Assembly: GCA_017512885.1 (NCBI GenBank)
Contig: JAFWEP010000044.1
Coordinates: 1-51,606 of the forward strand
DNA from: Erysipelotrichaceae bacterium
GTDB taxonomy: Bacteria; Bacillota_I; Bacilli_A; Erysipelotrichales; Erysipelotrichaceae
DNA: 51,606 bases
Reading direction: 5' to 3'
Shown piece by piece: positions 1-51,606 of the stretch. The notes under the pieces are model-generated. The model worked only from the letters and a program-made list of their open reading frames with translations. It was not told where the DNA came from and made no database searches. A program made the translations under genes and the position numbers. Each line of letters opens with the position of its first letter. Position 1 is the first letter of the stretch.

Positions 1-30
1 ACACCTCAATCGCATGAGTCTATTTTACTG

Positions 31-65
31 AAAAGGCCTCAGGTTCGATTCCCTTGGCCTTTTTT
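31..65. terminator. Hairpin with T-tail at window edge
   Basis: AAAAGGCC (31-38) can pair with GGCCTTTT (56-63) around a 17-nt loop, followed by further T residues to 65. It looks like a Rho-independent terminator for a plus-strand transcript entering from outside the window. A shorter T run on the other strand could also serve minus-strand transcripts. Confidence 0.5.
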
Positions 66-86
66 ACTATTCGCAATTATGAGAAA

Positions 87-136
87 GGACTGTCCCTCAG
101 CCGTGTTCAGTCACGGACTTTTCGGACAGCCCCTTT
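87..136 (-). terminator. Nested hairpin terminator after gltX
   Basis: Outer arms GGACTGTCC (87-95) and GGACAG (124-129) and inner arms CCGTG (101-105) and CACGG (112-116) form a nested stem just beyond the gltX stop codon. On the minus strand the stem is followed by TTTCTC; on the plus strand by CCCCTTTTTCTT. It therefore probably ends gltX transcripts and may work in both directions. Confidence 0.55.
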
Positions 137-139
137 TTC

Positions 140-1594
140 TTATGCCGATAATTTTTCGATGCCCTTGCGGATCCGGTTCAGTGTTTCTTCTTTGCCGAAG
201 ATCAGCGCCAGTTCGATCGCTCCGCCGGGGGTGAAGGCCTTGCCGCTGAGAGCGACCCGGACCGGATAAAGGACCTTGCCGTTCTTGACTTCCATCTTCT
301 GCGCCAGACCGACCAGTGCGTTGTAGATCGCATCATGGTTCCATTCTTCGAGACCTTCCAGAACTTCCAGAGAAGCCTTCAGAGAATCGAGCGCGATCGC
401 TTCATCGGTCTTCATCTTCTTGTTGATGTAGAGGGAAGTGTCGTAATCCGGCAGTTCATCGATGAAGTCCAGCATCTCCGGGATCTCATTGAGCAGGGAG
501 ACTCTTTCCTTCAGGACGCCGGCCAGGAGAGCGCGGTCATAAGGCTTCTTGACAGCCTGATCGATGTAAGGTCTGACCAGTTCCAGATATTTCTCCGGAT
601 CCATCCGGCGCAGATATTCGCCGTTCATCCATTTCAGTTTCTCGATATCGAAGATCGCTCCGGAAGTGTTGATGCGCTTGACATCGAAAGCCTGGCAGAG
701 TTCTTCCAGGGAATAGATCTCACGGTCTTCCGCCGGAGACCAGCCGAGCAGGGCGATATAGTTGAGGATCGCTTCCGGCAGGTAGCCCTTGGCGACCAGA
801 TCCTGGAAGGAGGCATCGCCGTTGCGCTTGGAGAGCTTGTGGTGTTCATCCTTCATGACCGGCGGGCAGTGGATGTAGCGGGGGATCTCCCAGCCCAGAG
901 CTTCGTAGATCAGGTTGTACTTCGGAGCGCTGGAAAGATATTCATTGCCTCTGACGACATCAGAGATGGCCATCAGATGGTCATCGATGACATTGGCGAA
1001 GTTGTAGGTCGGGAAACCGTCGGACTTCAGCAGGATCATTTCATCCAGCGTCTCGTTGTCGACAGTGATCCGGCCGTAGACTTCATCATCGAAGGATGTC
1101 TTGCCGTTGGGATCGATGTTCTGACGGATGACATATTCCTCGCCGGCATCGACTCTCTGACGGACTTCTTCGTCGCTCAGTTTCTTGCAGGGATCATCGT
1201 AGATGAAGGAACCGCCTCTGGCTTCGATGACTTCCTTCTGGGCTGCGATATCTTCTTCCTTGCAGAAGCAGACATGAGCCTTGTGCAGATCGACCAGTTT
1301 CCAGGCATATTCCTTGTAGATGCCGGACTTCATCCTTTCCGACTGGACATAGGGGCCGTATTCACCGCCGACATCCGGTCCTTCGTCATGTTTCAGACCG
1401 CAGGCAGCCAGGGTCTCATAGATGATGTCGATCGCGCCTTCGACCTGACGGGACTGATCGGTATCCTCGATGCGCAGCAGGAAGTCGCCGTTGTGTTTCT
1501 TGGCGACCAGATAGGCATATAAGGCGGTACGCAGGTTACCGATATGCATATACCCCGTAGGACTCGGGGCAAAACGTGTTCTTACTCTTTCCAT
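140..1594 (-). CDS. gltX: Glutamyl-tRNA synthetase
   Basis: Class I aminoacyl-tRNA synthetase that charges tRNA-Glu with glutamate in the cytoplasm (in many Bacillota also tRNA-Gln, which is then amidated by GatCAB). The 484-aa length is normal for the family. The class I signature HIGN is at residues 17-20 after APSPTGYM, and the KMSKS-equivalent KLSKR is at about 253-257. The C-terminal third is the helical anticodon-binding part. ATG at 1594 is preceded by ATGAGG as Shine-Dalgarno and by a good sigma-A promoter. It is monocistronic: nested hairpins lie just downstream and a divergent ABC exporter operon lies upstream. Identification is secure; whether the enzyme is discriminating or non-discriminating cannot be judged from sequence alone. 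Confidence 0.97.
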   Translation of the reverse strand: MERVRTRFAPSPTGYMHIGNLRTALYAYLVAKKHNGDFLLRIEDTDQSRQVEGAIDIIYETLAACGLKHDEGPDVGGEYGPYVQSERMKSGIYKEYAWKLVDLHKAHVCFCKEEDIAAQKEVIEARGGSFIYDDPCKKLSDEEVRQRVDAGEEYVIRQNIDPNGKTSFDDEVYGRITVDNETLDEMILLKSDGFPTYNFANVIDDHLMAISDVVRGNEYLSSAPKYNLIYEALGWEIPRYIHCPPVMKDEHHKLSKRNGDASFQDLVAKGYLPEAILNYIALLGWSPAEDREIYSLEELCQAFDVKRINTSGAIFDIEKLKWMNGEYLRRMDPEKYLELVRPYIDQAVKKPYDRALLAGVLKERVSLLNEIPEMLDFIDELPDYDTSLYINKKMKTDEAIALDSLKASLEVLEGLEEWNHDAIYNALVGLAQKMEVKNGKVLYPVRVALSGKAFTPGGAIELALIFGKEETLNRIRKGIEKLSA

Positions 1595-1616
1595 AATTTA
1601 CCTCATATTCCTCAAT

Positions 1617-1645
1617 ATTCTATCCCATAGGACTCCCTTTTTCAA
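1617..1645 (-). promoter_or_regulatory. gltX promoter
   Basis: On the minus strand TTGAAA (-35, plus-strand 1640-1645) and TAGAAT (-10, 1617-1622) are separated by exactly 17 bp. Each is one base from consensus. Expected start of transcription is near 1610, which leaves a leader of about 15 nt that contains the ATGAGG ribosome-binding site of gltX. Confidence 0.7.
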
Positions 1646-1674
1646 TTCACGATGACTGTATTAAATCAGGAAAC

Positions 1675-1691
1675 TGAGTATAATATACTCA
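1675..1691 (+). promoter_or_regulatory. 17-bp palindromic operator over the -10 box of the ABC exporter promoter
   Basis: TGAGTATAATATACTCA is a perfect palindrome with 8-bp arms around a central A. The plus-strand -10 TATAAT (1679-1684) lies inside it. No clear -35 is visible (CTGTAT/TGTATT near 1656-1662 is poor). A symmetric site over a -10 box is the usual arrangement for a dimeric repressor of the MarR, TetR, GntR or PadR type; no such regulator gene is adjacent, so the binding protein is unknown. The operator role is inference. Confidence 0.5.
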
Positions 1692-1717
1692 TGCCTCTGC
1701 GGCTGTTACGAATATGA
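1691..1717 (+). CDS. Possible 8-codon leaderless upstream ORF
   Basis: An ATG begins 7 nt downstream of the TATAAT at 1679-1684, where transcription is expected to start. It opens an 8-codon frame encoding MPLRLLRI and ends in TGA at 1715-1717. The ABC start codon ATG (1714-1716) overlaps this stop as ATGA. The ABC gene itself has no Shine-Dalgarno sequence, so translation of the mini-ORF could deliver ribosomes to it. The geometry is seen directly; that the peptide is made is inference. The alternative is that it is a chance frame and the ABC gene is translated from a 23-nt unstructured leader. Confidence 0.35.
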   Translation: MPLRLLRI

Positions 1718-3519
1718 ACAAAATGTCCTTTCTGATCGAACATTTAAAAGGTCAGCGGCTGCGCCTCTTCCTGGTCACCCTGGCAACTGTCATCTTCTCC
1801 TTCCTCAGCCTGTTTTCGAGCCGGGTCTTTTCCTACGTCATCGACAATGTCGTGCAGGGACTGCCGGTCACGGACAGGATCCTGCAGGGCGTTACCTCAT
1901 TGCTGGGCGGCATGGACTGCATCCGTTCCCATCTGTATATCGTCGCTCTGTTTCTGTTGGGGATCTATGTGCTGACAGCTTTGCTGATGTACTACCGGAT
2001 GTCCCGTCAGGCAGTCGTTGCCGAAAGCCTCACCAAAAACATCCGCGATGATCTCTACAATCATCTGCAGCTTTTGCCTTACGCTTATCATGTCCGGGCT
2101 AAGACAGGCGAACTCGTACAGCGCTGCACTTCCGACGTCGATACCATCCGCCGTTTCTTCTCCGGTCAGCTCGAAGAAGTCTTCGGCATCATCGCTTCGA
2201 TCATCATCGCCCTCTGGACGCTGATCTCGATCGACGCCAAACTGGCTGTCTTCGCCAGCATCTCCTTCCCGATCATCTTCATCTATTCCTATCTGTTCTT
2301 CCGCAAGATGCAGAAACTGTTCCTGGCTTCGGATGAAAAGGAAGAAGAGATGACCGGCTATATCCAGGAAGCTTTAAGCGGGGTACGGGTCATCAAGGCC
2401 TTCAACCGTGAACGCTATGAGATGGACCGTTTCCTGAAACACAGCAACGAATACCGCCATGTGACGGTCGGCATGCTGGAGAATTTAGGAAACTACTGGG
2501 GCATGTCCTACGGCATCTGTACGGCCGGCATCCTTTCCGTCATCGTCGCCGGTATCTTTGCAGTCCGGGGCGGAACGCTCTCGGCCGGCAACTTCTACGT
2601 CTTCATCGTCTATCAGACCCGGGTCCTCTGGCAGATCCGCAACCTCGGCCGCATCCTCTCCGATTTCGGCAAGCTGATCGTTTCGATCGGCCGTCTGCAG
2701 GAGATCAAGAACGAACCGACCGAAGATCTGGAGAGCGGGGCAGATGCTGACCTGCACGGAGATATCGTCTTTGAGAACGTCAGTTTCCATTATGCTGACG
2801 ATCCTTCCTATGAAGTCCTGAAGAACATCTCCTTTACCATCCCGCAGGGGAAGACCGTCGCCGTGATCGGTCCGACCGGTTCCGGCAAGTCTTCTCTAAT
2901 CCATCTGCTGGCCAGACTTTACGATGTGACCGGCGGCCGGATCCTGATCAACGGACACGATATCAATGAGGTCAGGAAGAACACCCTGCGCCGCAATATC
3001 GGCATCGTCCTGCAGGAACCGTTCCTCTTCTCCAAATCGATCTATGACAACCTGCGCATCGCCAATCCCGATCTGGACGACAAGAGCATCTATGCCGCTT
3101 CCAAGATCGCTTCGATCCACGATGTGATCAATAACTTCGACAAGGGCTACTCGACGCTCGTCGGTGAGAAGGGCGTGACCCTTTCCGGCGGCCAGAAGCA
3201 GCGTATCGCCATTGCCCGTACCATCGTCAACAAGACTCCGATCCTGGTCTTCGATGACTCCTTATCGGCCGTCGATACCGAGACCGATGCCGCCATCCGG
3301 CAGGGCCTGCATTCCTTCGACAAAGATGCCACCATGATCATCATCACCCAGCGCATCCTCAGCGCCAAAGATGCCGATCTGATCATCGTCCTGGAGAACG
3401 GGGAAGTCACTGAGATGGGAACGCATCAGGAACTGCTGGCGAAGGAAGGCCTCTATCAGCGGATCAGTGAGATCCAGAACCGCAGGGAAGGAGGTGAGGA
3501 AGATGTCCGCGAAGTTTGA
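1714..3519 (+). CDS. ABC exporter half-transporter with degenerate catalytic site (BmrC/LmrC-like)
   Basis: Type IV ABC exporter subunit, 601 aa: a six-helix transmembrane domain (about 1-320) followed by a nucleotide-binding domain. Visible motifs are Walker A GPTGSGKSS, Q-loop LQEP, signature LSGGQKQ and Walker B VFDD. The catalytic glutamate is Asp515 (FDDSLSAVD), and the switch histidine is Gln546 (ITQRI). This is the pattern of the degenerate subunit in heterodimeric multidrug exporters such as BmrCD, LmrCD and TM287/288. It overlaps the second subunit by 17 nt. No Shine-Dalgarno precedes ATG 1714; a second ATG lies three codons later. Substrates are unknown; drug or peptide export is inferred from the family. 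Confidence 0.9.
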   Translation: MNKMSFLIEHLKGQRLRLFLVTLATVIFSFLSLFSSRVFSYVIDNVVQGLPVTDRILQGVTSLLGGMDCIRSHLYIVALFLLGIYVLTALLMYYRMSRQAVVAESLTKNIRDDLYNHLQLLPYAYHVRAKTGELVQRCTSDVDTIRRFFSGQLEEVFGIIASIIIALWTLISIDAKLAVFASISFPIIFIYSYLFFRKMQKLFLASDEKEEEMTGYIQEALSGVRVIKAFNRERYEMDRFLKHSNEYRHVTVGMLENLGNYWGMSYGICTAGILSVIVAGIFAVRGGTLSAGNFYVFIVYQTRVLWQIRNLGRILSDFGKLIVSIGRLQEIKNEPTEDLESGADADLHGDIVFENVSFHYADDPSYEVLKNISFTIPQGKTVAVIGPTGSGKSSLIHLLARLYDVTGGRILINGHDINEVRKNTLRRNIGIVLQEPFLFSKSIYDNLRIANPDLDDKSIYAASKIASIHDVINNFDKGYSTLVGEKGVTLSGGQKQRIAIARTIVNKTPILVFDDSLSAVDTETDAAIRQGLHSFDKDATMIIITQRILSAKDADLIIVLENGEVTEMGTHQELLAKEGLYQRISEIQNRREGGEEDVREV

Positions 3520-5362
3520 AGAAAAAGACTTCTCTGATGAAGGTCTGAACATCCCGATGTGGAAGAAACTGCTGACTGTCTTCCGTCCCTACCTGAAGAG
3601 CGTCGTCATCCTGCTGATCCTGAACATCCTGGTCGCTTTGTCCGACGTCATCACCCCGATCCTGAACCGTACGGCGATGGACGTCTATGCCGCCGGGAAG
3701 GGGACCGACCAGGAACTGCTGGTCTTCATTCTGGAATACCTGGCTCTGATCATCGTTACCGCTCTGCTGCACTATCTCTTCTTCCGGATCGCCGGTCATG
3801 CCGAGATGGACTTCGGCTATGATCTGCGTCAGAAGTGCTTTAAAAAGCTCCAGGAGCTCTCTTTTGCCTACTATGATGTCACGCCCTCCGGCTGGCTCTT
3901 ATCGCGCATGACGAGCGATATCTCGCGTCTGGCGGAGATCTTCTGCTGGTCGCTGGCGGAATTTGCCTGGGGTATCCCCTTAGTCATCTTTGCGACCGTG
4001 GTCATGCTGAAGACGAACGTCACCCTGACCCTGACCGTACTGGCGGTCGTACCGTTCCTGGCTTTCGCCACCTTCTGGTTCCAGAAGCGCATCCTGCGCA
4101 ATTTCCGGGAAGTACGAAAGGTCAACTCCCGCATCACCAATGCTTTCTCGGAAGGCATCAACGGTGCTAAGACCACCAAGACCCTGGTCCTGGAAGATGT
4201 CAACTATAAGGAATTCCAGGAAGAGACCTCCCAGTTCTACAAAGCTTCCGTAAAGGCAGCCAGATTATCGGCCTTCTTCCGTCCGCTGGTGACCCTGCTG
4301 TCGTCGCTTGCCATGTCGATGATCCTGTGGCTGGGCGGAAAGCTGGTCTTCGATGCAGAGATCGGCTTCGGTACATTGATGCTGTTCACATCTTATGCCC
4401 AGCAGTTCTTTGAACCCTTATCGACCATCGCCTGGATCATGCAGGATATCCAGATGGCGCAGGCCAGCGGCGAAAGGATCATCTATCTGCTGGAATCCGA
4501 GCCTTCGATCGTAGATACTCCGGAAGTCGTAGAGAAGTACGGTACGATCTTCGAACCGAAGAAAGAGAACTACGAAGCGATCCGCGGAGATATCTCCTTC
4601 CGGCATGTCGACTTCTCCTATGTGCCGGAAGAGCCGGTCCTGCAGGATTTCAATCTGGAAGTCAAAGCCGGACAGACCATCGCTCTGGTCGGGGAGACCG
4701 GTTCCGGCAAGAGCACCATCGTCAACCTGCTCTGCCGTTTCTATGAACCGGTCAAAGGCGAGCTGCTGATCGACGGCAAGGACTACCGTGAAAGATCGAT
4801 CGGCTGGCTGCACAGCAACCTCGGTTATGTGCTGCAGGCTCCGCATCTCTTCTCCGGCACGATCCGTGAGAATATCCGTTTCGGACGTCTCGATGCGACC
4901 GACGAAGAGATCGAAAAGGCGGCAAAGCTCGTCGATGCCCACGATTTCATCATGCAGTTCAAGGACGGCTATGATACCGATGTCGGAGAAGGGGGCTCCC
5001 GTCTTTCGACCGGTCAGAAACAGCTGATCTCCTTTGCCCGTGCCGTACTGGCCGATCCGGCCATCTTCGTGCTCGACGAAGCGACCGCTTCGATCGATAC
5101 CGAGACAGAACAGATCATTCAGTATGCCGTAGAGAACATCATGAAGGGACGCACTTCCTTTGTGGTCGCCCATCGTCTTTCGACGATCGTCAATTCCGAC
5201 CGGATCCTGGTCATCCGCGAAGGAAAGATCGTAGAAGACGGCACGCATCGGGAACTGCTGGCAAAGAAGGGCTATTACTACCGTCTGTATACCAACCAGT
5301 TTGAAGAAGAGAGCGCCAAAGCATCCTTTGACGAGTATGCGAATGCGCTGAAAGGCTTATAA
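3503..5362 (+). CDS. ABC exporter half-transporter with canonical catalytic site (BmrD/LmrD-like)
   Basis: Second half-transporter, 619 aa, partner of the preceding subunit in a membrane heterodimer. It has an N-terminal cytoplasmic extension, six predicted transmembrane helices, then a nucleotide-binding domain with Walker A GETGSGKST, Walker B FVLDEATAS with the catalytic Glu, and the switch His in VVAHRLS. Its signature is LSTGQ rather than LSGGQ. The intact ATPase site would thus pair this Walker A/B with the other subunit's LSGGQ, while the second site is degenerate. ATG 3503 was chosen over the frame start at 3467 because GGAGGTGAGG lies just upstream of it, inside the end of the first subunit. 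The stop overlaps the lspA start by one base (TAATG). Confidence 0.92.
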   Translation: MSAKFEEKDFSDEGLNIPMWKKLLTVFRPYLKSVVILLILNILVALSDVITPILNRTAMDVYAAGKGTDQELLVFILEYLALIIVTALLHYLFFRIAGHAEMDFGYDLRQKCFKKLQELSFAYYDVTPSGWLLSRMTSDISRLAEIFCWSLAEFAWGIPLVIFATVVMLKTNVTLTLTVLAVVPFLAFATFWFQKRILRNFREVRKVNSRITNAFSEGINGAKTTKTLVLEDVNYKEFQEETSQFYKASVKAARLSAFFRPLVTLLSSLAMSMILWLGGKLVFDAEIGFGTLMLFTSYAQQFFEPLSTIAWIMQDIQMAQASGERIIYLLESEPSIVDTPEVVEKYGTIFEPKKENYEAIRGDISFRHVDFSYVPEEPVLQDFNLEVKAGQTIALVGETGSGKSTIVNLLCRFYEPVKGELLIDGKDYRERSIGWLHSNLGYVLQAPHLFSGTIRENIRFGRLDATDEEIEKAAKLVDAHDFIMQFKDGYDTDVGEGGSRLSTGQKQLISFARAVLADPAIFVLDEATASIDTETEQIIQYAVENIMKGRTSFVVAHRLSTIVNSDRILVIREGKIVEDGTHRELLAKKGYYYRLYTNQFEEESAKASFDEYANALKGL

Positions 5363-5835
5363 TGAATACAATGAAAAGAAGCAAAGAGATCGTGTCGATC
5401 CTGGTATTGATCCTGCTCGACCGGTTCACCAAGTATCTTATTGAGACGCATATGCTGCTGGGACAGGAGATCGTACTGATCCCCGGCTTCTTTTCGCTTA
5501 CTTACGTACGAAATACCGGAGCCGGCTTCTCTCTGCTGGAAGGGCAGAGAGTCTTCTTTATCGTGATCACGATCGCAGCGCTGGCGCTCTTCGGCGTCCT
5601 CTGGTACCGCTGCAGGGAAGAAGATCGCTGGGAGAAGGTATCCTATATCCTGATCCTGGCCGGTACGATCGGCAACTTCATCGACCGGGTCGCGACCGGT
5701 TCCGTCGTCGACTTCCTGGATTTCCTGATCTTCGGTTATGATTTCCCGGTCTTCAATGTAGCGGATATCTGCCTGACAGTCGGAGCCGGACTGTTCCTGC
5801 TGCTTTCCCTGCGCGGAGGTGAGAAACATGCCTGA
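5362..5835 (+). CDS. lspA: Lipoprotein signal peptidase (signal peptidase II)
   Basis: Aspartic peptidase of the cytoplasmic membrane that removes signal peptides from prolipoproteins after lipidation. The 157-aa length is usual. Four hydrophobic segments are visible, with the conserved YVRNTGAGFS segment in the first third and the two catalytic-Asp regions GNFIDRV and FPVFNVADIC. It directly follows the ABC exporter and precedes an RluD-type pseudouridine synthase, the same lspA-rluD pairing as in Bacillus. Ribosome-binding site is AAAGG within the last codons of the ABC gene. Confidence 0.95.
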   Translation: MNTMKRSKEIVSILVLILLDRFTKYLIETHMLLGQEIVLIPGFFSLTYVRNTGAGFSLLEGQRVFFIVITIAALALFGVLWYRCREEDRWEKVSYILILAGTIGNFIDRVATGSVVDFLDFLIFGYDFPVFNVADICLTVGAGLFLLLSLRGGEKHA

Positions 5836-6742
5836 GAAGTTTTTCCGACTGGAAGAGATCGACAACGGCGAACGCATCGACAGCTGGCTGGCCGAGAATA
5901 CCGAATTCAGCCGCAGCCGTATCCGCAAGATGATCGATAACGGCGACCTGCTGGTCAACGGCGAAGCCGTCAAAGCCAATCACCGCTGTCAGGAAGGAGA
6001 AGAGGTCCTCTTGCGTTACGAGGAAGAGGTCCCGCTGAACGTACTTCCCGAAGATATCCCGCTGGACATCCTCTATGAAGATGACGACCTGCTCGTCATC
6101 AACAAGCCCAAGGGGATGGTCGTCCATCCCGGCGCCGGCAATCATGAACATACTCTGGTCAATGCCCTGATGCATCATTCGGTATCCCTGAGCTCCGTCA
6201 ACGGCGCTTTCCGGCCCGGCATCGTGCATCGCATCGATAAAGATACTTCCGGTCTCTTGGTATGTGCCAAGAACGATCAGGCTCATCTGCAGCTGGCGGA
6301 TCAGCTGAAGGACAAACGCTGCTTCCGCCGTTACTATACCCTGGTGCATGGCGTGCTGCCTTATGACGAAGGGGAGATCGATGCCCCCATCGGCCGCGAT
6401 CCCAAGGACCGTCAGAAGATGTGTGTCACTGCCAAGAACAGCAAGGAAGCCCTGACGCTCTTCCATGTCCTGAAGCGCTTCGATGATTCCTCGCTCTTAA
6501 GCTGCGAACTGAAGACGGGCCGTACCCACCAGATCCGGGTCCATCTCTCCTATATCGGCTACCCGGTCATCAATGACCCCAAATACTCCCGCAAGAAACT
6601 GATCGATGACAGCGGACAGTATCTGCATGCCTACTATCTCAGTTTCCTGCATCCCCGCAGCGGAGAACGCATGGAATTCGAGACCGGTCTGCCGGAATAC
6701 TTCGAAGAATACATCGCCCGGAAGGAGCAGGGCCATGAATGA
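5828..6742 (+). CDS. rluD: RluD-family RNA pseudouridine synthase
   Basis: Converts uridines to pseudouridine in large-subunit rRNA; RluD itself acts on helix 69 of 23S rRNA. 304 aa: an N-terminal S4 RNA-binding domain (about residues 8-70, with ERIDSWLA) and the catalytic domain with HRIDKDTSGL, whose Asp137 is the nucleophile. Later motifs are GRTHQIRVH and GYPVINDPKY. ATG 5828 is preferred over the in-frame GTG at 5819 because GGAGG sits 8-9 nt upstream of the ATG and overlaps the GTG. It overlaps lspA by 8 nt and the rhomboid gene by 8 nt, so it belongs to the same operon. Exact target sites cannot be deduced here. Confidence 0.88.
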   Translation: MPEKFFRLEEIDNGERIDSWLAENTEFSRSRIRKMIDNGDLLVNGEAVKANHRCQEGEEVLLRYEEEVPLNVLPEDIPLDILYEDDDLLVINKPKGMVVHPGAGNHEHTLVNALMHHSVSLSSVNGAFRPGIVHRIDKDTSGLLVCAKNDQAHLQLADQLKDKRCFRRYYTLVHGVLPYDEGEIDAPIGRDPKDRQKMCVTAKNSKEALTLFHVLKRFDDSSLLSCELKTGRTHQIRVHLSYIGYPVINDPKYSRKKLIDDSGQYLHAYYLSFLHPRSGERMEFETGLPEYFEEYIARKEQGHE

Positions 6743-7937
6743 GAAATACAAGCTCTACCAGCTGCTGAACTTCTTCGTGACCAAGTTCTCCTATAAACAG
6801 ATCATCTCCGAACAGAAGAATGATGATATCTGGCTCTACAACCCCGGCAACGACGCCTACCAGCTGATCCGGCTGACCCTGGGCACCGTGGAACAGGTCG
6901 TCTTCGAGAAAGAGAGGATCGACGGTTTCCGGCAGCGTGTCGCATTGAGCCAGCGCCTGAATGATCTGCGTTTCCTGGACATCCATATCGGCCGGGAGGA
7001 AGTGCTGGAAAAAGAGATCTACGATACGGTCTCGATGGACAGTGACTACTACAGCGGCATCGATGTCAGCTATGCCTATCCCGGCATCAAGCGGGTCATC
7101 CATCCGGTCACGGACGGCAACGCCGAGATCGGCGCGATCCTCAGCGATCTGCAGCGCGGAGCACAGGTACGCTCCGCTCAGAAAAGAGCTCTGAAAGCGC
7201 AGAAGTTCTCGCTCACGTATGTCCTGATCGCACTCTGCGTCATCGACTATCTGATCCAGCTGCTGCTCAGCCGCAGCATCTCGCAATCCGCGGCGATGGT
7301 CATCGTCGGCGCCAACTACAAGATGTTCACCTTAGGACTGCATCAGTTCTGGCGTCTGCTGACGGTGGGACTGACGCACGGTTCGCCGCTGCATCTCCTC
7401 ATGAACATGACCTCGCTCTTCTACATGGGGCCTGCTCTGGAACATGCCCTGGGCAAGAGGAAGTTCCTGCTGCTCCTAGGCTGTTCGCTGCTGATCTCTT
7501 CGCTGACTTCCGGCGCTTTCCAGGGCAACGCCCTGGTCGTCGGGATGAGCGGCGGTCTTTACGGGCTCATGGGCTATGCCCTGAGCGGAGCGCTGCGCAC
7601 CCGCAGGCTCGATCCCGGTATCTACCGCACGCTGTTCCTGAACCTCTGCATCAACTTCATCCCCGGTGTCGATGTCTACGCCCATATCGGCGGCTTCGTG
7701 ACCGGCGTCGTCTTCAGTTTCCTGTATTCCGAAATACAGCGTAACCGCCGCATCACGGCTGCTGTCGTGCTGGTGGCGCTGCTGGGATTAGTATCCTACC
7801 GTTACTTCACGAATGTTCCGATCCGTCCGGTCTACGGCGGCACCGATGCTGAGATCGTACAGTTCTATGCCGACCATGGTCTGCAGGACTATGCGGCCGG
7901 ACTGACCGAAAGACTGTACGAAGCCTATCTGCGCTAA
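6735..7937 (+). CDS. Rhomboid-family intramembrane serine protease
   Basis: 400-aa membrane protein with a soluble N-terminal region of about 155 residues, then a rhomboid domain of six or more hydrophobic segments. The rhomboid signatures are clear: HGSPLHLLMNM (oxyanion-hole His/Asn region), the catalytic serine in GMSGGLYG (Ser272), and the catalytic histidine in YAHIGG (His317). The large soluble N-terminus recalls GluP/YqgP of Bacillus, but a C-terminal TPR extension like that of GluP is not evident. ATG 6735 is chosen because AAGGAG precedes it; the longer frame upstream is an overlap with rluD. Substrate is unknown. Confidence 0.88.
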   Translation: MNEKYKLYQLLNFFVTKFSYKQIISEQKNDDIWLYNPGNDAYQLIRLTLGTVEQVVFEKERIDGFRQRVALSQRLNDLRFLDIHIGREEVLEKEIYDTVSMDSDYYSGIDVSYAYPGIKRVIHPVTDGNAEIGAILSDLQRGAQVRSAQKRALKAQKFSLTYVLIALCVIDYLIQLLLSRSISQSAAMVIVGANYKMFTLGLHQFWRLLTVGLTHGSPLHLLMNMTSLFYMGPALEHALGKRKFLLLLGCSLLISSLTSGAFQGNALVVGMSGGLYGLMGYALSGALRTRRLDPGIYRTLFLNLCINFIPGVDVYAHIGGFVTGVVFSFLYSEIQRNRRITAAVVLVALLGLVSYRYFTNVPIRPVYGGTDAEIVQFYADHGLQDYAAGLTERLYEAYLR

Positions 7938-7946
7938 GGAGGAAAT

Positions 7947-8423
7947 ATGGCTGACAAAAAGATCCTGAGCTGGGACGAATACTTCATGGGCCTGGCACAT
8001 CTCTCTGCACTTCGTTCCAAAGATCCCAATACGCAGGTCGGGGCCTGCATCGTCGACACCAACAAGCGCGTCGTTTCGATCGGTTACAACGGCATGCCTT
8101 ACGGCTGCAGCGATGATGCCTATCCCTGGGAGAGAGAAGGGGACTACCTGAACACCAAGTATCCCTTCGTCGTGCATGCCGAACTGAACGCGATCCTGAA
8201 TGCTCCGCGTTCCGTGCAGAACTGCATCATCTATGTCTCGCTGTTCCCCTGCAACGAATGCGCCAAGGCCATCATCCAGTCCGGCATCAAAAAAGTCGTC
8301 TATGAAGACGACAAGTATGCAGGCACCGATTCGATCATCGCTTCCAAGAAGATGCTGAAGTCAGCAGGAGTGGAACTGGTCCGTCTGCCGCAGAAGATGA
8401 CGATCGAAGTTACGATAGAGTAA
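7947..8423 (+). CDS. comEB: dCMP deaminase (ComEB-type)
   Basis: Zinc-dependent deaminase of the cytidine/deoxycytidylate family. It converts dCMP to dUMP, the precursor for thymidylate synthase. 158 aa, with the zinc site H77-A-E (HAELNAIL) and PCNEC (Cys102 and Cys105), and the nucleotide-binding segment GYNGMPYG near residue 47. A strong AAGGAGG precedes the ATG. It is the last gene of the ABC-lspA-rluD-rhomboid run and ends in a 14-bp tail-to-tail overlap with the DUF5662 gene. Although named comEB in Bacillus, it is not near comEA/comEC here, which lie 22 kb away. Confidence 0.93.
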   Translation: MADKKILSWDEYFMGLAHLSALRSKDPNTQVGACIVDTNKRVVSIGYNGMPYGCSDDAYPWEREGDYLNTKYPFVVHAELNAILNAPRSVQNCIIYVSLFPCNECAKAIIQSGIKKVVYEDDKYAGTDSIIASKKMLKSAGVELVRLPQKMTIEVTIE

Positions 8424-8988
8424 AGGGGATGCCCCGTTTATACTGATGATAGAGCTCTTTGTACCAGCGAAGAGCTTTTTCTTCGCCGTTCTCGCCGAGA
8501 TAGCGCAGCAGGATCTCCGTACGCTTCGCATCCTCAGGATGCATCCCGTAACGTTCCTGGGTATTCAGGAAATAGTTCAGGGGATCCCAGTCGGTATAGG
8601 CGGACTTGTTGTAGTTCTTGCAGGCCGCGATGCGGTCACAGATCGATTCCAGGAAATAATTGTCCGGCATCACCACCGGATGCAGATCGGGAGCGTTCTT
8701 GACGTTGTCTGTCCAGTACTGCCAGTGATGCTTGTTGCGGCCCTTATGGTGGATCCAGGCTTCGGCATAGCCTTTCTCATCGCGTTCCGCTACATTGGGC
8801 GAACGTACGCCGCCCTGCCAGTAATGAATGCCGTTGCTGAACTCGACATAGCTGTATTTGGAGAGATCGTGCAGCAGTCCCTGTTTCCACATTCCGCAGC
8901 GGAAACAAAGACCCATCACCAGCATCTTGTGATGATTGATCGTATGCAGATGTCCCCAGAAACGGGTCCAGAAACTTTTTTCTTCCAC
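8410..8988 (-). CDS. DUF5662 family protein
   Basis: 192-aa soluble protein that I recognise as DUF5662, a family common in gut Bacillota with no established function. It is rich in His, Trp and acidic residues: HLHTINHHKMLV, a central LLHDLSKYS that resembles an HD-type metal site, and HHKGRNKHHWQYW. The spread of His and Asp suggests a metal-binding, possibly HD-hydrolase-like fold, but that is inference. The start is GTG 8988. No Shine-Dalgarno is present; a TATAAT lies only 7 nt upstream, so the mRNA is probably leaderless. The 3-prime end overlaps comEB tail to tail by 14 bp. Confidence 0.75.
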   Translation of the reverse strand: MEEKSFWTRFWGHLHTINHHKMLVMGLCFRCGMWKQGLLHDLSKYSYVEFSNGIHYWQGGVRSPNVAERDEKGYAEAWIHHKGRNKHHWQYWTDNVKNAPDLHPVVMPDNYFLESICDRIAACKNYNKSAYTDWDPLNYFLNTQERYGMHPEDAKRTEILLRYLGENGEEKALRWYKELYHQYKRGIPFTLS

Positions 8989-8995
8989 GGGAGAT

Positions 8996-9001
8996 ATTAT
9001 A
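8996..9001 (-). promoter_or_regulatory. -10 box of the DUF5662 gene
   Basis: TATAAT on the minus strand (plus-strand ATTATA 8996-9001) is followed 7 nt later by the GTG start at 8988. Transcription would therefore begin at or within a base or two of the start codon. The -35 region is poor (AGTTCA). It shares the 52-bp interval with the divergent nusB promoter. Confidence 0.55.
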
Positions 9002-9023
9002 CCATGGAACTCAGATATTGAAC

Positions 9024-9034
9024 TGTGCTAAAAT
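9024..9034 (+). promoter_or_regulatory. Extended -10 promoter of the nusB operon
   Basis: TGTGCTAAAAT has a TG one base before the -10 hexamer TAAAAT (9029-9034). No good -35 is present at the expected distance, as often with extended -10 promoters. The expected transcription start coincides with ATG 9041. The same 11-mer with one base changed occurs before alaS and rdgB. Confidence 0.55.
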
Positions 9035-9040
9035 ATGCCT

Positions 9041-9421
9041 ATGAATCGTCACGAGATGCGGGAAAAGCTGGTATTTTCCGTCTACCAGCATATCTTATTG
9101 AAAAAAGACCTTTTTGAACAGGCGGAAGAAAACCTGGGCGGTGAACTGGAAGAAGAAGACCGTCTGTATGCCTCAGATCTGCTGAATGATCTGGAAGAGA
9201 ACGAAGAAGAGTACATCCGCGAGATCAATGCGCATCTTGTTGACTGGACCTTTGACCGTCTGAACTATGTCGATCAGGGCATCCTTTTGGTCGCTGTTGC
9301 CGAACTGAAGAAGGGGACCCTGCAGAAAGCCGTCATCGTCGATGAAGCGATCGAGATCGCCAAGAAGTACTGCGATGACGATGCCTTCCGATACATCAAC
9401 GGAGTACTGGACAATCTATGA
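9041..9421 (+). CDS. nusB: Transcription antitermination factor NusB
   Basis: All-helical RNA-binding protein that, with NusE (S10), acts in rRNA operon antitermination. 126 aa from ATG 9041 (sequence begins MNRHEMREKLVFSVYQ, which matches the family N-terminus); the in-frame ATG two codons earlier abuts the -10 box and would not be in the transcript. The C-terminus KAVIVDEAIEIAKKYCDDDAFRYINGVLDNL region is typical of the family. No Shine-Dalgarno precedes either ATG. The stop overlaps the xseA start as ATGA. It heads the nusB-xseA-xseB-ispA-dxs-recN-xerD operon. Confidence 0.92.
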   Translation: MNRHEMREKLVFSVYQHILLKKDLFEQAEENLGGELEEEDRLYASDLLNDLEENEEEYIREINAHLVDWTFDRLNYVDQGILLVAVAELKKGTLQKAVIVDEAIEIAKKYCDDDAFRYINGVLDNL

Positions 9422-10755
9422 ACCGAGCCCTCAGCGTATCGGTCCTGGTCCGTTACCTGAAGGATCTGCTCGATCAGGATAGAAACATTCAGAATATCCT
9501 CGTCGAAGGGGAGATCTCCAACTTCCGCCGCTCCCAAAGCGGTCATCTTTATTTTACCCTCAAGGATGAACGGGCAGCCGTATCCTGTATCATGTACCGC
9601 TATGCTGCCCAGCGCCTGCTGTTTCGTCCCAAGGACGGAGATCAGGTCCTCTTAAAAGGCAGTGTTTCTTTATACGAAGACAGCGGCTCCCTGCAGCTCT
9701 ATGTGCAGCAGATGCGTCCCAACGGACTGGGCGATCTTTTCCTGCGTTATGAAAAACTGCGGGCAGAACTGGCCGAGAAGGGGCTCTTTGCCCAGGAACA
9801 CAAACAGCAGAGACCTTCCTACCCGATGAACATCGCGGTCCTGACCGGAGAGAAATCTGCAGCCATGTCTGATATCAGGACCTGCTTTGCCCGCCGCTGG
9901 CCACTGGCCAAAGTCGATTACTATCCGATCCCGGTGCAGGGCAAACAGGCACCTGCCGAGATCGTAGCACAGCTAAAGGCCGTCGATCCCTTAGGCTACG
10001 ATGCGATCATCCTGGCAAGGGGCGGAGGTTCCTTTGAGGATCTCTTCTGCTTCAACGATGAAGAACTGGCGTATACGATCTATCATCTGCAGACCTTCCT
10101 GATCAGCGGCATCGGTCACGAACAGGACTTCACCATCGCCGACTTCACTGCGGACCTGCGGGCACCGACCCCGACAGCGGCGGTAGAACTGCTGACTCCG
10201 AATATCACTGATGAGCTCCAGAAGGTCAGAAAGCTGCAGAAAGAAGCGGAAAACAGCCTGCGTACGCGTCTTTTCCGGCAGGAAGAGAGACTGGAACACC
10301 TCCTTCAGAACAAAGCTCTCAGCGACGGAAAAAGCCTGCTCCGGGCGCCCCGTCAGCGCATAGAGTTTTTGCAGGGGAAGTTATATAATGTGAGCAGAAG
10401 GGAAGCCGCCCGCTCTCAGCAGATCCGCTGGCAGCTCTCCCAGATGGAGACGGCCCTGCATAACCGGAAGCGGCAGAGCGAACAGCAGCTCTCGGTACTG
10501 ACGAAACGGCAGGACAGTTCCCTTCAGCATCTCCTGCAGCAGGAAAAACAGCTCCTGAAGCGTTACGAAGCCCTCGTCTCCGCTTATTCCCGGGAGAAGA
10601 TCTTCTCCCGCGGCTACGCCCTCGTCTATGAAGAGGGGAAACTGATCAAGAGTACAGAACAGGTCGCCGAAGGGGCGCTCCTGGATATTTGTTTTGCGGA
10701 CGGAAAGCTGAAAGCTGCCGTTCAGGAGGTATTCCATGGCAAAAAAGACATTTGA
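9418..10755 (+). CDS. xseA: Exodeoxyribonuclease VII large subunit
   Basis: Catalytic subunit of exonuclease VII, which degrades single-stranded DNA into oligonucleotides in mismatch and recombination pathways. 445 aa: an N-terminal OB-fold (about 1-100, EGEISNFRRSQSGHLYFTLKD), the central nuclease domain with ARGGGSFEDLFCFNDE and GIGHEQDFTIADF, and a long coiled-coil (about 265-385) that holds the small subunits. It is translationally coupled to nusB (ATGA) and overlaps xseB by 20 nt. Length and motif set are normal. Confidence 0.96.
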   Translation: MNRALSVSVLVRYLKDLLDQDRNIQNILVEGEISNFRRSQSGHLYFTLKDERAAVSCIMYRYAAQRLLFRPKDGDQVLLKGSVSLYEDSGSLQLYVQQMRPNGLGDLFLRYEKLRAELAEKGLFAQEHKQQRPSYPMNIAVLTGEKSAAMSDIRTCFARRWPLAKVDYYPIPVQGKQAPAEIVAQLKAVDPLGYDAIILARGGGSFEDLFCFNDEELAYTIYHLQTFLISGIGHEQDFTIADFTADLRAPTPTAAVELLTPNITDELQKVRKLQKEAENSLRTRLFRQEERLEHLLQNKALSDGKSLLRAPRQRIEFLQGKLYNVSRREAARSQQIRWQLSQMETALHNRKRQSEQQLSVLTKRQDSSLQHLLQQEKQLLKRYEALVSAYSREKIFSRGYALVYEEGKLIKSTEQVAEGALLDICFADGKLKAAVQEVFHGKKDI

Positions 10756-10954
10756 GGAACAGATGAAGAGACTGGAAGAGGTCGTCGCTTTACTGGAAGA
10801 TGAGAAGACCGATCTCGATACCAGCATCCAGCTCTACGAAGAAGGGCTGAAACTCTCTGCAGCCCTGCAGAAACAGCTGAACGTATTCGAGGACCGTATC
10901 GAAGATCTGAAGAAGGAATACCGGCAGGACAGTGAACATGAAGAAGAGCTTTGA
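10736..10954 (+). CDS. xseB: Exodeoxyribonuclease VII small subunit
   Basis: 72-aa helical protein that binds the coiled-coil of XseA to form exonuclease VII. It shows the family pattern FEEQMKRLEEVVALLEDEKTDLDTSIQLYEEGLKLS. GGAGGT lies 5 nt before the ATG, inside the end of xseA. The 3-prime end overlaps the ispA start by 17 nt. Confidence 0.93.
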   Translation: MAKKTFEEQMKRLEEVVALLEDEKTDLDTSIQLYEEGLKLSAALQKQLNVFEDRIEDLKKEYRQDSEHEEEL

Positions 10955-11771
10955 AGAATACATCCAGGAGACCTTTGCCTCTTACCGTCCGGGGAAACTG
11001 ACGGAAGCCATGAACTATGCGATCAGCGGCGGAGCGCACTTCCGTCCGGAACTGATCTTTGCGGTCATCAAGGGCTTTGGCTTTGATGAAGAAGACGGTT
11101 TCCCGGCGGCTCTGGCTCTGGAGATGGTGCATTCCTATTCTCTGATCCAGGATGATATGCCCTGCATGGACAATGATGAACTGCGCCGGGGCAAGCCCAG
11201 CACACATGTTGCCTATGGGGAAGATATCGCCTTGCTGGCCAGCGATGCGCTTTTGACGCAGGCTTTCGGCATCCTGGCGGAAAGTCCCTATGATGCCGAA
11301 GCGAGACTGCACATGATCGCTGACCTTTCCCATCTGGCCGGGCTGGGCGGGATGGTCTACGGTCAGTTCCTGGACGTGACCCAGGACAGTGCCGCGATGC
11401 AGGACCGCGAAGCCCTCAATACCCTGGAGGACTACAAGACCGGTGCGCTCTTTGAAGCTGCGCTGCTTTTCGGCATGTATATCGCCGGTGATGACAGCAA
11501 TATGCCTTTCTATGAAGGTCTGGCCGTCAAGATCGGCCGCGTCTTCCAGCTGCAGGATGATCTCTTCGATCTGACCCGCACCCCGGAAGAGACCGGCAAG
11601 ACCAATTCCGACGAACGCAACAACAAGGCCACCGCTTTCTCTCTGTATACCGAAGAAGAACTGCGCCAGCAGATCGCTTCTCTCTTTGAAGACATCGACA
11701 GGGATCTGGCGAACGCTCCCTTTGACAGCGTCTTCTTACAGAAACTGATCGCCAGGATGAGGGATCGCTGA
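10938..11771 (+). CDS. ispA: Polyprenyl (farnesyl/geranyl) diphosphate synthase
   Basis: Head-to-tail prenyltransferase that condenses isopentenyl diphosphate with allylic diphosphates to farnesyl diphosphate. 277 aa from ATG 10938, chosen over an in-frame GTG at 10932 because AGGA lies 8 nt before the ATG. The first aspartate-rich motif is QDDMPCMDNDELRRG (DDx4D type) near residue 73 and the second is LQDDLFDL near 200. It sits between xseB and dxs exactly as in Bacillus, so precursor supply (dxs) and chain building (ispA) are coupled. Chain length specificity (C15 against C10 or C20) is inferred from the family. Confidence 0.92.
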   Translation: MKKSFEEYIQETFASYRPGKLTEAMNYAISGGAHFRPELIFAVIKGFGFDEEDGFPAALALEMVHSYSLIQDDMPCMDNDELRRGKPSTHVAYGEDIALLASDALLTQAFGILAESPYDAEARLHMIADLSHLAGLGGMVYGQFLDVTQDSAAMQDREALNTLEDYKTGALFEAALLFGMYIAGDDSNMPFYEGLAVKIGRVFQLQDDLFDLTRTPEETGKTNSDERNNKATAFSLYTEEELRQQIASLFEDIDRDLANAPFDSVFLQKLIARMRDR

Positions 11772-13642
11772 TGGATATCACCTCGATCAAGGATCCTTCC
11801 TTCCTGAAGGGGATGACTGTCGAAGAACTGCAGAAGACTGCGGACGAGATCCGCTCCTTTCTGATCGACAGCGTCTCCCGGACCGGCGGACACCTTTCCA
11901 GCAACCTCGGTGTCGTCGAACTGACGATCGCTCTGCACTATGTCTTCGATACACCGAATGACAGAGTCTTCTTCGATGTCGGACATCAGTGCTATACCCA
12001 TAAGATCCTGACCGGCCGGGCTGACCGTTTTGCGACCTTACGCAAATATCAGGGTCTTTCCGGTTTCCAGAAACGTCATGAGAGCCCTTATGACTGCTTT
12101 GAAGCCGGTCACTCTTCGACTTCCTTAAGCGCGGCTCTCGGCATGGCGGTCGCCCGCGACCTGAAACACGAACACTATGAGATCGTTCCGGTCATCGGGG
12201 ACGGAGCTTTGCTTTCGGGGATGTCCATGGAAGCCCTGAACCAGATCGGCTATGAGAAGCGCAAGGTGATCATCATCTTCAACGATAATGCCATGTCGAT
12301 CTCCGGCAATGTCGGAGCTTTGAGCCGTTCTCTGGCCCGTCTGCGCAATTCCCGCGGCTACAACAATCTCAAAGGTGACGTCAAGAAAGCCCTGCGCAAC
12401 CGCAAATACGGGGAAGCAGTGATCAACGGCATCCACAATTTCAAGGATACCATCAAGAAGACCGTGATCGATTCCGGTATTTTTAAGGAACTGAACCTGG
12501 AATACTACGGTCCGGTCGACGGACATAACCTGAAAGACCTGATCCGGGTCATGGAAGTCGCCAAAGAGAATGACGAACCCTGTGTCATTCATGTCGTGAC
12601 CAAGAAGGGGAAGGGCTACCTGCCGGCTGAGAATGACAACAGCGGTTTCTGGCATGGCGTAGGCCCCTTCAACAAGGAGACCGGAAAACTGCTCCGGAAC
12701 ACACCGGAAGGCTTTGCGAGCACTTCGGCGATCGCTGCCGGCAAGATCGAAGAACTGATGGGCGAAGACCAGCGCATCACCGCTTTAACTCCGGCCATGC
12801 GGCAGGGCTCCGCTCTCAACAGCATCTTTGCCCATTATCCCGACCGCAGTTTCGACTGCGGCATCGCCGAGGAACACGCGATGACCTTTGCGGCCGGTAT
12901 CGCCCTGAACGGCTGCCGTCCGTTCCTGTCGATCTATTCGACCTTCCTGCAGCGGGCTTACGACCAGCTGAACCACGATGTCTGCCGGATGGATCTGCCG
13001 GTCGTACTGGGGATCGACCGGGCCGGCCTCGTCGGTGCAGACGGCGAGACCCATCACGGCATCTACGATATCGGCATGCTGAGGCCGTTGCCGAACCTGA
13101 TCCTGGCCGAGGGAAAAGACGCTCAGGAGATGCGCGATCTGCTCGATCTCGCTTTCTCACAGCCGCATCCCTTTGCGCTGCGCTATCCGCGCTGCGATCT
13201 CCCTCTGCCGGAAAACAATGAAAAACATCCGATCGAGGTAGGAAAATGGAAGATCCTCGGAAAAAATGATACAGAGGTCAAAGCCACCATCCTGGCCTTC
13301 GGACCGGACTGTCTGAAGATCGCGGAACTGGTCGCTGCCAACGACCTCCCTTACCGGGTCGTCAACTGCCGTTTCCTGAAACCTTTTGATACCGAACTGC
13401 TGAAAGAGCTCCTGAACGAAGGGAAGCCGCTCTTCGTCTATGAACCGGAGATGTGCTGCGGCGGTTTCGGCGAAGGCGTTGCCGCCTTTGCGGCAGAGCA
13501 GGGGAAAGGGGAGCTGGTCGATGTCTCAGCGATCCCGGACCGCTATGTCCCGCAGGGCAGCGTCGCCCAGCTGCTGGAAGAACTGCAGCTCGATCTGCCA
13601 TCCTTCATGGCCCGTATAGAAAAGGTACTGCATGATCAATAG
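11771..13642 (+). CDS. dxs: 1-deoxy-D-xylulose-5-phosphate synthase
   Basis: Thiamin-diphosphate enzyme that makes DXP from pyruvate and glyceraldehyde-3-phosphate, the first step of the MEP isoprenoid pathway and a source for thiamin and pyridoxal. 623 aa, the expected length. Seen: HQCYTHKILTGR, the ThDP motif GDGALLSGM with the trailing NDNAMSIS, the catalytic-Glu region IAEEHAMTFAAG, and the C-terminal transketolase domain. It overlaps the ispA stop (TGATG) and the recN start by 11 nt. Presence of dxs shows the organism uses the MEP rather than only the mevalonate route. Confidence 0.97.
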   Translation: MDITSIKDPSFLKGMTVEELQKTADEIRSFLIDSVSRTGGHLSSNLGVVELTIALHYVFDTPNDRVFFDVGHQCYTHKILTGRADRFATLRKYQGLSGFQKRHESPYDCFEAGHSSTSLSAALGMAVARDLKHEHYEIVPVIGDGALLSGMSMEALNQIGYEKRKVIIIFNDNAMSISGNVGALSRSLARLRNSRGYNNLKGDVKKALRNRKYGEAVINGIHNFKDTIKKTVIDSGIFKELNLEYYGPVDGHNLKDLIRVMEVAKENDEPCVIHVVTKKGKGYLPAENDNSGFWHGVGPFNKETGKLLRNTPEGFASTSAIAAGKIEELMGEDQRITALTPAMRQGSALNSIFAHYPDRSFDCGIAEEHAMTFAAGIALNGCRPFLSIYSTFLQRAYDQLNHDVCRMDLPVVLGIDRAGLVGADGETHHGIYDIGMLRPLPNLILAEGKDAQEMRDLLDLAFSQPHPFALRYPRCDLPLPENNEKHPIEVGKWKILGKNDTEVKATILAFGPDCLKIAELVAANDLPYRVVNCRFLKPFDTELLKELLNEGKPLFVYEPEMCCGGFGEGVAAFAAEQGKGELVDVSAIPDRYVPQGSVAQLLEELQLDLPSFMARIEKVLHDQ

Positions 13643-15281
13643 ACTCTATATCCGTCACTATGCGATCATCGAAGAGCTGGAACTGGAATTCAGTCCCTCT
13701 TTTACCGTCTTCACCGGAGAGACCGGCGCCGGCAAATCGATCATCATCGGCGCCTTGTCATTACTGACCGGGGAAAGAGCGGATACTTCCGTCGTTTCCT
13801 ACGGCCAGGATCACTGTCTGGTCGAAGGGGTCTTTACGCCTTCCGAACACATGAAGAAGTGTCTGGAAGAAGCAGAGATCGATCTGGAAGAAGAAGTGAT
13901 CGTCAGCCGGCGGATCAGTGCCGAAGGACGCTCCAGCGCCCGTGTCAACGGTATGAGCGTGACGCTCTCCTTCCTGCAGCAGCTCTTTGCCGGGGAAGCG
14001 GACATCCACTCCCAGCGCGACAATCAGCATCTGCTCAAACGAAGCAATCATCTGCTGCTCACAGACCGTTATGCCAACAGCGAAAGACTGCGTCAGCAGT
14101 ACGGCGAAGCCTTCCGGCTCTGGAAAGAAGCCGAAAAAACCTATCAGGAGATGCTGGAGAGCGTCTACGATGACCGTGATCTGGATTATCTGCGCTATAA
14201 CCTCAAAGAACTGAACGAGGCAGCGATTTCGGAAGGGGAGGAAGAGGAACTCCTCCTGAAGGAAAAACGTCTCAGATCCAGCGAAAAGACCTTACAGAGC
14301 CTGCATCAGGCCTTTCAGTATTACGAGGAAGACGGAGGCATCTCCGAAAAGCTTTACGCTCTCTTCCATGACCTTTCCGGAGGGGAAGAACTGCAGCCTT
14401 TTGCCTCCCGCATCGAAGATCTCTACTACAGTCTCGAAGAGGAGATCAGCGGACTGCACCGCATTGCCGACAGCTATGAGAATGATGAGGACGATCTGGA
14501 TCGGGTCGAAGAACGTCTGTACCTGATCAATCGTCTGAAACGGAAATACAATACCGATGAGAAGGGCCTGCTGGAACAGAAGGGGATCCTGGAAGAGAAG
14601 ATCGCCTTCTTCGACAACAAGGAATCCTTCGTCGCGGAACAGGAGAAGAAGATCGCCCGGCTGAAGGACGAAGTCTATGCCTTAGCGAAACAGCTCAGCG
14701 ATCGGCGCAAGCAGGCAGCGCTCTCTCTGCAGAAAGACGTCCATCGCGAACTGCAGGATCTGATGATGCCCAATGTCCGCTTCTTGGTCGATATCAAAGA
14801 GAAAGATCCTGCTGAAGACGGCAGGGATGATCTGGAGTTCCTGATCTCCCTGAACAAGGGCGAAGAACCGCGTCCGCTGATCAAAGTAGCCAGCGGCGGT
14901 GAGCTCTCACGGCTCATGTTGGGGCTGAAGACCATTTTCACGCATTTAAGCGGCACAGGACTGCTGGTATTCGATGAGATCGACTCCGGTGTCTCCGGCA
15001 AAGTTGCCCTCGCTATGGGCTTAAAAATGGCTCTCATCGCAAGGGATGCCCAGGTGCTGACGATCACCCATCTCTCCAGTGTGGCTGCCTGTGCGGATGA
15101 ACACTTCCGGATCTACAAGGAAGACGATGCCTCCGCGACCCATACCCGGGTCAGCCGGCTCAGCGAAGAAGAGCGGATCGGTGAACTGGCCCGCATCAGC
15201 GGTCAGGACAGCGCTGCCGGCAGAACTGCCGCTGCCGAACTGCTGGAAAAAGCAAGGACAGAGAAGAAGGCCCAGCGATGA
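13632..15281 (+). CDS. recN: DNA repair protein RecN
   Basis: SMC-like ATPase recruited early to double-strand breaks. 549 aa: Walker A FTGETGAGKSI near residue 33, two coiled-coil arms with no SMC-type hinge domain, and C-terminal signature VASGGELSRLMLGLK plus Walker B LLVFDEIDSGVSG. AAGG precedes the ATG within the end of dxs. In Bacillus tlyA and argR lie between dxs and recN; here they are absent. It overlaps the xerD-like gene as ATGA. Confidence 0.95.
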   Translation: MINRLYIRHYAIIEELELEFSPSFTVFTGETGAGKSIIIGALSLLTGERADTSVVSYGQDHCLVEGVFTPSEHMKKCLEEAEIDLEEEVIVSRRISAEGRSSARVNGMSVTLSFLQQLFAGEADIHSQRDNQHLLKRSNHLLLTDRYANSERLRQQYGEAFRLWKEAEKTYQEMLESVYDDRDLDYLRYNLKELNEAAISEGEEEELLLKEKRLRSSEKTLQSLHQAFQYYEEDGGISEKLYALFHDLSGGEELQPFASRIEDLYYSLEEEISGLHRIADSYENDEDDLDRVEERLYLINRLKRKYNTDEKGLLEQKGILEEKIAFFDNKESFVAEQEKKIARLKDEVYALAKQLSDRRKQAALSLQKDVHRELQDLMMPNVRFLVDIKEKDPAEDGRDDLEFLISLNKGEEPRPLIKVASGGELSRLMLGLKTIFTHLSGTGLLVFDEIDSGVSGKVALAMGLKMALIARDAQVLTITHLSSVAACADEHFRIYKEDDASATHTRVSRLSEEERIGELARISGQDSAAGRTAAAELLEKARTEKKAQR

Positions 15282-16180
15282 AGATCGCAGAAGCGGTGAA
15301 ACAATACCGTATCCAGATCGAGGTCATCGAAGGCAAATCGCCCCGGACCGTCAGCAGTTATCTGCAGGATCTGCAGAAATACCTGAACTATCTGGACGAA
15401 GAAGGCATCGAGGATACGGAAGAGATCACGGAAGGGGAAGTGGAAGACTTTTTCTATTCCCTGAACGAAGGCTATGCCGCCAACAGCATCAACCGCATCA
15501 AGGTCAGCGTCCGCAGCTTCCATCGTTTTCTGAATTACCGCTATGATCTGCCCGATCCTTCCCTGAATGTACACGTGCAGAAAGGGGAGAAGCGTCTTCC
15601 GGTCTATGCGAGCGTCGAAGAGATCGACCGTCTGATGGCCGTCTTCGGCGAAGAACCGGAAGAGATCTTCGAGCATGCGCTGCTGGAAAGCATCTACGGT
15701 CTCGGACTGCGGGTCAGCGAATGTTGCAGCCTGACTCTGTCACAGGTCAATCTGAATGACGGTTTCGTCAAGGTCCTGGGCAAAGGCAGCAAGGAACGCT
15801 TGATCCCGATCCCGAAGCGTACGCTGCAGGAGATGCGCCGTTATGCCCTGGAAGTACGGCCGCTCTGGCAGAAAAAGAACAACAAAGCTTTCTTTATCAA
15901 TCATTTCGGCCGGAACATCTATTCGGTCTTCGTGCAGCGGGTCCTGAAAGAGCGCTGCATCCAGGCGGATATCCGCAAACCGATCACTCCTCATAAACTG
16001 CGTCATTCCTATGCGACGCATCTCCTGGAAGGGGGGTCGGATCTGCGGGTCATCCAGGAACTGCTGGGACACAGCGACATCTCGACGACCGAGATCTATA
16101 CCCATGTCGCCAACAAGCATCTTCGTGACAGTTATGAGAAGTTCTTTCCGTTAGCTGAAAAAAAGAAAGAAAAGGGTTGA
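15278..16180 (+). CDS. xerD: Tyrosine recombinase, XerD/XerC type
   Basis: Site-specific recombinase, probably for resolving chromosome dimers at dif. 300 aa: an N-terminal SAM-like core-binding domain (about 1-90) and a catalytic domain with the full active-site set Arg145 (GLGLRVSE), His239 and Arg242 (HKLRHSYATH), His265 (LLGHSDI) and nucleophile Tyr274 (EIYTHV). Being fused by ATGA to recN, it belongs to a repair/segregation operon. XerD and XerC cannot be told apart with certainty; no partner gene is in the window. Its stop codon lies within the -35 of the next promoter. Confidence 0.88.
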   Translation: MKIAEAVKQYRIQIEVIEGKSPRTVSSYLQDLQKYLNYLDEEGIEDTEEITEGEVEDFFYSLNEGYAANSINRIKVSVRSFHRFLNYRYDLPDPSLNVHVQKGEKRLPVYASVEEIDRLMAVFGEEPEEIFEHALLESIYGLGLRVSECCSLTLSQVNLNDGFVKVLGKGSKERLIPIPKRTLQEMRRYALEVRPLWQKKNNKAFFINHFGRNIYSVFVQRVLKERCIQADIRKPITPHKLRHSYATHLLEGGSDLRVIQELLGHSDISTTEIYTHVANKHLRDSYEKFFPLAEKKKEKG

Positions 16181-16220
16181 CAGATCCATATTATCGTTCT
16201 ATAATATCATTGTACGATAT
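16177..16220 (+). promoter_or_regulatory. Consensus promoter with overlapping dyads before the padR gene
   Basis: TTGACA (16177-16182), a 17-bp spacer and TATAAT (16200-16205) form a perfect sigma-A consensus; the TGA of xerD is part of the -35. Two dyads surround the -10: TATCGT (16192-16197) with ACGATA (16214-16219), and ATATC (16204-16208) with GATAT (16216-16220). Such symmetry over the core promoter of a repressor gene suggests autoregulation by PadR. The binding is inference. Confidence 0.7.
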
Positions 16221-16236
16221 AGAAGGGAGGATCACC

Positions 16237-16644
16237 GTGCCGAAGAAAGCGTTAGGGTCATTGACCGAACAGATGCTGTATATCCTGATGGCTTTTCGCG
16301 ATGGACCGAAGTGCGGTACGGAGATCTCCAATCTGATCAAGGAGAAGACCGGCAAACGGATCTCCATCGGACCGTCTACGCTCTATACACTGCTGGCCAA
16401 GTTCGAAGAAGCTGACTACATCATCGAGATCGACAAGGAACAGCCCGGAAGGAAGCGTACTTATGCGCTGACAAAGAAGGGGCTCAATGCCTATGCAGAA
16501 GAGGTCAGACGCTTACAGGCCTGCCTGAAGGATGCCAGATCGACTGAAGAAGCCCTGGCGCAGCGTGCGAAGACAGAGAAGAACGCACACAGCAGCAACG
16601 ATCTGAAGATGGAAGAAAAATACCGGAATCCCGGCAGTCATTAA
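16237..16644 (+). CDS. PadR family transcriptional regulator
   Basis: 135-aa winged-helix DNA-binding protein of the PadR family. The N-terminal 75 residues carry LTEQMLYILMAFRDGPKCGTEI, the helix-turn-helix with ISIGPSTLYTLLAKFEEADYI, and the wing with GRKRTYALTKKG. The C-terminal part is a short helix for dimerisation. GTG 16237 is chosen because GGGAGG lies 6 nt upstream and because the longer frame would run back through the promoter. PadR genes usually neighbour a transporter or membrane gene; here none follows, so the target is unknown. The ABC exporter at 1.7 kb, with its palindromic promoter, is a possible but untested target. Confidence 0.85.
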   Translation: MPKKALGSLTEQMLYILMAFRDGPKCGTEISNLIKEKTGKRISIGPSTLYTLLAKFEEADYIIEIDKEQPGRKRTYALTKKGLNAYAEEVRRLQACLKDARSTEEALAQRAKTEKNAHSSNDLKMEEKYRNPGSH

Positions 16645-16653
16645 GGTTCTGAG

Positions 16654-16676
16654 AGAGGGGGCTTTGCCTCCTCTTT
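16654..16676 (+). terminator. Weak terminator after padR
   Basis: AGAGGGGGC (16654-16662) pairs with GCCTCCTCT (16666-16674) through nine pairs including one G-U, with a TTT loop. Only a short T run (TTTAAC) follows, so termination may be inefficient. Confidence 0.5.
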
Positions 16677-16705
16677 AACGTTGTCAGTATCCTGCATATA
16701 AATGT

Positions 16706-16795
16706 TGCATAATATACATTATGCGCATTATAGAAATATAGCCATTATTGGGCATGTAAAAGCACGATCCAGCGTAAGATCGTGCTTCTTTTATA
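16706..16795 (+). ncRNA. Possible short RNA unit ending in a bidirectional terminator
   Basis: TTGCAT (16706-16711), 17 bp and TATAGA (16729-16734) form a weak promoter that overlaps a perfect dyad GCATAAT-ATAC-ATTATGC (16707-16724). About 20 bp after the expected start comes a 10-bp perfect hairpin AAGCACGATC (16760-16769) / GATCGTGCTT (16778-16787) with T-rich tails on both strands. The hairpin is convincing as a terminator. No ORF lies between, so either it ends read-through from padR or from the minus side, or it closes a transcript of about 55 nt. The RNA itself is speculative. Confidence 0.3.
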
Positions 16796-16835
16796 GTGTT
16801 TTGCGTTTGATATGATCTGCTGTACAGGTCATCGA

Positions 16836-17066
16836 TCAGTTTATTTCTGCAAGTCTGTGTTCAGCGATCCCAGGATCATTTTCTACGGTGAACTTACTGC
16901 TTTCGTCATTATAGATGTCTATCGATTGATGCCTGCCCGAATGACTCATCATTCGATCGATCCTGTGGTCGATCATCCATACTGACCGGATCTGCTGGAT
17001 TGTTTCAGCTGAGTTCCGGAGACGGGTTTCCGATACAGCGGATGTATCACATTCCCTGTTCATCAT
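16836..17066 (-). pseudogene. Doubtful 76-codon ORF, possibly a gene remnant
   Basis: I do not recognise this protein. It is 76 aa, hydrophilic, rich in Arg, Ser and Ile (middle part VWMIDHRIDRMMSHSGRHQ), with no signal peptide or membrane segment. Start ATG 17066 follows GGGG at 5 nt and AGGAAC further upstream. A weak promoter-like pair TTGACG / TATGGA lies about 80 bp upstream on the same strand. Base use is more AT-rich than the neighbouring genes. It may be a truncated piece of a longer lost gene or a small accessory gene; it could also be chance. Confidence 0.3.
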
Positions 17067-17243
17067 ACATCCCCTATCAGTTCCTTTTGGATGAACTCCA
17101 ACCGGGGCAGGTCCATAAGAAATGATGCTGAGTACGTCAATATATTCGATATATGCTTACTTGTGAATATATTTCACATAGTTATACAGATATCTACATC
17201 TGTCTCCTATATAATACATATGTCTCACTCTAAAGTCAAGAAA
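17067..17243. other. AT-rich intergenic stretch with several dyads
   Basis: This part of the convergent interval between padR and ald has no credible gene. It contains TGTGAA-TATAT-TTCACA (17162-17178), a perfect 17-bp dyad, ACAGAT-ATCTAC-ATCTGT (17186-17203), and a TATAAT (17210-17215) that has no plausible -35 and no gene behind it before the ald terminator. The dyads look like regulator-binding sites left without a target, consistent with loss of a gene here. Confidence 0.35.
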
Positions 17244-17267
17244 AAGACCTGCAGTTTTACAGGTCTT
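17244..17267 (-). terminator. ald terminator
   Basis: AAGACCTG (17244-17251) and CAGGTCTT (17260-17267) form a perfect 8-bp stem with an 8-nt loop. On the minus strand TTTCTT follows. It lies just beyond the ald stop codon. Confidence 0.75.
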
Positions 17268-17274
17268 CTTGTGC

Positions 17275-18390
<1,116 letters not shown>

Positions 18391-18410
18391 CTGTATTCTC
18401 CTTTTAAAGA

Positions 18411-18431
18411 AAGACCCGTTTGGCGGGTCTT
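18411..18431 (-). terminator. hup terminator
   Basis: AAGACCCG (18411-18418) and CGGGTCTT (18424-18431) form a perfect 8-bp stem with a 5-nt loop, followed on the minus strand by TTTCTTT. It lies between hup and ald, directly upstream of the ald ribosome-binding site. Confidence 0.75.
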
Positions 18432-18441
18432 AAAACCATGT

Positions 18442-18729
18442 TTACTTCACTGCTTCCTTCAGGCTCTTGGAGGACTTAAAGGACGGGACCTTGCTGGATT
18501 TGATCTCGATCTTTTCCTTGGTGATCGGGTTGATACCGTTGCGGGCAGCTCTGCTCTTGACTTCAAATTTACCGAAACCGTAGATATCGACTTCGCCGCC
18601 CTTGGCCAGGGTCTCCGTAATGGAAGCGAAAACTGCATCAACAACAGCAGCAGCGTCTTTCTTCGTCAGACCGACCTGTTCAGCGACCTGATCAGCCAGA
18701 CCTTTTTTATTTAATTCAATCTTGGACAT
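18442..18729 (-). CDS. hup: DNA-binding protein HU
   Basis: Small histone-like protein that bends and compacts DNA. 95 aa, slightly longer than the usual 90. It begins MSKIELNKKGLADQVAEQ and has the HU signature GFGKFEVKSRAARNGINP with the DNA-intercalating Asn-Pro at the arm tip. The C-terminus carries a short Ser/Lys-rich tail. A strong AAAGGAGG precedes the ATG. It has its own sigma-A promoter and terminator, as expected for a highly expressed gene. Confidence 0.97.
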   Translation of the reverse strand: MSKIELNKKGLADQVAEQVGLTKKDAAAVVDAVFASITETLAKGGEVDIYGFGKFEVKSRAARNGINPITKEKIEIKSSKVPSFKSSKSLKEAVK

Positions 18730-18760
18730 GTGATAGTACCTCCTTTATGTCTATGTACCT

Positions 18761-18789
18761 ATTATAGTGTTTCTTGCCTCTGACTTCAA
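18761..18789 (-). promoter_or_regulatory. hup promoter
   Basis: Minus-strand TTGAAG (plus-strand 18784-18789), a 17-bp spacer and TATAAT (18761-18766). Expected transcription start is near 18754, giving a leader of about 25 nt that holds AAAGGAGG. Confidence 0.75.
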
Positions 18790-18812
18790 TCCTTGAGGTC
18801 TTCAAAAAGGCT

Positions 18813-19769
18813 TTACAATGCGCTTTCCGCGCGTTTGATCTCTGCCAGCAGCTCTTCCTTCAGAAGCAGTACTTCCTCAGCCGTAAGATCCTTGATGCCG
18901 GCTGCCTGATCATGACCGCCGCCGTGATGACGGGAAGCGATGCCGTTGACCAGATAGCCGTCCTTGCTGCGCAGACTGCCGTCATAGAGACCGCCCTTGC
19001 CGTTATCGGCTACGACCGCCCAGATCTTGAATTCGCGCACCTTGCCGAATTCGGCGATCATATTCTTGGCATCATTGCTGGTGATGCCCATCTCCTGCAG
19101 CTGCGGCGTTTCCAGACGCAGGAAGCAGAGTCCGTCCTGAAATTCGATCAGCGTGCGCAGCTTGGTGCGCAGATCGAACTCGGCATATGGCACATCGAAC
19201 ATGCGTACGCTGAGCGCCGAGAGATCGATGCCGGTATCGGCCAGACGGGCAGCCGCCCGCATGGTGCGGCCGTTGCAGCCCGGTGTCGAAAGGTTCAGTG
19301 TATCCGTCAGCATGCCGCTGTAAAGATAAGCGGCGCTCTCCTGCGTTAAGGGATATTCGGCGTACGCTTCTTCCGAGAGGATATCAGCCAGCAGTTCGCA
19401 GACGGAGGGACGCTCCGGTTCGCAGATCAGGATATCTTCAAAGTGTTCCACGACCGGATGATGATCGATACGGATGACTTCCGCGGCCCTGCGGAAACGG
19501 GCATCATCGACTCTGGCCGAGTTGGAGGTATCCAGGATGACGGCCAGGGCGCCTTCCAGGAACTCGTCCTCTGCCTGATCGACATAGGGATAGATATCAT
19601 AGGTCTCGAAGCCCAAAGCGCGGACGTCCTTCTCCGGGAAATTCGCCTGCACCCAGCTCTTATAGCCCAGCTGCGATCCGGCTGCATCCCCGTCGGGATG
19701 GGTATGCCGGAAGACAGCGATCTTCTCATATTTCTTCGTCAGTTCCAGTAACTTTGCATATCCCTGCAT
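18813..19769 (-). CDS. nrnA: DHH-family nanoRNase/pAp phosphatase
   Basis: Bifunctional phosphodiesterase that degrades oligoribonucleotides of 2-5 nt and hydrolyses 3-prime,5-prime-bisphosphate nucleotides (pAp). 318 aa: N-terminal DHH domain with HTHPDGDAAGS, ILDTSN and IDHHP metal-binding motifs, and C-terminal DHHA1 domain with GGGHDQAAG. ATG 19769 is chosen because GAGG lies 5 nt upstream; an in-frame GTG at 19775 overlaps that site. It follows ylxM after 7 bp and ends the smc-ftsY-ylxM-nrnA operon. It would take the place of Orn, which Bacillota generally lack. Confidence 0.9.
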   Translation of the reverse strand: MQGYAKLLELTKKYEKIAVFRHTHPDGDAAGSQLGYKSWVQANFPEKDVRALGFETYDIYPYVDQAEDEFLEGALAVILDTSNSARVDDARFRRAAEVIRIDHHPVVEHFEDILICEPERPSVCELLADILSEEAYAEYPLTQESAAYLYSGMLTDTLNLSTPGCNGRTMRAAARLADTGIDLSALSVRMFDVPYAEFDLRTKLRTLIEFQDGLCFLRLETPQLQEMGITSNDAKNMIAEFGKVREFKIWAVVADNGKGGLYDGSLRSKDGYLVNGIASRHHGGGHDQAAGIKDLTAEEVLLLKEELLAEIKRAESAL

Positions 19770-19776
19770 AAACACC

Positions 19777-20088
19777 TCATTCTTCTTCGATCTGCTGCAG
19801 TCTCTTTGCGTAGGCAGAAAGACCTGCTTCCGTCATCTCCTGCAGGACGCTCATCCGCTTCTCGTGACGTTCGATCAGTTTCAGTTTCTTTTCATAGCCT
19901 TCCAATTGCCGGCTGCAGCGATTGATCAGATCGGAAACCGCAGCCTTGCTGATGGAATGGTTCTCAGCGATCTCCTGCATCGAATAGTCATTCGCATAGT
20001 AATCGCTGAGGATCTCCCGCTGATGGGCGGTCAGCAGACTGCCGTAGAAATCCAGCAGCTGATTGCCGTAGATATGATCAGCGATCAT
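19777..20088 (-). CDS. ylxM: YlxM family helix-turn-helix protein
   Basis: 103-aa protein of the UPF0122 (YlxM/p13) family. It looks like sigma-factor region 4: LTAHQREILSDYYANDYSMQEIAENHSISKAAVSDLINR, then a charged helical tail. YlxM is linked to the signal recognition particle, usually encoded beside ffh and ftsY. Here it overlaps ftsY by 11 nt while ffh is outside the window. Precise function is not settled; a role as SRP cofactor has been reported in streptococci. Confidence 0.9.
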   Translation of the reverse strand: MIADHIYGNQLLDFYGSLLTAHQREILSDYYANDYSMQEIAENHSISKAAVSDLINRCSRQLEGYEKKLKLIERHEKRMSVLQEMTEAGLSAYAKRLQQIEEE

Positions 20089-21046
20089 CGCCCAGACCCT
20101 CGATGATGCTGTAGAGATAGAGATTCAAATCGAAATCCTTCAGATCTTCTTTCTTTTCACCAAAGCCCAGATAGCGCACCGGCAGTCCCAGCTGATCCTT
20201 GATGGCGATGACGATACCGCCCTTGGCGGTGCCGTCCATCTTGGTCAGGATGATCCCGTTGAGATCGGTCGACTCCTTGAACAGTTGCGCCTGGGAAAGA
20301 CCGTTCTGACCGGTATTCGCATCCAGTACGAGCCAGGTGTTATGCGGAGCGCCGGGGATCTCCTTGGCGCAGACCCGGTTCATCTTGCTGAGTTCGGCCA
20401 TCAGGTTCTTCTTGTTCTGCAGACGGCCGGCCGTATCACAGAGCAGGACGTCGATGCTGTTGTTCCAGGCGAAGCGGCAGGCTTCGACCAGTACCGAGCT
20501 GGGATCTTCTTCCGGCTTTCCTTTGATCACCGGGACACCCAGACGCTCGCCCCACTCAGCCAGCTGTTCGATCGCTCCGGCCCGGAAGGTATCGGCTGCC
20601 GCCAGGGCGACCCTCTTGCCTTCCTGCTGGTAGCGCCAGGCCAGTTTGGCCGTCGTCGTGGTCTTGCCGGAACCGTTGACACCGACCATCAGGATGATCG
20701 TCGGCCCTTTCTCACTGATCACGATCTCCGGATCGGGAGTTTCGTTATAGATCTCAGCCAGAGTCTCGGTCAGCAGATCGAGGACCTCTTCAGTATCCAT
20801 CTTCTTCCGTTTGGCTTTCTTCTCAAAACGTTCGCAGACTTTTTCAGCCGTATGAAAGCCCATATCGCTCTCGATCAGGGTGATCATCAGCTCTTCCATG
20901 AAGGCGTTGCCGTCGACCTTCCCCTCTTCGGTGATATAGCGAAGCTTTTTGCCTAAAGCGGCATTGGTCTTCGCAAAACCGTTCAGATATTCCTGTGAAT
21001 CGGCAGAGAATCCGAAGGCTTCCTTCAGTTTGTTCAGAAATCCCAT
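20078..21046 (-). CDS. ftsY: Signal recognition particle receptor FtsY
   Basis: SRP-type GTPase that docks ribosome-SRP complexes at the membrane for co-translational insertion. 322 aa: a short N-terminal region (FLNKLKEAFGFS, amphipathic membrane-targeting helix) instead of the long acidic A domain of E. coli; an N domain; and a G domain with GVNGSGKTTTTAKLA, DTAGRLQNK and TKMDGTAKGG. The smc stop codon abuts the ATG with no gap. Identification is secure. Confidence 0.96.
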   Translation of the reverse strand: MGFLNKLKEAFGFSADSQEYLNGFAKTNAALGKKLRYITEEGKVDGNAFMEELMITLIESDMGFHTAEKVCERFEKKAKRKKMDTEEVLDLLTETLAEIYNETPDPEIVISEKGPTIILMVGVNGSGKTTTTAKLAWRYQQEGKRVALAAADTFRAGAIEQLAEWGERLGVPVIKGKPEEDPSSVLVEACRFAWNNSIDVLLCDTAGRLQNKKNLMAELSKMNRVCAKEIPGAPHNTWLVLDANTGQNGLSQAQLFKESTDLNGIILTKMDGTAKGGIVIAIKDQLGLPVRYLGFGEKKEDLKDFDLNLYLYSIIEGLGDDR

Positions 21047-23980
21047 TTACGCAACCTCTTTCTCGGCCATCTGGACGGCATCGACCAGACGGACCTTCAT
21101 CATCTGCGAGACGCCCCTCTTCTGCATGGTCACCCCATAGAGCACATCGCACTTCTCCATCGTGCCCGGACGATGGGTGATCAGCAGGAACTGGCTCTTC
21201 TCCGCATATTCCTTCACGTAACGCGCAAAGCGTTCGACGTTCGCTTCGTCCAGCGCCGCTTCGACCTCATCGAAGATGACCAGAGGCGTATGGCGGATCT
21301 TCAGGATGGTGAAGAGGACGCAGATCGCGATCAGTGTCTTCTCGCCGCCCGAGAAGAGCCGGATCGACTTGACCGCTTTGCCCGGAGGCTGGACATCGAT
21401 ATCGATGCCGGTATTCAGGATATCGTTCTCGTCTTCCAGCACCAGCTTGGCTTTGCCGCCGCCGAAGAGAGCCGTAAAGGTATTCGGCAGCTCGGCATTG
21501 ATCTCATCGAAGGTCTCCTTGAACTGAGCCTTCATCGTCTCGTCCATCTCTTCGATGGCCTTCAGGATCTTATCGCGGGATGCCAGGAGATCGTCATAGT
21601 TCTTCTTCAGGAATTCATAACGCCGGGAGATCTCTTCGTACTCCTCCGGGGCTGACATGTTGACGTTGCCCAGGGAGCGGATCTCTTCGCGCAGGGCCTT
21701 GACTTCTTCGACGCTGCCGTCTTCCGCTTCCGGATTGAGGTTCTCCAGGGCATATTCATAGGTCATCTGGTATTCGCTGGCCAGACGGTTCAGATTCTCG
21801 TCCAGACGCGTTTTTAAGACCGCCTGCTGTGAGATCACATCGCGCAGGGATTCATTCGCCTTATCCAGTTCCCGCCGCTTGAGACGGATCTGGGCGTCCT
21901 TACGGTCCAGTTCATTGGAGATGCGCACTCTCTCTTCCCGCTTGCTTTTGAGTGAGGAGGAAAGATCATCCTTGCGGGCATAGGCTTCATTCAGTTCCTT
22001 GACGACCGTATCGAAGAAACCGGCTTCTTCGCTCTCGCGGCCCGGAGCCAGCACATCGTAGTCGCTCTTCAGTTTCTCGTATTTGGCACGCTTGGTCTCT
22101 ACGATCGCTTCCAGCTGCGCATTGGCGATGCGCTTTTCGGTGATCGCCGATTCCAGACGGTTCTTCTCCCCTTCCAGACGCTGGTATTCCTTCTCGTTCA
22201 GCGTGGATTCAGCTTCTGCCGAGACCAACTGCTGACGGATGTCATCCAGTTCGTTCTGAGCGGTGACAATAGAGGTCGCATTCTTGACCTTGCCTCCGGT
22301 CATCGTACCGCCGCGGTGGACGATGTCCCCTTCCAGGGTGACGATGTTGAAGGCGTGCTTCAGCAGCGTGCCGAGCTCATTGGCATTCTCCAGGGTATCC
22401 GTGACCAGCACGTTGCCCAGCAATGAATAGCGTACCGGATCGAACTTCGGATCGCAGTCGACGAACTGATCGGCCGTGCCCAGATAGCCGGCGCTGTTTT
22501 CAGCGATGGTCTGCTGATCGCGGGACAGGAAACGGTCCCGCAATACGCTCATCGGCAGGAAGGTCGCCCGGCCGGAACGGTTGTTGCGCAGGAAAGCGAT
22601 CGCTTTGCGGGCAGCCGCTTCGTCACGGGTGATGATATGGTAGACGCTCCCGGCCAGTGCAGCCGAGACCGCCTCTTCGTAGCCTTTTTCCGGATGGATC
22701 TCCTGTCCGACGACGCCCAGTACGCCGGGGAAGGAGGAACGGTTGTCCATGATCGTCTTGACGCCCTGCTGGTTGCGGGAGGAGAAAGGATCCTTCAAGA
22801 GATTCTCCAGCAAGGCTGCCCGGTTCTCCAGCCGGCGCTGCAGGTTGCTGCTCTCTTCACGCTTGAAACCGGCTTCCACATAACGCAGCACCGTTTCTTC
22901 GAGGTTCTTGTTCAGGAGCTCGATCTCCGCTTTCGTCTTTTCGTAACGGCTGCTGCGGTCATCGTACTCCATCTTGGCTTCGCTCAGCATCTCTTCCATG
23001 CGGCGGGCCCTTTCTTCAGTCCCTCCGGTCTCCAGCGCATATTTGCGCTTTTCGTCCATCTCGACCTTACGGTTCTCCAGACGCTGGATATCGTTGATGC
23101 TGGCGACGAGCTTCTCCTGCAGTTCGCTGATCTCACGGTCGATCTCCCGCTGACGGTTCTTCAGTTCGAAGGAACCGTTCTCGTTGACGTTGATCGTGGT
23201 CTGCTGCATGGAGATCTCTGTCTCCAGATCGAAGCGGCTCTTGCCGACTTCTTCCTTGCGGGCATTGAGCTCACTGATGCCCCGGACCAGGACAGCGATC
23301 TCGATCTCTTCCAGACGCTTGCGCTTCTGGCGGTAGATCTCCGCCTTGGCGGCCGCTCTCTTCAAAGGAGAGACCTGCTTCTCCAGTTCGCTGAGGATGT
23401 CAAAGGAACGGTCCAGGTTCTCCTTGGTGCGTTCCAGACGGTTCAGGGATTCATTCTTGCGTTTTTTGTATTTGGCGACACCGGCGGCTTCTTCGAAGAT
23501 CGCCCGACGGTCATAGGGCTTCGCTTCCGCAAAGGAGGAGACGTTGCCCTGAGAGATCATTGATAAGGAATCCTTCCCCAGACCGGTATCCAGGATCAGG
23601 TCGATGACATCCTTCAGACGGACATTCTTGCGGTTGATCAGATATTCCGCATCCTGGTCGGTATTGTAGATCCTTCTGGTCACTTCGATCTCATCGAGAT
23701 CGGAATTCAGGATCCGGTCCTTGTTGTCGAATACCAGGGTCACTTCCGCCATGTTCAGAGCCCGTCTGCCCTCACTGCCGGCAAAGATGACGTCCGTCAT
23801 CTTTTCCCCGCGCAAAGAGCGAACGCTCTGTTCGCCCAGTACCCAGCGTACCGCATCCGAGATATTGGACTTACCGCAGCCGTTGGGACCGACGATGCCG
23901 GTCATATTGCTGTCGAAACTGATCGTGACCCGATCGGCAAAGGATTTGAATCCCTGCATTTCTATACGTTTCAGAAACAT
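21047..23980 (-). CDS. smc: Chromosome segregation protein SMC (short form)
   Basis: Condensin ATPase that organises and segregates the chromosome together with ScpA and ScpB. 977 aa, about 200 less than the roughly 1190 of Bacillus SMC. The ends are intact: Walker A VGPNGCGKSN (about 30-39), signature LFSGGEKTLIA and Walker B PLVIFDEVEAALDEAN. The hinge is recognisable around 395-560 (FPGVLGVVGQEI and GGTMTGG). The deficit therefore lies in the coiled-coil arms, roughly 100 residues in each, so the protein is symmetrically shortened rather than truncated. A TATAAT lies upstream, so smc-ftsY-ylxM-nrnA is a separate operon. rnc, its usual upstream neighbour, is absent. Confidence 0.95.
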   Translation of the reverse strand: MFLKRIEMQGFKSFADRVTISFDSNMTGIVGPNGCGKSNISDAVRWVLGEQSVRSLRGEKMTDVIFAGSEGRRALNMAEVTLVFDNKDRILNSDLDEIEVTRRIYNTDQDAEYLINRKNVRLKDVIDLILDTGLGKDSLSMISQGNVSSFAEAKPYDRRAIFEEAAGVAKYKKRKNESLNRLERTKENLDRSFDILSELEKQVSPLKRAAAKAEIYRQKRKRLEEIEIAVLVRGISELNARKEEVGKSRFDLETEISMQQTTINVNENGSFELKNRQREIDREISELQEKLVASINDIQRLENRKVEMDEKRKYALETGGTEERARRMEEMLSEAKMEYDDRSSRYEKTKAEIELLNKNLEETVLRYVEAGFKREESSNLQRRLENRAALLENLLKDPFSSRNQQGVKTIMDNRSSFPGVLGVVGQEIHPEKGYEEAVSAALAGSVYHIITRDEAAARKAIAFLRNNRSGRATFLPMSVLRDRFLSRDQQTIAENSAGYLGTADQFVDCDPKFDPVRYSLLGNVLVTDTLENANELGTLLKHAFNIVTLEGDIVHRGGTMTGGKVKNATSIVTAQNELDDIRQQLVSAEAESTLNEKEYQRLEGEKNRLESAITEKRIANAQLEAIVETKRAKYEKLKSDYDVLAPGRESEEAGFFDTVVKELNEAYARKDDLSSSLKSKREERVRISNELDRKDAQIRLKRRELDKANESLRDVISQQAVLKTRLDENLNRLASEYQMTYEYALENLNPEAEDGSVEEVKALREEIRSLGNVNMSAPEEYEEISRRYEFLKKNYDDLLASRDKILKAIEEMDETMKAQFKETFDEINAELPNTFTALFGGGKAKLVLEDENDILNTGIDIDVQPPGKAVKSIRLFSGGEKTLIAICVLFTILKIRHTPLVIFDEVEAALDEANVERFARYVKEYAEKSQFLLITHRPGTMEKCDVLYGVTMQKRGVSQMMKVRLVDAVQMAEKEVA

Positions 23981-24004
23981 GGAGGACCTCCTGGTAACTA
24001 AACA

Positions 24005-24010
24005 ATTATA
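24005..24010 (-). promoter_or_regulatory. -10 box of the smc operon
   Basis: Minus-strand TATAAT (plus-strand ATTATA 24005-24010) lies in the 57-bp gap between the U32-family gene and smc. The -35 at 17 bp spacing is only T-rich (TTTTTG). AGGAGG precedes the smc ATG. Confidence 0.5.
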
Positions 24011-24029
24011 ACAGAACGGAGCCTGTACA

Positions 24030-24051
24030 AAAAGGCGTCAGTCCGCCTTTT
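24030..24051 (-). terminator. Terminator of the comE-holA-sdaA-U32 operon
   Basis: AAAAGGCG (24030-24037) pairs with CGCCTTTT (24044-24051) around a 6-nt loop, with TTTTTG following on the minus strand. The 5-prime arm is made of the last sense codons of the U32 gene and the loop contains its stop codon. Confidence 0.65.
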
Positions 24052-26134
24052 CTACGGTATAACGCCGGTAGCCTTCCCCTTCTGCACGGTACGGCATCGC
24101 TTCCAGCAGAACGAAACGATGTTTCTTCTTCTGCAAGGGCAGATGCATCTTTCCGCTCAGCAGACTGAGATGTTCACCGGGATAGGCATATAACGGCGAA
24201 CACTTCAGGTTCATCAGATCCCTGCGTCCGTAAACGAAACGTTTCACCCTTTCTTCCCCGGCAAAGGATTCCCACTCCGGATCATGGATCTCACTGGAGC
24301 AGATGACCGCTTCAAAACCCAGACGATCCAGGAAACGCAGGCAGGAATGATTCAGACAGTGCAGGGTATAGGAAGCGATCTTGTGCTCCCTTTGCAGGAA
24401 CAGCCCGCCCGGTTCGCTGACGATGATCTTCTCCCGCTCAGGATAAACAGAATCCGGAGCGATGACCGGCAGCAGCAGGTAATCCCCTTCTTCCGGGTCT
24501 TCCGAGGCATAGAACGCCGAGGGATGCAGCGCTTTCTGTGCAGCCTCCTGATACTCCGTGATCTCTCCCGCCAAAGCAGGAACAGACAGATCCGGCAGTT
24601 CCGGATAGGTATAAGGCGTACGTTTCCGGCTGAGACGCTGCTCATTCAGTTCTTCAACGAACTGTCTGCGCAGTTCCTTTAAGAGCGCTACCGGCAGGAA
24701 AGTATCCTCCGGCAGCAGGAGCTGCAGATCTCTCAGTTCATAGGGCGTATCCCGGAAGTGATCGAGATGACTGCGGACCTTCTGCGGATCGAGCTGCTGG
24801 TTCCGCGATCTTTCGAGCACTGCTTCAGCAGTGACAGATACCTGCACCTCATCACAGCTGCCGGATAAGGTCAGAGGCTCACCGGGAGCGCCCTGCAGGC
24901 TCAGATCCAGCGGCAAACGCTTATAAACGCCCTCCAGAGCCACGGAAGCTTCTAAGAGGGAGTCCGATGTCTTGTAGACTTTCTCGCCCTTACGGACCTT
25001 AAAATCGATATCTATGCCGGCCAGAGCGCCTTTCTTCACGGAGGATACCAGTTTCCCGGCGGCATAGAGCCGGTTCAGGATCATGCCTTCTTCGCTTCCG
25101 GCAAAGCGGATCCCGTCAAACTGCTGCAGATCTTTCGTGAGCCGGATCAACGCCCGATGGCCTTGTACGCTCTCTACTGTGCCCAGAAGGACACCACGGT
25201 GATTGGGCTGGCTCTGGGCGTAGAGTTCTTCGGCCTTCCCTTCCCGCAGATAGGTATCGGTGAAACCGCGGTTGAAGAGGACCTTCATGTTTTCGAGGGT
25301 CTCTTCGTCCGGGACATAGTTCTCTCCGGCGTAGAAGGCATCGATGGCCTGACGGTACTGCCGGGTGATATAGCCGACATAAGCCGGTTTCTTCATGCGG
25401 CCTTCGATCTTCAGTGAAGCCACTCCGGCTTTGATCAGTTCCGGGACATCCTGCAGTTCACAGAGATCATGAGTGCTGAGCAGATACTTCTCCTTCAGCG
25501 GGATCTCTTTCTGCGCATCTTCATCATAGAGCCCATAGGGCAGACGGCAGCACTGGGCGCAGACGCCCTTGTTGCCGGAACGGCCTTTCAGCGAGGAGGA
25601 CAGCAGACACTGTCCGCTGTAGGAGACGCAGAGCGCACCGTGCACGAAGGCTTCGATCTCGATGCCTTCCCGGCACATCTCCTTCAGGAGCGGGAGAGGC
25701 GTTTCCCGGGCAGCCACGATCCGGCGCAGGCCCATCTTCTTCGCGCTGCGCACGCCTTCCAGATTATGGATATGCATCTGAGTGCTGGCATGCAGTTCAA
25801 GATCGGGATAACGGCGCGATACTTCGTAATAGAGCCCCAGATCCTGGATCAGCAGGGCATCGACACCGGTCTCATAGAGGAAATCGACTTCTTTCAGGGC
25901 ATTCTGCAGTTCGATGTCATTGAGCAGGGTGTTCATCGTCACGTAGACCCGTACGTGAGAGAGGTGCGCATAGCGTACCGCTTCCTTCATCTGTTCGTGA
26001 TCGAAGTTGGCCGCAAAAGCGCGGGCTCCGAAATTCTTGCCGCCCAGATAGACGGCATCGGCCCCGTTGGCCACGGCTGCCTTCAATGCTTCAAATGAGC
26101 CGGCCGGAGCCAGCAGTTCAATCCTTTTTCTCAT
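24038..26134 (-). CDS. U32 peptidase-family RNA hydroxylase (RlhA/TrhP-like)
   Basis: 698-aa member of the U32 family with a C-terminal DUF3656-type region. The N-terminal half has the TIM-barrel signatures ELLAPAGSFEALKAA, GADAVYLGG and ELHASTQMHIHN, and the cysteine set CVSYSGQC ... CAQCC that binds an iron-sulfur cluster in RlhA and TrhP. Those enzymes hydroxylate 23S rRNA C2501 or tRNA U34 using prephenate, so RNA hydroxylation is more likely than proteolysis. Domain length best fits the RlhA type. ATG 26134 has GGAG 7 nt upstream; the frame also opens at a TTG 6 nt earlier. The start lies inside the end of sdaA. Confidence 0.82.
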   Translation of the reverse strand: MRKRIELLAPAGSFEALKAAVANGADAVYLGGKNFGARAFAANFDHEQMKEAVRYAHLSHVRVYVTMNTLLNDIELQNALKEVDFLYETGVDALLIQDLGLYYEVSRRYPDLELHASTQMHIHNLEGVRSAKKMGLRRIVAARETPLPLLKEMCREGIEIEAFVHGALCVSYSGQCLLSSSLKGRSGNKGVCAQCCRLPYGLYDEDAQKEIPLKEKYLLSTHDLCELQDVPELIKAGVASLKIEGRMKKPAYVGYITRQYRQAIDAFYAGENYVPDEETLENMKVLFNRGFTDTYLREGKAEELYAQSQPNHRGVLLGTVESVQGHRALIRLTKDLQQFDGIRFAGSEEGMILNRLYAAGKLVSSVKKGALAGIDIDFKVRKGEKVYKTSDSLLEASVALEGVYKRLPLDLSLQGAPGEPLTLSGSCDEVQVSVTAEAVLERSRNQQLDPQKVRSHLDHFRDTPYELRDLQLLLPEDTFLPVALLKELRRQFVEELNEQRLSRKRTPYTYPELPDLSVPALAGEITEYQEAAQKALHPSAFYASEDPEEGDYLLLPVIAPDSVYPEREKIIVSEPGGLFLQREHKIASYTLHCLNHSCLRFLDRLGFEAVICSSEIHDPEWESFAGEERVKRFVYGRRDLMNLKCSPLYAYPGEHLSLLSGKMHLPLQKKKHRFVLLEAMPYRAEGEGYRRYTVEKAD

Positions 26135-27302
26135 CGTCAAACTCCAGAGCCAGTCCGCCCAGGCTCGTTTCTTTCAGTTCTACGGCGATCTTCTGTCCGG
26201 TATAGTTCATGGAAGCAACGACCATATCGAAAGAGACCAGTCCCTTCTTGCCGATCTTCACGAGCTTGGCCGCCAGTTCCGCGGCATCCAGCGCCCGCAG
26301 CACGGCTGCTGCATTGCGTTCGATGCAGGGGATGATGACGTAGCCTCTGACCGGGTCGCAGGTCAGTCCCAGATGGTGTTCCATGGCGATCTCCGCTGCT
26401 CTCTCCGTGACTTCCAGGGAACCTCCCTGCAGCCAGGCGGCCATCGCTGCGCTCATTGCACAGGCAGTCCCGATCTCGGCCTGACAGCCGCCGACCGAAC
26501 CGGCGATCGTCGCATTCTCCTTGATGACATTGCCGAAGACGGCCCCTACCGCCATCGCCTCATAGATGTCCTTGCAGCTGCGTCCGCGGTCATGATGGAA
26601 ATGATAGAGCAGCGCTGCTGCCACTCCGGCCGAACCCAGGGTCGGAGCAGTGGAGACGATGTGTCCGGCTGCATTCTCTTCTCCTACCGCATAAGCATAG
26701 GCGCAGAGCCGGTCGCGGTCATTCTCGGCACAGCGCATCAGTTTGCCGGCAGAACGCACGTACTGCAGTTCTTCATTGAGCAGTCCCTCGCTCTGTAACC
26801 CCCGTTCGATGCTGCTGCACATCACCTGAAAGCTCTCTTCAAGATGCGCAAGAAGGTCGCTTTCCTGCTGAAAGAGATATTCCGGCAGGGAAAGACCGGA
26901 AGCAAGGAAAGCTTCCTTCAGCTGCTGCCAGCCGTGTTCAGGATAGAGGTCATGTTCGTCGCCGCAGTCGTATTCGGCGATGCGGATGCTGCCGCCGCCC
27001 AAGGACAGGGCGTGCCACTCCAGCAGCAGTTCTTCTCCCCGATAAGCCTGTAAAGTGATCCGGTTCTCCGGGTCACGGATATCAAAGACGATCTCCGCAG
27101 GTACGGGAGAGAGCGTCTCCTGTACGATCTCATCGCTGCGATGTCCCTTTCCGGTCAAGGCCAGTGAACCGCCGAAAGTGACCCGATAATGATCGGCATC
27201 CGGGGTGACCTTACGGAAAAAGGCAGCCGCCCGCTGCGGTCCGATGGTATGGGAACTGGAAGGACCGTAACCGATCCGGTAGATATCTTTAATGGGCTTC
27301 AT
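26118..27302 (-). CDS. sdaA: L-serine ammonia-lyase, single-chain iron-sulfur type
   Basis: Deaminates L-serine to pyruvate and ammonia with a [4Fe-4S] cluster. 394 aa, with the beta part first (IGYGPSSSHTIGPQRAAAFF) and the alpha part after it (APTLGSAGVAAALLYHF). The three cluster cysteines are visible in SVGGCQAEIG, LTCDPVRG and IIPCIERNA. It is shorter than E. coli SdaA (454). ATG 27302 is chosen because MKPIKDIYRIGYGPSSSHT is the family N-terminus and GGGG lies 8 nt upstream; the longer frame runs back into holA. It overlaps holA by 14 nt and the U32 gene by 17 nt. Confidence 0.92.
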   Translation of the reverse strand: MKPIKDIYRIGYGPSSSHTIGPQRAAAFFRKVTPDADHYRVTFGGSLALTGKGHRSDEIVQETLSPVPAEIVFDIRDPENRITLQAYRGEELLLEWHALSLGGGSIRIAEYDCGDEHDLYPEHGWQQLKEAFLASGLSLPEYLFQQESDLLAHLEESFQVMCSSIERGLQSEGLLNEELQYVRSAGKLMRCAENDRDRLCAYAYAVGEENAAGHIVSTAPTLGSAGVAAALLYHFHHDRGRSCKDIYEAMAVGAVFGNVIKENATIAGSVGGCQAEIGTACAMSAAMAAWLQGGSLEVTERAAEIAMEHHLGLTCDPVRGYVIIPCIERNAAAVLRALDAAELAAKLVKIGKKGLVSFDMVVASMNYTGQKIAVELKETSLGGLALEFDDEKKD

Positions 27303-28266
27303 AAGCTTTTCCCCAGTGTAACAGGAAGAGATCGAAACGGGCGCTCTCACTGAGCGAACTGTCCGTCTTGATCGCTTCATCGAGTGCCGAAAGATCCTTC
27401 AGCATCTCCAGGATGCGGTACATATCCGTCCTTTGCAGCGTTTCTTCTGCTTTCTGTACCCGATATACGGAACAGTTCGGCTTGCCGATCTCTTCGGCGA
27501 TCTGCTGGCGGGACCAGCCCCTGCGGCGCAGATAGTCGACGCCGTAGAGATAGCGCAGTGATGTGCCGATGGTCGCCAGCAAAGGAAGGATGCTTTCATT
27601 GACCTGACGGTAATCCCTGATCAGGCGGAAGACATCCGCTGTCCTTTTCTGCAGCAGGGCATCGATCAGAGCGAAGTTGTCGCTGCTGATCACTTCCGGC
27701 ACCAGCTGACGCAATACGTCCATCGTGATCTCGCCTTCGTAAAGCTTCAGCTTGGCGATGTTCTGAGCGAGGATACCGGTATCGTTCATGCAGGAGCGGG
27801 CCATGTATTCTTCTCCGCCCCAGGGCAGCCGGATATTGGCAGCCGAAAGAGCGCGGCGCACTTCCTGCGGAAAGAGCTTCTCGTCCGGTGCATCGCGGCG
27901 CAGGATCTTCACATGTTTGCTGAGCATACGCCAGGTCTTCAGTTTTCCGTTCGGACGCTGGCCGCTGCAGTAGAAAAGGATCTCGGCATCCTGTGGAGGA
28001 TCCTTGACGAATGCCTCCAGACGCTTATATTCCTCATCATCCATGGCCTTGAACAGGAAATAGGGATTCCGGACCAGGACCAGATGCTGCTGGGCAAAGA
28101 GACTGCTGCTGTAAGAAGCATCGCTGAGTTTGCGGATCGGTTCGTCCTTCCCTTCCATATCGACCGTATCGGTCTCCAGGGAAGAAAAAGAACTGCGGAT
28201 CCTGTTCAGTTCCTTCCGTACCGCTTCGCTGTCTGTACCGTATAACAGAGTGATCATACTTCTCAT
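27289..28266 (-). CDS. holA: DNA polymerase III delta subunit
   Basis: Clamp-loader subunit that opens the beta sliding clamp. 325 aa; it begins ITLLYGTDSEAVRKELNRI and contains the weakly conserved AAA+-like body with the C-terminal collar domain (PLLATIGTSLRYLYGVDYL). The family is divergent, but size, N-terminus and position after comEA-comEC are as in Bacillus (comEC-yqeN). The usual rpsT neighbour is missing; sdaA follows instead. AGGGGAAG precedes the ATG at 9 nt. Confidence 0.85.
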   Translation of the reverse strand: MRSMITLLYGTDSEAVRKELNRIRSSFSSLETDTVDMEGKDEPIRKLSDASYSSSLFAQQHLVLVRNPYFLFKAMDDEEYKRLEAFVKDPPQDAEILFYCSGQRPNGKLKTWRMLSKHVKILRRDAPDEKLFPQEVRRALSAANIRLPWGGEEYMARSCMNDTGILAQNIAKLKLYEGEITMDVLRQLVPEVISSDNFALIDALLQKRTADVFRLIRDYRQVNESILPLLATIGTSLRYLYGVDYLRRRGWSRQQIAEEIGKPNCSVYRVQKAEETLQRTDMYRILEMLKDLSALDEAIKTDSSLSESARFDLFLLHWGKAYEAH

Positions 28267-28284
28267 TATAACAAACTTCCCCTC

Positions 28285-30141
28285 TCAGGACCTCTGCTTC
28301 TTGGCCAGGAAACGGAAGTGTCCTTTCTCTGTAAGGAAGAGATCGAAGTATCTGCCCAGCCAGAGGGTGACGTCCCCTTCTTTTTCCGTGACATAGTAGA
28401 TCGTATTCTGGGAGCGCAGCGTCTGCAGCGTCTTTGCCGAAGGATGGCCGTAGCGGCCGTTGGCTGAGATCAGGGCAAAGGAAGGATCGCATTCCTGCAG
28501 GAAAAGCGGATCGGAAGAGGTATCGGAACCGTGATGGGCTGCCTTCAGGATATCGATCTTCAGAGGTCCGTATTCCTGCACGAGTTCTCTCTCCCGGGCA
28601 GCGGAGATATCGCCGGTAAAAAGGAAACACAGTCCGTCGGCTTCCAGATAGTAGATCAGAGAATCATCGTTGGGATCGCCGGTCACCGGCAGCGGCAGCC
28701 AGGAGAAACGGGCGTTTCCCTTGCAGAGATCTTCCCCTTCGGTGATCACCTTCCCGATCCGCAGATCCTTCTGCAGAGCTTCGGCATTGCCGGCATGATC
28801 GTCATCGCTGTGCGTGATGATCAGCCAGTCCAGCGAAGAAACGCCCTTCGCATCCAATGCTTCACGCACCGCCCGGTAATGATAGGGATCGCCGGTATCG
28901 ATCAACACCCGCAGATGAGCCAGCCGGTCTTCGTAATAGATCGCATCGCCGTGACCGACGTCGATCATCGTCAAAGAAGCGGAAGGCACCTGCAGGCGCA
29001 GCAAAAGGAAGACCACCGGTACCAGCAAAGACAGCCGCTTCTGTTCCAGCCGGAAGACATAGAGGAAGACGATCAGGAAGAGGATCCAGAACGGCGAGAG
29101 CCTCCCCTTTACCGCTAAAGGGATGCTGCCGAACAAGGCGAAGAAACGGTCTAAAAGCAGGACATAGTTCTGCGGCGGGAAGCCTCCGCAGGCTGTAAGG
29201 AAAGACAGCAGATAGATCCCGATGCCGATGCTGTCGATGAGTGGAAAGGCCAGGAAACGCAATAGATCGATCCGGGCAAAGAGATAGGACTGCAGCATGA
29301 TCACCAGCGTATCTTTCCGCAGGCGATAGGAAAAACAGTTCAGCAGGCGGAAGATCAGTGCCAGCCGCAGTGATTGCCGGAAGAGACTGTAAGGATCGCC
29401 GAGCAGCAGCAGGAGCAAGACGAAGGCAAAATGCTCCTGGCCCTTCTTTCCCAGCCGTTCTGCCAGCAGGTCGCAGACCAGCAGCAACAATAACGGATGA
29501 TAGCCGAAGAGACAGAGATGGATGTAGAAGAAGAGCGGCAGGAATTCCGCCAGATAGGGGTATTTGCGTTTCAGTTTCCGGCATCCCCGGTAAAGACCAA
29601 AGCCGAACAATGCTGCTTCCGCCGGAAGCTCGTAATTGCTTTCACCGCAGAGGAAACGGCGCAGATAGCGTTCACAGTCTCTTCCGTATTGGGCAAAAGA
29701 TCCCTCCAGGATGCCGCAGCGTGTCCCCGCTGAGATCACTTCCGCATCCGTGATCCGGATGCGATGGGTGATGCCGCGAGTCAGAGATGCCGTCTCCCCT
29801 GTCTTCTTCAGATCTTCGGTCTCAGTGATCCGGTAGCGGATATCCGTGTATGAAGGGATCTCTGCAGAACACTCAGCCAGCAGATCTCCGTGATCACTGC
29901 GCAGGAGATAGCCCTTTTCACTGCTGCCGGACAGCACGGTCGCTGTTTCCGCCGGAGGCAGCGAGAAAGAGAGACGGCAGAAGAGCGCCCCGCAGAGCAG
30001 GAGATAAAACAGGAATTCTCTCCTGTCCCAGAACAGCAGGAAGATCCCGCCGAGCGCCAGCACCGGATAAGAACGGCTGTACAGGAAGAGCACAGCCGCC
30101 AGCACCGGCCTAAAGAGAGATGTAGGGAAGTATCTTCGCAT
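28285..30141 (-). CDS. comEC: ComEC/Rec2 DNA-uptake channel protein (divergent, short)
   Basis: Membrane protein that forms the channel for single-stranded DNA uptake in natural transformation. 618 aa against about 776 in Bacillus. Order: N-terminal hydrophobic segments (1-60), a short soluble OB-like part (about 65-160), a polytopic competence region (about 165-400), and a C-terminal metallo-beta-lactamase domain with MIDVGHGDAI, ITHSDDDHAGN and KAAHHGS. The usual competence-domain motif of the form HLLAISGLH is not recognisable. GGGAGG lies 6 nt before the ATG within the end of comEA (32-nt overlap). The nuclease-type domain keeps its metal ligands. Confidence 0.88.
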   Translation of the reverse strand: MRRYFPTSLFRPVLAAVLFLYSRSYPVLALGGIFLLFWDRREFLFYLLLCGALFCRLSFSLPPAETATVLSGSSEKGYLLRSDHGDLLAECSAEIPSYTDIRYRITETEDLKKTGETASLTRGITHRIRITDAEVISAGTRCGILEGSFAQYGRDCERYLRRFLCGESNYELPAEAALFGFGLYRGCRKLKRKYPYLAEFLPLFFYIHLCLFGYHPLLLLLVCDLLAERLGKKGQEHFAFVLLLLLLGDPYSLFRQSLRLALIFRLLNCFSYRLRKDTLVIMLQSYLFARIDLLRFLAFPLIDSIGIGIYLLSFLTACGGFPPQNYVLLLDRFFALFGSIPLAVKGRLSPFWILFLIVFLYVFRLEQKRLSLLVPVVFLLLRLQVPSASLTMIDVGHGDAIYYEDRLAHLRVLIDTGDPYHYRAVREALDAKGVSSLDWLIITHSDDDHAGNAEALQKDLRIGKVITEGEDLCKGNARFSWLPLPVTGDPNDDSLIYYLEADGLCFLFTGDISAARERELVQEYGPLKIDILKAAHHGSDTSSDPLFLQECDPSFALISANGRYGHPSAKTLQTLRSQNTIYYVTEKEGDVTLWLGRYFDLFLTEKGHFRFLAKKQRS

Positions 30142-30583
30142 ACTTCGCCTCCCCGATCCCCGAGACTTCCTTCAGTTCTTCCAGAGAATGAAAACCATGG
30201 TGCTGTTCACGGTATTCCAGGATCTTCCGGGCTGTGCTCTCGCCGACTCCCGGCAGCCGCATCAGTTCTTCCAGTGTCGCTGCATTGATCGAGATCGGCC
30301 GCTCTTCTTCCGGCTTGCGGGGGATCACGATCACTTCCTTGTAGCTGAGCGTGCGGTTCAGCGCCAGGTCGGAAAGATCCGCATCGGCGGTGATCCCGCA
30401 GAGTTCCAGCAGATCCGCGAGCGTTGCTTCCCGGGGCACATGATAGACGCCTTCTTTGCTGACCTCACCCTTGATCTCGACGGGGATCGTAACGCTCTTC
30501 TCGAAGCTGCCGTAACGTACTTGATGCGTCTCCAGCAGCAGGAAAACAGCCAATACCAGCAGTACCGCGATCTTCTTAAACAT
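30110..30583 (-). CDS. comEA: Competence DNA receptor ComEA
   Basis: Membrane-anchored dsDNA receptor for transformation. 157 aa: an N-terminal transmembrane anchor (about 3-18), a SLBB-like domain (VEIKGEVSKEGVYHVPREATLADLL), then tandem helix-hairpin-helix motifs at the C-terminus (INAATLEELMRLPGVGESTARKIL and FHSLEELKEVSGIGEAKYAKI). ATG 30583 has GGAG 6 nt upstream; a GTG lies directly before it. It overlaps the unknown upstream gene by 8 nt and comEC by 32 nt, so all three are co-translated. Confidence 0.93.
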   Translation of the reverse strand: MFKKIAVLLVLAVFLLLETHQVRYGSFEKSVTIPVEIKGEVSKEGVYHVPREATLADLLELCGITADADLSDLALNRTLSYKEVIVIPRKPEEERPISINAATLEELMRLPGVGESTARKILEYREQHHGFHSLEELKEVSGIGEAKYAKILPYISL

Positions 30584-31382
30584 CACGCTCTCCGCTCACG
30601 CTCACCGTGATCTTGTATTCTTTTCCGGCAACGTAATAGATCACCGGGTATTCGCCCGGCACAGAAAGATCGACCGCTGAGTAACTGACACTGACCTGCT
30701 GGTTCGTACGCAGATGATCGATCAGGGCGTGGATCAGCTCTTCTTCGCTGCTTCCTACCGGAAGCGAGACATCCTGCACATTCTCAAAGATGAAGACTTC
30801 TTCCGGGATATAGACTTCGACTTCCTGTTCTACCTCTTCCCAGATGACCTGCGGCTCTTCCTGTACGATCGTCTCTTCGTGCACTTCCGTGCGGATCTCC
30901 GGCTGCGGAGACTCAGTCTCTACAGGCGGCAGCGTTGCAGGCGGTTCAGCATTGACGGACGGTCTCTCGTTTGAAGCCGGGATCTCTGCTGTATCACTTC
31001 TTTCTGTCTCTTCCCTCGATTCTGTTGCGGGCGTTTTCTCTTCCGGTTCCGAAAGATCTTCTGCAGCAAACTCTTCCTGAGTTTCCGGCAGAGCGATCCT
31101 GCGGCAGTTATCGGAAAGATCACAGACTTCGAGCCAGGTCTTATCGCCTTCCTCAAAGACTTTATAGACCGTTTCCTGCAGGTCCCGGAAACGGAAACAG
31201 CGGCGGATCTCTTCTTCGCTTCCGGAGTGCGGTTCCTCCAGCATGTAGATCAAAGGCGCCAGGCGATCCTGACGGGTATAGGTCTTTGAATTCTCCTGCA
31301 GCAGCTGCAGACAGCGGCCAAGTGAGAGATCGGTCAGTGCCAGCAAGCCTATAGCCAGAAATAGTTTCTTTTTTCCAAACAA
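30576..31382 (-). CDS. Unknown secreted or membrane-anchored protein in the comE operon
   Basis: I do not recognise this 268-aa protein. It has an N-terminal signal/anchor (KKKLFLAIGLLALTDLSLG), a region of about 70 residues with several cysteines (CFRF, VCDLSDNC), a long Pro/Glu/Thr/Ser-rich acidic linker (about 110-185), and a C-terminal part that ends like a small Ig-like cell-surface domain (VDLSVPGEYPVIYYVAGKEYKITVSV, residues near 235-262). The start is TTG 31382, the first codon after a terminator-like hairpin whose loop holds GGAGG. The gene overlaps comEA by 8 nt. A role at the cell surface in DNA uptake is suggested only by position. Confidence 0.7.
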   Translation of the reverse strand: MFGKKKLFLAIGLLALTDLSLGRCLQLLQENSKTYTRQDRLAPLIYMLEEPHSGSEEEIRRCFRFRDLQETVYKVFEEGDKTWLEVCDLSDNCRRIALPETQEEFAAEDLSEPEEKTPATESREETERSDTAEIPASNERPSVNAEPPATLPPVETESPQPEIRTEVHEETIVQEEPQVIWEEVEQEVEVYIPEEVFIFENVQDVSLPVGSSEEELIHALIDHLRTNQQVSVSYSAVDLSVPGEYPVIYYVAGKEYKITVSVSGERDV

Positions 31383-31407
31383 AATAAGCAGGTCCTCCCT
31401 GCTTATT
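31383..31407 (-). terminator. Terminator of the alaS-greA operon, with the next gene's ribosome-binding site in its loop
   Basis: AATAAGCAGG (31383-31392) and CCTGCTTATT (31398-31407) form a perfect 10-bp stem with a 5-nt loop. On the minus strand the loop and first stem bases read GGGAGGAC, and TTGTTTGG follows the stem; that TTG is the start codon of the next gene. The tail is only moderately T-rich, so read-through into the comE operon is plausible. Confidence 0.65.
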
Positions 31408-31435
31408 GTTTCCGTGAAAAACTGAAATTCCTCCC

Positions 31436-31909
31436 CTATTTGACGGAAAGGATCTTTACTTCGTACGGATCATCGACCTTGACCAGGACGGTAGAACCGA
31501 CTTTCTGATCCAGGATCGCTTCCGCCAGCGGCGTAGCGTTGGACAGACGGCCGTTGAGCGGGTCTGCTTCAACGGAACCGACGATCGTATAGGTCAGGAT
31601 GTTTCCGGTGTCCATCTCTTCCAGTTCGACGGTAGAGCCCATACGGACATAGCGTGTAGACTTCTTGGATTCAATGATCTTCGCATTGCGGATCATGTGC
31701 TCCAGTTCTTTGATACGTGCTTCGACCTGTGCCTGACGTTCTCTGGCGGCATCATAGTCGGCGTTTTCCGAAAGGTCACCCTGTGCACGGGCAGCTTTCA
31801 GGTCTTCGATAACTTCATTCCGGGTCACATGAACGAGTTCATGCAGTTCATTATTCAGATCCGCAAGACCTTCTTCGGTGACTAGAAATACATCTTTCTT
31901 TTCTTCCAT
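31436..31909 (-). CDS. greA: Transcription elongation factor GreA
   Basis: Binds RNA polymerase's secondary channel and triggers transcript cleavage in backtracked complexes. 157 aa: N-terminal coiled-coil hairpin with the acidic tip (ARAQGDLSENADYDAARERQ, Asp and Glu included), and C-terminal FKBP-like domain (STVELEEMDTGNILTYTIVG and SNATPLAEAILDQKVG). AGGAGG precedes the ATG. It is the last gene of the alaS operon. Confidence 0.97.
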   Translation of the reverse strand: MEEKKDVFLVTEEGLADLNNELHELVHVTRNEVIEDLKAARAQGDLSENADYDAARERQAQVEARIKELEHMIRNAKIIESKKSTRYVRMGSTVELEEMDTGNILTYTIVGSVEADPLNGRLSNATPLAEAILDQKVGSTVLVKVDDPYEVKILSVK

Positions 31910-31913
31910 TTGT

Positions 31914-32570
31914 TTACCCTCCTGTTCTGAGCGCTTTCCGATTCAGTATACTACTGATCTTCGTCTCCAGCAAATCGATCGCTACCACGTTCTCTCCGCC
32001 TTCCGGGACGATCAGATCGGCATATTTCTTCGACGGTTCGACGAATTCCTCGTGCATCACCCTTACCGTCGTCGTGTACTGGTTCAGGACCGATTCCATC
32101 GAACGGCCTCTTTCCTGGATATCCCGGACCAGACGGCGGATCAGCCGCAGATCGGCGGGAGTATCGACGAAGACCTTGATGTCCAGCATGTTGCGGATGT
32201 CCTTGTTTTCAAGGACGAAGAGACCTTCCAGGACGATGACATCGGCGGCCGGGACTTCTTCGGTGATGTCCGAACGGGTGTGGTGGACATAGTCATAAGT
32301 GGGCTTGCGGATGCCGCGGCCTTCCTTCAGTTCCTGCAGATCATGCAGCAGCAGATCATGGTCGAAGGCAAAGGGATGGTCGTAGTTCGTCTTCAGACGT
32401 TCTTCGAAAGGAAGATGGGACTGATCTTTGTAGTAGTCGTCTTCCTTGATGATCACGACCGAATTGTGATCACTGAAGGCATCGACGATGCGGGCTGCGA
32501 TCGTCGTCTTGCCGCTGGCGGTGCCGCCGGCGATCCCGATCAGTAAGGGACTTTCATTTTTCAGTAACAT
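31914..32570 (-). CDS. udk: Uridine kinase
   Basis: Phosphorylates uridine and cytidine to UMP and CMP for pyrimidine salvage. 218 aa with Walker A GIAGGTASGKTTIAARI near residue 13, the substrate-binding YDHPFAFDHDLL, and EGLFVLENKDIRNMLDIKVFVDTPADLRLIRR. GGAG lies 8 nt before the ATG, inside the end of mltG (10-nt overlap). The udk-greA order is that of Bacillus. Confidence 0.96.
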   Translation of the reverse strand: MLLKNESPLLIGIAGGTASGKTTIAARIVDAFSDHNSVVIIKEDDYYKDQSHLPFEERLKTNYDHPFAFDHDLLLHDLQELKEGRGIRKPTYDYVHHTRSDITEEVPAADVIVLEGLFVLENKDIRNMLDIKVFVDTPADLRLIRRLVRDIQERGRSMESVLNQYTTTVRVMHEEFVEPSKKYADLIVPEGGENVVAIDLLETKISSILNRKALRTGG

Positions 32571-33595
32571 GTCAGATACTTCTCCACATTGGCCTGATGC
32601 TCGGCAAAATCCTTCGCATAGTAGACCTGTCCGTCACCGCAGACATCGGCGATGAAGAACAGATAATCATTCTCTTCCGGTTCCAGCACAGCCTGGATCG
32701 CCGCCTTTCCGGGGTTCAGGATCGGTCCCGGAGGGAGTCCGCTGATCCGGTAGGTGTTGTAGGGGCTGGGATCATCGCTGCTGAACTCGCAGGCCGTCCA
32801 GTCCTGATCATCGGCAAGATCGATGGCGTAGCAGACGGTGACCGAGCTCTGCAGCGGCATATTGATGCTGAGACGGTTCAGGAAGACGCCGGCAATGGTG
32901 CGCATGTCTTCCACACTGGCCGCTTCGTACTGGACGATGCTGGCCAGGGTAAAGATCTCATGGATATCGAAGGGCGCGTTGGCGATGTCCCGCTTCAGTT
33001 CCTGATAGACCAGATCGGTCTGATCCAGCATCTTTTCGGTCGCTTCTTCGATCGTCGTATCGCGGTAGAAAGTATAGGTATCCGGGAAGAGATATCCTTC
33101 CAGGGGATGACGGACGTCCGCATTCAGGATGTCTTCGCTCAGAAATTCATAGCGGTCGATATAGGAACGGACGACAGCCGGATCATCCCAGTAAGCCAGG
33201 ATATCCGCTTCGTTCAGTCCGGTGTTCTCGCTTAAGGCCCGGGCGTAGTGCTTCAGCCACTGCCCCTCCTTGAAAGTGATGGTGACCGTATCGACGACGA
33301 TGTGCTCGCTGTTGCTGAGGTAGTCGATCAGATCCGGCAGGTTCAGACCTTCCGGGATCTCGTAATCTCCGGCTTTGAAAGAAGGCGTATGCAGGAATCT
33401 GCCGTAGTAATAGGCAATATCGTCATTCGATATGAATCCCTGCTCCTTCAGATCACGGAAGACGGTGGCACTGGTGCTGCCTTCCCGGACGGTGAACTCC
33501 CCGCCCTTGCCGGTCGTTTTGACTCCGCTCGTCAGATACAGGCCTCCGCCGATCAGGATCAGCAGAAAGAAAAGAAGAACGATCAGCTTACGCAT
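32561..33595 (-). CDS. mltG: Endolytic peptidoglycan transglycosylase MltG
   Basis: Membrane-bound lytic transglycosylase that cuts nascent glycan strands and acts as a likely terminator of glycan synthesis. 344 aa: one N-terminal transmembrane helix (about 3-25), a LysM-like domain (FTVREGSTSATVFRDLKEQGF), and the YceG catalytic domain with the catalytic Glu in LASIVQYEAAS and the trailing MPLQSSVTVCYAI and YNTYRISGLPPGPILNPG. It overlaps the DUF1292 gene by 8 nt. The U32 genes that sit beside it in Bacillus are absent here. Confidence 0.95.
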   Translation of the reverse strand: MRKLIVLLFFLLILIGGGLYLTSGVKTTGKGGEFTVREGSTSATVFRDLKEQGFISNDDIAYYYGRFLHTPSFKAGDYEIPEGLNLPDLIDYLSNSEHIVVDTVTITFKEGQWLKHYARALSENTGLNEADILAYWDDPAVVRSYIDRYEFLSEDILNADVRHPLEGYLFPDTYTFYRDTTIEEATEKMLDQTDLVYQELKRDIANAPFDIHEIFTLASIVQYEAASVEDMRTIAGVFLNRLSINMPLQSSVTVCYAIDLADDQDWTACEFSSDDPSPYNTYRISGLPPGPILNPGKAAIQAVLEPEENDYLFFIADVCGDGQVYYAKDFAEHQANVEKYLTCY

Positions 33596-33833
33596 CGTCT
33601 TCTCCTTCGAAAGCAGCCAGTACTTCCGCTGCCATGTTCAGTTCGTCTTCGTCTTCGACGACTTCCAGATTGTGATCATCATCATAGGTGAAAACGAAGG
33701 CATCTTCCTCGTTTCCCGGTTCATTGACGATAACATAGTTCTTCTCGTTGATGGCGAAAGTCAGGATGACTTCCATCACATGTTCAACGCCACCGTCATC
33801 GGTAATGTAGATCTTGTTTTCGTTGTCCATCAT
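33588..33833 (-). CDS. DUF1292 domain protein (YrzB-like)
   Basis: 81-aa acidic protein of the DUF1292 family, which is conserved beside ruvX in Bacillota. It has the pattern IYITDDGGVEHVMEVILTFAINEKNYVIVNE and ends with an Asp/Glu-rich segment. It couples to ruvX through ATGA; a second ATG follows the first directly. Function of the family is unknown; the acidic surface suggests a protein-protein role. Confidence 0.85.
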   Translation of the reverse strand: MMDNENKIYITDDGGVEHVMEVILTFAINEKNYVIVNEPGNEEDAFVFTYDDDHNLEVVEDEDELNMAAEVLAAFEGEDDA

Positions 33834-34252
33834 GCACCTTTCTTCTTGTCCAGATAGGACTGCAGGATATTGGCAGCCGCGACCTGATCGACCCGGCCCT
33901 TGCGCTTGTCCTTCTTCGTGCCCAGTGTGGAAAGCTCCCGCAGTGCCATGACCGTCGTCAGACGTTCATCCTGCAGGACCACTTCCACATCCCGCTCCTG
34001 TTCCAGGACTTCCTTGAACTCCATCGAGAGCTGCGCTTTCTCGCCGACATCGCCGTTCATATGTTTGGGGAAACCTAATACGACGGTATGGATCTTGTAC
34101 TCATCAATATAGGCGAGCGCTCTGTCCAGAGCGCTCTCATAGTCTTCATCGGCAAAGCGAAAAGTCTCCTTCATCAAAGCGAGACTTTCATTGGTATCCG
34201 AAAGAGCGATCCCCAGGGTCCGTGACCCCAAGTCAAGTCCGAGGATCCTCAT
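33830..34252 (-). CDS. ruvX: RuvX/YqgF-type Holliday-junction resolvase-like nuclease
   Basis: RNase H-fold nuclease. In E. coli the homologue is needed for maturation of the 5-prime end of 16S rRNA, while other members cleave Holliday junctions. 140 aa with the first catalytic Asp in RILGLDLGSRTLGIALSD, the ALDRALAYIDEYKIHTVVLGFP core, and the final catalytic Asp in RVDQVAAANILQSYL. It is coupled to ireB at the start and to the DUF1292 gene at the end, each by ATGA. Confidence 0.93.
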   Translation of the reverse strand: MRILGLDLGSRTLGIALSDTNESLALMKETFRFADEDYESALDRALAYIDEYKIHTVVLGFPKHMNGDVGEKAQLSMEFKEVLEQERDVEVVLQDERLTTVMALRELSTLGTKKDKRKGRVDQVAAANILQSYLDKKKGA

Positions 34253-34503
34253 TTACTTTCCAGATAGAAACGGACAAGTTCCTCGATGATCTCGTATCTT
34301 TCTACCTTCTGAATGTTGGTACGGGCGTTTTTGTGGCTCGAGATGTAAGCAGGATCACCGGAAAGAAGATAGCCGGAGAGCTGGTTGACGGCATTGTAGC
34401 CGCGTTCCTTCAGCGCTTCTTCTACCGATTTCAACAGCTGTTTCATGTATTCGCGCTCTACATCTTTCGAAGAGAACACCATTGTGGATGAACGATCTGC
34501 CAT
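34249..34503 (-). CDS. ireB: IreB family regulatory phosphoprotein
   Basis: Small substrate of the PASTA-domain kinase IreK; in enterococci it modulates cephalosporin tolerance and cell-wall homeostasis. 84 aa from ATG 34503, chosen because AAAGGAGG lies 6 nt upstream. The N-terminal STMVFS matches the phospho-threonine region TMxF of the family, and NAVNQLSGYLLSGDPAYI with the later ELVRFYLESK is diagnostic. It follows alaS and precedes ruvX, as in Bacillus (alaS-yrzL-yrrK). Confidence 0.92.
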   Translation of the reverse strand: MADRSSTMVFSSKDVEREYMKQLLKSVEEALKERGYNAVNQLSGYLLSGDPAYISSHKNARTNIQKVERYEIIEELVRFYLESK

Positions 34504-34548
34504 AGGGAGCCTCCTTTCACTCATTTTAACCCGTTAGCACGGGAAAGT

Positions 34549-37170
34549 CTATTGCAGAGAACCTTCAACAGCCGCAAAGATCTCTTTGGCGTTAGCGAGG
34601 TTTTTGCCGCCGCCTTGCGCGTTGTCCTCACGGCCGCCGCCCTTGCCTTCGCAGAGCGTGCAGGCCAGCCTGACCAGGTCTCCGGCCTTGACGCCCTTCT
34701 CGTTCCAGGCCTTGGAAACGGAAGCGACGAAGGAGACCTTCTCGCCCTGTTCGTTGAGAACGAAGACGAGACCGTTGTTGAGCTTGCCGCGGACGGTATT
34801 GGCATAGTCCTTCAGGAACTGTTTGGAATCCTTCAGGTGAACGAAGAGATACTGACGGTCTTCAACGGTCTTGGCCGAAGCGACCAGAGCCTGTGCTTCC
34901 GCATCGTTCAGCTTGCCCAGAAGTTCCTTGTTTTCGGCCTTGAGAGCCTTGTTTTCTTCAAGCAGCAGGCGGATGCGGTCCGCAATGCCGCCAACGCTCT
35001 TCAGATCGAGCTGGTCTCTCAGGGAACGCAGATAGTGTTCTTCGCCCTTGACCGTATCATAGGCATCCAGTTTGGTGCAGCAGGTGATACGGCGGATACC
35101 GGAACCGATCGATTCCTCGGAAAGGATCTTGAAGCTTCCTAAGAAGGAAGTATTGGGAACGTGCGTACCGCCGCAGAATTCCTTGGAGACTTCGCCCATC
35201 GAGACGACGCGGACGGTATCTCCATACTTCTCGTTGAACAGTGCCGTTGCACCGGTCTGCTTGGCAGCCTCGAGATCGAGGACCTGGGTCTCGACCGGAT
35301 AGGCTTCGGCGATCCAGCTGTTGACCAGCTTCTCGACCTGATCGAGATCCGCTTCGGAGATCTTCTCAAAGTGCGTGAAGTCGAAACGGCCGTAGGCATC
35401 ACAGACATAGGAACCGGCCTGTGCAACGTGATCGCCCAGGACCGTCTTCAGGGCAGACTGCAGCAGGTGCAGCGAGGAGTGGTTGGCCATGATGCGCTTG
35501 CGTCTCTTCAGATCGATCGTGCCATGCAGTTTCTCTCCGACGACAGCCGTACCGCTCAGTACCTTCACATGGTGCAGATACTGGCCGTTGGGTGCCTTCT
35601 GGACATCCTGGACTTCCAGTTTCAGGGATTCATTCTCAAAGATACCGGTATCGGCGATCTGTCCGCCGCTCTCGGCATAGAAGCAGGAACGGTCGAAGAC
35701 CACTTCCCCTTCTTCTTCCAGGCTTTCGACTTTGACGCCGTTGCGGAAGAGAGCGACGATCTCGCTGTCATCTTCGACCTGGCTGTAACCGCTGAAAAAG
35801 AACGGCGTTTCCAGATCCAGCAGATCCTTGGACTGGTTATGCATGGAGGTATCGTCACCGCGGGCATTTCTTGCCATTTCCTTCTGACGGGCCATGGCCT
35901 TCTCAAAACCTTCGAGATCGACTTTCAGTCCGGCTTCTTCGGCCGCTTCCACGGTCATCTCCTTCGGGAATCCATAGGTATCGTAGAGCTTGAAGATGAC
36001 TTCCCCTTCCAGGGTGCCGGTCTCTTTGGCCTTCTTCAGTTCTTCCTGCAGCAGCTTCTCGCCGTTGTTCAGGGTCAGCAGGAAGGAATGTTCTTCCTTC
36101 AGGATCAGCTTCTCAACGAAGTCAGCTTTCTCCTGCAGGTAAGGATAGAAGTCCTTGTTGATGTCGCAGACGACCGGGACCAGCGTGGACAGGAAAGGCT
36201 TCTCGATACCGATCTTGCGGGCATAGCGCATCGCTCTTCTCAAGACCCGGCGCAGGACATAGCCGCGGCCTTCATTGGAGAAGGTCGCACCGTCCGACAG
36301 GGCAAAGGTGACGGTACGGATATGGTCGGCAATGACCCGGTAAGCCATCTTGTATTCTCCGCTGTAGGGCTTGTCAGCAAGTTTTTCAACGGCATGGATC
36401 AGAGGCAGGAAGAGATCGGTATCGAAGTTGGTCTCCCCGTCCTGGATCAGACAGACCAGTCGTTCAAGACCCATACCGGTATCGATGTTCTTCTGCGGCA
36501 GTTCCTTGTATTCGCTGCGCGGTACGCCCGGCTTGGCATCATACTGCGAGAAGACGACGTTCCAGACTTCAATGTAACGGTCGTTCTCCAGTTCCTTGAA
36601 GAAGAGTTCTTCCCCTCTTCCTTCCGGATCGTATTTCTCTCCGCGGTCATAGTAGATCTCGGTATCCGGACCGGAGGGGCCTTCACCGATCTCCCAGAAG
36701 TTGTCGGGAGATTTCAGGATGTGAGAAGGATCGACCCCGATCACTTCCGTCCAGATGCGGTAAGCTTCCGTATCATCCGGATAGACGGTGATGTAGAGTC
36801 GGTCCTTATCGAAACCGATCCACTCCGGAGAAGTCAGGAATTCCCAGGCAAAGGGAATGGCTTCCTTCTTGAAGTAGTCACCGATCGAGAAGTTGCCCAG
36901 CATCTCAAAGAAGGTATGATGACGGGCGGTCTTGCCGACGTTCTCGATATCGTTGGTACGAATGCTCTTCTGGGCATTGGTGATGCGCGGACTGCGCGGT
37001 TTCTCGCGTCCGTCAAAATATTTCTTCAGAGCCGCGACACCGGCATTGATCCATAAAAGGCTCGGATCATCGACCGGGATCAGACTGGCACTGGGTTCGA
37101 CCATATGTCCTTTGCTGACGAAGTAGTCCAGGAACATCTGACGTACTTCATTACCTTTAAGTTTCTTCAT
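34549..37170 (-). CDS. alaS: Alanyl-tRNA synthetase
   Basis: Class II synthetase that charges and proofreads tRNA-Ala. 873 aa from ATG 37170, chosen because GAGGAG lies 7 nt upstream and the family begins KKLKGNEVRQMFLDYF. Order: aminoacylation domain (PSASLIPVDDPSLLWINAGV; RITNAQKSIRTNDIENVG), tRNA-recognition helices, editing domain with NHSSLHLLQSAL (HxxxH) and CGGTHVPNT zinc ligands, and C-Ala domain ending GGGREDNAQGGG. Bacillus-type T-box leader is absent: the upstream gap is only 91 bp. It heads the operon down to greA. Confidence 0.97.
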   Translation of the reverse strand: MKKLKGNEVRQMFLDYFVSKGHMVEPSASLIPVDDPSLLWINAGVAALKKYFDGREKPRSPRITNAQKSIRTNDIENVGKTARHHTFFEMLGNFSIGDYFKKEAIPFAWEFLTSPEWIGFDKDRLYITVYPDDTEAYRIWTEVIGVDPSHILKSPDNFWEIGEGPSGPDTEIYYDRGEKYDPEGRGEELFFKELENDRYIEVWNVVFSQYDAKPGVPRSEYKELPQKNIDTGMGLERLVCLIQDGETNFDTDLFLPLIHAVEKLADKPYSGEYKMAYRVIADHIRTVTFALSDGATFSNEGRGYVLRRVLRRAMRYARKIGIEKPFLSTLVPVVCDINKDFYPYLQEKADFVEKLILKEEHSFLLTLNNGEKLLQEELKKAKETGTLEGEVIFKLYDTYGFPKEMTVEAAEEAGLKVDLEGFEKAMARQKEMARNARGDDTSMHNQSKDLLDLETPFFFSGYSQVEDDSEIVALFRNGVKVESLEEEGEVVFDRSCFYAESGGQIADTGIFENESLKLEVQDVQKAPNGQYLHHVKVLSGTAVVGEKLHGTIDLKRRKRIMANHSSLHLLQSALKTVLGDHVAQAGSYVCDAYGRFDFTHFEKISEADLDQVEKLVNSWIAEAYPVETQVLDLEAAKQTGATALFNEKYGDTVRVVSMGEVSKEFCGGTHVPNTSFLGSFKILSEESIGSGIRRITCCTKLDAYDTVKGEEHYLRSLRDQLDLKSVGGIADRIRLLLEENKALKAENKELLGKLNDAEAQALVASAKTVEDRQYLFVHLKDSKQFLKDYANTVRGKLNNGLVFVLNEQGEKVSFVASVSKAWNEKGVKAGDLVRLACTLCEGKGGGREDNAQGGGKNLANAKEIFAAVEGSLQ

Positions 37171-37216
37171 AACTTGTCTCCTCACGCAATAAGAAAAGGC
37201 GTTTTACAACGTCCCT

Positions 37217-37227
37217 ATTCTAGCACA
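37217..37227 (-). promoter_or_regulatory. Extended -10 promoter of alaS
   Basis: Minus-strand TGTGCTAGAAT (plus-strand 37217-37227), with -10 TAGAAT preceded by TGC. The expected start near 37210 gives a 40-nt leader. It is the same 11-mer, with one base changed, as before nusB and rdgB. Confidence 0.55.
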
Positions 37228-37245
37228 AAAAGAGTGTTTATCCCG

Positions 37246-37251
37246 TATAAT
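37246..37251 (+). promoter_or_regulatory. -10 box of ogt
   Basis: TATAAT lies 10 bp before the ogt ATG at 37262, so the transcript would have a leader of only about 3 nt. No good -35 is visible at 16-18 bp. It is divergent to the alaS promoter in the same 91-bp gap. Confidence 0.45.
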
Positions 37252-37261
37252 ATCACTGGAA

Positions 37262-37759
37262 ATGAACTATCTTTCGACATATTCCTCTCCCCTGGGAGAG
37301 ATCCGCTTACTGGCTGATGAAAAGGATCTGTACGGTCTCTGGTTCAGTGACCGGAAGAGAGCTCCTTTTGATACTGTTGGGCTGTCTGAGAAGGATCTTC
37401 CGGTCTTCCGGAAAACGAAGGAGTGGCTGGATCATTACTTCAGCGGAAGAGATCCCGGAGCCCTGCCTCCGCTGCAGATCACAGGCAGTGCGTTTCAGCA
37501 GGCTGTATTCAGCGAACTGCTGCACATCCCTTACGGCAGATCTCGAAGCTACGGAGAGATCGCAAAGAGTCTTGAAAAGAAAACAGGAAAACGTGTCTCT
37601 GCTCAGGCAGTCGGTCAGGCCTGCGGCAGGAATCCCCTTCTGCTTCTGATCCCCTGCCACCGGGTGATCACGGTCAAAGGCGGGCTTGGCGGGTATGCTG
37701 GCGGAATATGGCGCAAGGAGTGGCTTCTCCGGCAGGAAAGTATCCCATTTATCAAGTAA
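37262..37759 (+). CDS. ogt: Methylated-DNA-protein-cysteine methyltransferase
   Basis: Suicide DNA-repair protein that takes the alkyl group from O6-methylguanine. 165 aa: the ribonuclease-like N-terminal domain (YSSPLGEIRLLADEKDLYGLWF), the helix-turn-helix with YGRSRSYGEIAKSL, the Arg finger in AVGQACGRNP, and the acceptor Cys in LIPCHRVI, then GLGGYAGG. No Shine-Dalgarno precedes ATG 37262, and a TATAAT is only 10 bp away. It is a single plus-strand gene between two minus-strand operons and ends at a shared terminator. Confidence 0.93.
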   Translation: MNYLSTYSSPLGEIRLLADEKDLYGLWFSDRKRAPFDTVGLSEKDLPVFRKTKEWLDHYFSGRDPGALPPLQITGSAFQQAVFSELLHIPYGRSRSYGEIAKSLEKKTGKRVSAQAVGQACGRNPLLLLIPCHRVITVKGGLGGYAGGIWRKEWLLRQESIPFIK

Positions 37760-37784
37760 AAGTTCAGCCCCTCGGCTGAACTTT
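37759..37784. terminator. Bidirectional terminator between ogt and the HerA-like gene
   Basis: AAAGTTCAGCC (37759-37769) and GGCTGAACTTT (37774-37784) form a perfect 11-bp stem with a 4-nt loop, with TTTCGTTTCTT following on the plus strand and TTTTAC on the minus strand. It overlaps the ogt stop and lies 6 bp from the convergent gene. Confidence 0.8.
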
Positions 37785-37790
37785 CGTTTC

Positions 37791-39320
37791 TTATCTCTTC
37801 TTGAGAATGCCCAGGATCGAGCGGGTCAGTTCCCGTCCGACCGTATTGACGATCGTCCGTTTCAGACTGTTCAGAGTCGTCTGACGCTGACGTCTTTCAC
37901 GGTCTTCTTCCTTCTGACGTTCCTTTTCTTCCTTCTGACGCTGCTTCTCTGCTTCCTTGGCAGCGGCTTCGGCCTCTTTGGCAGCCTGCTTGTTGGCAGC
38001 TTCTTCTTCCAGTTCCTTCTGCTTCTGGATGGCCGCTTCTTCCAGTACTTCGAAGGCTGACTCGCGGTCTACCGCATTATCGTACTTCTCGGCAAAGGGA
38101 TCATAGGCACACATCTGCATGATCAGCGAAGCCGGCAAAGCGCCGTCCTTGCTCTGGGGCGGATAGAGGATATGCGTCCTTTCTACAACGGAAGGAACGC
38201 CCTTGGCATCGATGAAGGAGACCAGAGTCTCGCCGATGCCCAGTTCCAGGATGACTTCGCTGGTCTTGAAGTTCGGGTTGGAACGGAAGGTATCAGCAGC
38301 CGCATTGACCTTCTTGATCTCTGCCGGGGTATAGGCCCGTAAGCCGTGCTGGATACGGTTGCCCAGCTGACCCAGAACGGAATCCGGCAGGTCGTTGGGA
38401 GTCTGGGTAACGAAGTAGACACCAACGCCCTTGGAACGGATCAGACGGACGACCTGATTGATCTTTTCCAAGAGGACGTTCGGGCAGTTGTCGAACAGCA
38501 GATGCGCTTCATCGAAGAAGAAGACCATCTTCGGCTTCTCCAGGTCGCCGACTTCCGGCAGCAATTCATAGAGCTCGCTCAGCATCCACAGCATGAATGT
38601 CGAGTAGAGCCGCGGCTTCTGGAAGAGCTTTTCACACTCCAGGATATTGATATAGCCCCGGCCGTCGGAATCGATCCGCAGCCAGTCATTGAGGTCCAGC
38701 ATCGGCTCGCCGAAGAAGTGATCGGCTCCTTCATTCTCCAGCGTCAGCAGGGAACGGATCAGAGCACCTACGCTCTGCCTTGAGACATGACCATAGGTCA
38801 GGGTGATCTCTTCGGCATTGTCGGCAACGTACTGCAGCACCGAGCGCAGATCCTTCATATCGATCAGTAAAAGACCGTTGTCATCTGCGATGCGGAAAGC
38901 GATGTTCAGGACACCGTCCTGGGCATCGGTCAGACCCATGATATTGGAGAGCAGGATCGGTCCCATATCGGAGATGGTCGCCCGGACCGGATGACCCTTT
39001 TCGCCGAAGACATCCCAGAACGTGCAGGGGAAGGATTTGAAGGCGAAGCCCTTCTGATCCATGCCCAGCTTTTCGATGCTGGCACGGACTTTTTCGTTGT
39101 CCTCACCGGCTTCGGCCAGACCGGTCAGGTCTCCCTTGATATCGGCTGCGAAGACCGGAACACCGGCTTCCGAGAAGGATTCTGCCAGCACCCGCAGGGT
39201 CGTGGTCTTGCCGGTACCGGTCGCTCCGGCGATCAGTCCGTGACGGTTGGCCCGGGAGAGCTCCAGGTATTGTTCCGTTTCATTTTTGGCGATCCAGATT
39301 CTTCCATCATTGGTATACAT
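37791..39320 (-). CDS. HerA-like / DUF853 P-loop ATPase
   Basis: 509-aa ATPase of the HerA/FtsK superfamily, similar in type to E. coli YjgR (DUF853). Walker [15 protein letters not shown] is at about residues 32-45, Walker [14 protein letters not shown] near 265-275. The C-terminal 80 residues are a highly charged Ala/Glu/Lys/Gln-rich helix that may form a coiled coil, ending in a basic tail. The cellular role of the family is not established. GGAGG lies 8 nt before the ATG; the gene follows the yfcE-like gene after 30 bp and ends the rdgB operon. Confidence 0.87.
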
Positions 39321-39350
39321 AACAGGTCCTCCGTATTCTATATCATTCTA

Positions 39351-39815
39351 TCACAGTGCCGAAACTTCCTGTCTTTCGACTGTGATCTCGTCTCCGAAGT
39401 GTACGATCGCATAAGAGGCGGCCGAACCGTCCCGGTTATGCGCGCAGGATCCGGGATTGATGAAGCGGATCCCCTCGATCTCGGTATCCGTAAAGCAGTG
39501 GGTATGGCCGAACAGGACCACATCCGCTTCCTGCCGGCGGGCATAGCTATAGAGAGTCAGCAGATCTCCGCCCTGGATATAGCGGTTTCCGTGCAGCATC
39601 AGCACCTTCCAGCCGTCGATGGACAATATCTTCTGTTCCGGCAGATCGGCATAGTCGACGTTGCCTTTGACCGAAGCGAAAGGCTTCAGGGCTGCTGCCG
39701 GCATGCCGCTGTCTCCGCAGTGCAGATAATATTCTGCATCATAGTGCCTGGCCGCGATCCGGCTCAGCACTGAGGCGTTGCCGTGATTGTCCGAGACCAG
39801 TACGGCCTTACTCAT
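39351..39815 (-). CDS. YfcE/YsnB-type metallophosphoesterase
   Basis: 154-aa phosphodiesterase of the calcineurin-like superfamily. Metal-binding motifs are in order: VSDNHGN (near residue 7), HCGDSG (near 32), GNVDYAD, MLHGNRY and FGHTH. ATG 39815 is chosen since MSKAVLVSDNHGN is the family start; it overlaps murI by 8 nt. The racE-rdgB-ysnB association of Bacillus is retained in part. The natural substrate is unknown. Confidence 0.88.
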   Translation of the reverse strand: MSKAVLVSDNHGNASVLSRIAARHYDAEYYLHCGDSGMPAAALKPFASVKGNVDYADLPEQKILSIDGWKVLMLHGNRYIQGGDLLTLYSYARRQEADVVLFGHTHCFTDTEIEGIRFINPGSCAHNRDGSAASYAIVHFGDEITVERQEVSAL

Positions 39816-40518
39816 GGGCCCACCGGTACGGGACATGCAGCTGCTGCTGCAGGAATGCTTCCAGCTCATCGTCTTTCTTCAGACAGAGCTCCAGTCCCCC
39901 TTCTTCGTCTTCATCCAGGAAATCGTAGGAAAGATCGGTAGAATCGATCGTCTCTCCGCCGGTCACCTCCTGAAACAGTTCGGCATGGATCGGATAGTGG
40001 GTGCAGCCCAGGATCACGTAGTCGAACTTTCCTGCCGGCAGTTCTTCCTGCAGATAGGAAAGGACTTCTTCCTTCGAGGCAAAGCGTTCGATCATGCCGG
40101 CCAGCTCCTTCAGAGCGCAGCCTTCCACCTGTGCGAATCCCATCTCCTGCAGACCCTGCTGGTAGCGTCCGCGTTTGATCGTAGCCGCCGTTGCACAGAC
40201 CAGGATGCGGGAATCCCGCGGCAGAGCTTCACACTGCTGCAGGGTCAGCGAGATGATGTCATGCATGCGGAAAGGATAGGCTTCGAGATCCAGCACCGAG
40301 CACATCGTATTGCACTGCAAAAGGACGTCCTTGACGCCTTCCTGCGCAAAACGCTGCGCATGTCCGTCAAAGATCTTCCGCAGTTCCTTTACGCTCTTGT
40401 TGCCGTAAGGGGCATTCTCACGGTCACCGTAAAAAAGGAAGTGTTTCTGAGGATATCGTTTTACGAGACTGTCCAGAGCGGTCAGTCCGCCCAGTCCTGA
40501 ATCAAAGACCACGATCAT
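39808..40518 (-). CDS. murI: Glutamate racemase
   Basis: Makes D-glutamate for peptidoglycan with two catalytic cysteines. 236 aa, somewhat short for the family (about 265). Seen: VFDSGLGGLTALDSL at the N-terminus, the first Cys in LLQCNTMCS (about residue 69), and the second in VILGCTHYPI (about 172). The C-terminal 50 residues are acidic and divergent. It overlaps vanY-like by 4 nt (ATGA) and the yfcE-like gene by 8 nt. Confidence 0.92.
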   Translation of the reverse strand: MIVVFDSGLGGLTALDSLVKRYPQKHFLFYGDRENAPYGNKSVKELRKIFDGHAQRFAQEGVKDVLLQCNTMCSVLDLEAYPFRMHDIISLTLQQCEALPRDSRILVCATAATIKRGRYQQGLQEMGFAQVEGCALKELAGMIERFASKEEVLSYLQEELPAGKFDYVILGCTHYPIHAELFQEVTGGETIDSTDLSYDFLDEDEEGGLELCLKKDDELEAFLQQQLHVPYRWAHE

Positions 40519-41360
40519 GGCCTGACCTCCCCGGTATAGCGCAGATGGCCTTTATCGACCCGGAAACCGTATTTGCCGGCATTCCGGACCAGCCACTGAG
40601 CCAGTTTCTCTTCCGGAGCTTCCCCTTCCGGGCAGAGATCGATGCTGAGACCCAGCTGATGATCGCTGTGTCCCGGGATCTCCTTGCTGCCGGAGGCATA
40701 GGCTGCTTCCAGCTCTTCATAGCTGACATAGGCCCTGACCGGTACGATCTCGATATCCAGATCCGCTTCCAGAGCGGTCTTGAGCTTGTTATAGGCAGAG
40801 GCGGCATCCTTGCGCAGCCACAGATCTCCGACGGCGGTCAGGTCATAGGGCTCATAAGTCAATACGCCTTCAGTCTCATTCACTTCCGCATCGTATGCGG
40901 TAGGATCCGCAACCAGTACGGAATTGCTGATGTAACGGTCGCCGTTCGTGAACCAGTCGCGGGCAGTATCGACACTGTAGCCGCGGTAAAGCAGATCATG
41001 TGCTTCCTCGATGCCGCCTTCCCGGCTGTAGCAAAGCTCAATAAAGGAAACGACCTCTTCATAGCTGAGGTAGTCTCTTTCCCCTTTCAGCCAGCGGTAT
41101 TCTTCCACATGATAGATGTTGAAACCGGGGACCTCGATATAGTCGATGAAGTAGTTGGGAGCGATCGCATACTCGATGATATATTCGATCTCTTCGTCGT
41201 TCAGATATTCATCGATCAGAGCCCGTTTCGCCGGATCCTCATAGGGATAACGCGAAAGACGGTCAAAACGGTTGTTCATGACTTTGAAACATACGGCAAA
41301 CAGCAGGAGGATGCAGGCTACCAGAACAGCTCTGCCGATCTTCTGATTCTTTTCGTTCAT
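40515..41360 (-). CDS. VanY-type D-alanyl-D-alanine carboxypeptidase with altered catalytic motif
   Basis: LAS-family metallopeptidase expected to trim the terminal D-Ala of peptidoglycan stems outside the membrane. 281 aa: an N-terminal transmembrane anchor (about 9-27), a region of about 140 residues without clear homology, then the VanY domain with the zinc ligands His and Asp in GHSDHQLGLSIDL and His in KGHLRYTG. In VanX/VanY the catalytic Glu lies three residues before the last His (ExxH); here it is Asp (DKGH). The enzyme may thus be less active or altered. It lies between trmL and murI, each with ATGA overlap. Confidence 0.85.
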   Translation of the reverse strand: MNEKNQKIGRAVLVACILLLFAVCFKVMNNRFDRLSRYPYEDPAKRALIDEYLNDEEIEYIIEYAIAPNYFIDYIEVPGFNIYHVEEYRWLKGERDYLSYEEVVSFIELCYSREGGIEEAHDLLYRGYSVDTARDWFTNGDRYISNSVLVADPTAYDAEVNETEGVLTYEPYDLTAVGDLWLRKDAASAYNKLKTALEADLDIEIVPVRAYVSYEELEAAYASGSKEIPGHSDHQLGLSIDLCPEGEAPEEKLAQWLVRNAGKYGFRVDKGHLRYTGEVRP

Positions 41361-41860
41361 TGCAGGAGCCAGTCCTTTCCTTTGATGACTTCGGTCGTTG
41401 AAAGACCGGGGAAGCCCTGCTGACGCAGCAGTTCAAAAGCCCCGATCGCCACACAGTTGCTGAGGTTGAGAGAACGTGCCTCTGCGTCCATCGGCAGCCG
41501 GTAAGTATCTTCCAGATGTTCACGCAATACGCTCTTGGGGATGCCGGTGCTCTCCTTGCCGAAGATCAGATAGACATCTTCGTCGGTATGCAGATCGCAG
41601 TCACCGAAGCTCTGCATCCCGTAACGGGAGAAGAAGACATAGCGTCCCTTCTGCGAGGCAAAGAATTCAGCAAAACCCTGATAGCGGCGGATCTCGATCA
41701 TCTCCCGGTAATCCATGCCGGCCCGGCGCAGATGTTTCTCATCCAGGTAGAAACCGGGGATGCCGACGATATGCAGCTGCATCCGGAAAGCCGCGCAGGT
41801 GCGCATGATGTTTCCGGTATTCTGCGGGATCTCCGGTTCAAACAAGACCACATGATTCAT
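41357..41860 (-). CDS. trmL: tRNA (cytidine/uridine-34-2'-O)-methyltransferase
   Basis: SPOUT-class enzyme that methylates the ribose of the wobble base in leucine tRNAs. 167 aa, with NHVVLFEPEIPQNTGNIMRTC at the N-terminus and the knot segments LIFGKESTGIPKSVL and ARSLNLSNCVAIGAFELLRQ. ATG 41860 overlaps the stop of the DUF1461 gene as ATGA; the frame also opens at TTG 41869, which I consider less likely. Confidence 0.93.
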   Translation of the reverse strand: MNHVVLFEPEIPQNTGNIMRTCAAFRMQLHIVGIPGFYLDEKHLRRAGMDYREMIEIRRYQGFAEFFASQKGRYVFFSRYGMQSFGDCDLHTDEDVYLIFGKESTGIPKSVLREHLEDTYRLPMDAEARSLNLSNCVAIGAFELLRQQGFPGLSTTEVIKGKDWLLQ

Positions 41861-42537
41861 TTCAGCCAACGCTTTCCGCCGTAGAGCACGGCGCCGATCA
41901 GCACGAAGGAAGCGAAGAGCCAGCCGAGGATCCGGTAGACCAGGGCACTGAAGAAAGAAGAAGGCACCATATTGATCATGATCTCGGTGTTCGGATCAAG
42001 CAGCCATAGATCATTGTCAAAGAGCACCTGATGGAAGGTGGTCCAGAAACGGTCGAAATCGATCAGGGCATAGGCACCCAAGGCTGCAAATACCGCCGCA
42101 AACAGCAGCAATGCCCAGAGATAGCCTTTCCAGAGGACAGCGAAGGCATCCTTCCTGGCCGAATAGATCACGAAGACGAAGAGGATCACGGCCAGCAGCG
42201 CCGAGACGTTCTTTACGGTCACAGCCGTCTGATACAGCGCTTTGACATCGACCATATGGTCTTTCTCACGCTGATCGAAGATCTCCCGCATCTGACCGTG
42301 GACTTCGGCCTGTACCGAGATATCCTGCCGCTCATCCTTCAGATAGTCCAGAAGGACATCGGTCATCTTCATCAGATCTTCGTCGGAGACGCCGATCTGC
42401 TGCGCGGATCCGGCCAGTTCATACTGCCGGGCAAAAAAAGAGCGGTCGAAACAGCTGCTGTCTACGATCTGCAGGAATACCGCCAGCAAAAGGCAAAGCG
42501 ATGCGAGCACCGCCGGGATCATCAGTTTCTTATTCAA
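41857..42537 (-). CDS. TIGR01906/DUF1461 integral membrane protein
   Basis: 226-aa membrane protein. It has an N-terminal membrane helix (about 6-25), an external loop with SSCFDRSFFARQYEL and the DLMKMTDVLLDYL pattern, then three helices (about 110-130, 138-160, 200-220). The segment TTFHQVLFDNDLWLLDP..EIMINMVPSSFF between the last two helices is diagnostic of the TIGR01906 family. No function is known for the family. It overlaps rdgB by 8 nt and trmL by 4 nt. Confidence 0.85.
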   Translation of the reverse strand: MNKKLMIPAVLASLCLLLAVFLQIVDSSCFDRSFFARQYELAGSAQQIGVSDEDLMKMTDVLLDYLKDERQDISVQAEVHGQMREIFDQREKDHMVDVKALYQTAVTVKNVSALLAVILFVFVIYSARKDAFAVLWKGYLWALLLFAAVFAALGAYALIDFDRFWTTFHQVLFDNDLWLLDPNTEIMINMVPSSFFSALVYRILGWLFASFVLIGAVLYGGKRWLK

Positions 42538-43102
42538 AGGAAGCCACCAGCTTTCGTAATGCCTCTCCCCGATGGGAGATCTTATTCTTCTCTTCCGGAT
42601 CCATCTCCGCCAGTGTCATACCGCTGCGCGGATAATAGAAGATCGGATCGTAGCCGAAGCCGTTCTCTCCGGCTGCGGCAAAAGCGATCTCGCCCTCACA
42701 GCTGCCGTGGAAGGTCTTCGTCCCTTCTTCCGAGGCAAAAGCGATCACGCATTCGTAAGAAGCTTTACGTTCTGTGATCCCTTCCATCAGGGACAGGATC
42801 AGCGCGTTCTTCTGCGGATAATCGAGATGCGGCAGGAAACGTGCCGAAAAGACCCCGGGCATATCCAGCAGATAACGGATGCAGATCCCGCTGTCATCAG
42901 CGATGCTGGGGACTCCGTACTTGCGGTAGCAGTGTTCTGCCTTCAGGACCGCATTCTCCGCAAAGGAAAGACCGGTCTCTTCGACCTCTTCGTGATCGGA
43001 AAGATCATTCAGGGAAATGATCTCAATGTCCGTATCTGCCAACAGCTGGCGCAGTTCCCGGACTTTTCCCTCATTTTTTGTAGCCATCAGATATTTTGTC
43101 AT
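42530..43102 (-). CDS. rdgB: XTP/dITP diphosphatase (Ham1/RdgB)
   Basis: House-cleaning pyrophosphatase that removes XTP, ITP and dITP. 190 aa: MATKNEGKVRELRQLL at the N-terminus, ETGLSFAENAVLKAEHCY, DDSGICIRYL, FHGSCEGEIA and GFGYDPIFYYPRSGMTLAEM near the C-terminus. It heads the operon down to the HerA-like gene. AAAGGATC precedes the ATG, and an extended -10 promoter lies 36 nt upstream. Confidence 0.95.
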   Translation of the reverse strand: MTKYLMATKNEGKVRELRQLLADTDIEIISLNDLSDHEEVEETGLSFAENAVLKAEHCYRKYGVPSIADDSGICIRYLLDMPGVFSARFLPHLDYPQKNALILSLMEGITERKASYECVIAFASEEGTKTFHGSCEGEIAFAAAGENGFGYDPIFYYPRSGMTLAEMDPEEKNKISHRGEALRKLVASFE

Positions 43103-43137
43103 ATACTGTAACTGATCCTTTATTCAGAATCCTAAAT

Positions 43138-43148
43138 ATTATAGCACA
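43138..43148 (-). promoter_or_regulatory. Extended -10 promoter of rdgB
   Basis: Minus-strand TGTGCTATAAT (plus-strand 43138-43148): consensus TATAAT with TGC before it. Expected start near 43131 gives a leader of about 30 nt. It is the third member of the TGTGCTANAAT set in the window (with nusB and alaS). It lies in the 71-bp divergent gap with the lipid kinase gene. Confidence 0.6.
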
Positions 43149-43173
43149 CTCTGCTTACCGTACGGAGGAAGCC

Positions 43174-44073
43174 ATGAAACATATCTTCATCATCAACTCG
43201 ATCTCCGGCAAGGGCCAGGGACCGAAGCTCCTTTCTTTGATCAAAGAGATCTCCGAAGCTCAGGGCCTCGATTACCTGACGGAGATGACGACCCATCCCG
43301 GTCATGCCCGGGAACTGGCGCAGCAGTACTCCGCCCTTGAAGATACCTGCCTCTATTCCGTAGGCGGAGACGGCACTTTGCTGGAAGTGATCAACGGCAT
43401 CGATACGGATACGCCTCTGTCGGTGATCCCAGCCGGTTCCGGCAATGATTTCTACCGTCTGATCGGACCCGATCCCAGCGACTACCGCAAGATCCTTTCG
43501 GATTCCCTGAGTGCGGAGATCCGCCGCATCGATATCGGCGAGAACGACCGCATGCGCTTCCTGAACACGACCAGTTTCGGCATGGACGCCGACGTCAATG
43601 CCTATGCCTCCAATCTGATCCGTCGGACGATGATCACCAAGGGTCCGGCCTATCTGCTGGGCATCCTCAACAACATGTTCATCCTGCGTCCCAAGCACGT
43701 GAAGATGAAGGTCGATGAGCAGGAACTGGAAGGCGACTACCTGATCGTTTCCTGCATGAACGGACGCTACTACGGCAACGGCATCCAGGCCGCTCCGGAG
43801 AGCGATCTGCAGGACGGATACTTCGATCTCTGTCTCCTCGAAAACATGCCCCGCCGGCGGGCCTATCCCTTCCTGGCAAAGTATCTGCAGGGCAAACATC
43901 TGGGGACGAAAGGCTTCTCCGTCATCCGCTGCAAGAAGATCGACTTCCTGCTTTCCGAAGAGACCTCCTGCCAGTCCGACGGCGAGAACTTCACCGCTTC
44001 TGCTTTATCGATCAAAATAAAAGAGCGCTTTCTGGCTCTGAAAGCGCCCTCCTATCTCAACATCATTCACTGA
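43174..44073 (+). CDS. Diacylglycerol/lipid kinase (DagK/YegS family)
   Basis: 299-aa soluble kinase that would phosphorylate diacylglycerol released during lipoteichoic acid synthesis, returning it to phospholipid synthesis. Seen: INSISGKGQGPKLL at the N-terminus, the catalytic loop VGGDGTLLEVINGI with VIPAGSGNDFYR, and the C-terminal ESDLQDGYFDLCLLENMPRR pattern. ATG 43174 is chosen because GGAGG lies 5 nt upstream. It is a single plus-strand gene whose stop directly abuts the phoH stop. The LtaS-like gene at 49.5 kb would be the source of its substrate. Confidence 0.88.
   Translation: MKHIFIINSISGKGQGPKLLSLIKEISEAQGLDYLTEMTTHPGHARELAQQYSALEDTCLYSVGGDGTLLEVINGIDTDTPLSVIPAGSGNDFYRLIGPDPSDYRKILSDSLSAEIRRIDIGENDRMRFLNTTSFGMDADVNAYASNLIRRTMITKGPAYLLGILNNMFILRPKHVKMKVDEQELEGDYLIVSCMNGRYYGNGIQAAPESDLQDGYFDLCLLENMPRRRAYPFLAKYLQGKHLGTKGFSVIRCKKIDFLLSEETSCQSDGENFTASALSIKIKERFLALKAPSYLNIIH
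44015..44047 (-). terminator. phoH terminator inside the lipid kinase coding region
   Basis: GCGCTTTC (44025-44032) and GAAAGCGC (44040-44047) form a perfect 8-bp stem with a 7-nt loop. On the minus strand it is followed by TCTTTTATTTTG, a good T-rich tail. The element is therefore oriented to end phoH transcription, although it lies wholly in the last codons of the convergent kinase gene. Confidence 0.65.
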
Positions 44074-45015
44074 TCATTCGGTATAGGCTTCGACGATCTT
44101 CTCGACCAGCGGATTCCGGACCACGTCATGATTCTCAAAGTCGATGAAGCCGATCTCTTCGATCCCCTGCAGTTTCTTCCTTGCCAGGACCAGTCCGCTC
44201 CTGGCTTTTTCGATCTTCAGGTCGATCTGAGTGATATCCCCGTTGACCACCATCCGGGCATTGCTGCCTAAACGCGTCAGAAACATCAGCATCTGCTTGT
44301 CGGTCGTATTCTGTGCTTCATCGAGGATGATAAAGGCATCGTTCAGCGTACGTCCCCGCATATAGGCCAGAGGGATCACTTCGATCGCTCCCCTCTCCTG
44401 CAGTTTCAATAGCTGTTCGTGGCCGATCAGGATATCCAGCGAATCATATAGCGGCATCAGGTAGGGATCTACCTTCTCCTTGAGATCTCCGGGCAGGAAG
44501 CCCAGGCTCTCGCCTGCTTCGACAGCCGGTCTCGTCAGTACGATCTTGTCGATCTCGCCCTTCTTAAAGGCCTTGACCGCCATTACAACGGCCAGGAAGG
44601 TCTTGCCGGTACCGGCCGGACCGATCGAAAAGGTCAGCCGATGCGTGGCGATCGCCTTGCACAAGGCTGCCTGAGCAGCCGTCTTGGGATAGATCGGCTT
44701 GCCGGCAGCGGTATAGCTCAGCAGTTCCTTCTGCCAGTTCAGACCGGTCTCTGCCGATACCGAACGGACGATCTGTTTCAAAAAGCTCTCATTCAGTTCC
44801 CGGCCTTCTTCCAGTGCTTCGCGGATGGCCGTCAGGGCCTGGGCAAAACGCTGCTGTTCGTCTTCATCTTCCAGAGAACAGCGCAGGATGCCGTTGCGGT
44901 AGACCAGGTCGCAGGAAAAGAGCTTTTCCAGCGTACGCAGGTGATTATCGTTGTTCCCCAGAAAGGCACGAGACTCTTCCGGAGACAGAGGAAATTCGAT
45001 ATTGTGATAGATCAA
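44074..45015 (-). CDS. phoH: PhoH family ATPase
   Basis: 313-aa P-loop ATPase of the PhoH (PhoH-like, YqfL/YlaK-related) family, linked with RNA metabolism and ribosome-associated genes. N-terminal KH-like region (1-110), then Walker A SIGPAGTGKTFLAV near 133 and Walker B DAFIILDEAQNTT, with MRGRTLND between. The start is TTG 45015 with GGAG 7 nt upstream. Its stop abuts that of the lipid kinase with no gap. rpsU lies upstream, a neighbourhood shared with Bacillus. Confidence 0.92.
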   Translation of the reverse strand: MIYHNIEFPLSPEESRAFLGNNDNHLRTLEKLFSCDLVYRNGILRCSLEDEDEQQRFAQALTAIREALEEGRELNESFLKQIVRSVSAETGLNWQKELLSYTAAGKPIYPKTAAQAALCKAIATHRLTFSIGPAGTGKTFLAVVMAVKAFKKGEIDKIVLTRPAVEAGESLGFLPGDLKEKVDPYLMPLYDSLDILIGHEQLLKLQERGAIEVIPLAYMRGRTLNDAFIILDEAQNTTDKQMLMFLTRLGSNARMVVNGDITQIDLKIEKARSGLVLARKKLQGIEEIGFIDFENHDVVRNPLVEKIVEAYTE

Positions 45016-45046
45016 GAGCAGTCTCCTTTTTCTTTATCATAACACG

Positions 45047-45077
45047 AATAAAAAAAGCAGTAAGCATCGCTTACTAC
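45047..45077 (-). terminator. rpsU terminator overlapping its stop codon
   Basis: GCAGTAAGC (45057-45065) pairs with GCTTACTAC (45069-45077) with one G-U pair and a 3-nt loop; TTTTTTTATT follows on the minus strand. The stem includes the rpsU stop codon (45074-45076). Confidence 0.75.
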
Positions 45078-45253
45078 TTTCCTTTTCTGGCTTTGCGGGC
45101 AGCTTCCTGCTTCAGTTTGCGCTTAACGCCCGGCTTTACGTAATACTCACGTTTACGTGCTTCCACGAGGGTGCCGTTGCGCGAGACCTGACGCTTGAAA
45201 CGACGTAATGCGTCATCGAGCGCTTCGTTTTCTTTAACGATAACCTTTGCCAT
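45074..45253 (-). CDS. rpsU: 30S ribosomal protein S21
   Basis: 59-aa basic ribosomal protein that helps initiation on the small subunit. It begins [20 protein letters not shown], continues [18 protein letters not shown], and ends in a Lys/Arg-rich tail ([12 protein letters not shown]). GGGGGTG lies 5 nt before the ATG. It has its own promoter and a terminator that overlaps the stop codon, so it is a monocistronic, strongly expressed gene. Confidence 0.96.
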
Positions 45254-45280
45254 ATTTACACCCCCTTTTTTCGCAAAATG

Positions 45281-45309
45281 ATTATACTAAAATCCCTTTT
45301 CCGATGCAA
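45281..45309 (-). promoter_or_regulatory. rpsU promoter
   Basis: Minus-strand TTGCAT (plus-strand 45304-45309), 17 bp and TATAAT (45281-45286). Expected start near 45274 gives a leader of about 20 nt with GGGGGTG. Confidence 0.6.
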
Positions 45310-45316
45310 GAGCCAA

Positions 45317-46033
45317 TCAGCAGCGGCAGGCCGCTTCCAGTGCGATCTCCATCATCCGGGTGAAGGAATTCTGTCTTTCCTCGGCAGTCGTCGCTTCGTT
45401 GGTGACCATCGAATCCGACACCGTCAGGAGACAGGCCGCTTTCTTGCCCAGATGCTTCGCGTTGTGGAAGAGAGCGAAGGATTCCATTTCGGCACAGACA
45501 CAGCCGTGCTCCATGGCCTTCGTCTTTTCTACGGCGTTAGGATCATCGCCGTAGAAGACATCGGAAGAGTTGATCGGGGCACAGACCAGCGGATAGCCGA
45601 GATCGGCAGCGGCCGCCTTGATCGTCGCATTCAGTTCCGGATCCGGATACTTGATGTCGGACTCATCCCCGTTCTGGGTCTTGCCATAAGAAGAAGTACT
45701 GAAGGAAGCTTCCGCCAGGACGACGTCATAGATCTTTACTTCCGGTACCATCGAACCGGTGGAACCGATGCGGATGATCGCATCGACATCATATATGCTG
45801 AAGAGCTCATAGGAATAGATGCCGATGCTGGGCATGCCCATGCCGGAGCCCATGACCGAGATCCGGTGTCCTTTATAAGTACCGGTGTACCCCAGCATGC
45901 CTCTCACATGGTTGAATTCCTTAGGATCATCTAAGAAGGTCTCAGCGATGAACTTTGCCCGTAAGGGATCTCCGGGCATCAGGACGATCCGGGCGATATC
46001 GCCCTTCTCAGCGGTATTATGCGGTGTTGCCAT
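45317..46033 (-). CDS. deoD: Purine nucleoside phosphorylase DeoD
   Basis: Hexameric phosphorylase that splits purine (deoxy)nucleosides into base and (deoxy)ribose-1-phosphate. 238 aa with MPGDPLRAKFIAETFL (phosphate site), GMLGYTGTYKG, GSGMGMPSIGIYSYEL, RIGSTGSM, CAEMESFALF (nucleoside site) and LTVSDSMV. AAGGAG precedes the ATG, right after the deoC stop. With deoC it forms a deoxynucleoside salvage unit. Confidence 0.96.
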   Translation of the reverse strand: MATPHNTAEKGDIARIVLMPGDPLRAKFIAETFLDDPKEFNHVRGMLGYTGTYKGHRISVMGSGMGMPSIGIYSYELFSIYDVDAIIRIGSTGSMVPEVKIYDVVLAEASFSTSSYGKTQNGDESDIKYPDPELNATIKAAAADLGYPLVCAPINSSDVFYGDDPNAVEKTKAMEHGCVCAEMESFALFHNAKHLGKKAACLLTVSDSMVTNEATTAEERQNSFTRMMEIALEAACRC

Positions 46034-46043
46034 ATTGTCTCCT

Positions 46044-46688
46044 TTATTCCTGCAGCAGTTTCACACCGGAAGAAGTGCCGATGCGGTCTGCACCCAGTTC
46101 GATCATCTTCAGGAAGTCGGCATGCGTTCTGACGCCGCCGGCCGCCTTGACTTTTGCCTTATCGCCGACGCATTCCTTTAAGAGCGCTACGTCTTCGAAG
46201 GTCGCTCCGCCGGTCGAGAACCCGGTCGAGGTCTTTACGAAGTCCGCTCCGCCCTTTACGACGCAGGCGCAGGCATTGCGTTTTTCTTCTTCATTCAGCA
46301 GACAGGTCTCGATGATGACCTTCAGGGTCTTCTCCCCTACCGCTTTCTTGACGGCCGCGATCTCCTCGGCTACATAGTCGAGCTCTCCGGCCTTCAGCCG
46401 GCCGATATTGAGCACCATATCGACTTCATCCGCGCCGTCTTCGACAGCCGAGGCTGCCTCATAGACCTTGGCCTTCGTGCTCATCATGCCGAGCGGGAAG
46501 CCGATCACCGTGCAGACCAGCACGTCGCTGCCCTTCAGTTCTTCCTTGCAGAGCGGGATGTAACTGGGATTGACGCAGACCGACATGAAGTCCTGCTCCT
46601 TTGCTTCGGCGCATAGCTTCACGATCGCTTCCGGGGTCGCATCTGCCTTGAGCAGGGTATGATCAATATATTTCGCCAGTTTCTTCAT
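46044..46688 (-). CDS. deoC: Deoxyribose-phosphate aldolase
   Basis: Splits 2-deoxyribose-5-phosphate into glyceraldehyde-3-phosphate and acetaldehyde. 214 aa, TIM barrel, with IDHTLLKADATPEAI at the N-terminus, VCTVIGFPLG, EVDMVLNIG, the Schiff-base Lys in FVKTSTGFSTGG, and VKAAGGVRTHADFL. GGAGG lies close to the ATG (3-nt gap). The first nine codons overlap the end of the MurE-like gene, so the two are translationally linked. Confidence 0.95.
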   Translation of the reverse strand: MKKLAKYIDHTLLKADATPEAIVKLCAEAKEQDFMSVCVNPSYIPLCKEELKGSDVLVCTVIGFPLGMMSTKAKVYEAASAVEDGADEVDMVLNIGRLKAGELDYVAEEIAAVKKAVGEKTLKVIIETCLLNEEEKRNACACVVKGGADFVKTSTGFSTGGATFEDVALLKECVGDKAKVKAAGGVRTHADFLKMIELGADRIGTSSGVKLLQE

Positions 46689-48126
46689 AATCCTCCAACC
46701 TTTCTTCGATATGCCGGCGGGCGCATTCGCTGTCTCCGCCGTAGAAATCCCGGCCCAGGGATCGGTACAGGAACTTATCCGAACCCTTTCCCAGGATCAG
46801 CAGGGTATCGTCCCGGTTCATCAGATCGATGGCTGCCTCGATCGCATCCTCCCGGTCTTCCACGATCACGCTGCGGATATCTCCCATATCCCTCAGGAAG
46901 GCATTGGAGAGATCGATGGGATCGCGGTCATAGGAGTCGTTCTCCGTCAGGATCAGCATATCCGCGCTCTGTTTCAGGAGCCTGGCTGCTTCTTCCCGAT
47001 AACGCTGATCGGAAGAAGCGGAGATCCCGAAGAGGACGACGATGCGGTGCCGGGCATCGGTCGTTTCCTTCGCATATTCCAGGATATCCTTCAAAGCAGA
47101 GACCGTCGCTGCCTTCTCGATCACGAGCTGGAAAGGCTGTCCCAGCTGCAGACGCTGACCGGTCCCGGAAGGCGCTTCTTCTTCCGCCAGGAAAGCGATC
47201 ACTTCGTCGAGCGGATAGCCTCTTTCCGCCAGTATCGCGATGACGGCCAGGGTCGGAACCACGCTGCTGCGGCCGGTGAGCTTCGTTTCGACCAGATAGG
47301 TATCCTGCGCACAGTGCAGGGTGAAGGAAGTCCCGTCCTTGCCGATATGGATATCCGAAGCGGAGTAATCCGCTCCTTCGGAAAGACCGAAGGTGATAAC
47401 CCGGTTCCGGCTTCCGGCCGTCAGCCGGGCAAAGTAGGGATCGTCACTGTTGGCGACGAGATCGATCCCTGCCGGCAGTGCGGCGATATAGTTGCGGTAG
47501 GAAGAGATATAGTCCGACTCATATTCGGTGAATTCTCTTTCATCCACCGCCGTGCCGGTATAGACGAAGGCATCGGTGCGGATGGCTGCCAGTTTCTTCA
47601 GTTCGATCGAGGAATAGCTCTGCTCATACGCGCAGCTGAGCACCCCTTCATTCTTCATCGTCTGCAGCGTGCGCTGATTGTCCAGGATGGTCAGGGTCGG
47701 CACCGAAGACAGCAGTTCATTGTCCCGGTAATGGATGCCGAGCCGGCCGATATAGCCGGAAGGACGGAAATGCGCGATGCAGCGGTAGATCATATAGGCG
47801 ATCAGACTGCGGTGGTCATTGCCGCCGACGATGATGTTCTCCATGCCGGAGGCGGGATGACCGTAGAAGGCAGCTGCCACGCTGTTCAGCGCATCCAGGG
47901 TATCCGGCACCCGCACGAAGACCGCCGGCAGCGAGGTATCGACGTCTTCGTCATAGACGATGACCTTCGCACCGTTATTGACGGCTTCCTTGATATAGTC
48001 ATGTCCGTTGTAGCGGACACCTTTGGTGCAGAAGAAGATCGCATTCTTCATCGGCATCCGGGAATCACAGGAGATCTGTTCGATCTCGATCTCCGGTGCA
48101 TTGCGGAAGATGTTGTTCAGCAGCAT
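46663..48126 (-). CDS. MurE-like Mur ligase family protein lacking catalytic residues
   Basis: 487-aa protein that follows the MurE plan through its whole length. N-terminal domain: ISCDSRMPMKNAIFFCTKG then NGHDYIKEAV. Central domain: ALNSVAAAFYGHP then IIVGGNDHRS (101-107) where MurE has GTNGKTT, so His105 replaces the P-loop Lys. The MEVSSHAL motif has become YEQSYSSIEL, the carbamylated-Lys region YISSYRNYIAALP has no Lys, the YAHTPDAL region is KAATVSALK, and the C-terminal DNPRxEDP reads NDSYDRDP, with GKGSD for GKGHE. The frame is long and intact, which argues for a maintained non-ligase role rather than decay. It lies between mtaB and deoC and overlaps both. Confidence 0.8.
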   Translation of the reverse strand: MLLNNIFRNAPEIEIEQISCDSRMPMKNAIFFCTKGVRYNGHDYIKEAVNNGAKVIVYDEDVDTSLPAVFVRVPDTLDALNSVAAAFYGHPASGMENIIVGGNDHRSLIAYMIYRCIAHFRPSGYIGRLGIHYRDNELLSSVPTLTILDNQRTLQTMKNEGVLSCAYEQSYSSIELKKLAAIRTDAFVYTGTAVDEREFTEYESDYISSYRNYIAALPAGIDLVANSDDPYFARLTAGSRNRVITFGLSEGADYSASDIHIGKDGTSFTLHCAQDTYLVETKLTGRSSVVPTLAVIAILAERGYPLDEVIAFLAEEEAPSGTGQRLQLGQPFQLVIEKAATVSALKDILEYAKETTDARHRIVVLFGISASSDQRYREEAARLLKQSADMLILTENDSYDRDPIDLSNAFLRDMGDIRSVIVEDREDAIEAAIDLMNRDDTLLILGKGSDKFLYRSLGRDFYGGDSECARRHIEERLEDYEETGEIY

Positions 48127-49385
48127 GCCCTGACCTCCCCGTAGAGTTCTCCGTTCCTTACTTCCCGGACCTTCACTCTCTGCAGCGATCCGACCGGAAG
48201 CTCTTCCGGCAGGACCGTATATAGATATTCGCGGCAGTATCCTTCGGATCTGCCCTTCTCGCTTCTTTCGATGAATACCGTGACTTCCTTCCCCAGGAAA
48301 GAGGCGGCATAGGCTTCTTTGATCGGCGCTTCCAGTTCGTTGATCGCAGCGATGCGCTCCTTCACCACAGCCGGGGCCACGAAGTCCCTGCGGCGGTCGG
48401 CGACCGTCCCCTTCTTGCGGGCATAGGGGAAGAGATGGATGAAGCTGAACTGCGCTTTCTCAAGGGTCTGCAGGGTCTCCTGCTGATCCTCCTCGCTCTC
48501 GCCCGGGAAACCGGATATCAGATCGGTGCTGATCGAGATGCCCGGGACTCTCTCCCGGATCTCAGTGATCCGCTGCAGGAATTCCTCCGTCGTATAGGGC
48601 CGGTTCATCTCTTTTAAGACCTTGTTGCTGCCGGACTGCAGGGGGATGTGCAGATGGTGGGCCATCTTTTCTTCGGTCATATACAGTTCGATCAGATCAT
48701 CGTGGATCTCAGTGATCTCGATCGAAGAAAGACGCAGCGTCTTCAGACCTTCGATCTTCACCAGTTCCCGGATCAGATCGATCAAGTGATACTCTCCGTC
48801 ATAGTAGCGTCCGGTATGGATCCCGGTCAGGACGATCTCGGAGGTATGTTCGCATAACGCCCTTGCGCAGTCGAGCACCTGCTCGTGCGCCGCCGAGCGT
48901 TCTCCGCCCCGGGCATAGGGGATGATGCAGTAGCTGCAGTACTGATCGCAGCCGTCCTGGATCTTCAGGAAAGCGCGCTCCTTGCGCGAATAGTCCAAGA
49001 GCGGCATCGTCTCAAAGACCGGATGACGTTCCATCTTGCGGACCAGACTGCCGGCATAGCGCTCATCGATCAGTTCCTTGATCCGTTTCTTTTCGGTCGA
49101 ACCGATCAGCAGATCGACATCCGTAAACGCTTCGGCCGGTCCGGTCTGCGCATAGCAGCCGACCGCAACGATAAAAGCCTCCGGGTTTAGCCGGCGGGCC
49201 TGGTGGATCATTTTTCGTGACTTCCCTTCCGCAACGTTGGTCACGGCACAGGTGAAGATGATATAGATATCGGCACGTTCCCGAAAAGAGACTTTCCGGT
49301 AGTCCCTGTTCAGTTCCTGTTCAACATAGGCAGCCTCATAATCATTGACTTTGCAGCCCAGGACTGCCGAAGCATAGGTATGCAT
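48117..49385 (-). CDS. mtaB: tRNA ct6A/t6A-37 methylthiotransferase MtaB
   Basis: Radical-SAM enzyme that converts t6A37 to ms2t6A in tRNAs for ANN codons. 422 aa from ATG 49385 (family start MHTYASAVLGCKVNDYE). N-terminal UPF0004 domain with three cluster cysteines (LGCKVN, FTCAVTN, VGCYAQ), radical-SAM CxxxCxxC in GCDQYCSYCIIPYARGG, and C-terminal TRAM-like part. GGGGAG lies just before the ATG. A TATAAT at 49409-49414 places the transcript start downstream of the earlier in-frame TTG at 49406. It heads the mtaB-murE-like-deoC-deoD operon. Confidence 0.92.
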   Translation of the reverse strand: MHTYASAVLGCKVNDYEAAYVEQELNRDYRKVSFRERADIYIIFTCAVTNVAEGKSRKMIHQARRLNPEAFIVAVGCYAQTGPAEAFTDVDLLIGSTEKKRIKELIDERYAGSLVRKMERHPVFETMPLLDYSRKERAFLKIQDGCDQYCSYCIIPYARGGERSAAHEQVLDCARALCEHTSEIVLTGIHTGRYYDGEYHLIDLIRELVKIEGLKTLRLSSIEITEIHDDLIELYMTEEKMAHHLHIPLQSGSNKVLKEMNRPYTTEEFLQRITEIRERVPGISISTDLISGFPGESEEDQQETLQTLEKAQFSFIHLFPYARKKGTVADRRRDFVAPAVVKERIAAINELEAPIKEAYAASFLGKEVTVFIERSEKGRSEGYCREYLYTVLPEELPVGSLQRVKVREVRNGELYGEVRACC

Positions 49386-49408
49386 TTTCTCCCCTGCCTT
49401 TCGCAAAG

Positions 49409-49414
49409 ATTATA
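49409..49414 (-). promoter_or_regulatory. -10 box of the mtaB operon
   Basis: Minus-strand TATAAT (plus-strand ATTATA 49409-49414). The -35 at 17 bp (TGTGTA, 49432-49437) is weak and overlaps the -35 of the divergent LtaS-like gene, so the two promoters may compete. Confidence 0.55.
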
Positions 49415-49429
49415 CCATGATTCTTTTGC

Positions 49430-49458
49430 TTTACACAGTCCGCCCCACTGACTAAAAT
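49430..49458 (+). promoter_or_regulatory. Promoter of the LtaS-like gene
   Basis: TTTACA (49430-49435), a 17-bp spacer and TAAAAT (49453-49458), each one base from consensus. The ATG at 49467 follows after 8 bp, so the transcript should begin within a few bases of the start codon. Confidence 0.65.
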
Positions 49459-49466
49459 AGGTTCGT

Positions 49467-51434
49467 ATGGAACTTAAGCGACGTATCGACATTCTGATCC
49501 TGGGCGGCGGGCTCTTCCTCATTGAGATGCTTTTCCGGCAGATGGCCTTCACCGGATCTAACACGACAGCGGTCTTTCGATCCTTTTTCTTTGACTTCGG
49601 TCTGGGACTGCTGCTGTCGCTGATCAGTTCCCGGCTGAGCGGGAAAAAGGCACGCTGGTTCTTCTTTGCGGTCCTGTTTCTTGCAGGCAGCTATGCCTTC
49701 CTGCAGCTGGAATTCCATCATTTCCTGGATAACTATTATTCGGTCGCTGCGGCTTCCGATGAACTGGGCCGGGTCAGTGCCTTCATCCGACCCTTCCTGG
49801 CCGATGCCCTGCCGGTCTATTACCTCTGTCTGCTGCCGGCGGTGCTCTCCCTCTTCCTGCGCCATCCCGAACCCAGCGTTCCGAAGAAGGAGCTCTGGCT
49901 GCCTCTGGCTTCCGGTGTGCTCTGCATCCTGCTGGCCTTCAGCAGCATCACCGTGCTGCCTCCCCAGAACAATCTCCGCAATGCCTACCGGCATTCTTCC
50001 AATCCGGAACTGCTGATGAACCGCATCGGTGTCTTCCATTTCCTGGTCAGGGACGTAGCGAGCCTGCTGGATCACAGTGAAGAACAGCTGCAGCTGATCG
50101 AAACGACCGTTCAGGAAAAGACGGAAACGGCTGCTCCCACTGCTGAACCCATTCAGGAACCGGCAGTCGATGATACTGTCCGCCGCTATGACGACAGCGT
50201 CTGGAAAGCCGCGATGGAAAACGAAGAGAACGAAACGCTCTCCTCGATCGACCATTACCTGCTCTCCCGTCCCATCAGCGACAAGAACGAAAGCACCGGC
50301 ATCTACGAGGGCTACAACTTCATCTATATCCTGGTCGAATCCCTGGACTACACTGCGATCGATCCGGAACTGACCCCGACCCTCTACCGCATGTATAACG
50401 AAGGGACCGCCTACGAGCGTCACTACGCCCCGAAATACTCCTGTACGACCGGTGAATCGGAATTCATCGCTCTGACCTCTCTCGTGCCCTACAGCGACGT
50501 CTGCACACCGAATGTCGCCCAGCATAACGCTTATCCGGAAGCATTGCCCAATCTCTTCAAGAATAAAGGCTACTTCGTCAGCAGTTATCACAACTGGGAC
50601 GATCAGTACTATGACCGTCATACCGAACTGGTCTCCTTCGGCTTCAATTCCTTCAAGGATGTCTATGAACTTGAGATCCCGCTGATCCAGGGCTGGCAGA
50701 GCGATAAGGAACTGGTCGAGAAGGCTGTCCCCTACTTCATCGAAGAGGAACCCTTCTTCACCTACCTGATCTCCAGCTCCATGCACTGGCCGTATGACGA
50801 AGCCTCTACCTTGGGCAACCGTTATCTCTCCGAAGTACAGAAGGTCCATCCGGACTACTCTCTCGATCTGCAGCGCTATCTCTCCAAATGCATGGAATTC
50901 GATAAAGCGATGGAACGTCTCCTCGAGATCCTCGAAGAAAGAGGGATCGCCGAGAAGACCGTCATCTGTCTCTACGGTGATCACCGTCCCTTCAAACTGC
51001 AGCTGGGCGAACTGGCCAAACAGACCAAACTGATCGAACGAGACGGAGAGTTCTACGACGATCTGGTCCCCTTCTTCCATTACTGTCCCGGACAGGAAGG
51101 AAAAAAGATCGATACCCTCTGCTCTACCTTCGACCATGTGCCGACGTTAGCCAATCTCTTCGGTCTCGAATATGACCCCCGTCTTTACATCGGCAACGAT
51201 ATCCTGGACGGAAACTGTCAGGTCATCTTCCCCAACGGAGACTGGATCAGCGAAGAAGGCGTCTATATGGTCTACAGCGACGAGTTTGTCCCATATCCGG
51301 ATCAGGAACTGTCCGAAGCAGAACTCGCTTCTCTGCAGGCCAGAAGCCGCAATGCGACAGCGATTTCCCGGGCGATCATGAACGAAGACTACTTCGCCAA
51401 ACGTCCCTTCCTGCCGCTGCCGACAGAAGAATAA
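49467..51434 (+). CDS. LtaS-like lipoteichoic acid synthase family sulfatase
   Basis: Membrane phosphoglycerol transferase family that polymerises glycerol-phosphate from phosphatidylglycerol outside the membrane. 655 aa: about five hydrophobic helices in the first 190 residues, a linker (about 205-250), then an extracellular sulfatase-fold domain. Metal and catalytic motifs are visible: Glu in YILVESLDY, the catalytic Thr in SCTTGESEF, His in SSMHWPYD, and Asp-His in LYGDHRPF. No Shine-Dalgarno is expected in the transcript. It is a single gene followed by strong terminators. It could also act on other glycerol-phosphate polymers. Confidence 0.88.
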   Translation: MELKRRIDILILGGGLFLIEMLFRQMAFTGSNTTAVFRSFFFDFGLGLLLSLISSRLSGKKARWFFFAVLFLAGSYAFLQLEFHHFLDNYYSVAAASDELGRVSAFIRPFLADALPVYYLCLLPAVLSLFLRHPEPSVPKKELWLPLASGVLCILLAFSSITVLPPQNNLRNAYRHSSNPELLMNRIGVFHFLVRDVASLLDHSEEQLQLIETTVQEKTETAAPTAEPIQEPAVDDTVRRYDDSVWKAAMENEENETLSSIDHYLLSRPISDKNESTGIYEGYNFIYILVESLDYTAIDPELTPTLYRMYNEGTAYERHYAPKYSCTTGESEFIALTSLVPYSDVCTPNVAQHNAYPEALPNLFKNKGYFVSSYHNWDDQYYDRHTELVSFGFNSFKDVYELEIPLIQGWQSDKELVEKAVPYFIEEEPFFTYLISSSMHWPYDEASTLGNRYLSEVQKVHPDYSLDLQRYLSKCMEFDKAMERLLEILEERGIAEKTVICLYGDHRPFKLQLGELAKQTKLIERDGEFYDDLVPFFHYCPGQEGKKIDTLCSTFDHVPTLANLFGLEYDPRLYIGNDILDGNCQVIFPNGDWISEEGVYMVYSDEFVPYPDQELSEAELASLQARSRNATAISRAIMNEDYFAKRPFLPLPTEE

Positions 51435-51445
51435 AGCATATGCAA

Positions 51446-51467
51446 AGAGCTGTCTCATGACAGCTCT
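51446..51467 (+). terminator. First hairpin after the LtaS-like gene
   Basis: AGAGCTGTC (51446-51454) and GACAGCTCT (51459-51467) form a perfect 9-bp stem with loop TCAT, 12 nt after the stop codon. No T-tract follows; it may stabilise the 3-prime end and assist the next hairpin. Confidence 0.55.
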
Positions 51468-51468
51468 C

Positions 51469-51501
51469 AGCCTGTTGACAAACTCAGCAGGCTTTTCTTT
51501 T
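51469..51501 (+). terminator. Intrinsic terminator of the LtaS-like gene
   Basis: AGCCTGTTGA (51469-51478) pairs with TCAGCAGGCT (51484-51493), ten pairs with one G-U, loop CAAAC, followed by TTTCTTTT (51494-51501). Confidence 0.8.
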
Positions 51502-51513
51502 CGAAAAGAAAAG
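51492..51513. repeat. 22-bp perfect palindrome
   Basis: CTTTTCTTTTC (51492-51502) is followed without spacer by its exact reverse complement GAAAAGAAAAG (51503-51513). It overlaps the T-tail of the preceding terminator. On the minus strand it offers the same purine/pyrimidine arms, so it could also serve termination from the other side. Function unknown. Confidence 0.6.
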
Positions 51514-51521
51514 GATGGATA

Positions 51522-51580
51522 TATAATTAATGCGGCAGGATACCTTCTTTTCAACCAACTGAACGCTGTCCTGCCTTTTT
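51522..51580 (+). ncRNA. Possible 47-nt RNA with its own promoter and terminator
   Basis: TATAAT (51522-51527) is followed after 6 bp by GGCAGGA (51534-51540), which pairs with TCCTGCC (51569-51575) and then TTTTT (51576-51580). A transcript from 51534 to 51580 would be one stem of 7 bp closed by a 28-nt loop. The -35 region falls in the preceding palindrome and is poor. It may instead be a third terminator for the LtaS-like gene, or the leader of a gene beyond the window. Confidence 0.35.
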
Positions 51581-51606
51581 CTATGCGCTTATCACGGTGG
51601 TATCAC

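Follow-up and report, generated by a model that had tools for sequence, protein, structure and literature searches.

The DNA-uptake (com) operon described here probably insulates itself, with a terminator-like hairpin at its head acting as an insulator around the start point of the operon's own competence promoter. The hairpin, the covariation of its stem and its position heading the operon in 31 of 40 genera were all computed, as were a promoter motif that other competence genes also carry and the overlap between promoter and hairpin.

On the minus strand of the window (the whole 51,606-nt stretch of Erysipelotrichaceae DNA that was analysed), genes that we take to be mltG and udk are followed by greA, X, comEA, comEC and a presumed holA. 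The greA open reading frame (31436-31909, with a TAG stop at 31438-31436) scores above the cut-off of the NCBIfam GreA equivalog NF001263, comEA (30110-30586) has SLBB and helix-hairpin-helix domain matches, and comEC (28285-30141) matches Lactamase_B and, below its curated cut-off, TIGR00361. Gene X (30576-31382), the first of the operon, encodes 268 amino acids from a TTG start (31382), and its reading frame overlaps by 11 bp that of comEA, which starts with GTG at 30586 and has a further ATG at 30583. The 53 nt that separate the greA stop codon (31436) from this TTG contain the hairpin (31383-31407, minus strand), ten perfect pairs closing a GAGGA loop (AATAAGCAGG-GAGGA-CCTGCTTATT), with a folding energy of -13.5 kcal/mol (z -5.4) that none of 200 dinucleotide shuffles equalled. 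The X start lies immediately 3' of the stem, within a T-rich tail (TTGTTTGG, 31375-31382); the structure thus has the stable stem and following U-rich tract of an intrinsic terminator, with a weak tail of 5 T in 8. The last stem base and four loop bases make up the GGAGG ribosome-binding site (RBS; 31394-31398). It sits 11 nt from the TTG, a spacing that exceeds the usual and that reaches about 16 nt in relatives of the X type. The gene, its overlap with comEA, and a terminator-like hairpin adjoining the start codon with the RBS in its loop were already recognized in the initial annotation, and each was borne out. The suggestion that folding might also hide the RBS was not supported for the window, where GGAGG remains about 0.8 unpaired in the folded hairpin and is exposed in the loop, though the RBS lies in a hairpin arm in some relatives (loci L051, L121, L235 and L248). 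Because its RBS is left in the loop, we regard the window as working like the RBS hairpins that insulate against read-through rather than as a member of that class.

The predicted competence promoter spans 31404-31432 on the minus strand, from beside the greA stop codon into the 5' arm of the hairpin. Its -35-like element (AGGAATTT, 31425-31432), which resembles that of a SigH-type competence promoter, begins 3 nt past the stop codon, and the last four bases of its putative -10 region (CACGGAAACAATA, 31404-31416; the exact register is inferred) fall within the hairpin arm. The site as a whole has a score of 6.5, where the 99th percentile of the background is 5.85. The model behind this score was trained only on upstream regions of 20 comGA and 22 dprA genes, which share the motif TAGGAWTTT-N8-11-nnCG[T/A]ATA; 10 of 30 PF00437 loci and 6 of 28 dprA loci (other ATPases, broken genes, second copies or unclear starts) were left out, and a first training run that caught upstream T tracts was discarded in favour of retraining with another seed and narrower gaps. 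Among 103 com heads, by which we mean junctions between greA and the first com gene, 39 exceeded the background 95th percentile and 25, including that of the window, the 99th (310 background starts), leaving 64 below the 95% threshold. The greA stop codon runs into TAGG[AT] or TAAGG[AT] at 36 of 104 com heads, compared with 35 of 454 other stop codons.

In the window genome, where the box reads AGGAWWWT-N11-16-ACAATA, a pattern based on the sites of the window, comGA and dprA occurs 11 times in 2.1 Mb, and its reversed form never; three of these sites are the pattern's own sources, such that eight are independent finds. These eight include recA (Pfam RecA), three ORF6N-type genes (one of them checked) and a glycosyltransferase, so that one motif is common to comGA, dprA, recA and X of the same genome. 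The pattern occurs once in the window and in none of 100 shuffles. The three ORF6N genes (L304, L305 and L306) are near-identical and antirepressor-like, and as carriers of the motif they suggest a possible link of competence to prophage genes. Two further sites (L299, G000:C6:26847-26875; L303, G000:C30:86517-86542) lie upstream of short hydrophobic reading frames with flanking long-range inverted repeats, which we take to resemble type I toxin mRNAs.

A SigH-like sigma factor that could serve this promoter was found in eight of the nine com-positive genomes examined, the smaller sigma factors of the ninth (G009) having been left unclassified, and in none of three com-negative congeners, an absence that carries little weight, as the completeness of the three is 82-88% and two of them have no RpoD match. 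The candidate in the window genome (G000:C49) matches TIGR02859 at 3.7e-19 and 69.0 bits, below the curated SigH cut-off of 294.8.

The initial annotation had proposed that entry into the com genes may be gated by read-through from greA together with RNA folding. In its strict form, this account would leave X, comEA and comEC with no promoter of their own, reached only by greA transcripts, and make the hairpin an attenuator that hides or shows the RBS. The hairpin, its T tail and the RBS in its loop are real, greA and the com genes share a strand across a short gap, and a sigma-70 promoter scan returned two sites against 2.6 in shuffles, none of them at the hairpin. We nevertheless consider such gating quite unlikely, since a motif common to comGA, dprA and recA sits at exactly this spot and predicts a start inside the hairpin.

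Judged from the position of the -10, transcription in the window would begin between 31397 and 31402 on the minus strand, within the hairpin. For the family, initiation was assumed 6 nt after the -10 core, and heads with a weak or misplaced motif were left out. The motif is correctly positioned in 37 com heads, the hairpin accompanies it in 32, and all 32 have their predicted start within the hairpin. Mean folding energies across heads with both motif and hairpin are -14.1 for read-through RNA and -4.5 for promoter RNA. In the window, RNA that starts at 31407 or upstream folds the full hairpin, whereas RNA from 31402 retains a 5-bp stem (-8.9), and RNA from 31401 or 31400 reaches only -4.7 or -2.4; for starts from 31403 on, the base of the stem beside the T tail is nearly always open. 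Given a predicted start inside the hairpin, the stem formed by read-through RNA should be missing from RNA made at the promoter. The same geometry also bears on whether the hairpin might instead be an RBS switch, a thermometer or ligand-responsive structure acting on the com mRNA itself rather than on read-through RNA. Many heads of the comEA type do enclose both RBS and AUG in the hairpin, and the hairpin persists in some heads that have a separate terminator. The predicted start, however, removes a median of 7 of the 10.5 pairs of the 5' arm, a pure RBS lock would not need the T tract that follows the 3' arm, and an Rfam scan of the window's 27-36 kb gave no match; we therefore hold a switch of this kind to be very unlikely.

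The association of hairpin and operon head extends across the family. One fixed test was applied, which asked for a terminator-like stem-loop of -7 kcal/mol or better that has 5 T in 8 and overlaps the start region. Such a hairpin was present at 83 of 104 junctions between greA and the first com gene, whether that gene is X or comEA; by comparison, 20 of 1040 dinucleotide shuffles passed, as did 9 of 316 gene starts taken as background from 400 kb of four relatives. Since the genomes are related, these counts are not independent events. The 104 junctions remained after 25 of 129 had been dropped, either because no com gene was recognized after greA or by hand, and the 103 used for the promoter analysis derive from the same 129 with a slightly different hand list. 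Of the 21 junctions that failed the test, some appear by eye to have mis-picked starts and others to be without a hairpin. Most relatives that lack X have a comparable hairpin at comEA as the first gene, and its loop frequently encloses both RBS and AUG, while comEA starts internal to operons that contain both X and a further gene, Y, have none (0 of 7; L089, L097, L105, L116, L118, L119 and L121). The hairpin thus belongs to the operon head and not to X specifically. We had also considered it a by-product of codons for hydrophobic N-termini, and rejected this explanation because the internal comEA starts are without it. At three loci (L099, L101 and L102, in genomes G166, G168 and G169) the operon looks decayed, with comEC remnants after greA, comEA not found there, and the hairpin retained.

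Stem sequences are lineage-specific, yet they covary. In X-type stems, 98.2% of cells are paired and six of ten pairs changed on both sides; in comEA-type stems, the corresponding figures are 96.4% and six of 11, and no shuffle matched either (0 of 500 each). Both alignments were selected sets, of 25 loci chosen for a short-loop hairpin (A1) and 13 same-register sequences (A3), respectively; a mixed comEA-type alignment (A2) was discarded for its inconsistent stem register.

These comparisons allow a simpler origin to be weighed, namely that the hairpin is an ordinary greA terminator pressed against the next gene by genome compaction, with its overlap of start codon and promoter incidental. 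Three com-less congeners of the window genome (G001-G003), 82-88% complete, do retain a plain terminator followed by holA at the same place after greA, with X, comEA and comEC absent, and com heads with no separate terminator upstream of the promoter nearly all have the embedded hairpin (28 of 30). Such overlap is rare at other starts, however, even at those with a close upstream gene on the same strand (3 of 77), and the hairpin is still found in three of seven heads that do have a separate greA terminator. We judge compaction alone to be an unlikely explanation. Other competence operons vary in this respect: most comGA genes (13 of 18) have a separate terminator, and 13 of 19 dprA genes have neither a separate terminator nor a hairpin. 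In relative G009, by comparison, promoter and RBS lie within one hairpin at comEA, comGA and dprA, which are all three competence operons found there by the pattern.

Under the self-insulation that we favour, RNA reading through from udk and greA would hold both arms of the hairpin and, according to the computed fold, form the full structure beside the T-rich tail, where transcription would stop. The predicted fold would also take in the RBS or the start codon in many relatives, although this is not clear for the window. Once the competence promoter is fired by a SigH/ComX-like sigma factor, RNA would instead begin inside the 5' arm, the stem next to the T tail could then not form, and polymerase would presumably pass on to make X, comEA and comEC. 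More generally, we consider it roughly an even call that this logic holds across the family, where an alternative-sigma promoter, a terminator-like hairpin and a translation start would share about 60 bases, and the point at which polymerase starts would alone set whether a dead (read-through) or live (competence) RNA results. On this broader account, the logic would have been kept while the stems were replaced by lineage, and would have moved with the operon head as X, and then Y, entered before comEA.

Sequence comparisons also show X to be a real gene linked to comEA. A search at E <= 0.01 found matches in 26 of 272 family genomes, mainly over the Ig-like end; in genera g3, g56 and g65 most of the matches are directly 3' of greA, several with an adjoining comEA, and a profile built from 28 orthologues placed X at 30 of 129 greA junctions, most relatives being without it there. 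Linkage to comEA, on which the initial annotation had staked its proposal, holds in three other genera, in which orthologues lie between greA and comEA. Moreover, orthologues begin directly after the same hairpin, which supports the TTG assignment in the window. The membrane anchor and acidic Pro/Glu-rich linker attributed to X are plain in its translation. The Ig-like tail fared less clearly, in that its match to Pfam Big_3 (PF07523) falls below threshold (17.7 bits against a gathering cut-off of 21.2), while the model of an orthologue does contain an Ig-like C-terminal domain. That model (19 sequences, pLDDT 83) predicts a helix at residues 2-27, a beta domain at 40-97, a disordered segment at 105-131 and the Ig-like domain at 135-203; among solved chains, the Ig part of internalin K aligns best (Z 8.2, rmsd 2.0, 67 residues), and the C-terminal domain of the model aligns with a Big_3 domain of solved structure at Z 6.3 (rmsd 4.4, 71 residues). 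A common predicted fold is no proof of common function. A single-sequence model of X was uninformative (pLDDT 44), a profile search of PDB sequences returned four chains up to E 10 with no credible match, and peptide patterns sought in the genome contigs gave 65 stretches, none confirmed as X.

X may thus be described as a conserved, fast-changing and putatively surface-located protein that heads a DNA-uptake operon. Its position, and its absence together with the com genes from the congeners, point to a possible role in DNA uptake as a membrane-anchored surface protein; in one of these incomplete com-negative genomes (G001), no match to DprA or the family of ComGA was found. In genera g3, g56 and g65, the operon also encodes, between X and comEA, the surface protein Y, of 590-910 amino acids with SpaA folds (L093:2304-4088, L106:2216-4639, L116:2274-4997, L089:271-2946, and an 863-aa reading frame in L119), one example of which has a sub-threshold thioester domain. 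At L125 (G235, genus g66), three unrelated genes of 194, 533 and 836 amino acids lie between greA and comEA.

If self-insulation is correct, it would let a bacterium place a silent but inducible operon immediately after a busy housekeeping gene without needing a protein to do so, and competence regulons of gut bacteria could be sought by the sequence signature that it provides. The same greA-com junction is present in Holdemania filiformis DSM 12042, H. massiliensis, Anaerorhabdus furcosa, Traorella massiliensis and Floccifex porci, and both the promoter motif and the candidate sigma factor become testable in cultured strains that share it. What X does in its place at the start of the operon can now also be asked.

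Hairpins that distinguish read-through from promoter RNA have precedents. In the transposase genes of Tn10/IS10 and IS50, read-through RNA folds the RBS away and RNA from the element's own promoter does not; unlike the com head, these are mobile elements without a link to competence. In the phage T4 I-TevI gene and other phage homing-endonuclease genes, as described in the available portion of one account, transcripts that come from upstream promoters, and no others, fold the RBS into an RNA structure, and the gene's own late promoter is placed such that its RNA cannot form the structure (PMC2988022). The likeness to the com head lies in an own-promoter RNA that is without the arm used by read-through RNA, but the phage structure is not described as a terminator in that portion, whereas the com head has a T tract after its hairpin, a competence-type promoter, a DNA-uptake operon and, in the window, an RBS in the loop. 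For sigG of Bacillus subtilis, the portion of the source available to us proposes that a hairpin of at least 20 bp blocks translation of spoIIG read-through RNA and cannot form in RNA from PsigG (PMC5942855). That block is translational, while the com hairpin is shorter and terminator-like, and its architecture is conserved across a family with lineage-specific stems. With respect to the promoter, the placing of competence genes under one alternative-sigma box resembles the SigX/ComX box of streptococci, given as TACGAATA (PMC6328492, in part), and the SigH-driven competence of Lactobacillus sakei (PMC3364868, in part). Several family members have TACGAATA or TACGTATA at their com heads, but the box of the window genome differs from the streptococcal one and its sigma candidate falls below the curated SigH cut-off. 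A fusion of such a box with a terminator hairpin was not found in the available portions of these two sources, nor was own-promoter RNA lacking an arm, combined with a terminator at a competence operon, found in searches of open-licence papers. The insulation logic itself is therefore already known from I-TevI and proposed for sigG, and what appears to be new, as far as this comparison reaches, is its combination with a terminator-like hairpin at a competence operon.
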